From an uncultured Pelagibacteraceae bacterium (GTDB lineage: Bacteria; Pseudomonadota; Alphaproteobacteria; Pelagibacterales; Pelagibacteraceae): 42,998 bases of DNA. Both the position numbers and the translations under genes were made by a program. Positions within the stretch are counted from its first letter, which is position 1. Each line of letters opens with the position of its first letter. Shown piece by piece: positions 1 to 42,998 of the stretch. The notes beneath the pieces were generated by a model. That model ran no database searches and was not told the DNA's origin. It worked only from the letters and a program-made list of their open reading frames with translations. Location of the stretch: contig CACLMD010000006.1 of NCBI GenBank assembly GCA_902607945.1, positions 1-42,998 on the forward strand, given 5' to 3'.

Positions 1-409
1 TCAAATAGTAGGCGTAAAAGACAGTTCATATAATTTATTTGAAAATTTAAAATTAAAAAATTTTTCAATCTTTCCTGGCTCAGAATTAAAATTATTAAAG
101 GGTTTAGAGTTAGGATGTTCAGGAATAATTACTGCCACATGTAATGTCACAGCTGAATTATCTAGAAAAGTTTATGATGACTTCTATTCAGAAAAAAAAC
201 AATCCGTTAATCAAAAACTTTGTGACGTAAGAGGTGCTTTTGATAAATATAACTTAATCTCTGGATTACACACTTATTGTTCTCAAGAAAATAAAATTTA
301 CAAGAACATTTTACCTCCTTTAAGTCTTTTAAATAAAACTGAGGAAAAAGATTTGATACATACATTAAAAGATTTAGATTTTACAAATAAATCTTCATTG
401 GCGGCATAA
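1..409 (+). CDS. DapA/N-acetylneuraminate lyase-family aldolase, C-terminal part
   Basis: This is the 3' end of a gene cut by the left window edge; the reading frame is open from base 2 to a TAA at 407-409. The visible 135 residues begin with VGVKDSS, the family motif that holds the Schiff-base lysine of class I aldolases such as dihydrodipicolinate synthase. A downstream GCSGIITATCNV segment matches the conserved barrel end of the family. The family condenses or cleaves pyruvate with an aldehyde in the cytoplasm. The missing N-terminal half would hold most substrate-determining residues, so true DapA (lysine/peptidoglycan pathway) cannot be told from a paralogue acting on sugar acids or hydroxyproline products. 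The stop codon directly abuts the next ATG at 410, which suggests co-transcription with the cyclopropane synthase. Confidence 0.85.
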   Translation, partial: QIVGVKDSSYNLFENLKLKNFSIFPGSELKLLKGLELGCSGIITATCNVTAELSRKVYDDFYSEKKQSVNQKLCDVRGAFDKYNLISGLHTYCSQENKIYKNILPPLSLLNKTEEKDLIHTLKDLDFTNKSSLAA

Positions 410-1597
410 ATGCAATTAGCTAGATTTTTAAATAAAGTATTCAAAAAAGATGGTTTTATTTTAACAGATGCTAATTCAAAAGATTATATTATAGGTAACC
501 CAGGAAATAATCCAATAAAACTAAAAATTCTAAACAAAAAACTCCATTACAAACTTTTGTTACATCCTGATTTATATTTTGGAGAGGCTTATACTGATGG
601 TGAAATAATTATTGAAAATGGAACTCTTACAGATTTTTTAGATTTAGCATTAATGAATTTTGGAAGAGGAGAACTTAATTTTTTTAGCTATCTAATGAAT
701 AGACTTAGAGGATCGTATAGATATTTAACAAATTTTAATTTTATTAAAAAATCTAAAATGAATGTATCTCATCATTATGATATCTCTGATGATCTTTACG
801 ATTTATTTTTAGATCCAAAGAGACAATATTCCTGTGCTTATTTCAAAAATGAAAATGATAGTTTAGAAACTGCTCAGAATAATAAGATTCAACACATTAT
901 AAAAAAACTAAATATCCAACCTAATCAAAAAGTTTTAGATATAGGCTGTGGTTGGGGATCATTAGCAATTGATATAGCAAAAAGTGCAAAGTGTGAAGTA
1001 ACTGGAATTACATTATCAGAAAACCAATTTGAATATTGTAACAAAAAAGTTCAAGAAATGAATTTGGAAAATCAGGTCAAGTTTAAATTAATGGATTATA
1101 GAGAGCTTAATGAAAAGTTTGATAGAATAGTAAGTGTCGGAATGTTTGAGCATGTAGGAAGAAAATTTTACAAAAAATTTTTTAAAAAAATTGAAAATCT
1201 GTTAAAAGATGACGGTATTTCATTAGTGCATACGATAGGGTCAGTTAATCCCCCAAGAGACCCACATCCATGGATAACAAAATATATTTTTCCAGGTGGA
1301 TATACACCTAGCTTAAGTGAAGTAACAACCCCGATAGAAAAAGCTGGCTTAATACTTACTGATATTGAGGTTTTAAGACTTCATTACTCTCATACATTGA
1401 GACATTGGAAAGAAAATTGTATTAAAAATAAAGAAAAGATCATCAGTATGTTTGATGAAAAATTTTTTCGAATGTGGGAATTTTATTTAGCAGGATGTCA
1501 AATGGCTTTTAAGTGGGGTGATCAAGTTGTATATCAATTTCAACTTACAAAAAATTATAAATCTACTCCAGTGACTAGAGACTATATTTATGAATAA
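410..1597 (+). CDS. cfa: Cyclopropane-fatty-acyl-phospholipid synthase family methyltransferase
   Basis: This SAM-dependent enzyme family adds a methylene bridge to the double bond of unsaturated acyl chains in membrane phospholipids. The 395-residue product has the expected length and layout: an N-terminal lipid-binding part, HHYD at 121-124, YSCAYF at 140-145, the SAM-binding glycine motif VLDIGCGWGS at 175-184, and a GMFEHVG segment further on, all typical of Cfa. No transmembrane segment is visible, as expected for a peripheral membrane enzyme. The ATG directly follows the stop of the preceding aldolase gene. Some family members make other methylated fatty acids or act on other lipids, so the exact product is inferred. 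Confidence 0.92.
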   Translation: MQLARFLNKVFKKDGFILTDANSKDYIIGNPGNNPIKLKILNKKLHYKLLLHPDLYFGEAYTDGEIIIENGTLTDFLDLALMNFGRGELNFFSYLMNRLRGSYRYLTNFNFIKKSKMNVSHHYDISDDLYDLFLDPKRQYSCAYFKNENDSLETAQNNKIQHIIKKLNIQPNQKVLDIGCGWGSLAIDIAKSAKCEVTGITLSENQFEYCNKKVQEMNLENQVKFKLMDYRELNEKFDRIVSVGMFEHVGRKFYKKFFKKIENLLKDDGISLVHTIGSVNPPRDPHPWITKYIFPGGYTPSLSEVTTPIEKAGLILTDIEVLRLHYSHTLRHWKENCIKNKEKIISMFDEKFFRMWEFYLAGCQMAFKWGDQVVYQFQLTKNYKSTPVTRDYIYE

Positions 1598-1626
1598 ATT
1601 ATTGGTAGTATCGAACTTCTTTTTAA

Positions 1627-2823
1627 ATGAAAAAAAAACAAAAAAAACCTAAAAAAAATAAAAAATTTAAAAAAAAATCTTCAAAGTCTAAGATAATAAA
1701 AAAGTTAAAAAAAGTTCCAAAAGAAAGAAAAAAAATCATTAAAAGCAAGTTAAAAAGAACGAGTAAAAAAAAAAGAAAAAATATTAAAAAAAAAATTGCA
1801 TATTTAAAAACTGAAAAAATTCAAAAAGAAAGCCTTGTTTCTAAATTTGTTAAATTACAATTATCTTTAAAGCCTCAATTTAATTTTAAGATAAATTTTC
1901 AATTAGAAAAGTATATCCAAAGATTTTTTGACAAAATTTCTGAAACAATTTCAAATTATAAGATCTTAAAACAGGATGAAAAAAGAAGGTTGAAATTAGA
2001 AAAAATTGATGTCGAAAGAAAAGCTAAAATTGCAACTGAAAAACAAAAAAAAGAAGAACAAGCTTTAAGACTAAAATTTAAAGAACAAACTTTAAAAGAA
2101 GAAGAAAGATTAGAGAAACAAAGAACAAAAGATATAAAATTGTTTTTAAGAAAAGAACAAGCTCTTTTAAGAATTGAACAAGCGGAAAAACAAAAACAAT
2201 TTTTACAGCAATTAAAATTAGAAAAACAAATTGAAAAATTTAGAATTAGAGAAGTAAAAGAACTAGAGAAATTAGAAAAAATATCTTTAAAAGAAAAACG
2301 TGAAGATTACGCAGGTTTACAACAAAGAATAGAGAAGCTAAAAGAAAAATATCGAATAATCAGAGATCAAAAAATAAGAGAAAGAGTAGAAGCTTTAGGA
2401 ATAAAAATACAAGGTGACGAAGACAGAGAAACATTATTACAAAAAGAAAAAGAATATACAATTGCCCGTCAGAAAATTGAATTTGCCCTTGAAAGTTTTT
2501 ATAGAAGTGCAAGCAGTTTAGTTTTTCAATTAAACAAAAGACATATAACTCGTCATATGTCTATTTTAAGATGCATTGACCGAAGATTTGAAACGGGGGA
2601 AATTTTTATAAAGTGGGATGAATCTGATGATGAAGAATGGTTACTATTAATTTATATAAAAAACAATTCTCCTGATGAAGGCATTGTAATAGAAGATAAA
2701 ACTAATCCAGAAAAAAATATTTCACATGAATATAAAAATAACGAAATTTTTAAAGCTTCAGATGCAATGGTAGATGCGTTAACACAACTAATCGCTGAAC
2801 AAAGAGAAAAAAAAGCTAACTAA
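1627..2823 (+). CDS. Lysine-rich coiled-coil protein of unknown function
   Basis: I do not recognise this 398-residue protein. It has three visible parts. Residues 1-60 are extremely basic: 31 of the first 60 are lysine. Residues about 112-255 form a long charged helix rich in K, E, Q, L and R, typical of a coiled coil. Residues about 272-395 look globular, with aromatic residues, one cysteine (C316) and an acidic patch (DESDDEEW at 331-338). There is no signal peptide or transmembrane segment, so a cytoplasmic role is likely. The basic tail could bind nucleic acid, ribosomes or the membrane, but nothing here decides among these. It lies 29 bases after cfa and 27 bases before a small membrane-protein gene on the same strand. 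The 5' end holds several runs of eight or nine A, a possible slippage site. The long conserved-looking C-terminal domain argues for a real gene rather than a chance A-rich frame. Confidence 0.8.
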   Translation: MKKKQKKPKKNKKFKKKSSKSKIIKKLKKVPKERKKIIKSKLKRTSKKKRKNIKKKIAYLKTEKIQKESLVSKFVKLQLSLKPQFNFKINFQLEKYIQRFFDKISETISNYKILKQDEKRRLKLEKIDVERKAKIATEKQKKEEQALRLKFKEQTLKEEERLEKQRTKDIKLFLRKEQALLRIEQAEKQKQFLQQLKLEKQIEKFRIREVKELEKLEKISLKEKREDYAGLQQRIEKLKEKYRIIRDQKIRERVEALGIKIQGDEDRETLLQKEKEYTIARQKIEFALESFYRSASSLVFQLNKRHITRHMSILRCIDRRFETGEIFIKWDESDDEEWLLLIYIKNNSPDEGIVIEDKTNPEKNISHEYKNNEIFKASDAMVDALTQLIAEQREKKAN

Positions 2824-2850
2824 TTTTTCTTATTAATTGTAAGATTAGTT

Positions 2851-3144
2851 ATGTTTTTTGGTACTATTTTTCTTTTGACTATGTTTTTATTGCTTAGATA
2901 TGTATTAGCATGGATTGCATATGTTAATAAGCTAGACTCAAGACTCGGTGAGAGTACCTGGAGATGGTCTTATGATTATCAAGTAGTTGGAGAAAGAGAT
3001 TTTTCTGATTTAGATGATAAAGATTTTATAAGACTAAGAAGAAAAAAAAATAAACTTGTAACAATCATGTATACAATTTTTCTTATAATGTTTGTTTCTT
3101 TTATGTCCTGGTTAAGTAAATTTTTGATACTTGTACTTAGTTAG
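2851..3144 (+). CDS. Small membrane protein with two transmembrane segments, unknown function
   Basis: This 97-residue protein has a hydrophobic segment at about 2-25, a central hydrophilic stretch of about 40 residues rich in Asp and Arg/Lys (it includes WRWSYDY and RDFSDLDDKDF), and a second hydrophobic segment at about 70-96. The topology suggests a hairpin in the inner membrane with the charged loop on one side. I recognise no family. It follows the lysine-rich coiled-coil gene by 27 bases on the same strand, so the two may be co-expressed. It ends tail to tail with the minus-strand DCC gene, sharing the bases TTAG at 3141-3144. Confidence 0.7.
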   Translation: MFFGTIFLLTMFLLLRYVLAWIAYVNKLDSRLGESTWRWSYDYQVVGERDFSDLDDKDFIRLRRKKNKLVTIMYTIFLIMFVSFMSWLSKFLILVLS

Positions 3145-3488
3145 TTTTTTATTTGTTTTTTATTTTTTAAGTACAGAAAAAAAGCTATAATTTCATATCC
3201 AAAAGAAAATAAATTAAAGATAATTGGTAACTTAAAAAAATTGTATAAAAATTTATATTTTGGTATTTTTTTCCAAACTAAGAGAAATGCTTCTGCTCCT
3301 TGGGTAATTTTTTCCCCTTCTTTTACATGAAGTCTTCGTAATAGTTCTTTACTATTTTTAGAAGTTTCTCTCTTCGCTAAATCATTATTTGTTATATCAA
3401 TCCAGTCAATTTCTTGAATTTTTTCTTTTTTATACAAATCAATCTCTGCTTTACAAATTTTACACGAATTATTGAAATAAACTTTCAT
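3141..3488 (-). CDS. DCC-family (DUF393) thiol-disulfide oxidoreductase-like protein
   Basis: The 115-residue product starts with VYFNNSCKIC, which matches the N-terminus of the DUF393/DCC family, where a D-x-x-C-x-x-C motif resembles a thioredoxin active site. Here the cysteines are C9 and C12, and the usual aspartate is replaced by Asn in NNSCKIC. Residues about 82-105 are hydrophobic and may contact the membrane. The family is assumed to act in thiol-disulfide exchange, mostly without direct biochemistry, so the role is inferred. The gene is divergent from tldD, with about 90 bases between starts, and shares its stop-codon bases with the convergent small membrane-protein gene. Confidence 0.8.
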   Translation of the reverse strand: MKVYFNNSCKICKAEIDLYKKEKIQEIDWIDITNNDLAKRETSKNSKELLRRLHVKEGEKITQGAEAFLLVWKKIPKYKFLYNFFKLPIIFNLFSFGYEIIAFFLYLKNKKQIKN

Positions 3489-3581
3489 ATATATATCTAT
3501 AATTACTACTTAACTTAAATAAGTACATGCGTGAAATACTCCAGTTGAAAATTCTATTTAACGAACTATGTATTGATAATT

Positions 3582-4994
3582 ATGAGTAATTTTTTTGATA
3601 AATCTGATTTATCTAGAAATGAGGCAGAAAATATTATTTCTGATACTCTTAAAAAATGTGATGATGGCGAGCTATATTTAGAGAACTCTAAATCAGAAAG
3701 CATTTTGTTAGATGATAATAAGATAAAAAATTCAAGTTATAGTTCAGATCTAGGTTTTGGATTCAGGGCAGTATCAGGCGAAATAGTTGCTTACTCCCAT
3801 TCTAATGAAATATCAAAAAATTCATTAAGGCAATCATCAGATAATTTAAAATCAACTCTTAAATCTGCTAAAGGTAACTACAATCATTCTATTCCTAAAA
3901 CCAACAAAAAATATTATGAAAATATTAATCCAATCGAACAAAAATCACTTAAAAATAAAGTTGAAATTTTAAATGAGGTAAATAAATATTTAAGATCAAA
4001 AGATAAAAGTGTTAAGCAAGTTACTGCTAATTTTAGTGGCGAACAAAAATCTATAGAAATAATCAGATCCGGAGGTGAAACATTAACTGATATACGTCCT
4101 TTAGTAAGATTTAATGTATCCGTAATGCTTGAAAAAAATGGAAGAAAAGAGACAGGAGTGTATGGAGTTGGCGGAAGACAATCTTATGACGCTTATCTTA
4201 AAGAAAATAACTGGAAAAATGTATGCGATGAAGCTTTAAGAATAGCTTCTGTAAACTTAGAGAGTAAGCCAGCACCAGCAGGCGAAATGAAAGTAGTTTT
4301 AGGACCTGGATGGCCAGCAATTTTAATTCATGAAGCTGTAGGGCATGGCTTAGAAGGTGACTTTAATAGAAAAAAAACCTCTGCATTTCACAATTTAATG
4401 GGTGAAAAAGTAGCGAGTGAAGGTGTTACAATTATAGATGATGGTACTTTGAATAATCGAAGAGGAAGTCTTACAATAGATGATGAGGGAACCCCTACAG
4501 AGAAAACTGTACTAATAGAAAATGGAATTTTGAAAAACTTTATGCAAGATAGATTGAATGCTCGATTAATGAAAACTAAATCTACTGGTAGTGGTAGAAG
4601 AGAAAATTTTAGACATATTGTTCTACCGAGAATGAGAAATACTATGATGTTAAGTGGCAAACAAACACAAGACGAAATGATTAAATCTGTCGATAAAGGA
4701 ATCTTTGCTGTCAGCTTTGGGGGCGGCCAAGTTGATATAACTTCTGGAAAATTTGTATTTAATTGTACAGAAGCATATGAGATAATAAATGGCAAAATTG
4801 GATCTCCTATTAAAGGAGCAACACTTATAGGTGATGGCCCATCAATTTTAAAAGAAGTTTCAATGGTAGGCAATGATATGATGCTTGATCCTGGTATCGG
4901 AACTTGTGGAAAAGCTGGCCAAGGTGTCCCCGTTGGAGTTGCCCAGCCTTCTATATTAATAAACAAGATGACAGTTGGTGGCACAAAACTATAA
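3582..4994 (+). CDS. tldD: Metalloprotease TldD
   Basis: TldD is the catalytic half of the TldD/TldE (PmbA) heterodimer, a cytoplasmic zinc protease that trims peptides such as microcin B17 precursor and, in some bacteria, the CcdA antitoxin. The zinc motif HEAVGH lies at residues 250-255 and a conserved cysteine in LDPGIGTCGKAGQG near the C-terminus fits the third ligand. Length is 470 residues from the ATG at 3582. The frame also opens at a TTG at 3573, but the ATG gives the usual N-terminus (MSNFF), so it is preferred. The stop at 4992-4994 directly abuts the ATG of the partner gene at 4995, as expected for subunits made together. The natural substrate in this organism is unknown. Confidence 0.93.
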   Translation: MSNFFDKSDLSRNEAENIISDTLKKCDDGELYLENSKSESILLDDNKIKNSSYSSDLGFGFRAVSGEIVAYSHSNEISKNSLRQSSDNLKSTLKSAKGNYNHSIPKTNKKYYENINPIEQKSLKNKVEILNEVNKYLRSKDKSVKQVTANFSGEQKSIEIIRSGGETLTDIRPLVRFNVSVMLEKNGRKETGVYGVGGRQSYDAYLKENNWKNVCDEALRIASVNLESKPAPAGEMKVVLGPGWPAILIHEAVGHGLEGDFNRKKTSAFHNLMGEKVASEGVTIIDDGTLNNRRGSLTIDDEGTPTEKTVLIENGILKNFMQDRLNARLMKTKSTGSGRRENFRHIVLPRMRNTMMLSGKQTQDEMIKSVDKGIFAVSFGGGQVDITSGKFVFNCTEAYEIINGKIGSPIKGATLIGDGPSILKEVSMVGNDMMLDPGIGTCGKAGQGVPVGVAQPSILINKMTVGGTKL

Positions 4995-6311
4995 ATGGTT
5001 AAAGATCAAGAATATTTAGAAAATAAAGCCTCTTATTGTTTAGACCTTGCCAAAAAATTAGGGGCTACAGATACAAGTATAAATGTAGGCAGCTCTATTT
5101 CTGAGACTGTAAATTTTAGGAACAAAAAGCTTGATGAGTCTAATAGATCAGACAATCTAGGAGTAGACATAACTACTTACATAGGAAAGAAAAAATCATC
5201 TATATCTTCATCAAATTTATTACAAGACAACTTAAATATATTAATTGAAAAATGCATTGAAACTACAAAAAATACTCCAGAGGATGAATTTAATGCGCTT
5301 CCTGATGAAGATTTGCTCGCTCGAGAAATTAAAGAGTTAAATTTATATGACGATACTCATATTGAGAACAATGACAAAATTAAATATTTATCAATATTAG
5401 AAAATTCTGCTTCTGTTGATAAAAAGATAATAAATACAGAGTCAAGTTTTACTGAAGACAAATCAAATTTTATTTTGGCTAATAGTGATGGTTTTTGTAA
5501 AGGTTTTAAAACTTCATCATTTGTAGCATCTAGTGTTGCTGTTGCCAAAGATGATAAAAGTATGGAGAGAGATTATGAATATACCCTTAAATGTCATCTA
5601 GATGATATTAAAAGTGCAGAGGAGCTAGGTAAAGCTGCCGCTCAAAACACTATCAGAAAATTAAGTCCCAAAAAAATTGGAAGTGAAAAGATACCAATAA
5701 TTTTTGATAAAAGAATTGCAAAAGGAATACTAAGCACTTTTGCAAGCGCAATATCTTCATCTGCCATTGCAAGAGGAACTTCGTTTTTAAAAGATATGAT
5801 TGGTCAAAAAATATTTTCAGACTCAATAAATATATTTGATAAACCTGACATAATTAAAGGCTTAGGTTCACAAAGCTTTGACTCTGAGGGAGTAAAAACA
5901 GAGACCCTGAAGTTAGTTGAACAAGGAATTTTGAAACATTATTTGATAGATACTTATAACGGAAAGAAGTTAAATCTTAAATCAAATGGAAGGAGTGGTG
6001 GAACCAGTAATCTTTATTTTGATAATGGAAAAATTGCTTTAAAAGATCTATTAAATTCTAATTCGAAAAGTTTATATATTACAGAGACAATTGGCCATGG
6101 AAGCAACATCATAACTGGTGATTATTCTGTAGGGGCAACTGGTTTTTTAGTTGAAAATGGAGAATTCAAATATCCTATTAATGAAATTACTATAGCTGGA
6201 AACTTCAGAGATATGTTTCAAAATATAACTTTAGCAAATGATTTAGAATTTCAGTATTCAACAAATTCACCAACTTTAATGATTGAAGGTATGGTTGTTG
6301 CAGGTAAATAA
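4995..6311 (+). CDS. pmbA: TldE/PmbA, non-catalytic partner of TldD
   Basis: The 438-residue protein is homologous in layout to TldD but lacks an HExxxH zinc motif, which is the defining difference of the PmbA/TldE subunit. Family-typical C-terminal segments include IAGNFRDMFQNI and a glycine-rich stretch around GATGFLVENGE. It is predicted to form the heterodimeric protease chamber with TldD in the cytoplasm. Its ATG follows the tldD stop with no spacer, so translational coupling is likely. The downstream neighbour is convergent with a gap of six bases. Confidence 0.92.
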   Translation: MVKDQEYLENKASYCLDLAKKLGATDTSINVGSSISETVNFRNKKLDESNRSDNLGVDITTYIGKKKSSISSSNLLQDNLNILIEKCIETTKNTPEDEFNALPDEDLLAREIKELNLYDDTHIENNDKIKYLSILENSASVDKKIINTESSFTEDKSNFILANSDGFCKGFKTSSFVASSVAVAKDDKSMERDYEYTLKCHLDDIKSAEELGKAAAQNTIRKLSPKKIGSEKIPIIFDKRIAKGILSTFASAISSSAIARGTSFLKDMIGQKIFSDSINIFDKPDIIKGLGSQSFDSEGVKTETLKLVEQGILKHYLIDTYNGKKLNLKSNGRSGGTSNLYFDNGKIALKDLLNSNSKSLYITETIGHGSNIITGDYSVGATGFLVENGEFKYPINEITIAGNFRDMFQNITLANDLEFQYSTNSPTLMIEGMVVAGK

Positions 6312-6317
6312 TTAAAT

Positions 6318-6998
6318 TTATTCAAAATTTTTAAGACGATATTCCCAGTCCCCCATTCTTGAATATGATACTTTTATAATCATAGAATTTTTTTTATCAA
6401 ACCAAATATCAAAATCTAGACGCTTATCTTTAGGTAGCGACATATCTTTAGAAATTAATTTAAAATGATCAACTTCATAAGTATTACCATATTGATTGAT
6501 TTTTTCTTTTCCTATAAATGTAACAACCTGCTTCTTGATACTACCTGATACTGGACTAATTTGACTATCCGCTTGTAAAATTTTATGGTTCCACCAATTT
6601 CCAATGACATTATCATTAGAGGCCTTTCCACTAAACGAAGAACCTTTAATATTAAATTTATTATCTTTTTTACTGAAGTCTAAATTAACAAATTTTTTTT
6701 TATCATTTTGTAAAGTTTTTGAACTATACGAAATTAATTGATTTTTAATGTATTTTTCCTCTCCAAATCCTTCAACTTGAAAAATAGTTGCTCCTAAAAG
6801 TTTTACAGAAAATTTAATTTGATTAGTAACAATTGTTTCATCACCCTTCCTACTAAAAAAATAATAGTTATATCCAATTAATTCATCATTTCTAAAAATT
6901 TCCATTTCAATTTTATTATATTTATTATAGTGACCCATATGAGCTATCGAAATAGTTGAGTAGAGTAAAAGAAATAAAATAACTATGGTTTTTTTCAT
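6318..6998 (-). CDS. Secreted DUF6134-like protein
   Basis: The 226-residue product begins with a clear signal peptide (MKKTIVILFLLLYSTISIA, residues 1-19), so it should be exported to the periplasm. The mature part looks like a beta-rich domain and contains GNWWNHKIL, DFDIWFDKKN and a C-terminal GDWEYRL, which resemble what I recall of the DUF6134 family in proteobacteria; that assignment is from memory. No enzymatic motif or lipobox is visible. It starts divergently from the YczE-type gene, with 52 bases between starts, and ends six bases from the pmbA stop. Function is unknown; a lipid- or ligand-binding beta fold is only a guess. Confidence 0.7.
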   Translation of the reverse strand: MKKTIVILFLLLYSTISIAHMGHYNKYNKIEMEIFRNDELIGYNYYFFSRKGDETIVTNQIKFSVKLLGATIFQVEGFGEEKYIKNQLISYSSKTLQNDKKKFVNLDFSKKDNKFNIKGSSFSGKASNDNVIGNWWNHKILQADSQISPVSGSIKKQVVTFIGKEKINQYGNTYEVDHFKLISKDMSLPKDKRLDFDIWFDKKNSMIIKVSYSRMGDWEYRLKNFE

Positions 6999-7050
6999 TT
7001 ACCAGTTACATTATTAGACTTTAGCAATAATAGAAATAACTTATTAAAAA

Positions 7051-7698
7051 ATGTTTTTAAAAATAAAGAAAATACCCAAAGTAAATTGGAGTTCTAAAAA
7101 ACCACATAATTTTAAACCAAGATTTTCTACATTTTTCTTTTTATGTTTTGGTTTAACATTGTTTGGGTTAGGTGAAGGTTTGTTAATTGTTTCATTTACC
7201 GGAGCTTCTCCTTGGAGTGTTTTAGCACAAGGTATTTCTTTAAACGTCAATTTAACTATTGGAACAATTACACTTTTGATAAGTATAGCAGTTTTAATTT
7301 TGTGGATACCATTAGGTCTAAAACCAGGAATGGGAACTATTTTTAATGCATTGATAATAGCATTGATGATTGATCTTTGTATTAAATTTGTGCCAACTCC
7401 ATCTAATTATATTCATCAAATAATCTTAGCTATCATTTCTGTAATTACAGTTGGAATAGGTGGTGGTATTTATTTGGTTTCTAATCTAGGAGCAGGTCCA
7501 AGAGATGGTTTAATGATAGGATTACAGAAAATATCAAATTTACCAATAGCAGTTGTTAGAGGAACTTTGGAAATTTCAGTTGTTAGTGTAGGGTGGTATT
7601 TAGGAGGAACGGTGGGGTTAGGAACTTTATTATTTGCTTTTGGAATAGGCCCCTGCGTTGCTTTAGGATTATACTTAGTCGATAAATTATTTGACTAA
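7051..7698 (+). CDS. YczE/YitT-type multi-pass membrane protein
   Basis: This 215-residue inner-membrane protein has about five hydrophobic segments. Two related motifs, GASPWSVL near residue 51 and GAGPRDGLM near residue 149, match the YczE/YyaS family pattern and suggest an internal duplication. The family is poorly characterised; members are found beside transport or regulator genes, and no substrate can be assigned here. The gene is divergent from the DUF6134 gene. It ends tail to tail with typA, sharing the bases CTAA at 7695-7698, so no terminator separates the two. Confidence 0.8.
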   Translation: MFLKIKKIPKVNWSSKKPHNFKPRFSTFFFLCFGLTLFGLGEGLLIVSFTGASPWSVLAQGISLNVNLTIGTITLLISIAVLILWIPLGLKPGMGTIFNALIIALMIDLCIKFVPTPSNYIHQIILAIISVITVGIGGGIYLVSNLGAGPRDGLMIGLQKISNLPIAVVRGTLEISVVSVGWYLGGTVGLGTLLFAFGIGPCVALGLYLVDKLFD

Positions 7699-9521
7699 GC
7701 TGCTGCGCCAGACTTTTCACTTCTTTTTCTTTCATGAGGATCAAGAATAGCTTTTCTTAATCTGCATGATTGAGGTGTAATTTCAAGTGCTTCATCAGTA
7801 TTTAGCATGCTTAATTGTTCAGCAATTGACATTTTTCTTACTGGAGTAAGAACAACATTTTCGTCAGTGCCCTGGGTTCTCATGTTAGTTAATTTTTTAC
7901 CTTTCATAACATTAATAATCATGTCGCCTGGTTTTGGGGCTAATCCAACAATCATACCTGGATAAACGGGATCATTATGAGTCACAAACATCTCACCCCT
8001 TGCCTGTAAATTAAATATTGCAAAGGCAACAGCTTTACCTTTTTCCATTGATATTAAAGCACCATTTCTTCTACCTTCCATCTCACCTTCGAAAGGACCA
8101 TAGTCATAAAAAATTCTATTTATTACTCCATTTCCTTTTGTAAGAGTGAGGAATCTACTAGTAAAACCCATTAGACCTCTTGTAGGGGCATGAAATATAA
8201 GTCGCTTTTTATCTTTACCTGTATCTTTTAACTCTATCAATTTCCCTTTTCTTCTATTCATTGAGTCAATTATTTTTGAAGAGTATTCTTCATCAAGGTC
8301 CATAGTAATTTCTTCTATAGGTTCTAACTTGTTTTTATTTTCATCTTTTCTATATAAAACTTTTGGAGGACTAACTGTCATTTCAAATCCTTCTCTTCTC
8401 ATTTGAGTAAGTAAGATTTCTAACATAAGCTCTCCTCTACCACTGACTACAAAAGAGTCATTGCCATCATTTTCTGAAAATGTAATACCTACATTATTCT
8501 GTGCTTCTTGGATCAATCTATCTCTAATTTGAGTGCTAGTAAGTTTTTTACCCTCAGTTCCAGCCAAAGGAGATGTGTTTACTGTAATTGTAATAGACAT
8601 AGTTGGTGGATCAATTGGAGTAGCAGTAATTGGTTCGTTTACTTCCAAATCACAAATTGTATCTGCAACATTTGCTTTTTCAAGGCCAGCAACTACAACA
8701 ATATCTCCTGCTTCACCAATTTCAATTGGAACTTTTTTGGTACCCTCATATCTAAATATTTTTGTGAGTCTACCCTCATCAACTTTTTCACCTTTTAAGT
8801 TTATTGCTTTTATTGCTTGATTAGCTTTAGCAGTTCCTTGTGTAATTCTTCCAACTAAACTTCTACCTAAAAAATTATCTGCGTAAAGAAGTGTGGACAG
8901 CATTGCAAAAGGTTTTGATCTATCGAGTTCTGCTGGTTTTACATGTTCTATAATTTGATCCAATAAAGGATTCAAATTTTTTCTAGATCCTTGAACTTCT
9001 TTATCAGCCCATCCCGATCTACCACTTGCATACAAAACAGGAAAATCTAATTGTTCTTCGTTAGCATCAAGGCTAACAAACAGATCAAATGTTTCATCCA
9101 AAACTTCGTCGGCTCTTTGATCGGCTTTATCTAGTTTATTAATTACTACAATTGGTTTTAGACCTTGTTTTAATGCTTTTGATAATACAAATTTTGTTTG
9201 AGGCATTACTCCCTCAGCAGAGTCTATAAGTAATAGCGCGCCATCAGCCATGCTTAGTACTCTTTCTACTTCAGCAGCAAAATCTCTGTGACCAGGCGTA
9301 TCAATAATATTAATTCTAGAGTCTTTCCAATTTATTGAAGCTGGTTTTGCCAAAATTGTAATTCCTCTTTCTTTTTCTAGCTCACCTGAATCCATTAATC
9401 TTTCATCTACAATTTCATTTTCTCTAAAAGAACCACTTTGTTTCATTAAATTATCAATTAGAGTAGTTTTACCGTGGTCAACGTGTGCAATAATTGTGAT
9501 GTTTCTTATATTGTTGTTCAT
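7695..9521 (-). CDS. typA: Ribosome-associated translational GTPase TypA/BipA
   Basis: TypA/BipA is an EF-G-like GTPase that binds 70S ribosomes and supports ribosome assembly and growth under stress or cold. The 608-residue length matches the family. The G1 motif AHVDHGKTT sits near residues 12-20, followed by RGITI (switch I), DTPGH (G3) and NKLD (G4). The C-terminal family domains are present, including the RTQGTDE region. The N-terminus (MNNNIRNITIIAHVDHGKTT) is standard, so the start is secure. It lies downstream of groEL and the 38-codon ORF on the same strand, but two hairpins separate it from them, so it probably has its own promoter in 9522-9578. Confidence 0.97.
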   Translation of the reverse strand: MNNNIRNITIIAHVDHGKTTLIDNLMKQSGSFRENEIVDERLMDSGELEKERGITILAKPASINWKDSRINIIDTPGHRDFAAEVERVLSMADGALLLIDSAEGVMPQTKFVLSKALKQGLKPIVVINKLDKADQRADEVLDETFDLFVSLDANEEQLDFPVLYASGRSGWADKEVQGSRKNLNPLLDQIIEHVKPAELDRSKPFAMLSTLLYADNFLGRSLVGRITQGTAKANQAIKAINLKGEKVDEGRLTKIFRYEGTKKVPIEIGEAGDIVVVAGLEKANVADTICDLEVNEPITATPIDPPTMSITITVNTSPLAGTEGKKLTSTQIRDRLIQEAQNNVGITFSENDGNDSFVVSGRGELMLEILLTQMRREGFEMTVSPPKVLYRKDENKNKLEPIEEITMDLDEEYSSKIIDSMNRRKGKLIELKDTGKDKKRLIFHAPTRGLMGFTSRFLTLTKGNGVINRIFYDYGPFEGEMEGRRNGALISMEKGKAVAFAIFNLQARGEMFVTHNDPVYPGMIVGLAPKPGDMIINVMKGKKLTNMRTQGTDENVVLTPVRKMSIAEQLSMLNTDEALEITPQSCRLRKAILDPHERKRSEKSGAAA

Positions 9522-9578
9522 AATTTGTGGCTCTTATATATTAATTTTTTTTTTTGAAAACTCTTAAAAACTCAGAGA

Positions 9579-9609
9579 AACACTACAATTTTGAAAAAAA
9601 TTGAGTGTT
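9579..9609 (-). terminator. Imperfect hairpin at the end of the 38-codon ORF
   Basis: Read on the minus strand, an AACACT...AGTGTT and AATTTT...AAAATT inverted repeat forms a stem of about 12 pairs with a small internal bulge and a four-base loop. It begins on the stop codon of the 38-codon ORF. No strong U tract follows on the minus strand, so termination would be weak; it could instead be a processing or stabilising structure, or part of the typA leader. Confidence 0.4.
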
Positions 9610-9724
9610 ATTTTGTTTTTTTTGTTTTTTCTCTTTTTAATCTTCTTTTTTCTTTTAAACTTAATTTTGGTTTCTTGCTAACGCTAGAATCTTTAAAGGA
9701 TTTTCCACTATATCTTTTTGACAT
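9608..9724 (-). CDS. Small basic protein, 38 residues, unknown function
   Basis: A short frame, ATG at 9724 to TAA at 9608, lies between the groEL terminator and typA. The predicted peptide starts MSKRYSGKSFKDSSVSKKPK and ends in a Lys/Arg/Glu-rich helix-like tail (LSLKEKRRLKREK). The N-terminal half uses Ser, Gly, Tyr, Phe, Asp and Pro in a way not expected from a plain A-rich stretch, and the combination resembles small basic ribosome- or RNA-associated proteins. There is no clear Shine-Dalgarno sequence. It could be expressed by read-through from groEL or from its own promoter. The evidence is composition and position only; I recognise no family. Confidence 0.5.
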   Translation of the reverse strand: MSKRYSGKSFKDSSVSKKPKLSLKEKRRLKREKTKKTK

Positions 9725-9743
9725 AAAATTATTTAATTATTAT

Positions 9744-9773
9744 AAAAAAAAGGCCATCAAAGTGATGGCCTTT
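9744..9773 (-). terminator. Intrinsic terminator of groESL
   Basis: The inverted repeat AAAGGCCATCA / TGATGGCCTTT (9749-9759 and 9763-9773) gives an 11-bp stem with a three-base loop. On the minus strand it is followed by an uninterrupted U run (the A run at 9744-9751 on the plus strand). It lies 30 bases past the groEL stop and is the best intrinsic terminator in the window. Confidence 0.9.
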
Positions 9774-9802
9774 AAATTCTAAATTGAGAGATTGCGGAAT
9801 AC

Positions 9803-11488
<1,686 letters not shown>

Positions 11489-11779
11489 TTATTTTCCTGA
11501 AATACCCATAATATCTGACTCTTTCATTATGCTGTATTCTTTGCCATCAATTTTGACTTCTGTCCCTGACCATTTTCCGAATAAAACTTTATCTCCCACT
11601 TTAACATCCATTGCGATTTTTTTTCCATCCTCAGTTTTTGCACCACCACCAACGGCAACAACTTTACCTTCTTGTGGTTTTTCTTGGGCAGTATCAGGGA
11701 TAATAATTCCACCAGCAGTTTTTTCACTGCTATCTAAAACTTCTATTAAAACTCTATCGTGTAACGGTTTAAACTTCAT
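11489..11779 (-). CDS. groES: Co-chaperonin GroES (10 kDa)
   Basis: GroES is the heptameric lid of the GroEL chamber. The 96-residue product from the ATG at 11779 starts [14 protein letters not shown], the standard N-terminus, and contains the mobile-loop region [15 protein letters not shown] and the [14 protein letters not shown] segment. The frame stays open to an ATG at 11818, but that would add 13 non-conserved residues and skip the strong ribosome site at 11783-11790, so 11779 is chosen. It is the first gene of the groES-groEL operon and is preceded by a probable sigma-32 promoter. Confidence 0.97.
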
Positions 11780-11782
11780 AAA

Positions 11783-11790
11783 TTCTCCTC
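11783..11790 (-). promoter_or_regulatory. Strong ribosome binding site of groES
   Basis: On the minus strand GAGGAGAA lies a few bases before the ATG at 11779. It decides the groES start over the upstream in-frame ATG at 11818. A similar AAGGAGAA at 11471-11478 serves groEL. Most other genes in the window that I checked lack such clear sites. Confidence 0.8.
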
Positions 11791-11816
11791 TATAAATCTT
11801 TATAAATATGAGCTTC

Positions 11817-11844
11817 ATATAGATATTTCGACGTCTATTTCAAG
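11817..11844 (-). promoter_or_regulatory. Probable heat-shock (sigma-32/RpoH) promoter of groESL
   Basis: On the minus strand CTTG (11841-11844) is followed after 17 bases by TCTATAT (11817-11823). The alphaproteobacterial RpoH consensus, as I recall it, is CTTG-N17/18-CYTATNT, so the downstream element matches at six of seven positions and the spacing fits. Transcription would start near 11806-11811, leaving a leader of about 30 bases before groES. I found no CIRCE repeat (TTAGCACTC-N9-GAGTGCTAA) here, which argues against HrcA control. Confidence 0.65.
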
Positions 11845-11911
11845 ATAGAAACTCCTAGAGAACATTAATATTGATAGTAAATTCGAGATTTTATGGGTTA
11901 TATCTTAAAAT

Positions 11912-12730
11912 ATGACCAAAAATTTAGATTTAAATGGCCTTAAATCAATAGCAGATAATTACGATCTCTTTTATATCGATCTTTGGGGGGTAATTCATAA
12001 TGGGATCAAACTACATGAACACTCAATAATTGTTCTTAAAGAACTCTTAAAAAAAGATAAAGCTTTTGTACTTTTAACAAATGCACCAAGACCAAATAAA
12101 ACTGTAATAAATTTTTTACAAAAAATGGGTATGGATCAAGAATTAAGAGATCATGTATTTACTTCAGGTGAAGCATCGTTGAATTATTTAAAAAAAAATT
12201 TTTTATTGAAAAAATTTTATCATATAGGTCCACTAAGAGATTTTGATTTATTTAATTTGTTTGAAAATAATAAGTGTGATGACATTAAAGAAAGTGAATA
12301 CTTATTGTGCACAGGATTGTTTGATGATTACGATAAAGATCTAACTTATTATAAAAATTTATTTGATAAACAGCTCAATAAGAAAATGATTTGCACAAAT
12401 CCAGATCTGATTGTTGATCGTGGTGATAACAGAGAACTGTGTGCAGGATCTGTTGCTATGGTTTTTGAAAAAATGGGTGGCGAAGTAGTTTATTTTGGAA
12501 AACCTCACCCAGAAGTTTATAATCAATCAATTGATAACAATAATAAAAAGATATTGGCAATTGGAGATAATTTAAATACAGATATTAAAGGTGCAAATCT
12601 TTTAAATTATGATTCTTTATTAATTTCTAATGGAATACACAAGAATGAAATTAAAGATAAAGGGATTCATCAAGTTGCTAAAGAATATGAAACAATAATT
12701 AATTTTATTCAGTCAGATCTAAAATGGTAA
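11912..12730 (+). CDS. HAD-superfamily class IIA hydrolase (TIGR01459-like)
   Basis: The 272-residue protein has the HAD nucleophile motif DLWGV (D23) near the N-terminus, a capping region, GKPHPEVY, and the C-terminal metal-binding motif GDNLNTDIKGAN. This layout matches the class IIA family often found beside ribF in alphaproteobacteria. It probably dephosphorylates a small phosphorylated metabolite; the ribF neighbour hints at a flavin or related nucleotide, but the substrate is unknown. The gene overlaps ribF by seven bases and is divergent from groES. Confidence 0.85.
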   Translation: MTKNLDLNGLKSIADNYDLFYIDLWGVIHNGIKLHEHSIIVLKELLKKDKAFVLLTNAPRPNKTVINFLQKMGMDQELRDHVFTSGEASLNYLKKNFLLKKFYHIGPLRDFDLFNLFENNKCDDIKESEYLLCTGLFDDYDKDLTYYKNLFDKQLNKKMICTNPDLIVDRGDNRELCAGSVAMVFEKMGGEVVYFGKPHPEVYNQSIDNNNKKILAIGDNLNTDIKGANLLNYDSLLISNGIHKNEIKDKGIHQVAKEYETIINFIQSDLKW

Positions 12731-13644
12731 AACTTTACTCTAATTTTAATATAGAAAAAAAACACAAAGGATCGATTATCTTAATTGGTAATTTTGATGG
12801 TTTACATATTGGTCACCAAAGATTATTCAGATTGGCTCAATTATATAGAAAAAAATATAATTTAAAAATTGGTGTGATTAATTTTAACCCAATGCCAAAA
12901 ATGTTCTTTAATAAGAATTTAAAAAACTTTAGACTTTCAAATATCAATCAAAAAATTAAATTACTTAGTAACTTTAAAGTAGATTTTGTTATTACAAAAA
13001 AATTTGACTATAAATTTTCAAAAATTAAATCGATAAATTTTATTAAAAAAATTTTGAGTAAAAAGATTAATTCTAAATTTATTTTTGTTAGTAATAATTT
13101 TAGATTTGGTAATAAAAGAGAAGGAAATGTTAATTTATTAATTAAAAATGAGAAAACTTATAATTATAAAGTTGTAAAACCAAAACCATTTATTAGTAGT
13201 AAAAAGATTGTATCATCATCTTTAATAAGAAATCTTTTAGAAAATGGATCTTTAGAAAAGGCAAATAAACTTTTGAATAGAAACTGGGCGATACAAGGAA
13301 TTGTTAAAAAAGGAAGACAGGTAGGAAAAAAGATTGGTTTTCCAACATGTAACATAGACATTCAAGATTACGTTTTAGCAAAACCAGGCGTTTATGCTGT
13401 TAAAGTCCTAAAAAGAAATAGTAGTAAATATCTCAAAGGAATTGCGAATCTTGGGTATAGACCTACGTTTAATCAAAAAAAAATCTTATTAGAAGTTCAT
13501 TTATTTAATTTTTCTGGAAATCTTTATAATAAGCTTTTATCAGTAGAGTTTTTAAAGTTTATTAGAAAAGAAAAAAAATTTAAAAATGTTAATCAATTAC
13601 GAGCTCAAATAAAAACTGACTTAAATATTGCAAAAAGAACTTAA
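12724..13644 (+). CDS. ribF: Bifunctional riboflavin kinase / FAD synthetase RibF
   Basis: RibF converts riboflavin to FMN and then FAD in the cytoplasm. The N-terminal nucleotidyltransferase domain carries GNFDGLHIGHQ (residues 22-32) and SSSLIRNLL (164-172). The C-terminal flavokinase domain begins with GRQVGKKIGFPTCN (197-210). Length (306 residues) is normal. It overlaps the upstream HAD gene by seven bases and the ileS start by one base, indicating a tightly coupled operon. Confidence 0.95.
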   Translation: MVKLYSNFNIEKKHKGSIILIGNFDGLHIGHQRLFRLAQLYRKKYNLKIGVINFNPMPKMFFNKNLKNFRLSNINQKIKLLSNFKVDFVITKKFDYKFSKIKSINFIKKILSKKINSKFIFVSNNFRFGNKREGNVNLLIKNEKTYNYKVVKPKPFISSKKIVSSSLIRNLLENGSLEKANKLLNRNWAIQGIVKKGRQVGKKIGFPTCNIDIQDYVLAKPGVYAVKVLKRNSSKYLKGIANLGYRPTFNQKKILLEVHLFNFSGNLYNKLLSVEFLKFIRKEKKFKNVNQLRAQIKTDLNIAKRT

Positions 13645-16379
13645 TGAGTAAATCACAAATAAATCTTCCAAAAACAACTTTTTCTATGAAGGCTAATTTA
13701 CCAATAAGAGAGCCCGAAATTTTAGAATATTGGAAAAAGATTAATCTTTATGATGAATTAAGAAATTCCAATAAGGGAAAAGAAAAATTTATTCTTCACG
13801 ATGGCCCCCCTTATGCAAATGGTAACATTCATATGGGTACTGCTCTTAATAAAATTTTGAAAGATATAATTGTAAAGTTTCATCAAATGGATGGTAAAGA
13901 TAGCATTTATGTTCCTGGGTGGGACTGTCATGGCTTGCCTATTGAGTGGAAAATTGAGGAACAATATAAAAAGAATAAAAAAAATAAAAATGATATTCCA
14001 ATAGTTGAGTTTAGAAAAGAGTGCAGATCATTTGCAGAAAAATGGATAGAAATTCATAAATCCCAATTTAAACGTTTAGGTGTTATAGGAGATTGGGAGA
14101 ACTATTATTCTACGATGAGTTTTGATGCCGAAGCTCAAATTGTGAGAGAGCTTGGAAAATTCTTAAAAGAAGGAAGTTTATACAAAGGTTTTAAACCAGT
14201 TTTATGGTCTACAGTTGAAAAGACTGCCCTTGCAGATGCAGAAGTAGAATATCAAGACCATAAGTCTGATACAATTTATGCATCTTTTAAAGTTAAGTCT
14301 TCTGATTATGAGCAGCTTGATGGCTGTGAAATAGTAATTTGGACAACAACACCTTGGACAATTCCAGCAAATAAGGCACTAGCGTACAATGAATCTCTTG
14401 ATTATGTAATACTTCAATTAAATGATGATGCAGATTTTAAAAATAGAAAAATAATTGTTGCCGAAGCTTTATTAGATTCGGTTGTTAAAGAGTGTGAAAT
14501 AAAAGATTATAAAAAACTTCACACTTTTAAAGGAAAAAAATTTAAAAATACAATCTGTAATCATCCTTTTTTAAAGCTAGGATACGAATTTGATATCCCA
14601 ATGCTTCAAGCAAGATTTGTAACAACTGAGCAAGGAACTGGAATAGTTCATTGTGCTCCTAGTCACGGACCTGATGACTTTAATTTATGCATAAATAACG
14701 GAATTAAAGCAATTGAAACTGTTGATGGAGATGGAAAATATACAGATTATGTGAAATTATTTAATGGAATACATATATTTAAAGCAAATCCAATTGTAAT
14801 TGAAAAACTTAAAGAACAAAAAAATTTATTATCTAATGGTGAATTAATTCATTCTTACCCACACTCATGGAGATCTAAAGCTCCTCTTGTACATAGAGCA
14901 ACTCCGCAGTGGTTCATTTCAATGGAAAGCCATCAATTAAGAGACAAAGCTTTAAAAGCAATTGATGAAACAGCTTTTTATCCAAGTAAAGGAAAAGAAA
15001 GATTGAAATCTATGATTGAGACTAGGCCTGATTGGTGCGTCTCAAGACAAAGGGTTTGGGGCGTTCCACTTCCTATTTTTGTGAGTAAGAAAACAAAAGA
15101 AATTCTAGTAGATGATGATGTGATTAAAAATATAGCATCAATTTATGAAAAAGAGGGATCTGATTGTTGGTTTTCAGATAATCCTCAAAGATTTTTAGGA
15201 GAAAAATATAATGCTGAAGAATATGAAAAGTTAAGCGATATCGTAGAGGTTTGGTTTGATAGTGGTTCTACGCACTCATTTGTTTTGGAAAAAAGAAAAG
15301 ATTTAAAATGGCCTGCTTCCATGTATTTGGAAGGATCTGATCAGCATAGAGGCTGGTTTCATTCATCACTTTTAGAGTCATGCGGGACAAGAGGTAGAGC
15401 ACCATTTGAATCTATACTTTCTCACGGATTTGTAGTCGATGGGAAAGGTCTTAAAATGTCTAAATCATTAGGAAATGTGATTGCACCTGAAGATATTCTA
15501 AAAAAATATGGAGCAGATATTTTAAGAATTTGGGTAGCTTCATCAAATTATGCAGAGGATTTAAGAATAGATTTTTCTATTCTTGATCAACATGCAGAGT
15601 CTTATCGTAAAATCAGAAATACTTTCAGATATTTATTGGGAAACATCAACGATAACAAGGAAGAAATTGATCTGGAAAAAATAGACACAAAAACTTTGCC
15701 AGAACTAGAGCAGTTTATGCTTCATAAAATTTATTTATTAAATGAAAATTTTAAAAAGTATTTTAAGAACTATGATTTTCATAATCTTTATAAGGAGCTT
15801 TTAAATTTTTGTACGGTTGACCTTTCAGCCTTTTATTTTGATATTAGAAAAGATTGTTTGTATTGTGATCCCAAAGACTCAAAAAAAAGACAATCATCAA
15901 TATTATTACTAAAAGTTATTTTAGCTTCATTATTAAGATGGTTTGCACCAATTTTATCTTTTACAACTGAAGAAATTTATAAAATTGTAGGTAGTAAAAA
16001 AAGTATTCATTTAGAAACATTTATCAATTTTCCAATTAATTTTAAAAACGATGATTTAAACTCTAAATGGTTAAATTTAATTAAGATAAGAGATGTGTGT
16101 AATCTTAGTATAGAAGAAAAAAGAGCTGAAAAAATAATTGGATCAAGTTTAGAAGCATCAATCAAGATTAGATTAGATAAAGAAAAGTTTAAAATTTTTA
16201 GTGACATTGACTTTGCAGAGTTATGTATTACCTCAAATGCGCAAATGGTGCAAAGTGAAGATAATGAAATTTCAGCTGAAACATTTAAAGCAGAAGGAAC
16301 TAAATGTCCTTTGTGTTGGAAAATTAATGTTGGACCATGTTTAAGAAATGGAAAAAAATGTCTTTTTTCTGAAAATTAA
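13644..16379 (+). CDS. ileS: Isoleucyl-tRNA synthetase
   Basis: This class I synthetase charges tRNA-Ile. The HIGH-type motif is HMGTALNK (63-70), preceded by GPPYANGNI, and KMSKS lies at 604-608. The editing-domain signatures TTTPWTIPAN and VHCAPSHGPDDF are present. The C-terminal zinc knuckle has C888, C891, C899 and C906 with the CxxCW beginning typical of the family, although the second pair is wider (seven residues apart) than the usual CxxC. Length is 911 residues. The ATG overlaps the ribF stop by one base and lspA follows after four bases. Confidence 0.97.
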   Translation: MSKSQINLPKTTFSMKANLPIREPEILEYWKKINLYDELRNSNKGKEKFILHDGPPYANGNIHMGTALNKILKDIIVKFHQMDGKDSIYVPGWDCHGLPIEWKIEEQYKKNKKNKNDIPIVEFRKECRSFAEKWIEIHKSQFKRLGVIGDWENYYSTMSFDAEAQIVRELGKFLKEGSLYKGFKPVLWSTVEKTALADAEVEYQDHKSDTIYASFKVKSSDYEQLDGCEIVIWTTTPWTIPANKALAYNESLDYVILQLNDDADFKNRKIIVAEALLDSVVKECEIKDYKKLHTFKGKKFKNTICNHPFLKLGYEFDIPMLQARFVTTEQGTGIVHCAPSHGPDDFNLCINNGIKAIETVDGDGKYTDYVKLFNGIHIFKANPIVIEKLKEQKNLLSNGELIHSYPHSWRSKAPLVHRATPQWFISMESHQLRDKALKAIDETAFYPSKGKERLKSMIETRPDWCVSRQRVWGVPLPIFVSKKTKEILVDDDVIKNIASIYEKEGSDCWFSDNPQRFLGEKYNAEEYEKLSDIVEVWFDSGSTHSFVLEKRKDLKWPASMYLEGSDQHRGWFHSSLLESCGTRGRAPFESILSHGFVVDGKGLKMSKSLGNVIAPEDILKKYGADILRIWVASSNYAEDLRIDFSILDQHAESYRKIRNTFRYLLGNINDNKEEIDLEKIDTKTLPELEQFMLHKIYLLNENFKKYFKNYDFHNLYKELLNFCTVDLSAFYFDIRKDCLYCDPKDSKKRQSSILLLKVILASLLRWFAPILSFTTEEIYKIVGSKKSIHLETFINFPINFKNDDLNSKWLNLIKIRDVCNLSIEEKRAEKIIGSSLEASIKIRLDKEKFKIFSDIDFAELCITSNAQMVQSEDNEISAETFKAEGTKCPLCWKINVGPCLRNGKKCLFSEN

Positions 16380-16383
16380 ATAA

Positions 16384-16857
16384 ATGTTAAAAAAAAAAAT
16401 AAATATTTTTTATATATCAGCTTTAATTTTTACTTTAGATAGATTGAGCAAATATTACATTTTGGAATTATCAAATTCAGTAGAAAAACTTGATATTCCT
16501 ATTACATCATTTCTTAATTTTAATTTAGTCTGGAATAGCGGGATAGCATTTGGTCTCTTTTCGTTTAATGAACAGTTTTACTACAACATAATTACATTAA
16601 TAATTATAATTATTACTCTTGTTATTCTATTTTACGCGATCAAGTCCAGTGGAGTTGAAAAAATAGGTTTTTCAATGATTTTTGGAGGATCTTTGGGAAA
16701 TATATTTGATAGATTGTACTATGCGTCTGTTGTTGATTTTATAGATATACATATAAATAATATTCATTGGTTTATTTTTAATATTGCAGATATATTTATC
16801 AGCTTAGGCGTTGTAACTCTAATTACAATAGAGTTTATTGGTAGAAAAAAAATATGA
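16384..16857 (+). CDS. lspA: Lipoprotein signal peptidase II
   Basis: LspA cleaves the signal peptide from diacylated prolipoproteins in the inner membrane. The 157-residue protein has four hydrophobic segments, the NSGIAFG motif (51-57), and the two catalytic aspartates D118 in VVDF and D136 in FNIAD. It is the usual partner of ileS. Its stop overlaps the start of the next gene, a lipoprotein that is itself a predicted LspA substrate, by four bases. Confidence 0.96.
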   Translation: MLKKKINIFYISALIFTLDRLSKYYILELSNSVEKLDIPITSFLNFNLVWNSGIAFGLFSFNEQFYYNIITLIIIIITLVILFYAIKSSGVEKIGFSMIFGGSLGNIFDRLYYASVVDFIDIHINNIHWFIFNIADIFISLGVVTLITIEFIGRKKI

Positions 16858-17156
16858 AAAAGTTTTTTATATATTTATTAATTTTGGTTCCATTATTTAG
16901 CTGCGAATCTGCAAAAGATGGTTTCACGTTGAAAAAGAAAGGTAACTCTGATGAATTTTTAATTGAAAAAAAAAATCCATTAGTTATGCCCCCTGAATAT
17001 GGTGACTTACCAGTTCCAGATGATTTCGAAAAACAGAGCAATAAGGTAGATAAAGATGAGTTTGAAAAAATAATAAGTAAATCAAAAAATAAGAGCACTA
17101 ATAAGACTATAAAAAAATCAGATATAGAGCAATCTGTGCTTGAAAAGATTAATTAG
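16854..17156 (+). CDS. DUF3035 lipoprotein, BamF-like
   Basis: The 100-residue protein has a lipoprotein signal peptide with the lipobox LFSC and lipidated cysteine C17. The following region, including NPLVMPPEYGDLPVP, matches the DUF3035 family, which has been described in alphaproteobacteria as BamF, an accessory lipoprotein of the outer-membrane beta-barrel assembly machine. The position right after lspA is the usual one in this class. The C-terminal half is charged and low in complexity, and the family match rests on the short proline-rich core. Confidence 0.8.
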   Translation: MKKFFIYLLILVPLFSCESAKDGFTLKKKGNSDEFLIEKKNPLVMPPEYGDLPVPDDFEKQSNKVDKDEFEKIISKSKNKSTNKTIKKSDIEQSVLEKIN

Positions 17157-17161
17157 TTTTA

Positions 17162-18328
17162 ATGTTAAAAAAATTTTTTTTATTAAAAAACTTTAAAAAT
17201 ATATATTCTAAAAATTCTGATAAAAAAAAAATTATTAAAATTTTAAAAGAAATTTTAAATAAAGATAGTCAAATTATTAAGTCATTAGGAAAAAACTATA
17301 AAAATAATTATAAAACAAAACAATTATTTAAATACAAAAAATCGTCAAATTATAGGTTGATAGGAATGGGGGGGTCCGCACTTGGAACCCAAGCAATATA
17401 TGATTTTCTAAAACATAAAATAAAAAAAAATTTTATATTTATTAATAATCTTCAAAATAATCAAAAAAAAGAAACAAAAAAAAATTTTACAAATTTGATA
17501 GTTTCTAAATCTGGAAATACAATTGAGACAATAGTAAACTCAAATATTGTAATTAAAAAAAAAGATAAAAATATTTTTATTACTGAAAATAAAAAAAGTT
17601 ATCTAAATATTTTAGCAGAAAAATTAAAAGCTGAAATAATTGATCATAACAATTTCATTGGAGGAAGATATTCAGTTTTATCAGAAGTTGGTATGCTTCC
17701 AGCAGAACTAATGGGACTGAATACTCATAATTTTAAACAACTTAATGTTCTAGTAAAAAACAAAAAGTTTTTTGACTATATAGTAAATAATGTCGCTTCA
17801 ACTTTTTTTTTGATAAAGAAAAAAAAATTTAATTCTGTAATTATTAATTATGATGAGAAATCAGAAAGTTTGTTTAGTTGGTACCAACAATTAATTGCTG
17901 AGAGCTTAGGTAAGAAAAAAAAAGGTTTATTACCAGTTATATCTAAAATGCCAAAAGACAATCATAGTGTTATGCAATATTATCTAGATGGAACAGAGAA
18001 CAATTTTTTTACTCTGTTTTATGTTCATGATAACAAGGTAGAAAAAATGAAAAATGAAACTATCCTTTCTTCTCATAAATTTTTAAAAAATAAAAAAATT
18101 TCAAATATTATTTATGCTCAAAAAAAAGCCACAGAAAACGTATTTAATAAACAGAAAATTCCATTTCGAAGTTTTGAGATTGTGCGAAGAGATGAAAAAG
18201 CTTTAGGTGAGTTATTTTGTTTTTTCATACTTGAAACTATTTTACTAGGAAAATTATTAGGTGTGAACCCGTTTGATCAACCAGCTGTGGAATTGATAAA
18301 AAAAGAAACAAAAAAAATTTTAATCTAA
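17162..18328 (+). CDS. pgi: Glucose-6-phosphate isomerase, short form
   Basis: The enzyme interconverts glucose-6-phosphate and fructose-6-phosphate. Phosphosugar-binding and catalytic-region motifs are visible: GMGGSALGTQ (68-77), SKSGNT (115-120), GGRYSVLSEVGMLPAEL (167-183) and, near the C-terminus, FDQPAVELIKK. At 388 residues it is far shorter than the classical ~550-residue enzyme and is very lysine-rich, so it belongs to a reduced, divergent branch. The start ATG lies six bases after the lipoprotein stop. Its last nine bases overlap the convergent rsmD gene. Confidence 0.85.
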   Translation: MLKKFFLLKNFKNIYSKNSDKKKIIKILKEILNKDSQIIKSLGKNYKNNYKTKQLFKYKKSSNYRLIGMGGSALGTQAIYDFLKHKIKKNFIFINNLQNNQKKETKKNFTNLIVSKSGNTIETIVNSNIVIKKKDKNIFITENKKSYLNILAEKLKAEIIDHNNFIGGRYSVLSEVGMLPAELMGLNTHNFKQLNVLVKNKKFFDYIVNNVASTFFLIKKKKFNSVIINYDEKSESLFSWYQQLIAESLGKKKKGLLPVISKMPKDNHSVMQYYLDGTENNFFTLFYVHDNKVEKMKNETILSSHKFLKNKKISNIIYAQKKATENVFNKQKIPFRSFEIVRRDEKALGELFCFFILETILLGKLLGVNPFDQPAVELIKKETKKILI

Positions 18329-18886
18329 ACAAGATAAAAATATTATTTTTGATATACCATATATCTTCTGTTCAATTAATTTAAAACTTGATGGTAAAGA
18401 ATCTTGTTCGTTTTTATGTCTATGCAAAATAATTATTCCATTTTTATTAAGTATATTTTGTTTTTTGATTTCATTGAGTAAATTGACTATATTTTTTTCC
18501 TTATAAGGTGGATCAAAAAAAATTAAATCAAATTTAAAATTTAGATTAATAAATACATTGTCATCGTAAATATCTTTTTCAATTATCTCATAATTTTGAA
18601 TTGATTTTAAATTAGATAAATTTTTTTTTAATAAGCTTAAAACTCCATGATAATTTTCAATAAAAGTTACTTGTTTGGCCCCCCTCGATAAGCATTCAAT
18701 CCCAAAGGAACCTACACCAGAAAATAAATCTAATATAAACGAGTCGGGAAAATTTATTTTAAATTTATTTGAATGCTTGATAATATTAAAAATAGATTCT
18801 TTAGTAAGATCTTTTAAAGGTCTAGTTTTATTGTCATTTGGAGTTAAAATTTTTTTTCCTTTAAAAAATCCTGATATGATTCTCAT
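18320..18886 (-). CDS. rsmD: 16S rRNA (guanine-N2-966) methyltransferase RsmD
   Basis: RsmD methylates G966 of 16S rRNA using SAM. The 188-residue product starts MRIISGFFKGKKI and contains TRPLKDLTKESIFNII, the SAM-binding motif DLFSGVGSFG (53-62) and the catalytic DPPY (125-128), all typical. The gene starts on the final base of purD, so it is probably expressed from the purD promoter. It overlaps the convergent pgi gene by nine bases. Confidence 0.94.
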   Translation of the reverse strand: MRIISGFFKGKKILTPNDNKTRPLKDLTKESIFNIIKHSNKFKINFPDSFILDLFSGVGSFGIECLSRGAKQVTFIENYHGVLSLLKKNLSNLKSIQNYEIIEKDIYDDNVFINLNFKFDLIFFDPPYKEKNIVNLLNEIKKQNILNKNGIIILHRHKNEQDSLPSSFKLIEQKIYGISKIIFLSCLD

Positions 18887-20145
18887 TATTGAATAACTTT
18901 ATAACCTATGTCTCTTCTATAAAATCCGTTATTCCAATTAATCTCATCTAGGATTTTAAGAGAATTTTCTCTTGCTGATTTAAAATCATTTGATCTTGTC
19001 ACAACATTTAAAACTCTCCCACCATTTGATACAACAATATTATTAACTATTTTTGTACCCGCATGAAAAATGAATTGGTTCTTTTTTAAACCTAATTTTT
19101 TAAGATTTAGTTCAATATTATTTTTATATGTATCAGGATAACCATTTGAGCATAACACAACACAAATTGACTTATCTTCATACCATTCAATATTTAAGTT
19201 ATGAAGTTCTTGTTCAATACTTTTTTTTATTATTATCGAAAAATCAGTTTTTAATTTTGGAAGCAATGTCTGACATTCTGGATCTCCCATTCTTACATTG
19301 TATTCAATTAAAAATGGTTCTCCATTTACAATCATTAACCCAGCATATAAAAAACCTTTATATTCGCAATTAAGATCCTTTAGGCCCTTCAATGTTGGTT
19401 CAATAATATTATTAATTATTTTTTTATTTAATTTCTCAGATTCTAATCTTGAAGGCGAGTACGCTCCCATTCCACCAGTATTTTTACCTTGGTCACCTTC
19501 AAAAACTCTTTTATGATCTTGAGCTGTTCCGAACATTTTATAACTTTTACCATCAGAAATTATAAAAAAACTCATCTCTTCTCCTTTCAAAAATTCCTCA
19601 ATAAGTAAATTTTCTGCTTTTCCAAATTTTCCATCAAATATTTCTTTTACTGCCTTAGAAGCCTCTATGTAATTTTCTGAAATATAGACACCTTTTCCAG
19701 CCGCCAAACCATCAGCCTTAATCACAATTGGAAAATTACAGTTTTGAAGAAATGATAATGCTGATTTCGGGTTTAAAAAAATTCCAAATTTAGAAGTTGG
19801 TATCTTGTATTTTTCACAAAGTTTTTTTGTAAATATTTTTGAACCTTCAAGTTGTGAAGCTATTTTATTTGGTCCAAAAACTTTAATATTAAATTTTTCT
19901 AAATAATCTACAATTCCATCTACTAATGGTTTTTCTGGACCAATAATAACAATATCAATTTCGTTTTGGATTATGAAATCTTTCAGTTTTTCGAAGTCGT
20001 TTATATTTATATTTATATTTTTTGCTATTGAACTTGTGCCTGCATTTCCTGGAAAACAATAAATTTGTTTAATATTATTTGAACTTTTTAATGAAAAACA
20101 TAGTGCATGTTCACGTCCACCACTTCCTATTACACCAACTTTCAT
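18886..20145 (-). CDS. purD: Phosphoribosylamine-glycine ligase (GAR synthetase)
   Basis: PurD performs the second step of de novo purine synthesis, joining glycine to phosphoribosylamine with ATP. The 419-residue protein begins with the dinucleotide-type loop VIGSGGREHAL and contains the ATP-grasp signatures KADGLAAGKGV and GDQGKNTGGMGAY, followed by NVRMGDPE. Length is normal. The gene is divergent from a DUF2093 gene with at most 21 bases between starts and is followed by rsmD with a one-base overlap. Confidence 0.97.
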   Translation of the reverse strand: MKVGVIGSGGREHALCFSLKSSNNIKQIYCFPGNAGTSSIAKNINININDFEKLKDFIIQNEIDIVIIGPEKPLVDGIVDYLEKFNIKVFGPNKIASQLEGSKIFTKKLCEKYKIPTSKFGIFLNPKSALSFLQNCNFPIVIKADGLAAGKGVYISENYIEASKAVKEIFDGKFGKAENLLIEEFLKGEEMSFFIISDGKSYKMFGTAQDHKRVFEGDQGKNTGGMGAYSPSRLESEKLNKKIINNIIEPTLKGLKDLNCEYKGFLYAGLMIVNGEPFLIEYNVRMGDPECQTLLPKLKTDFSIIIKKSIEQELHNLNIEWYEDKSICVVLCSNGYPDTYKNNIELNLKKLGLKKNQFIFHAGTKIVNNIVVSNGGRVLNVVTRSNDFKSARENSLKILDEINWNNGFYRRDIGYKVIQ

Positions 20146-20166
20146 ATAATGATATATAAACTAAAA

Positions 20167-20355
20167 ATGTTTAAAAAATTAGCAAAAATAAAATATTTAC
20201 CAAATAATTTTGAAGTTATTCAAGAGGGAGATCATGTGATTTGTGCAATTTCAGGAAAAAAAATTTCTTTAGAAAGTTTAACCTACTGGAATGTTGAAAA
20301 ACAAGAGGCCTATTTTTCTTACGTAGAAGCTTCCAATAAAAGAGAAAATAATTAA
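20167..20355 (+). CDS. DUF2093 family small protein
   Basis: From the ATG at 20167 the product is 62 residues. The core GDHVICAISGKKISLESLTYWNVEKQ resembles the alphaproteobacterial DUF2093 family, with the pattern G-D-x-V-x-C-A-x-(S/T)-G and a later YW. The frame is also open from ATGs at 20107 and 20149, but those starts lie inside or directly against purD, and family members usually begin close to the conserved lysine-rich segment. Function is unknown; a single cysteine and a compact fold are all that can be seen. It is convergent with lpxL, one base apart, and in many alphaproteobacteria it sits near lpxK. Confidence 0.75.
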   Translation: MFKKLAKIKYLPNNFEVIQEGDHVICAISGKKISLESLTYWNVEKQEAYFSYVEASNKRENN

Positions 20356-20356
20356 C

Positions 20357-21217
20357 TTATTTCCACCTATTATGTGACCATATCCACTGATGAGGATTTC
20401 TAACAATCATCTTTTCCAATAGTTGATTTAACTTTAAAGTAATATCTTCAGTAGTTTGATCACCATCAAAATTTATAGGTTTCATTATTTCTAACATAAA
20501 ATTTTCGTTATTCTTTCGCTCGATATAAATTGGAACAATTTTACAATTAAATTTTTTAACAAATTGAGCTGGAATAGTTGTTGTAAATGCTTCATTTTTA
20601 AAAAATATAGATTTCATACCCTCACTAACTCTTTGATCAATCATTAAAGCTACTGAAGTACCAGATCTAAAATATTTTAAAATTTCTTTAGTACCAGAGA
20701 TTCCCTTTTTAATTTGTTTTTGGCAGATATATTTTTTTCTAATATTTTCCATAACAGGATTTAAGAAATTATTGTTCAGCGGTCTATAAATCGCAGCTAG
20801 ATCAACTCCTGATTTTTCAATATGCATGGCCATTAACTCAAAGTTGTCAAAATGACCAGAAACAAAAATGACTGGTTCTTTTGAAAATTTTATTCCTTCT
20901 AAAATTTCCTGACCTTTAATTTCTAAAAATTTTTCTGATTCTTCTTCTCTAAAATATTTTATAAATGCGTATTCAGCTAAGATTTTTCCATAACTTTTCC
21001 ACATTTCATTTATGATATTTTTTTTAAATTCACTATTAGCATTAGAAAATGCAAAAGAAACATTTTTTTCAATAACTTCTTTTGATCTAAAAAAAGGACC
21101 AACTATTGAAAAAAATTTGCTGGCAACGATTCTTGAAAATTTTAAACCTATAATTTTAAAAATAATTAAAATAAAAATTATAAATAAAAACTGAAAAAAA
21201 TATTTTATTAGTTTCAT
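20357..21217 (-). CDS. lpxL: Lipid A late acyltransferase, LpxL/HtrB family
   Basis: Members transfer a secondary acyl chain to Kdo2-lipid IVA at the inner face of the inner membrane. The 286-residue protein has one N-terminal transmembrane segment (about 5-24) and the catalytic H-x4-E motif in SGHFDNFELM (H122, E127). ALMIDQRVSEG follows, and the C-terminus ends PHQWIWSHNRWK, close to the family's usual end. It lies one base after lpxK, at the end of the lipid A unit. Which acyl chain it transfers, and whether it is LpxL or LpxM, cannot be decided. Confidence 0.88.
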   Translation of the reverse strand: MKLIKYFFQFLFIIFILIIFKIIGLKFSRIVASKFFSIVGPFFRSKEVIEKNVSFAFSNANSEFKKNIINEMWKSYGKILAEYAFIKYFREEESEKFLEIKGQEILEGIKFSKEPVIFVSGHFDNFELMAMHIEKSGVDLAAIYRPLNNNFLNPVMENIRKKYICQKQIKKGISGTKEILKYFRSGTSVALMIDQRVSEGMKSIFFKNEAFTTTIPAQFVKKFNCKIVPIYIERKNNENFMLEIMKPINFDGDQTTEDITLKLNQLLEKMIVRNPHQWIWSHNRWK

Positions 21218-21218
21218 A

Positions 21219-22151
21219 TTAATTATTCAAAAATTCAATAAATTTATTTTCATTTTGTATAACTAAATCGATAGCTATAAAATTTATATCTTTTTTAAAT
21301 TTTTCTGGAATTTTCATATAATCTTTTTCAGTAGTTATAATTTTAAGATTTTCATTTTTTGCATAATCTATAATTTTTTCAAAATCATTTAGACTATACT
21401 CATAATGATCAGAAAATATTAATTCTCTTACAACTTCAAATTTATTTTCTAATAAGATATCCTTAAAATCAGATGGATTACCTATTCCTGAAAATATCAA
21501 ATATTTTGAATTAAAGTCATATTTTTCAATGTTTGAGACTTTATAAAAAGTTTTAAAAATTTTAATATTTGAATTTATGTTTTTAATTTGATTTTCAATT
21601 TTTTCAAAACTATTTGAATTTCCATTTAAGATAACTGCATCAAATCTCTTTAAACTTGAAATTTTTTCTCTCATTGGTCCTGCTGGAATGAGTTGACCGT
21701 TTCCAATCCAATTTTTTGATTTAAAACACACTAGCTTAATATGAAAATCAATTTCTGTTTCTTGCAGCCCATCATCAAATACCAATATTTGGAAATTTTG
21801 ATTTATTCCTTGATAGATTGCACTTTTTCTTGAATTAGAAATGATTAATGATGTTTTTTTTTTCAGTAAAAGTTGTTCATCTTTTTCATTAGAATGATCT
21901 TTTTTTACAGTTGCTACTTTGTTATTTAGCTTTTCTAAGATTTGGTAAATCTTAATAGTGAGTGGCGTTTTTCCCGTACCACCCAGATAGATATTTCCGA
22001 CGCAAATAGTTTTGATATTTGATGATTTTTCTTTTTTAATAAATTGAAATATAAAATTTCTTATAATAATGGGTAATGAAAACGGAATTAATAGATAAGA
22101 AATTATGCTTGGTTTTGGTAAATCCCAAAATGAAGGTTTTTTTAGACTCAT
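21219..22151 (-). CDS. lpxK: Tetraacyldisaccharide 4'-kinase
   Basis: LpxK phosphorylates the 4' position of the lipid A disaccharide to give lipid IVA. The 310-residue product has an N-terminal membrane-associated segment (about 15-35), the P-loop GNIYLGGTGKTPL (52-64) and LVFDDGLQ (Walker-B-like), matching the family. It starts in a four-base overlap with waaA and ends one base before lpxL. Confidence 0.93.
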   Translation of the reverse strand: MSLKKPSFWDLPKPSIISYLLIPFSLPIIIRNFIFQFIKKEKSSNIKTICVGNIYLGGTGKTPLTIKIYQILEKLNNKVATVKKDHSNEKDEQLLLKKKTSLIISNSRKSAIYQGINQNFQILVFDDGLQETEIDFHIKLVCFKSKNWIGNGQLIPAGPMREKISSLKRFDAVILNGNSNSFEKIENQIKNINSNIKIFKTFYKVSNIEKYDFNSKYLIFSGIGNPSDFKDILLENKFEVVRELIFSDHYEYSLNDFEKIIDYAKNENLKIITTEKDYMKIPEKFKKDINFIAIDLVIQNENKFIEFLNN

Positions 22152-23398
22152 ACTTTATTTAAAATTAGATTTATTTCATAAATATTTTTTTTTAAAATTT
22201 TTTGTCCAATTTTATTTATTTTATTTTTTACATTTTTTTGTGATTTTTTAGAAGTGAAGAGTTTATCTAAAACATTTACTGTTTGATTTAAATTGTATAT
22301 CTTTATTGATATTTTTTGCTTACTTAAAAATTGATAAATTTCAGTAAAGTTAAAAATATTTGGACCGTGTAAAATATTACAGTTATATCTGACTGCCTCT
22401 AATGGATTTTGACCTCCATGTTTTATAAGAGATCCACCTAAAAATACATTTTTTAATGTAGAGTAAAATGATTTAGTTTTACCAAAAGAGTTTACTAAAT
22501 AAATGTCGGTATCTTGATTAATCTTGGTTTTTGGTTCATGCATATGAACTTTTAAACCTAAATCCGACAACTCATCTCTTATATCTTCTTTTCTATCTAT
22601 GTGTCTAGGGATAATAACAGTTAAAAGATTTTTATACTTTTTTTTTAATTTATTATGGACTAAACCAAAAAATTTTTCTTCTGAGTTATGAGTACTGGAA
22701 GCACACCACGTAGTCCTCTTTGAAATAAACTTTATAGTTTGATCATCAATCTCGATTTTTTCATTTTCTGATTGAGAATATTTTAAATTACCAAAATATT
22801 TTATATCTTTAGCTCCTAATTTCTTTAAAAATTTAAATGTTTCTTTATTTGAAGACAAACAAAGATTAAATTGATTAAATATTAATCTTGAAAAACTTTT
22901 TAATTTAATCCATCTATCATAGGATTTTTTAGTAATTCTCGCGTTCAGAAGCACTGTTGGAATTTTTTCTTTATTTAAATTTATTAACATGTTGGGCCAA
23001 ATTTCGGAGTCTACAAATAAAGCTATAGATGGTTTCCAATATTTAATAAATTTTTTTACAATTAAATTATTATCTATAGGAAAAAATTGATGAGTTACTT
23101 TTTTAAGTTTGATCTTTGAAATTATTTTTGCTGAACTTAAAGTGTTTGAAGTAATTAATATTTGATCAATTTTTTTTGATTTTTCATATTTTTCTAATAA
23201 AGGAATTATACTTTGAAACTCACCAACACTTGCTCCATGAAACCATATTAATTTTCCTTTAAATCTATTTTTTGTAAAAAAACTTAGTTTTTCTCTAAAT
23301 CTTTTTAAATCTTCTTTTTTTTTTAACAATCTAAATAAAATTATTAATGGAGATAAAATTAAAATTAAATTTATTATAGTTCTGTAAATAAAAATCAT
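22148..23398 (-). CDS. waaA: 3-deoxy-D-manno-octulosonic acid (Kdo) transferase
   Basis: WaaA transfers Kdo from CMP-Kdo to lipid IVA at the inner membrane. The 416-residue protein has an N-terminal membrane anchor (about 4-24), the catalytic-base motif HGASVGEF with E60, and the second-domain GGQNPLEAVRYN region typical of this GT30 family. It overlaps msbA by one base and lpxK by four bases. The number of Kdo units added cannot be read from sequence. Confidence 0.94.
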   Translation of the reverse strand: MIFIYRTIINLILILSPLIILFRLLKKKEDLKRFREKLSFFTKNRFKGKLIWFHGASVGEFQSIIPLLEKYEKSKKIDQILITSNTLSSAKIISKIKLKKVTHQFFPIDNNLIVKKFIKYWKPSIALFVDSEIWPNMLINLNKEKIPTVLLNARITKKSYDRWIKLKSFSRLIFNQFNLCLSSNKETFKFLKKLGAKDIKYFGNLKYSQSENEKIEIDDQTIKFISKRTTWCASSTHNSEEKFFGLVHNKLKKKYKNLLTVIIPRHIDRKEDIRDELSDLGLKVHMHEPKTKINQDTDIYLVNSFGKTKSFYSTLKNVFLGGSLIKHGGQNPLEAVRYNCNILHGPNIFNFTEIYQFLSKQKISIKIYNLNQTVNVLDKLFTSKKSQKNVKNKINKIGQKILKKNIYEINLILNKV

Positions 23399-25140
23399 TA
23401 AGATTTTTTTAATTGCTTATCGTAAAAATTTTTATATGTTTCAGAAGATTGTAGTAATTCATCATGTTTACCATGATCAATAACCTGGCCTTTATCAATC
23501 ACATAAATGACGTCAGAATTTAATATTGTTGAAAGCCTGTGAGCGATTACAATTGTAGTCCTACCTTTTGTAAGAAAATTAATTGCTTTTTGTATCTTGC
23601 TTTCTGTTTCAGCATCTAAGGATGACGTTGCTTCATCTAATAGTATAATGGGACTTTTTTTTAATATTGCTCTCGATATTGATAATCTTTGCTTTTCACC
23701 TCCAGAAAGTCTAACGCCGTTTTCACCAATTATGGTATCATATTTGTTTGGTAATTTTTCAATAAATTCACTGGCAAAAGAATGTTCAGCTGCTAACTTA
23801 ACATCATTTAACGAAGCATCTTTATTAGCATAAGCAATGTTGTTGAATATTGTATCATCAAATAAAGTTGTATCTTGACTTACTAAAGAAATATTTTTTC
23901 TTAAAGAATAAATTGTAGAGCTATAAATTGACTGATTATCAATTTTTATGTCTCCAGTGATTGCATCATAAAATCTTGGTATAAGATTTAATATAGTTGA
24001 TTTTCCAGCACCACTATGTCCAACTAATGCTGTCATTTTTTTTCCAGGTATATTTAGGCTAACAGAATTTAAAACTTTAGACTCTTTTTCTGTGTAACTA
24101 AAATCTATTTTTTCAAAATTTATCTCACCATCATTTACTATTAATTCTTTTGAGTCTTTTTTATTTTGAACTTCTGGTACGTAATCAATTATTGGAAGAA
24201 CACTTCTGGCTCCAGATAAACCTTGTTGTATAGCAATATTCAACGTCGCTAAGGATCTAACAGGCTGATAAGCCAACATCATAGCGGCTAAAAAAGAAAA
24301 AAAATTACTCACCTCCAGCTCATTTCTAGCAATTAATATTGCTGAAAAATAAATTAAAAAAGCAATCATAATTCCAGTAAGAATTTCCATAATTGGAGAG
24401 GCTCTTACAAATACTATATTAATTTTTCTTGAGGTTTCTTTTACATCTTCAATAAATTTATTTGCTCTTTTTTGCTCAAAGTTTTCTCTTTGAAAAATTT
24501 TAGCTATTTTATGATTTTTCAAAACTTCCATATAGTATGAATAAAGTATTCCAGCACGTTTCATTTGTTGGTCAGTAACTTTTCCTATTCTTTTTCCAAG
24601 CGATTTTGCAGCAATAGAAGCAACTGGAATCATAATAATAGCAAACAAGGATAGCTTCCAATTTTGATAAAACATCACTGATAATAATCCGATTAAGGTG
24701 AGAGAGTCTTTAAAAAAATTTAAAATTACAGTGCTGACAAGATTTGTGATCATACCAACATCATTTGCTAAATTTCCTATAAATTTTCCAGTATGTTTAT
24801 TTTCAATTAATTTTGTATCTGCATTTAACATTGATTTAAAAGCATCAATTTGAATATCTCTTGTAACATCAACTGATACTCCAATCATAATTACTTTTGC
24901 CATATACAAAGAAGCTCCTTTTACTATAAAAGCTAAAACAATCAGTGCAGGTATTATAAGAATTAAATCTTTTTTCTTTTCAATGAATAATTGTTTGATT
25001 GCTGGATCTAGTAAATAAGCAACAGATGAAGTGCTTCCTGCTAGTAATAAAGTAAAAAAAACTGAAAGTAAAATTTTCTTTACATATTTTTTAGTATAAT
25101 CATTATATAATCTCTTTAATATTTTAAAATCACTTGTCAT
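23398..25140 (-). CDS. msbA: Lipid A/lipid flippase ABC transporter MsbA-like
   Basis: The 580-residue half-transporter has an N-terminal six-helix membrane domain (about 1-320) and a C-terminal ATPase domain with Walker A GHSGAGKS (374-381), signature LSGGEKQ (478-484) and Walker B IILLDEA (498-504). Its position between ubiA and waaA-lpxK-lpxL strongly suggests it flips Kdo2-lipid A across the inner membrane. Other exporter half-transporters share these motifs, so the assignment leans on context. Confidence 0.88.
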   Translation of the reverse strand: MTSDFKILKRLYNDYTKKYVKKILLSVFFTLLLAGSTSSVAYLLDPAIKQLFIEKKKDLILIIPALIVLAFIVKGASLYMAKVIMIGVSVDVTRDIQIDAFKSMLNADTKLIENKHTGKFIGNLANDVGMITNLVSTVILNFFKDSLTLIGLLSVMFYQNWKLSLFAIIMIPVASIAAKSLGKRIGKVTDQQMKRAGILYSYYMEVLKNHKIAKIFQRENFEQKRANKFIEDVKETSRKINIVFVRASPIMEILTGIMIAFLIYFSAILIARNELEVSNFFSFLAAMMLAYQPVRSLATLNIAIQQGLSGARSVLPIIDYVPEVQNKKDSKELIVNDGEINFEKIDFSYTEKESKVLNSVSLNIPGKKMTALVGHSGAGKSTILNLIPRFYDAITGDIKIDNQSIYSSTIYSLRKNISLVSQDTTLFDDTIFNNIAYANKDASLNDVKLAAEHSFASEFIEKLPNKYDTIIGENGVRLSGGEKQRLSISRAILKKSPIILLDEATSSLDAETESKIQKAINFLTKGRTTIVIAHRLSTILNSDVIYVIDKGQVIDHGKHDELLQSSETYKNFYDKQLKKS

Positions 25141-26004
25141 TTATATTTTACCTAATAATAAACTAATAAAAACCAATAGGCCTAAAAAATTATTAGATTT
25201 AAATATTTTTAAACATTGGGTACTATCTTTTGTTGTTATTCTTTTAAGTTGAAAAAAAGTCATTTGTAATATGATTAATATGAATACTAAATAAAAAAAA
25301 CTATTTAATTCCAATATAACTCCAGTGATTAAAAGATTTATAAGAAAAATAAAATAGCATAATGTTACAAATTTAATTGGATTATTCTTAAATTTAATTG
25401 ATGTTGATTTTAATCCTATAATTTCATCATCCCTTATATCTTGAAATCCATATATTGTGTCGTAACCTAATGTCCAAAATATGGCTCCAAGGTAGAATAT
25501 TATCGAAATAAGATCTATCTGCTCTTTTATTGCAGTCCATCCTAATATTAAACCATAATTAAAAGTAATGCCTAAAAATAGTTGGGGCCAATAAGTAAAT
25601 CTTTTCATTAATGGATATGTGAAAGCTAAAGGCATCGATCCCAGTGCTAACAAAATTGTAAATTTATTAAATTGCAACAAAACTATAAGTGCGATTAAGC
25701 AAAGTATCCCAGAATATAAAAACCCCTGAATGACTGAAATTTTACCTGATGCAATTGGTCTATCTTTTGTCCTTTCTACTTTTATGTCAAAATTTTTATC
25801 TGCTATATCATTTACAATACAACCAGCAGATCTCATTAAAACTGCACCTAAAAAAAATAATAATAAAAAAAATATAAAGGATATTTTTTCTTCAGTGAAA
25901 TCATAAGCTATTGTCAAACCCCAAGCGCATGGCCAAAACAAAAGCATAAAGCCAATTGGTTTTTTTAACCTTGTTAATTCAATAAAAAGATAAATTTGGT
26001 TCAT
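25141..26004 (-). CDS. ubiA: 4-hydroxybenzoate polyprenyltransferase UbiA-like
   Basis: This integral membrane prenyltransferase attaches the polyprenyl tail to 4-hydroxybenzoate in ubiquinone synthesis. The 287-residue protein has about eight hydrophobic segments, the first Asp-rich motif NDIADKNFD (65-73) followed by RTKDRPIASG, and a second, YGFQDIRDDEIIG, after the middle. Length is normal. The stop lies directly against the msbA start, so the gene appears to lead the lipid A unit. Related prenyltransferases exist, but RTKDRPIASG favours UbiA. Confidence 0.9.
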   Translation of the reverse strand: MNQIYLFIELTRLKKPIGFMLLFWPCAWGLTIAYDFTEEKISFIFFLLLFFLGAVLMRSAGCIVNDIADKNFDIKVERTKDRPIASGKISVIQGFLYSGILCLIALIVLLQFNKFTILLALGSMPLAFTYPLMKRFTYWPQLFLGITFNYGLILGWTAIKEQIDLISIIFYLGAIFWTLGYDTIYGFQDIRDDEIIGLKSTSIKFKNNPIKFVTLCYFIFLINLLITGVILELNSFFYLVFILIILQMTFFQLKRITTKDSTQCLKIFKSNNFLGLLVFISLLLGKI

Positions 26005-26054
26005 AAAATTTACTTGTAAATAACAAACACAAGATTGATAATCAAATTGATTCG

Positions 26055-26459
26055 ATGAATATAGATTACACAGTTACAGCACTAATGTTTCCAGCTATTC
26101 CCTTGTTGATGAATATATATAGCAATAGATTTCACTCATTGAGCAAATTAATCAGAGAGCTTCATGACGAGCATGTTTATGAAAAACATGTTCCGCCAGA
26201 ATGGAAAAAACAATTCATAAATTTAAGTGGAAGGATAACATTATTAAGATGGTCGATAATGTTTGGCGCCTTTGGTTTTCTGTTTAATATGCTTACTGTG
26301 CTTGGTCTTTACTTAAGTGAAATTTTTATAGCTAGATTAATCTTTGGCTCTTGTTGTTTATCTATGATTATTTCAATTATATTTTTTATTAGAGAAATTC
26401 ATATTTCAACAAACGCTTTGAGACTTCATATGTCTGATATGGATGTTGAAGTTGATTAG
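26055..26459 (+). CDS. DUF2721 family membrane protein
   Basis: The 134-residue protein has an N-terminal hydrophobic stretch beginning LMFPAIPLLMNIYSNRF, a basic middle with the family-like helix ITLLRWSIMFGAFGF, and a C-terminal membrane segment followed by IREIHISTNALRLHMSDMD. This pattern fits the DUF2721 family, whose function is unknown. It is divergent from ubiA, with 50 bases between starts, and shares the stop bases TTAG (26456-26459) with the convergent quinone oxidoreductase. Confidence 0.8.
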   Translation: MNIDYTVTALMFPAIPLLMNIYSNRFHSLSKLIRELHDEHVYEKHVPPEWKKQFINLSGRITLLRWSIMFGAFGFLFNMLTVLGLYLSEIFIARLIFGSCCLSMIISIIFFIREIHISTNALRLHMSDMDVEVD

Positions 26460-27427
26460 GGAATGATTACTGCAGGTCCTAATATTTTTCTATTTTCTAA
26501 ATCTTGATGAGCTTTAACAATTTCATTCAAGGAATATTTTTTAAAAATTTTTAAGGTAAACTTTTTTGTTATAAACATTTTAAAAACTTTATTTGCAGCT
26601 TCATCAAGCTCTTCTCTTGTAGTTGTATAATGTGCAATACTTGGTCTAGTCAAATATAAACCTTTTGGTGCTAAAGATTTTGTAACATTACAAGGATCCA
26701 AAGGACCAGATGCATTACCAAATGAAACCATCATTCCTCTTACTTTTAAACATTCAATAGATTGATCAAAAGTTTTTTTACCAACACCATCATAAACTAC
26801 AGGAACACCAATTCCATTTGTAATCTCTTTAACTTTTTGTGCAAAATTTTCCTTTGAGTAATTAATTACATGATCGCAACCATTAGTTTTTGCAATTTCA
26901 ATTTTTTCATCTGATCCAACAGTTCCAATTACCCTACATCCCAAACTTTTTGCCCATTGACAAAATATTTGTCCAACTCCCCCAGCTGCTGCATGAAATA
27001 AAATAGTTTCACCAGATTTTACAGGATAAGTTTTATGAAGAAGATAAAAAACGGTAAAACCTTTAGTCATTAAGGTTACAACATTTTCTAATTCAATTTC
27101 ATTTGGAACTTTTACTAATTTTTTTGTTGGAAAAATTCTATGTGTTGAATAAGAACCTATTGGCATTGATGCATAAGCAACTTTATCTCCAACATTAAAG
27201 TCTTTTACATCAGGTCCTACTTTTTCAATTATTCCTGCTCCTTCTATTCCAATATTAGATGGTAATTCAACAGGGTAGAGACCAGATCTGTGATAGGTGT
27301 CTATATAATTTAAACCAATTGATTTATTCTTTATTAATACCTCACCAGATTTAGGATCTTCAAGTTTAATATCTTTTAGCTCTAAAACTTCAGGGCCACC
27401 GTTTTTTGAAATTGTTACTGCTTTCAT
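26456..27427 (-). CDS. qor: Quinone oxidoreductase (zeta-crystallin-like MDR family)
   Basis: The 323-residue zinc-free medium-chain reductase has the N-terminal GroES-like domain with GLNYIDTYHRSGLYP and the NADPH-binding loop HAAAGGVGQIFCQWAK, followed by GCDHVINYSKENF and PVVYDGVGKKTFDQS. These match Qor, which reduces quinones by one electron with NADPH in the cytoplasm. It overlaps the pirin gene by four bases and is the last gene of a four-gene unit. The physiological acceptor is unknown. Confidence 0.92.
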   Translation of the reverse strand: MKAVTISKNGGPEVLELKDIKLEDPKSGEVLIKNKSIGLNYIDTYHRSGLYPVELPSNIGIEGAGIIEKVGPDVKDFNVGDKVAYASMPIGSYSTHRIFPTKKLVKVPNEIELENVVTLMTKGFTVFYLLHKTYPVKSGETILFHAAAGGVGQIFCQWAKSLGCRVIGTVGSDEKIEIAKTNGCDHVINYSKENFAQKVKEITNGIGVPVVYDGVGKKTFDQSIECLKVRGMMVSFGNASGPLDPCNVTKSLAPKGLYLTRPSIAHYTTTREELDEAANKVFKMFITKKFTLKIFKKYSLNEIVKAHQDLENRKILGPAVIIP

Positions 27428-28260
27428 TTTACAAATGTATCATTATGATAATCTTGAACTGCTTGCAATATTTCAGCTTTTGTATTCATTACAAATGGCC
27501 CACCACGAGCAATTTCCTCATTAATAGGTTTTCCTGAAATTAATAAAAACTTAACATCTGATTTAGCCCTTAACTTTAATTTTTCACCTTTGGATAATAA
27601 TATTAGAGTACTATCTTTCACTTTATTGTGTTTCTTTTCACCAATTTCTATTTCTCCATTAATTAAATAAATAAATGAATTGTGTGTAGAAGGTAATTTA
27701 AAATTGAATTTTTTATTTTTATTAAGCTCAACATCAAAATAAACTGGTTCAACATTATGTCCTTTAACAGGACCTTCTGCTTTTTCAAATTTACCAGCTA
27801 TGACTTTTACTATTTTGTCATTATCTTTATGGATACTCATTTTATCAGCATCAATATAAATATACTCTGGTTTACTCATTTTTAATTTAGCAGGCATATT
27901 AATCCATAATTGGAAACCATGAAGTTTCCCTTCTTTCATTGCAGGCATTTCTGAATGAATAATACCGCTACCAGTTTTCATCCACTGAACATCTCCAGCA
28001 GTCATTCTACCTTCGCCACCTGTGCTATCTTTATGTTCAAAATCACCTGCAAGCATATAGGTAACAGTTTCAATTCCTCTATGTGGATGGGGAGGAAAGC
28101 CAGCTACATAATCCTCAGAGTCTTCAGAACCAAATTCATCTAACATTAAAAACGGATCAAAATAATTTGGTTCAACGCCAATGCTTCTTTTTAATTTTAC
28201 CCCAGCACCATCAGATGCTGAAATAGGGTCAATAATTTTACTTACTTCTATATTGCTCAT
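27424..28260 (-). CDS. Pirin family protein
   Basis: The 278-residue bicupin has the pirin metal-site pattern: HPHRGIET gives H58 and H60, and SGIIHSEMP gives H102 and E104. Bacterial pirins are cytoplasmic iron proteins; some have quercetinase activity and others regulate metabolic enzymes. The gene starts six bases after the CDGSH gene and overlaps qor by four bases. The iron-binding residues are intact, so it is likely a metalloprotein; its partner or substrate is unknown. Confidence 0.9.
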   Translation of the reverse strand: MSNIEVSKIIDPISASDGAGVKLKRSIGVEPNYFDPFLMLDEFGSEDSEDYVAGFPPHPHRGIETVTYMLAGDFEHKDSTGGEGRMTAGDVQWMKTGSGIIHSEMPAMKEGKLHGFQLWINMPAKLKMSKPEYIYIDADKMSIHKDNDKIVKVIAGKFEKAEGPVKGHNVEPVYFDVELNKNKKFNFKLPSTHNSFIYLINGEIEIGEKKHNKVKDSTLILLSKGEKLKLRAKSDVKFLLISGKPINEEIARGGPFVMNTKAEILQAVQDYHNDTFVK

Positions 28261-28266
28261 TAATAA

Positions 28267-28503
28267 TTATTTGTTGTGTGAACCATCACAGAATGGTTGA
28301 TTATTAGTTTGCTTGCACACACAAAAAAACATTTTTTTATTTTCTTCAGATTTAAAAACTACTGGATTAAATTCAGTTCCTTTATGAGATGCATCACAAA
28401 AAGGTTGTTTTGAACTTTTACCACAGCTACACCAATAGTAAGATTTACCTTCTTCAACATCTACTGCAATTGGTCCGTCTCCTGCTCTTTGTCCTTTAGT
28501 CAT
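28267..28503 (-). CDS. Double CDGSH iron-sulfur protein
   Basis: The 78-residue protein carries two cluster motifs of the C-x-C...C-D-x-S-H type: C25, C27, C36, H40 (CDASH) and C61, C63, C72, H76 (CDGSH). Each should ligate a 2Fe-2S cluster by three Cys and one His, as in the mitoNEET family; two motifs in one short chain resemble the MiNT (CISD3) type. No membrane anchor is present, so it is soluble. Such proteins transfer electrons or clusters; the specific partner is unknown, but pirin and the NADPH-quinone reductase are immediate neighbours. Confidence 0.93.
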   Translation of the reverse strand: MTKGQRAGDGPIAVDVEEGKSYYWCSCGKSSKQPFCDASHKGTEFNPVVFKSEENKKMFFCVCKQTNNQPFCDGSHNK

Positions 28504-28511
28504 GTTTCCCT

Positions 28512-29174
28512 TTATATTAATTTTGTTAACTCATTTAAATTTTTTATTTCATTTTTAGGCTTATAATCTAAATTGTCAAAAATACCATTACTTCTATTTA
28601 CCCAAATCGAGTTAAAACCATAATTTCCTCCACCTGAAACATCCCATGTATTTGCACTTAAGAAAGCAACTTCATTTTTTTCGATTTTATATTTTTTAAC
28701 AGGTAGGTCGTAGACTTTTGAGTCTGGTTTATAAATTCCTACTTGTTCAATTGAAAAAAGATCATCAAAAACATTGTTCAAATTATTACTTTTGACTAAT
28801 TCTTTTAATAGAGCAGGGGTTCCGTTAGATAAAATCGCTAATTTAAAATTCTTTTTCTTTAATATTTTTAAAGTTTCTGGAACTTCATTAAAGGGTGAGA
28901 GAACTTTATATAAATTTAACAATTCATTTTTCATTGATGTATCTATATTAAAAGCCTTCATAGATTTATCTAAACTATCTTCTGTCACTTGCCAAAAGTC
29001 TTTATGTCTGTTCATTAAACTTCGAAGCCAGGTATATTCTAGTTGAGTAGTTCTCCAAAAGTTTGCAAAACCTTCCCATTTATCTCCAATTTTATCTTTA
29101 CATTTTTCAGCAGCCGAATTGACATCAAACAATGTGCCATAAGCATCAAAAATTATTGCTTTAATATTTTTCAT
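28512..29174 (-). CDS. HAD-like hydrolase, 2-haloacid dehalogenase type II family
   Basis: The 220-residue protein begins with the nucleophile motif IIFDAYGTLFDVNSA (D10), followed by RQ/T-rich helices, SNGTP and KPDSKVY, and ends with SANTWDVSGGGNYGFNSIW. These match haloacid dehalogenase type II enzymes, which hydrolyse 2-haloalkanoic acids through an aspartyl-ester intermediate. In the sea, halogenated acids are plausible substrates, but relatives with other activity exist. It is the first gene of the CDGSH/pirin/qor unit, eight bases before the CDGSH gene, and only 17 bases separate its start from the divergent rsmE start. Confidence 0.87.
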   Translation of the reverse strand: MKNIKAIIFDAYGTLFDVNSAAEKCKDKIGDKWEGFANFWRTTQLEYTWLRSLMNRHKDFWQVTEDSLDKSMKAFNIDTSMKNELLNLYKVLSPFNEVPETLKILKKKNFKLAILSNGTPALLKELVKSNNLNNVFDDLFSIEQVGIYKPDSKVYDLPVKKYKIEKNEVAFLSANTWDVSGGGNYGFNSIWVNRSNGIFDNLDYKPKNEIKNLNELTKLI

Positions 29175-29191
29175 AATCTAACTTAACATAA

Positions 29192-29893
29192 ATGAGTAAT
29201 ATTAGATTATTTTTTTCAGCGGCATTATCGACTGACATGACTGATAAATTAGACAAGTCTCAATCACACTATTTAAACAAAGTAATGAGAGTAAAAGAAA
29301 ATGAAGTTTTTTCATTATTTAATAGCGAGGGTGAATGGGAAGCAAAAGTTTTGAGTATATCAAAAAACATCATTGAATTTAAAACAACCAACCAATTAAG
29401 ACAAAAAGAAAGTGCAAAAGAGTTATGGTTAGCTTTTTCTCCTATTAAATCAAATTATCAAAACTTTATGATTCAAAAGGCAACAGAACTTGGTGTTACA
29501 AAATTTTTACCAATTATCTTTGATCGGACAGTTGTTAGAAAAATTAATAAAGAAAGATTAGAAAAAATAATTGTTGAGGCAAGCGAACAATCTAACCGTA
29601 TTAATGTACCGATAATTGAAGATGCTCAAGATTTGAATAGTTTTTTAAAAACTAATTCGATAGATCTAATTTTCGCAGACTTAAATTCAAATAATAATAT
29701 AATTGATAAATCAAAACTTACATATAAACCAGTTTGTGTCATGATAGGCCCTGAAGGTGATTTTTCAGAAGCTGAAAGGAAAAAGATACTTACTTTTAAG
29801 GGTGTTCAGCCAATAAAGATTAATGAGAATATTTTAAGATCAGAAACAGCTGTGATATCTTCAATTTCGATCATAAACTATGTGATTAATTGA
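29192..29893 (+). CDS. rsmE: 16S rRNA (uracil-N3-1498) methyltransferase RsmE
   Basis: RsmE methylates U1498 in the decoding region of 16S rRNA. The 233-residue SPOUT-fold protein contains QKATELGV, EASEQSNRI and the knot motif MIGPEGDFSEAE, followed by RSETAVI, the standard C-terminal pattern. It is divergent from the HAD gene and lies 59 bases before coxB. Confidence 0.95.
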   Translation: MSNIRLFFSAALSTDMTDKLDKSQSHYLNKVMRVKENEVFSLFNSEGEWEAKVLSISKNIIEFKTTNQLRQKESAKELWLAFSPIKSNYQNFMIQKATELGVTKFLPIIFDRTVVRKINKERLEKIIVEASEQSNRINVPIIEDAQDLNSFLKTNSIDLIFADLNSNNNIIDKSKLTYKPVCVMIGPEGDFSEAERKKILTFKGVQPIKINENILRSETAVISSISIINYVIN

Positions 29894-29952
29894 TAAATTG
29901 TCGCGAAAACTAAAGTGTAATTTTCATAAAAGAGCTTTATATAGCTAAGTAA

Positions 29953-32402
<2,450 letters not shown>

Positions 32403-32423
32403 TAAAAGAGTAAAACAAAACTA

Positions 32424-33335
32424 ATGAGCAACTCAAGGCTAAAAAAAAGAAGTTTAAGCCAGGAAGATTTATTTAATTTTTCTGAATTGTTTAAATTAAT
32501 GAAGCCAAGAGTTATGTCATTAGTGATTTTTACTTGTGCAGTTGGCCTATTAACTTCACCCAATCTAATTTCTACAAAAGATGCAATAATAGGTATTTTA
32601 TTAGTCTCTTTAGGTGCTGGAGCAGCTGGTGCACTTAATATGTGGTACGAATCTGATCTTGATGCTTTAATGACAAGAACTTGCTTAAGACCAATACCAA
32701 CTGGGAAAGTAAATAGAAATCAAGCTTTAATTTTTGGTGTAATGCTATCTATAATCTCTGTAGTTGCTCTAGATTATTTTACAAACCGAATTTCAGCTGG
32801 GATATTACTTTTAACAATTTTATTTTATGTCTTTGTTTATACAATTTGGTTAAAAAGAAAAACTCCCCAAAATATTGTTATTGGTGGAGCAGCAGGAGCT
32901 TTTCCGCCAATTATTGGATGGACAATTGCAACTGGTTCTTTATCAATTGAACCTTTATCCTTCTTTTTGATAATATTTTTTTGGACACCATCACATTTTT
33001 GGGCTTTAAGTTTATATAAATCTGATGATTATAAAAAAGCTAACATACCCATGCTTCCATTAACAAACGGAATTGAAAGTACAAAAATTAATATCTTTAT
33101 TTATTCTTTGTTAATGTTACCTGTGATTATTTTTCCTTATTGGATAAATTTTGTAGGATTAGTTTTTTTAATTCCTTCATTGATATTGACTCTTTATTAT
33201 AATTTTTTATGTTATGAATTATATAATTTTAAAAAAAATAAATTTAACCCCAAAAAAGCAAAATCAATATTTGGATTTTCTATCTTATATTTGTTTTTAA
33301 TTTTTGTTCTTTTTCTGATAGATAAGATTTTATGA
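32424..33335 (+). CDS. ctaB: Protoheme IX farnesyltransferase (heme O synthase)
   Basis: CtaB attaches a farnesyl chain to protoheme, the first step toward heme a for the oxidase. The 303-residue membrane protein has the prenyltransferase motif YESDLDALMTRTCLRPIPTG and a second, SLYKSDDYKKANIPMLP. It follows coxA by 21 bases. Its stop overlaps the start of the following 41-residue gene by four bases (ATGA). Confidence 0.95.
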   Translation: MSNSRLKKRSLSQEDLFNFSELFKLMKPRVMSLVIFTCAVGLLTSPNLISTKDAIIGILLVSLGAGAAGALNMWYESDLDALMTRTCLRPIPTGKVNRNQALIFGVMLSIISVVALDYFTNRISAGILLLTILFYVFVYTIWLKRKTPQNIVIGGAAGAFPPIIGWTIATGSLSIEPLSFFLIIFFWTPSHFWALSLYKSDDYKKANIPMLPLTNGIESTKINIFIYSLLMLPVIIFPYWINFVGLVFLIPSLILTLYYNFLCYELYNFKKNKFNPKKAKSIFGFSILYLFLIFVLFLIDKIL

Positions 33336-33457
33336 TAACCCCAGATAAAAAAACGAAAAGAAAAAATATTCTTACAGCTTTAACAATAATTGCTTTTATG
33401 ATTTTTCTTTTCTTTTTTACACTTTATAATACGGGAGTATTTGATAGAGCCCTATGA
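33332..33457 (+). CDS. Small membrane protein of the cox operon (CoxF-like)
   Basis: A 41-codon frame joins ctaB and ctaG exactly: its ATG lies in ATGA with the ctaB stop (33332-33335), and its TGA lies in ATGA with the ctaG start (33454-33457). The peptide has a basic N-terminus (KKTKRKN) and one transmembrane segment, then ends in GVFDRAL. Alphaproteobacterial cox loci commonly carry a small gene of this shape in this position, called CoxF or an oxidase small assembly protein. Position, topology and translational coupling argue that it is real. The exact assembly role is inferred. Confidence 0.82.
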   Translation: MITPDKKTKRKNILTALTIIAFMIFLFFFTLYNTGVFDRAL

Positions 33458-33987
33458 TACAAAAAAAAAATTTAACACCTTTAATATTAGCTGGAATTTT
33501 TGTTTTAATGTTAGGATTATCTTATGCTGCAGTTCCTTTGTACGATCTCTTTTGTAGAGTGACGGGTTTTGGAGGAACTACACAAATATCCAATAATGCA
33601 CCAAAAATAGTATTAAATAAAGTCGTAAGCGTTAGGTTTGATACTAATGTTAATAATTTACCCTGGGATTTTAAAGCCAAAACAAATGTAATTGATGTAA
33701 AAGTAGGTGAAGTTAACAAAATAGAGTTTGAAGTAGTGAACTACAGCAATGAACCTACTGCTGGAGTTGCAAGCTTTAATGTTTCACCAGCTAGTTTTGG
33801 AAAATATTATAGTAAGTTAGGTTGTTTTTGTTTTGAAAAACAGGAATTAAAAGCTGGAGAAAAAGCCAAATATATAATGACTTTTTATTTAGATCCCGAA
33901 ATGGTCAATGATCCAACAACTAAAAATTTAGAAGATGTAACTATGTCGTATACTTTTTTCTCGACAGATTATTATAAACAATCATAA
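33454..33987 (+). CDS. ctaG: Cytochrome c oxidase assembly protein CtaG/Cox11
   Basis: CtaG delivers copper to the CuB site of subunit I. The 177-residue protein has one N-terminal transmembrane helix (about 8-28), then YDLFCRVTGFGG with C34 and the copper motif CFCF with C124 and C126. The rest is the periplasmic immunoglobulin-like domain. It overlaps the small CoxF-like gene by four bases and lies nine bases before coxC. Confidence 0.96.
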   Translation: MIQKKNLTPLILAGIFVLMLGLSYAAVPLYDLFCRVTGFGGTTQISNNAPKIVLNKVVSVRFDTNVNNLPWDFKAKTNVIDVKVGEVNKIEFEVVNYSNEPTAGVASFNVSPASFGKYYSKLGCFCFEKQELKAGEKAKYIMTFYLDPEMVNDPTTKNLEDVTMSYTFFSTDYYKQS

Positions 33988-33996
33988 TCCAAAAAA

Positions 33997-34785
33997 ATGT
34001 CAGCTGAAAAAAAACACGATTACCATTTAGTAGACCCAAGTCCGTGGCCTATATATACTTCTTTTTCATGTTTAGTTTTGGCTATAGGATCAGTTTATTA
34101 TTTTCATAGTGATGTTTCATGGGGAATGTATCTTGGGTTAGCTCTATTAATTTATGGAGCATACATGTGGTTTAGAGACGTTGTTATAGAGGCTGAACAT
34201 CAAGGACATCATACACCGGTAGTTCAAATTCATCACCGATATGGAATGACATTATTTATTGCCTCAGAGGTAATGTTTTTTGTAGCATGGTTTTGGGCTT
34301 ACTTTGATGTTAGTCTTTTCCCAAATGAGTTTACAGGAAATGTTTGGCCACCAAAAGATATTGAAACTTTTGATCCTTGGGACATCCCATTAATTAATAC
34401 ACTAGTCTTACTATTATCAGGAACAACAGTGACTTGGTCTCATCATGCTCTTTTAGAAGACGATAGAAAAAGTTTTATTCAAGGCTTATGGTTGACTGTT
34501 ATCTTAGGGTTTTGTTTTACTCTTCTGCAAATTTATGAGTATCAGCATGCATCATTTTCTTTTTCAAATCATATCTATGGATCTGTATTTTACATGGCAA
34601 CAGGATTTCATGGATTCCATGTTCTTGTTGGAACAATATTTTTAGCCGTATGTTTATTTAGAGGAAAAAGAGGTCATTTTAATAAAGATCACCATTTTGG
34701 GTTTGAAGCTGCAGCTTGGTATTGGCATTTTGTTGACGTAGTGTGGTTATTTTTGTTTGCTGCAATCTATATTTGGGGAAGTTAA
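33997..34785 (+). CDS. coxC: Cytochrome c oxidase subunit III
   Basis: Subunit III stabilises proton uptake and lifetime of the oxidase. The 262-residue protein has seven hydrophobic segments and conserved stretches such as HHRYGMTLFIASEVMFFVAW, LLSGTTVTWSHHAL and TGFHGFHVLVGT, ending in WYWHFVDVVWLFLF. The DUF983 gene often found after coxC in this class is absent; surf1 follows after nine bases. Confidence 0.97.
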   Translation: MSAEKKHDYHLVDPSPWPIYTSFSCLVLAIGSVYYFHSDVSWGMYLGLALLIYGAYMWFRDVVIEAEHQGHHTPVVQIHHRYGMTLFIASEVMFFVAWFWAYFDVSLFPNEFTGNVWPPKDIETFDPWDIPLINTLVLLLSGTTVTWSHHALLEDDRKSFIQGLWLTVILGFCFTLLQIYEYQHASFSFSNHIYGSVFYMATGFHGFHVLVGTIFLAVCLFRGKRGHFNKDHHFGFEAAAWYWHFVDVVWLFLFAAIYIWGS

Positions 34786-34794
34786 TTTTTATCT

Positions 34795-35448
34795 TTGAAA
34801 CACAAGTTTTTATTTTCAGTATTTGTAATTTTTTTTATTTTAGTTTTTGTTGGTTTAGGTTCATGGCAAATTGTTCGTTTAAATTGGAAGAACAATTTAA
34901 TATTAGAAATTGAAAATTCTTTAAAAAAACCACCTGTAGAATTAACAAATTCTATCGTAGAAAATTATCTTAAAATAAAAACATCTGGGTTAATTGATTT
35001 AGAGAAACAAATTTATTTATACAATCTAAATGATGCGGGAACGCCAGGCTTTGAGGTTATAAATCCAATTTTAATTAATGACACTAATTATTTGATTAAT
35101 AGAGGTTGGATACCTTTTGAAAAAAAAAACTCTCAAGAGATTAATGTATTTGATGAAAATGATATTATTGGAACTTTAAAATTACAAGGAAGAAAAAATA
35201 TTTTTAAACCAGATAATGATTTAGTGGAAAATTATTGGTTTAGTTTAAATAGAGAGGACATATTAAAATTTACAGGCAAAGAATTCTCTAAATATATAAT
35301 TTATTTAAATGGAAATTATCAAGTTCCTAAACCAAAAAAGATTACTGCCAATATTTCTAATAATCATCAAAAATATGCCCTTACTTGGTTTTCATTAGCG
35401 ATTTCAATTCTTTTGTTATATTTGTATTTTAGAAAAAAGAATTATTAA
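34795..35448 (+). CDS. SURF1-family oxidase assembly protein
   Basis: Surf1 assists heme a insertion into subunit I. The 217-residue protein has the expected two terminal membrane helices (about 5-23 and 195-212) around a periplasmic domain, with GSWQIVRLNWK near the N-terminus and NRGWIPF in the middle. The start is a TTG at 34795: no ATG occurs in frame, and no other methionine occurs in the protein. TTG gives the correct helix and length, so it is the best choice. The stop directly abuts thrC. Confidence 0.9.
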   Translation: MKHKFLFSVFVIFFILVFVGLGSWQIVRLNWKNNLILEIENSLKKPPVELTNSIVENYLKIKTSGLIDLEKQIYLYNLNDAGTPGFEVINPILINDTNYLINRGWIPFEKKNSQEINVFDENDIIGTLKLQGRKNIFKPDNDLVENYWFSLNREDILKFTGKEFSKYIIYLNGNYQVPKPKKITANISNNHQKYALTWFSLAISILLLYLYFRKKNY

Positions 35449-36822
35449 ATGAATTATATTAGTACAAGAAATAATCAGAAAAACTTTACTTTTAGAGATG
35501 TTTTCCTTAAAGGTTTGGCAGATGATGGAGGTCTCTTTGTTCCTAAATCAATTAAACAATTTAAAAAAGAGGAATTAGATAATCTAAAAAACCTTAGTTA
35601 CAATGATTTAGCAGCTGAAATAATTTATCCATTTATAGGAGATTTTATGTCTAAAGATGACCTAATCTCGATGATTTCAAAATCATACTCAAATTTCAGA
35701 TCTAATGATGTCGTAAAAATCTCTGATCTAGGAGATCTAAAAGTTTTAGAACTATTTCATGGTCCAACACTTGCTTTTAAAGATATTGCTATGCAACTAA
35801 TAGGTAATTTTTATCAATATCATTTAGGACGTGATCAAAAAAAAATTAATATAATAGTAGCAACTTCAGGCGACACTGGAGCAGCTGCGATAGATGCTTT
35901 AAAAGGAAAAAGTAACTTAAATGTTTTTGTATTGCACCCAAATAATAAAATTTCACCAGTGCAAAGAAGACTAATGACAATACATGAAGAGAGCAACGTA
36001 TTTAATATTGCACTAGAAGGTAATTTTGATGATTGTCAAAATTTAGTAAAAGCAATGTTCAACGACGAAAAATTTTCTAAAGCAATTAATATGTCGGGTG
36101 TAAATTCAATTAATTGGGCAAGAATTATTGCTCAATCGGTGTATTATTTTTATGCTTATTTTAAAGTTGGAAATAGTCAACCTTTATCCTTTTCTGTTCC
36201 AACAGGTAACTTTGGTGATATTTATGCTGGTTACTTAGCAAAAAAACTAGGTCTTCCAATTGATAAACTAATTGTGGCTACAAATAAAAATGACATACTT
36301 CACAGAGCAATATCGGGCGGCGACTATACTCAAAAAAAAGTGGAGGAAACAAATACTCCAAGCATGGATATACAAATAGCAAGTAATTTCGAAAGGCTTT
36401 TATATGACATAAAAGATAGTAACTCCGAAGTTACAAAAGATGTAATGGCTGAAATAAGAAACAATACATATAAAATTGATAAAAGTGATTTAGATAAAAT
36501 TAAAAAGAATTTTATATCTGAGATGCTTAATGAAAACGAGACTGTAGAAATGATAAAGACAATTAATGATGAGCATCAGATGGTAGTTGATCCACATACC
36601 GCTGTGGGTATTGGTGCTGTGAGAAAATTAGGATTAGAAAAAAATTGTGTTGTATTATCAACTGCGCACCCCTGCAAATTTCCAAAAGCAATAGAAGATG
36701 CAATCTCAAAAACTGAAAATTTACCAGATAGTCTTAAATATGTTAATGACAGAAAAGAAAAATTTGAACTTCTTTCAAATGATATTGAAAAAGTTAAAAA
36801 ATATGTAATGAATTCAATATGA
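35449..36822 (+). CDS. thrC: Threonine synthase
   Basis: ThrC converts O-phosphohomoserine to threonine using PLP. The 457-residue protein has the PLP-lysine motif GPTLAFKD with K111, the phosphate-binding loop ATSGDTGAAA (about 137-146) and PTGNFGDIYAGY. It starts right after the surf1 stop and overlaps the peroxiredoxin gene by four bases, so a biosynthetic gene is coupled to the end of the cox operon. Confidence 0.96.
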   Translation: MNYISTRNNQKNFTFRDVFLKGLADDGGLFVPKSIKQFKKEELDNLKNLSYNDLAAEIIYPFIGDFMSKDDLISMISKSYSNFRSNDVVKISDLGDLKVLELFHGPTLAFKDIAMQLIGNFYQYHLGRDQKKINIIVATSGDTGAAAIDALKGKSNLNVFVLHPNNKISPVQRRLMTIHEESNVFNIALEGNFDDCQNLVKAMFNDEKFSKAINMSGVNSINWARIIAQSVYYFYAYFKVGNSQPLSFSVPTGNFGDIYAGYLAKKLGLPIDKLIVATNKNDILHRAISGGDYTQKKVEETNTPSMDIQIASNFERLLYDIKDSNSEVTKDVMAEIRNNTYKIDKSDLDKIKKNFISEMLNENETVEMIKTINDEHQMVVDPHTAVGIGAVRKLGLEKNCVVLSTAHPCKFPKAIEDAISKTENLPDSLKYVNDRKEKFELLSNDIEKVKKYVMNSI

Positions 36823-37307
36823 AACTTAAAATAAAAGATCAAATACCAGATACAGATATTTTTCAACTTGTTGATGGAGAACCGCAAAAAAGTAAATTAA
36901 GAGAAATCATAGGTGATGGAAAAAATGTTTTGTTTGGTTTGCCAGGGGCATTTACATCAACTTGTTCAAAACTTCACTTACCAGGTTTTGTTACAAATGC
37001 AGATAAAATCAAAGCTAAAGGAATAGAAAACATATTTTGTTTATCAGTAAATGACCCTTATGTAATGAATGGTTGGGGAGAGATTAATAATATCGGAAAT
37101 AGCATAAAAATGTTATCTGATCCGTATTTGTTGTTCACGAAAGCAATTGGTGCAGAAGTTGATCGGAATGCAAAAGGAATGGGAATTAGATCAAATCGTT
37201 ACTTAATGGTTATTGAAAACTTCACAGTTGTTAATATTCATGTTGAAAAAGAAACTAAAGAATGTGGTTTAACCTCAGCAGAGAATTTATTAAATAATTT
37301 AATATAG
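36819..37307 (+). CDS. Peroxiredoxin, type II/Prx5-like
   Basis: The 162-residue protein has the peroxidatic cysteine C49 in LPGAFTSTCS, followed by HLPGF, the pattern of the Prx5/type II group that reduces hydroperoxides with thioredoxin- or glutathione-type donors. It also has SVNDPYVMNGW and RSNRYLMVIE, common in this group. No fused glutaredoxin domain is present. It overlaps thrC by four bases. A peroxide-scavenging role beside the respiratory oxidase genes is plausible. It converges on rnhA with a 30-base gap that contains an unusually GC-rich segment. Confidence 0.94.
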   Translation: MKLKIKDQIPDTDIFQLVDGEPQKSKLREIIGDGKNVLFGLPGAFTSTCSKLHLPGFVTNADKIKAKGIENIFCLSVNDPYVMNGWGEINNIGNSIKMLSDPYLLFTKAIGAEVDRNAKGMGIRSNRYLMVIENFTVVNIHVEKETKECGLTSAENLLNNLI

Positions 37308-37337
37308 CTAGGTCAGTTCTGTTGCCAGGTGCCCCAA

Positions 37338-37760
37338 TTATAAGTTTGCGGCATTTCTAGCAAGTAAATCTACTTCATTATTTAATTTGTCAGTTGAATG
37401 TGCTTTTACCCAATTCCAACTTACTTCAAATTCATTATTTAGTAGATCTAATTCTGTCCAAAGTTCTTTATTGCTTACCTCTTTTTTGTTTGCAGTTTTC
37501 CATCCATTTTTTTTCCAGTTATGTATCCATTCTGTTATTCCAGACTTTACGTATTTAGAGTCTGTAAAAATTTCAACTTTGCTACCTTTTGGAATTACTT
37601 TAAGAGCTTTAATAGGTGCTAATAATTCCATTTGATTATTTGTAGTATCTTTTTCACTTCCTTTTATTTCAGTTTTTTTTCCATCATTTAATATAATTGC
37701 CGCCCAGCCACCTTTACCTGGATTTCCAATACATGAACCGTCAGTGTATATCTTAATCAT
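37338..37760 (-). CDS. rnhA: Ribonuclease HI
   Basis: RNase HI degrades the RNA of RNA-DNA hybrids. The 140-residue protein has the four acidic active-site residues: D7 in YTDGSC, E45 in NNQMELL, D67 in FTDSKY and D131 in NEVDLLAR. Length is close to the usual 150. It overlaps the thrB stop by one base and ends the ispH-thrB-rnhA run, a gene order common in alphaproteobacteria. Confidence 0.96.
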   Translation of the reverse strand: MIKIYTDGSCIGNPGKGGWAAIILNDGKKTEIKGSEKDTTNNQMELLAPIKALKVIPKGSKVEIFTDSKYVKSGITEWIHNWKKNGWKTANKKEVSNKELWTELDLLNNEFEVSWNWVKAHSTDKLNNEVDLLARNAANL

Positions 37761-38725
37761 TACTTTAAATAATCTTTATAAGTCTTTAAATTATTGTGTA
37801 TTACAAGTTTTTGATAATATTCTCTTGGATCTTTTATTTTAATGAGTGCTGATTTAGGTGTATTTGAATAGTCAAAAAGTCTAGTTAGAAAATACCTCAT
37901 TGCTGCACCACGACATAAAATATTTAATGATTTTTTTTCTTTAAGTGAAATTTTTTTGACACTTTCATATCCTTTAATTAAATTTTTGACTTTTTTTTTA
38001 TTTATTAAAAATTTGGATTTTTTTTTGTCAAAACACAGTGCGTTAACACAAATAGCAATTTCATACATAAAGTAGTCATTCGCAGCAAAGTAAAAGTCAA
38101 TTATTCCTGACAATTTATTTTTTTTAAAAAAAATGTTATCTATAAATAAATCTCCATGAATTATTCCACTAGGCAATTTTTTTGGCCATTTCATTTTTAT
38201 GTCTTTAAAATTAATCTTTAGGAACTTTTCTATATTAGTAAATTTTTTCGATTTGAACTTAATGCTGTTTAACAGTGGATTTAGATACTTTACACCCATA
38301 GAGTTTTTCCTAGAAAAGGTTATTTTTTTTGTAGACAAATGCATCTCAGCAATCATTTTACCTATGTCATGACAATTTTTAAGATTTAGTGACTTTTTAT
38401 CTTTTCCATCTAGAAAGGAGACGATACAAGCAGTTTTATTTTTTAATCTTATCAGGTAACTTTTATCTTTATTTTTTTGAGGTTGTGGGCAATTTATTTT
38501 TGAATTATTTAATTGATCCATTAATTTCATAAAAAATGGTATTTCTTTCTGAGAAACTCTTTTTTCAAAAATTGTAAGTATAAATTTTTTATTTTTTGAT
38601 CTTAATAAATAGTTGGTATTCTCAATCCCTTGTTTAATACCTTTGAAGTTGATAATTTTTTCTATCTCAAATTTTTTATTAATAGATGAGATATCTTTCT
38701 TATTTATTTTTGTATAAACAGCCAT
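37760..38725 (-). CDS. thrB: Homoserine kinase, choline-kinase-like type
   Basis: This is the alphaproteobacterial ThrB of the aminoglycoside-phosphotransferase fold, which phosphorylates homoserine for ThrC. The 321-residue protein has the catalytic loop GIIHGDLFIDNIFF and the metal-binding segment GIIDFYFA shortly after. The sequence is lysine-rich but of normal length. It follows ispH by one base and overlaps rnhA by one base. The motif alone fits other kinases of the fold; the ispH-thrB-rnhA neighbourhood decides the call. Confidence 0.9.
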   Translation of the reverse strand: MAVYTKINKKDISSINKKFEIEKIINFKGIKQGIENTNYLLRSKNKKFILTIFEKRVSQKEIPFFMKLMDQLNNSKINCPQPQKNKDKSYLIRLKNKTACIVSFLDGKDKKSLNLKNCHDIGKMIAEMHLSTKKITFSRKNSMGVKYLNPLLNSIKFKSKKFTNIEKFLKINFKDIKMKWPKKLPSGIIHGDLFIDNIFFKKNKLSGIIDFYFAANDYFMYEIAICVNALCFDKKKSKFLINKKKVKNLIKGYESVKKISLKEKKSLNILCRGAAMRYFLTRLFDYSNTPKSALIKIKDPREYYQKLVIHNNLKTYKDYLK

Positions 38726-38726
38726 T

Positions 38727-39671
38727 CTAATTTAATTTTTTTGGAGCTTTGAAAACAACGTTTTCTTTGATGATTTCTACTTCATCTATACTGACTATAA
38801 ATCTATTTTTTAACTCATTTATGAAATTATCAACTAAAACTTCAGGAGCAGAAGCTCCAGAAGAAACACCAATTGTATTTGCGTTTTTGATTAAATCGAA
38901 TGGGATTTCGCTTTGTGAATGAATTAATATCGAATTAGAGCATCCAGACTTTTTAGCAACCTCTACCAATCTTACTGAATTAGAAGAGTTTCTGCTACCT
39001 ATTACAAAAAATAAATCACATTTTTTAGCAATATTTTTAACTGCCATCTGTCTGTTTGTTGTGGCATAACAAATATCTTCTTTCAAAGGTTCCTTTATAT
39101 CAGGAAATCTATCTTTCAATATTTGAATTATATCTTTTGTATCATCAACAGATAATGTTGTTTGTGTAACATAAGATATTCTTTTGTTATTTTGAGGTCG
39201 ATATTTTTTGGCCTCATCTTCGTTTTGAATAAGATCAATCGATCCTTTGGGTAACTGCCCCATAGTACCAATTACTTCTGGGTGATTTTGATGTCCTATT
39301 AAAATTAAATGATATCCAGCTTTATTTAAATTTTCAGCTTCTCTATGCACTTTTGACACTAATGGGCATGTGGCATCAACATAAGTCATATTGTAGTTTT
39401 TAGCATCCTCTGGTATTTTTTTCGGGACACCATGTGCAGAAAAAATAACTGGTCTATTTTTATCTTTTATCTCCTCAAGCTCTTCTACAAAGATAGCTCC
39501 TTTATTTTTTAAATCATCCACTACATATTTATTGTGAACTATATCATGACGAACATAAACTGGAGCACCATATTTTTGAATTGATTTTTCAACAATTTCT
39601 ATAGCTCTTTCTACACCAGCACAAAAGCCTCTTGGAGCTGATAATAATATCTTTAATTCTTTATTTTTCAT
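38727..39671 (-). CDS. ispH: 4-hydroxy-3-methylbut-2-enyl diphosphate reductase IspH
   Basis: IspH performs the last step of the MEP pathway, yielding IPP and DMAPP with a 4Fe-4S cluster. The three cluster cysteines lie in RGFCAGV, DATCPLVSK and DICYATTNRQ. The ATG at 39671 gives 314 residues starting MKNKELKILL; an upstream in-frame TTG at 39680 adds three residues and is less likely. The start overlaps the end of blh by 11 bases, so ispH is physically joined to the retinal-synthesis genes that consume its products. Confidence 0.96.
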   Translation of the reverse strand: MKNKELKILLSAPRGFCAGVERAIEIVEKSIQKYGAPVYVRHDIVHNKYVVDDLKNKGAIFVEELEEIKDKNRPVIFSAHGVPKKIPEDAKNYNMTYVDATCPLVSKVHREAENLNKAGYHLILIGHQNHPEVIGTMGQLPKGSIDLIQNEDEAKKYRPQNNKRISYVTQTTLSVDDTKDIIQILKDRFPDIKEPLKEDICYATTNRQMAVKNIAKKCDLFFVIGSRNSSNSVRLVEVAKKSGCSNSILIHSQSEIPFDLIKNANTIGVSSGASAPEVLVDNFINELKNRFIVSIDEVEIIKENVVFKAPKKLN

Positions 39672-40596
39672 TTTTTTCAATTAAATATTCGAGCAATATA
39701 TGTGGAAAGGTTAAAGACGCCAAACCTATAAATATAATTTTAAGAATTGAACTATCAAAATTGTAACTATTATTTAATAAATAAAGCCCAAAAAAACAAA
39801 AAAAAGCAGTAAGAATTGTTAGGGGTAAAGCTTTTTTTATAAACATTTTTAACCCACTATTTATATCATTTTTATCTAATTCAAACATTAATGAAATACA
39901 ATGTCTTATAGAATGTAAAAAACAGAAATAAATTGTAAAAGCCACTAAGGGAGAAAAATAATAATTTATTATGAGAATTGAGAAATAATCTAAAAAAATT
40001 ACAAATTTCTTTAATTCAAAATTTCTGGTGAATAATAAAATACTCGATAAAGTTGAGAGAACAATACCATAAAGTAAAATTTTATTTGTTTCTATAAAAT
40101 TTAAAAATTCATAGAAAGTTTCATTGTCAATTAATAATAATTTGAATATCGATATTGTTTCATCAAAATGAAAATACATTGGTACAAAAATTATTAAAGA
40201 ACCTTTTAAGAAAAATAATAATTGGTTAAAATACGAATTTTTAATAATTAAAAATTGAGTATCTTCTTTACCAAAATGATGTGAGGCAACTATTAAAAAA
40301 ATCATTAAAGAAATAGATGGTATAATTATCCACAAAAGTATTACTATTAGAGCTATTAAAATATATGACAAATAAAAAATAAAAAAATTATTAATTCCAA
40401 GGATCTTAAAAAGTTTTCTTCCTTTTATATTGTCAAGAGATCCATGAGAAACACCAATACTCAAAATTAAGAATAAGCAAATTAATGGAGAGATCGAAAA
40501 ATTGTTTATCTTAAAAGCTATTAAAGAAAAAATATTACAAAATATAAAAAAAATAAATGAATGATTTAAATTTATCCCTTTAATTTGATTATTCAT
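39661..40596 (-). CDS. blh: Brp/Blh-type beta-carotene 15,15'-dioxygenase
   Basis: Blh cleaves beta-carotene to two molecules of retinal, the chromophore of proteorhodopsin. The 311-residue membrane protein has about eight hydrophobic segments and the family histidines: GVSHGSLDN (H51), SHHFGKED (H106, H107) and HSIRHC (H228, H232), which should bind the iron. It follows crtY by 12 bases and overlaps ispH. No rhodopsin gene is in the window. Confidence 0.92.
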   Translation of the reverse strand: MNNQIKGINLNHSFIFFIFCNIFSLIAFKINNFSISPLICLFLILSIGVSHGSLDNIKGRKLFKILGINNFFIFYLSYILIALIVILLWIIIPSISLMIFLIVASHHFGKEDTQFLIIKNSYFNQLLFFLKGSLIIFVPMYFHFDETISIFKLLLIDNETFYEFLNFIETNKILLYGIVLSTLSSILLFTRNFELKKFVIFLDYFSILIINYYFSPLVAFTIYFCFLHSIRHCISLMFELDKNDINSGLKMFIKKALPLTILTAFFCFFGLYLLNNSYNFDSSILKIIFIGLASLTFPHILLEYLIEKNEK

Positions 40597-40608
40597 TTCT
40601 CAATATAA

Positions 40609-41676
40609 TTAGTAAAACAATGCTTTAACAAAAGTCAATTTTGGCATTTTAAGAATTATAGATAAATCTTCAAAAAAATTACTTTTATTAGACATAAATT
40701 TTATAACAGTCTTTGGAGAACTCTTAAACATTTTAAAGAAAATATCAGGCATCATTTCAGGGTTTTTATCTAGAACTCTTAAAAAAATATCATCTAAGAA
40801 TTGATATTTTTTACTTATCTCAAATTTTTTAGCATTTGAAATATTTTCAATATTTTGACATATGTATTTACTGTGTTGCTGAATATTTAGAAAAGTATAA
40901 CCTGTACTTAATCTAGTCATACCTCCGGCAGTTCCAATATTAATCTTATTTCTTTCTTTTTCATAAGTTGGATAGAATAGGGGTATTGCACCTTCCTCTT
41001 TATAAGTTATTTTATAATTTCTTAAGTTTAAACGTTTTTCAATGTAATCTTTTATTTGACTGTCGTAATCTTTTTGAGAACCATCATTCATTTTTGATAA
41101 CCAAGTTGTTTCAATTAAGGCTGTATTTTTGGAGTAGGGAAGAGTATAAAAAAAGTGAACACTTTCTCTCTGGTCACAATCAAAATCCATAAGGTTAAAA
41201 ATTTCATCATCAAAAAAATTATTTTGAGTTTCAACTTCCACACCACAAAAATGTTGCCAAAGGTTACGATGATCTTTTTTAATCGATGGAACGCTATTAA
41301 AAATAAAAGAATTTTTTGAATTAATTTCGCTTAAATCTTTAAAATAAAAAATATTTTTATTTTCTTTTAATTTATTGTTAATTTTTTCATAGAACAATCC
41401 ACTATCAATACTTTGGTATGGATAAATTTTACATTCTAAATGATTAGTTTTTTTTGGTATATTAATAGAAAAATTTTCCCAACTTTTTTTAACACAATCA
41501 TCAAAATTGTGCTCTGCCACCTTCCAAAAGGACCATGTTTTATCTTTTTTGTATTCTTTTCTTGGCTCAATAATAGCCAAAGTTTTATCTTTTAATTTTT
41601 CATTGATTTCAAGTTCATACGCTATTGATAATCCTGCACAACCACCACCAATAATAATATAATCAAATTCTCTCAT
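40609..41676 (-). CDS. crtY: Lycopene beta-cyclase
   Basis: CrtY forms the two beta-ionone rings of beta-carotene. The 355-residue flavoprotein starts with the FAD-binding motif DYIIIGGGCAGLSIAYEL and contains FNSVPS and GTAGGMTRLSTGYTF, both typical of CrtY. The middle WQHFCGVEVET resembles the family's Q-x-F-x-G segment. It overlaps crtB by 14 bases and precedes blh by 12. Confidence 0.93.
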   Translation of the reverse strand: MREFDYIIIGGGCAGLSIAYELEINEKLKDKTLAIIEPRKEYKKDKTWSFWKVAEHNFDDCVKKSWENFSINIPKKTNHLECKIYPYQSIDSGLFYEKINNKLKENKNIFYFKDLSEINSKNSFIFNSVPSIKKDHRNLWQHFCGVEVETQNNFFDDEIFNLMDFDCDQRESVHFFYTLPYSKNTALIETTWLSKMNDGSQKDYDSQIKDYIEKRLNLRNYKITYKEEGAIPLFYPTYEKERNKINIGTAGGMTRLSTGYTFLNIQQHSKYICQNIENISNAKKFEISKKYQFLDDIFLRVLDKNPEMMPDIFFKMFKSSPKTVIKFMSNKSNFFEDLSIILKMPKLTFVKALFY

Positions 41677-42514
41677 CTAAATTTATTTCTTCATTAATCA
41701 AATCATGATCATGTTGTATTTCATCATCTTTTTTATAACTGAATGATAGTTTAATTAAGTCAAAAATTGAAAGAAAAGTCTCTAAAAGTTTTTCGATATT
41801 TGAAACATATATTTTTCCTGAATTTCGATAATTTTCTAAATTTTTTTTGCTTTGAATTTTTTGTCCTATTTTTCTATAAACTCTTCTAGCAACCAAAATA
41901 GAAAAACGAAAACTTATAGGAATATCTTTAATTGAATAAAATGAGTTTTGATAAAATGTATCAGCAAGATTGATAGTTGATGAAATTTCCTCAAAACTTT
42001 CATTTATATAAAAACGATTATTTCCTGAGTCTTCAATTACATCTCTCGATATATTAGTAAGCTGCATCGCAATTCCAAGATCAATTGCTGACTTGAGTGA
42101 ATTTTTTTTATTCACTTTTAAAATTTTTGCCATCATCAATCCAACAGTTCCAGCTACTCTGTAGGAGTAAACCAATAGATCTTTTTTTGTATTTAATTTA
42201 ATTTTATCTTTAATGTCTGATTTAATTCCAATTAGTAAATCTTGAACTATTATTAAAGATATATTGAACTCTTCAATTAGATCCCACATATTTTTGATAA
42301 TAGGATCATCAAAGTTCTTTTGATTAAAATCATTTTCAAAATGACTAAATTTTTTTTCTTTATTTTCTATTTTTTCATTATCATCTGCAATATTATCTAC
42401 AACTCTACAAAAATCATACAAAGCAGAACATTTTTTAAAGGTTTCTTTGGGTAAAAAAAAACCAGCCCAATTGAATGATTTTGCGTAAACAGATAAGTAA
42501 CTTTTATTAGACAT
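41663..42514 (-). CDS. crtB: Phytoene synthase
   Basis: CrtB joins two geranylgeranyl diphosphates into phytoene. The 283-residue protein has the two aspartate-rich motifs, DNIADD (D40, D44) and RDVIEDSGNNRFYI (D158, D162), and YSYRVAGTVGLMM, which is family-typical. It overlaps crtI by one base and crtY by 14 bases. Confidence 0.94.
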   Translation of the reverse strand: MSNKSYLSVYAKSFNWAGFFLPKETFKKCSALYDFCRVVDNIADDNEKIENKEKKFSHFENDFNQKNFDDPIIKNMWDLIEEFNISLIIVQDLLIGIKSDIKDKIKLNTKKDLLVYSYRVAGTVGLMMAKILKVNKKNSLKSAIDLGIAMQLTNISRDVIEDSGNNRFYINESFEEISSTINLADTFYQNSFYSIKDIPISFRFSILVARRVYRKIGQKIQSKKNLENYRNSGKIYVSNIEKLLETFLSIFDLIKLSFSYKKDDEIQHDHDLINEEINLDERI

Positions 42515-42998
42515 TATAAAATTTTATCTAATACTTTTGCTGAAGAAAGTACCCCGGGAACTCCAGCTCCTGGATGAGTGCCTGCTCCTACAAAATAAAG
42601 TCCATCATATATCTCCGACTTGTTATGAAATCTAAAATAAGCTGATTGAGAAAATTTGGGTTGGATTGAAAAACCAGAGCCATATTTTGTATTTAAATCT
42701 TTTTCAAAATAATCAGGTGTTAAATAAAAATCTTCAACAATATTTTCTCTTAGATTTGGCATTAAATCCTTTTCCATCTTGTTAATTACTAAATCTTTCA
42801 TCTTTTCTCCCTCTATAGACCAATCAATTTTTGATTGGTTATTAGGAACTGGAACTAGAACATAAAAACAATCTTGCCCTTCTGGTGCCATAGATTTGTC
42901 CGTAGCAGACGGTCTATGAAGATAATAACTAATATCATTATTTAATTTTTTGTTATTAAATATGTCATCAAGATGTTCTTTGTATTTATTTCCAAACT
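42514..42998 (-). CDS. crtI: Phytoene desaturase CrtI, C-terminal part
   Basis: The gene runs off the right window edge; the open frame covers at least 160 residues. An internal methionine at 42891 is not the start, because the frame continues upstream with the family segment YLHRPSATDKSMAPEG (containing PSATDKSMAPEG, the CrtI pattern). Further on come YVLVPVPN, EDFYLTPDYFEKD and the C-terminal FAD-binding GLYFVGAGTHPGAGVPGV. CrtI desaturates phytoene to lycopene at the membrane. It precedes crtB with a one-base overlap, so it leads, or continues, the carotenoid operon. Confidence 0.94.
   Translation of the reverse strand, partial: FGNKYKEHLDDIFNNKKLNNDISYYLHRPSATDKSMAPEGQDCFYVLVPVPNNQSKIDWSIEGEKMKDLVINKMEKDLMPNLRENIVEDFYLTPDYFEKDLNTKYGSGFSIQPKFSQSAYFRFHNKSEIYDGLYFVGAGTHPGAGVPGVLSSAKVLDKIL

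What the first reader, a model, noticed from the sequence alone, without database searches (positions are those of the whole stretch)
1627..3144. Lysine-rich coiled-coil protein paired with a small hairpin membrane protein
The 398-residue protein combines an extreme basic tail (31 Lys in the first 60 residues), a long coiled coil (about 112-255) and a globular C-terminal domain I cannot assign. The gene 27 bases downstream encodes a two-helix membrane protein with an acidic loop, a possible docking partner for a basic protein. In so streamlined a genome, keeping a long unknown protein suggests a needed role, for example nucleoid-membrane or ribosome-membrane tethering. The pairing and the role are inference.
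Basis: partly seen in the sequence, partly recalled or inferred. Interest (0 to 1): 0.6.

Follow-up and report, generated by a model that had tools for sequence, protein, structure and literature searches.

The report
Lysine-tailed rod protein of SAR11
The window carries a widely conserved, undescribed SAR11 protein made of a strongly positive tail, a long helix and a small globular head, which probably ties nucleic acid or another negative surface to a protein partner; the small membrane protein beside it is a neighbour in some genomes but not a conserved partner.

Summary
Both genes are real. The 398-residue protein (window 1627-2823) belongs to an undescribed family: 167 of 197 genomes of the window's SAR11 family, 74 of 77 good ones, have it. 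Profile searches beyond that family found only chance-level hits, and no known sequence family matched significantly. The Lys-rich tail is present in all 22 aligned members. The 'coiled coil 112-255' is modelled as one charged helix, 94-256, with a heptad signal only towards its end, about 196-252. The C-terminal domain is a confident alpha-beta5-alpha fold (pLDDT 87) without a significant structural match. The proposed pair fails: the hairpin gene is adjacent in 28 of 49 same-genus genomes, was detected in 3 of 14 genera, and its loop is net positive. Best explanation, inferred: an architectural tether whose tail binds a polyanion (nucleoid DNA first, rRNA second) and whose head binds an unknown protein. 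Function is unproven; interest lies in its near-universality in SAR11.

The parts
1627..2823 (+). gene of the 398-aa Lys-tail / rod / alpha-beta head protein
   Evidence: ORF; conservation; structure
1627..1806 (+). polycationic N-terminal tail, residues 1-60 (31 Lys, 3 Arg, 1 Glu)
   Evidence: family-wide charge; low model confidence
1903..1956 (+). amphipathic start of the long helix, residues 93-110 (muH 0.71)
   Evidence: a best window of muH 0.46-0.71 was found in the first 45% of each of 16 representatives (chosen as the best window, so biased upward)
1906..2394 (+). long charged helix, residues 94-256 (163 residues, about 24 nm if straight)
   Evidence: composition and periodicity
2212..2382 (+). 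segment with heptad (coiled-coil) signal, residues 196-252
2425..2817 (+). C-terminal alpha-beta5-alpha domain, residues 267-397; holds 22 of the 37 invariant or nearly invariant columns
2851..3144 (+). 97-aa two-helix membrane protein; neighbour in some SAR11 genomes, not a conserved partner
410..1597 (+). cyclopropane-fatty-acid-synthase-like methyltransferase upstream (PF02353); such a gene is directly upstream in 12 of 24 loci inspected
3141..3488 (-). DCC1-like thiol-disulfide oxidoreductase (PF04134), convergent with the hairpin gene

Best explanation
The protein is a SAR11-family-specific architectural tether that acts without the hairpin protein. Shown by computation: a polycationic tail almost free of acidic residues, a predicted continuous charged helix of about 160 residues with a coiled-coil signal near its C-terminal end, and a conserved alpha-beta5-alpha head. 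Inferred: the tail binds a polyanion without sequence specificity, most likely the nucleoid DNA and second most likely ribosomal RNA. The coiled-coil part makes a dimer or oligomer. The helix works as a spacer of about 24 nm. The head, which holds most of the conserved columns, docks on a conserved protein partner that is not encoded next door. Amphipathic residues 93-110 may add contact with the inner membrane.
For: Tail: 96 unique full-length members that passed a filter (see Tried and rejected) have 26-40 K+R (median 34) and 0-3 D+E in their first 60 residues. K-E exchanges are 64 of 2685 K changes in the tail against 215 of 1556 in the rod, while K-R is the commonest exchange in both (908 and 845). 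This suggests that AT-bias alone does not explain the tail. Rod and head: AF2 helix 94-256 and confident head; heptad signal at 196-252. Conservation: 74 of 77 good family genomes; of 6 invariant and 31 nearly invariant columns in 22 members, 22 lie in the head (267-397), 9 in the long helix, 4 in the tail and 2 between. Independence from neighbours: the gene persists after different upstream genes and without a detected hairpin gene. Precedent for a Lys-rich end plus coiled coil as a nucleoid protein: HbhA (PMC10665949, passages read).
Against: No assay, localisation or co-fold supports any ligand. Lys-rich tails also bind RNA, ribosomes and anionic lipids. Neutral replacements of Lys are common in the tail (about 62% of the K changes, K-N 466 of 2685), and the exchange counts come from related pairs. 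SAR11 already has HU/IHF-type proteins (30 of 30 genomes), so a further nucleoid protein is not obviously needed. The full-length model has pTM 0.40, was predicted as a single chain, and gives the tail low confidence (block means 37-67 over residues 1-100), with part of it drawn as helix (32-77), so disorder of the tail is not shown. The coiled-coil signal is short and not significant in 3 of 17 members at 217-252 and in 8 of 17 at 196-252.
Confidence: 0.38

Rival explanations
1. Ribosome- or RNA-associated factor: the Lys tail binds rRNA and the rod and head recruit a translation or RNA-decay partner.
For: The tail is polycationic, like many ribosome-binding extensions (general knowledge). 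The gene is present in nearly all good family genomes (74 of 77). A hibernating-ribosome chain appears among middling fold matches (8fmw_W, Z 4.8, 84 residues, rmsd 3.9), which is too weak to weigh.
Against: No significant sequence or structural relation to any ribosome factor. The immediate upstream genes in 21 of 24 loci (3 cut) are not translation genes.
Confidence: 0.24
2. Intermediate-filament-like (crescentin-type) cytoskeletal protein that shapes the curved SAR11 cell, with the basic tail and amphipathic segment lying on the membrane.
For: Basic end, helical rod and globular end. P. ubique HTCC1062 was counted as having 2 uncharacterised rod-domain proteins (PMC2680258, section 5 read); whether this is one of them cannot be told from the text. 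MreB-family matches in 30 of 30 genomes, strong (E < 1e-138) in 29. Amphipathic segment 93-110.
Against: The coiled-coil signal covers only about 57 residues, and 112-190 shows little or none, against the more than 80 residues used as the rod criterion in that paper. The head holds 22 of 37 conserved columns, the long helix 9.
Confidence: 0.14
3. Membrane-surface protein in which the polybasic tail and amphipathic helix 93-112 bind anionic phospholipid, acting with the cyclopropane-fatty-acid-synthase-like enzyme encoded upstream.
For: muH 0.71 at residues 93-110, and a best amphipathic window of muH 0.46-0.71 in the first 45% of each of 16 representatives. The CFA-like gene lies directly upstream in 12 of 24 loci inspected.
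Against: The upstream gene is dapA-like, DsbA-like or an aldolase in 9 of the other 12 loci, and the remaining 3 are cut. The segment may simply be an oligomerising part of the long helix. Windows were picked as the best per protein.
Confidence: 0.12
4. Nucleoid-membrane tether made with the 97-aa hairpin protein as its docking partner.
For: Adjacent genes, same strand, 27 bp apart. The loop has a short, nearly invariant acidic stretch SDLDD.
Against: Adjacent in 28 of 49 same-genus genomes. Hairpin family detected in 3 of 14 genera. Outside genus g1 it lies in another gene neighbourhood in the 5 loci inspected. The loop is net positive.
Confidence: 0.05

Closest known systems
HbhA of Mycobacterium tuberculosis (Lys-rich, coiled-coil nucleoid-associated protein; PMC10665949)
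   Same: A Lys-rich end joined to a helical coiled coil; the Lys-rich end is the DNA-binding part there (passages read).
   Different: In HbhA the Lys-rich part is C-terminal, rich in Lys, Pro and Ala, and an 18-residue hydrophobic part is N-proximal; no alpha-beta head is mentioned in the passages read. A sequence relation was not tested directly.
Crescentin and FilP-type rod-domain proteins (PMC2680258)
   Same: Helical rod between two other ends; uncharacterised rod proteins were counted in P. ubique.
   Different: Coiled-coil signal only at about 196-252, a conserved alpha-beta C-terminal domain and a polycationic tail.
Frataxin/CyaY, YjbR and CapZ-alpha type alpha-beta-alpha folds
   Same: Similar order of helix, antiparallel sheet and helix (VIA-align Z 8.0 CapZ-alpha, rmsd 3.9 over 98; Z 7.8 CyaY, rmsd 3.7 over 96; Z 6.7 YjbR, rmsd 3.9 over 91). 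Foldseek's first row is human frataxin, probability 0.89.
   Different: None significant with Foldseek (frataxin E 0.12, TM-score 0.35/0.43), and Z in this range is common for unrelated folds. 7-12% identity in those three rows.
DUF485 (PF04341), for the 97-aa hairpin protein only
   Same: Weak profile similarity at residues 56-86; 4 of 14 members at E <= 0.01, best 8.1e-4.
   Different: The window protein scores 18.7 bits against the curated cut-off of 28 and covers about a third of the profile.

Membership tests
HbhA / histone-H1-like nucleoid-associated proteins | Lys-rich domain joined to a helical segment | tested here: met
HbhA / histone-H1-like nucleoid-associated proteins | DNA binding and nucleoid localisation | not testable with these tools
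   needs a binding assay or imaging
HbhA / histone-H1-like nucleoid-associated proteins | sequence match to a known nucleoid-protein family | tested here: not met
   no Pfam or NCBIfam family at a curated cut-off for the window protein; no nucleoid family among Pfam hits of 22 members
Crescentin / IF-like rod-domain proteins | more than 80 residues in coiled-coil conformation (criterion of PMC2680258) | tested here: inconclusive
   one long helix in the model, but heptad signal only in about 57 residues; COILS itself was not run
Crescentin / IF-like rod-domain proteins | filament assembly, role in cell shape | not testable with these tools
   needs purified protein or depletion
Frataxin/YjbR-type fold | fold match of the head domain | tested here: inconclusive
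   Foldseek frataxin E 0.12, VIA-align Z 6.7-7.8 for YjbR and CyaY
DUF485 (97-aa protein) | score over the curated cut-off | tested here: not met
   18.7 against 28 bits
Conserved two-gene module with the hairpin protein | co-occurrence and adjacency across related genomes | tested here: not met
   28 of 49 adjacent; 3 of 14 genera

The most novel reading that the evidence does not exclude
A SAR11-specific chromosome organiser: the Lys tail holds the nucleoid, the helix spaces it and the orphan head docks on the envelope or division apparatus, taking over a role that other alphaproteobacteria give to organisers such as PopZ (role of PopZ recalled). No PopZ-family match was found in 30 SAR11-family genomes, while the control Caulobacter genome rang.
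Probability: 0.12. Interest if true: 0.8.

Novelty: new variant of a known kind. Interest (0 to 1): 0.45.

Why it matters
SAR11 is among the most abundant bacterial groups and has stripped its genome (general knowledge), so a protein of about 400 residues kept in nearly every family member and matching no known family marks an unexplained core function. [quoted passage not shown] The present result makes it a defined target with a clear domain plan, and removes the neighbouring membrane protein as its assumed partner.

Tried and rejected
Remote homologues of the head: one profile (A1) over 289 class genomes gave 8 matches at E <= 0.1. Three are SAR11 and five others lie at E 0.006-0.1. Of those five, three lie in ORFs that I read and that look like a UDP-GlcNAc-epimerase-type enzyme, an exported protein of another kind and a SurA-type chaperone (names recalled from sequence). 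The other two lie in frames of 57 and 33 aa with stops inside the match and were not read further. All were rejected as chance.

PHROG hits (one member each, E >= 0.02) and Pfam hits (PF01304 at E 0.016 and PF05577 at 0.19; two DUFs in one member each) were rejected as chance. BFVD structure matches of the head are not significant (best E 0.03, probability 0.97, an uncharacterised phage protein) and name no function. tblastn of the head and of the hairpin protein in phage records: no match. Full-length fold search: 108 matches at E <= 10, none at E <= 0.001.

Single-alpha-helix reading of the rod: i to i+4 and i+3 charge pairing is not above shuffles for 94-256 (z 0.15), and the z-scores of 16 representatives lie between -1.4 and 1.6; only 112-160 of the window protein shows z 1.9, p 0.036. 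An 11-residue (3.67) period over 112-255 has p 0.042. Both left open. Heptads at 91-112: p < 0.05 in 1 of 13 members.

Absence of the rod gene in three genomes (G127, G008, G061): the CFA-like gene of each runs to, or ends 3 bases before, the end of the locus, which is shorter than the flank asked for, so these absences are probably contig ends. The other genomes without a match were not resolved this way.

Prior art: seven literature searches listed no paper that by title or abstract describes this protein. Only CC-licensed PMC papers were searched, and the HTCC1062 locus tag was not known to me.

Caveats on counts: one search dropped members shorter than 300 residues, without a clear Met start near Lys/Arg or with fewer than 12 K/R in the first 30 residues, which favours rich tails. 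One search gave a wrong tail value for L145 (GTG start). The '27 of 80' printed counts loci whose ORF starts within 120 bases of the locus end (25) plus two interrupted ones (L075, L080); of the 25, 20 have an ORF under 350 aa by my count, and five are (nearly) full length.

Full report
OBSERVATION. The window lies in genome G000, contig C6; the named relatives of its 398-aa protein are Pelagibacteraceae or other Pelagibacterales records in all 80 loci kept, so it is SAR11. ORF 1627-2823 (+, 398 aa) and ORF 2851-3144 (+, 97 aa) are as described, 27 bases apart. The first 60 residues hold 31 Lys and 3 Arg with one Glu. Among ATG-started window ORFs of at least 100 aa, the highest Lys count in any 60-residue stretch is 32 here, and the next ORF has 19. 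Eight of the gene's eleven A-runs of 7 or more bases lie in the tail.

WHO HAS IT. A protein search of 197 genomes drawn from the same family (f1) found the 398-aa protein in 167, in 74 of 77 genomes that are at least 90% complete and at most 5% contaminated, and in 12 of 14 genera. A profile of the C-terminal part (A1, 17 sequences) matched 92 of 147 genomes of the order, 91 of 105 good ones. All 92 are in family f1; among the 20 listed genomes without a match are 18 of the sister family f2 and two of the window's genus (G127, G143), and 35 more without a match were not listed. In 289 class genomes there were 8 matches at E <= 0.1: three are SAR11 and five are chance-level (three of those five read). 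At three apparent absences (G127, G008, G061) the upstream CFA-like gene ends at, or 3 bases before, the end of the contig stretch, so an assembly gap is likely. In 25 of the 80 loci the ORF begins within 120 bases of the contig end, 20 of them with an ORF under 350 aa (partly counted by hand); the A-rich tail may break assemblies (inference).

WHAT IT MATCHES. No Pfam or NCBIfam family reached a curated cut-off for the window protein. A scan of 22 members gave only two one-member DUF hits at E about 0.008. PHROGs gave only one-member hits at E >= 0.02. PDB sequences gave nothing at E <= 10 with the profile and one chance hit at E 1.1 with the single sequence. tblastn of the head and of the hairpin protein found nothing in phage records.

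ANATOMY, TAIL. A Lys/Arg-rich start is visible in all 22 aligned members. 96 unique full-length members that passed a filter (at least 300 aa, Met start, at least 12 K/R in the first 30, so the set favours rich tails) have 26-40 K+R and 0-3 D+E in their first 60 residues. In 275 pairs of 80-97% identity, K-R is the commonest exchange of Lys in the tail (908 of 2685) and K-E is rare (64 of 2685), whereas in the rod K-E is 215 of 1556. AAA to GAA and AAA to AGA are both single transitions, so acidic residues seem to be selected against and drift in an AT-rich genome is not the whole cause. Against this, neutral replacements are common in the tail (K-N 466; about 62% of K changes are to uncharged residues), and the pairs share ancestry.

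ANATOMY, ROD. AF2 on 22 aligned members gives one helix 94-256 (mean pLDDT 79.2, pTM 0.40; residues 1-100 have block means of 37-67 and part is drawn as helix 32-77). The helix is 58% E/K/R/Q. Hydrophobics show no 3.5-residue period over 112-255 (p 0.995; 3.67 period p 0.042), and at 3.5 the stretch before residue 254 is significant in 3 of 17 representatives. By best-register a/d occupancy against shuffles, 112-146 has no heptad signal in any of 15 representatives (lowest p 0.42), 147-190 has p < 0.05 in 3 of 16, 196-252 in 9 of 17 and 217-252 in 14 of 17 (segments chosen after the profile, and members are related). A strongly amphipathic window sits at 93-110 (muH 0.71), and a best window of muH 0.46-0.71 was found in the first 45% of each of 16 representatives (biased upward by choosing the best). 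It may bind membrane or help oligomerise.

ANATOMY, HEAD. Residues 240-398 model with pLDDT 87 and pTM 0.76 as two helices, five strands and a helix. In the 22-sequence alignment the invariant residues are M1, Y242, L288, R293, F375 and D383; with the 31 nearly invariant ones, 22 of 37 lie in 267-397, 9 in 94-256 (mostly 205-246), 2 between and 4 in the tail. Foldseek against PDB gave 171 matches at E <= 10, none at E <= 0.001; the first row is frataxin at E 0.12, probability 0.89. VIA-align gave Z 8.0 (CapZ-alpha, rmsd 3.9 over 98), 7.8 (CyaY, 3.7 over 96), 7.6 (Med17C, 3.6 over 98) and 6.7 (YjbR, 3.9 over 91). That tool warns that such Z values may mean only a common arrangement. I conclude no family from them.

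THE PAIR. From the coordinates same-genus genomes have the rod gene. The hairpin gene is within 60 bp in 28, at 3.0-4.3 kb in 10, and on another contig (7) or more than 0.4 Mb away (2) in 9; none was detected in 2. 'Another contig' in a draft genome is not proof of distance, but five of these nine places were fetched and show no rod gene within the stretch held (L223-L227). A profile of the hairpin family finds it in 102 of 194 family genomes, 59 of 75 good ones, and 3 of 14 genera. In five loci of the two other genera it follows a gene of the Polyketide_cyc family (PF03364 in the one tested), with radical-SAM and DivIC-like genes further upstream and a cluster that includes PgpA on its other side. 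In the single-contig genomes G005, G009 and G022 the rod gene is present and no hairpin gene was detected. The hairpin loop (residues 26-70) has 11 K/R and 9 D/E. By the positive-inside rule (general knowledge) it is probably cytoplasmic, so contact is not excluded, but it is not an acidic receptor overall. The hairpin protein has 26 invariant columns of 97 among 14 sequences, 19 of them in that loop, so it has a function of its own.

NEIGHBOURS. In 24 loci inspected, the gene directly upstream of the rod gene on the same strand is CFA-synthase-like in 12, dapA-like in 4, DsbA-like in 3 and an HpcH-type aldolase in 2; 3 are cut there (CFA-like and dapA-like by BLAST to window genes, Pfam names for one example of each, the other DsbA-like and aldolase-like genes by eye). 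The rod gene stays while its neighbours change, so its function probably does not depend on them. No terminator-like site was found in 1400-3700 and promoter-like sites were not above shuffles (14 against 13.3).

CONTEXT. Among 30 family genomes, HU-type proteins match in 30. MreB-family matches occur in 30, strong (E < 1e-138) in 29. PopZ (PF10691) matches in 0, while the Caulobacter control rings. These leave both the nucleoid and the cytoskeletal readings open.

MECHANISM. Shown: charged tail, predicted long helix with a coiled-coil signal near its end, predicted folded head, family-wide conservation, no conserved pairing. Inferred: the tail binds a polyanion, the rod spaces and perhaps dimerises, and the head binds a protein. 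I put the nucleoid first, because a Lys-rich end plus coiled coil has a precedent in HbhA (PMC10665949, passages read). The RNA/ribosome reading is close behind, and membrane or cytoskeletal readings follow. Bagchi et al. (PMC2680258; section 5 and passages read) counted two uncharacterised rod-domain proteins in P. ubique HTCC1062. This protein's orthologue may be one of them, but the text does not say.

VERDICT.

Noticed in passing
window 2851-3144: The 97-aa hairpin protein is a family of its own with a strongly conserved loop (around SxWRWSYDYxVxGxRDxSDLDDKxFVRLRRKRN) and weak DUF485 similarity. Its gene changes neighbours between genera.
   Followed up: partly
L218, L219, L220, L221, L222: In genera g2 and g4 the hairpin gene lies in a shared order: enolase-like, DivIC-like, radical-SAM (lipoyl-synthase-like), Polyketide_cyc-like, hairpin, then CinA-like and PgpA-like genes (in L218 one more ORF lies between). 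Pfam names were tested in L220 only; enolase, lipoyl synthase and CinA are recalled.
   Followed up: no
window 1627-1806: Eight A-runs of 7-10 bases encode the Lys tail. Many public contigs end inside or near this gene, and one genome (G160) and two loci (L075, L080) show an interrupted frame, so slippage or assembly errors are likely here.
   Followed up: partly
L146, L150, L204: In genera g9 and g12 the rod ORF overlaps the end of a DsbA-like ORF by 1 to 14 bases (stop codon not counted, mechanical starts), which suggests translational coupling.
   Followed up: no
window 40609-42514: Two adjacent ORFs look like lycopene cyclase and phytoene synthase (recalled resemblance, no family search), a carotenoid cluster.
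   Followed up: no
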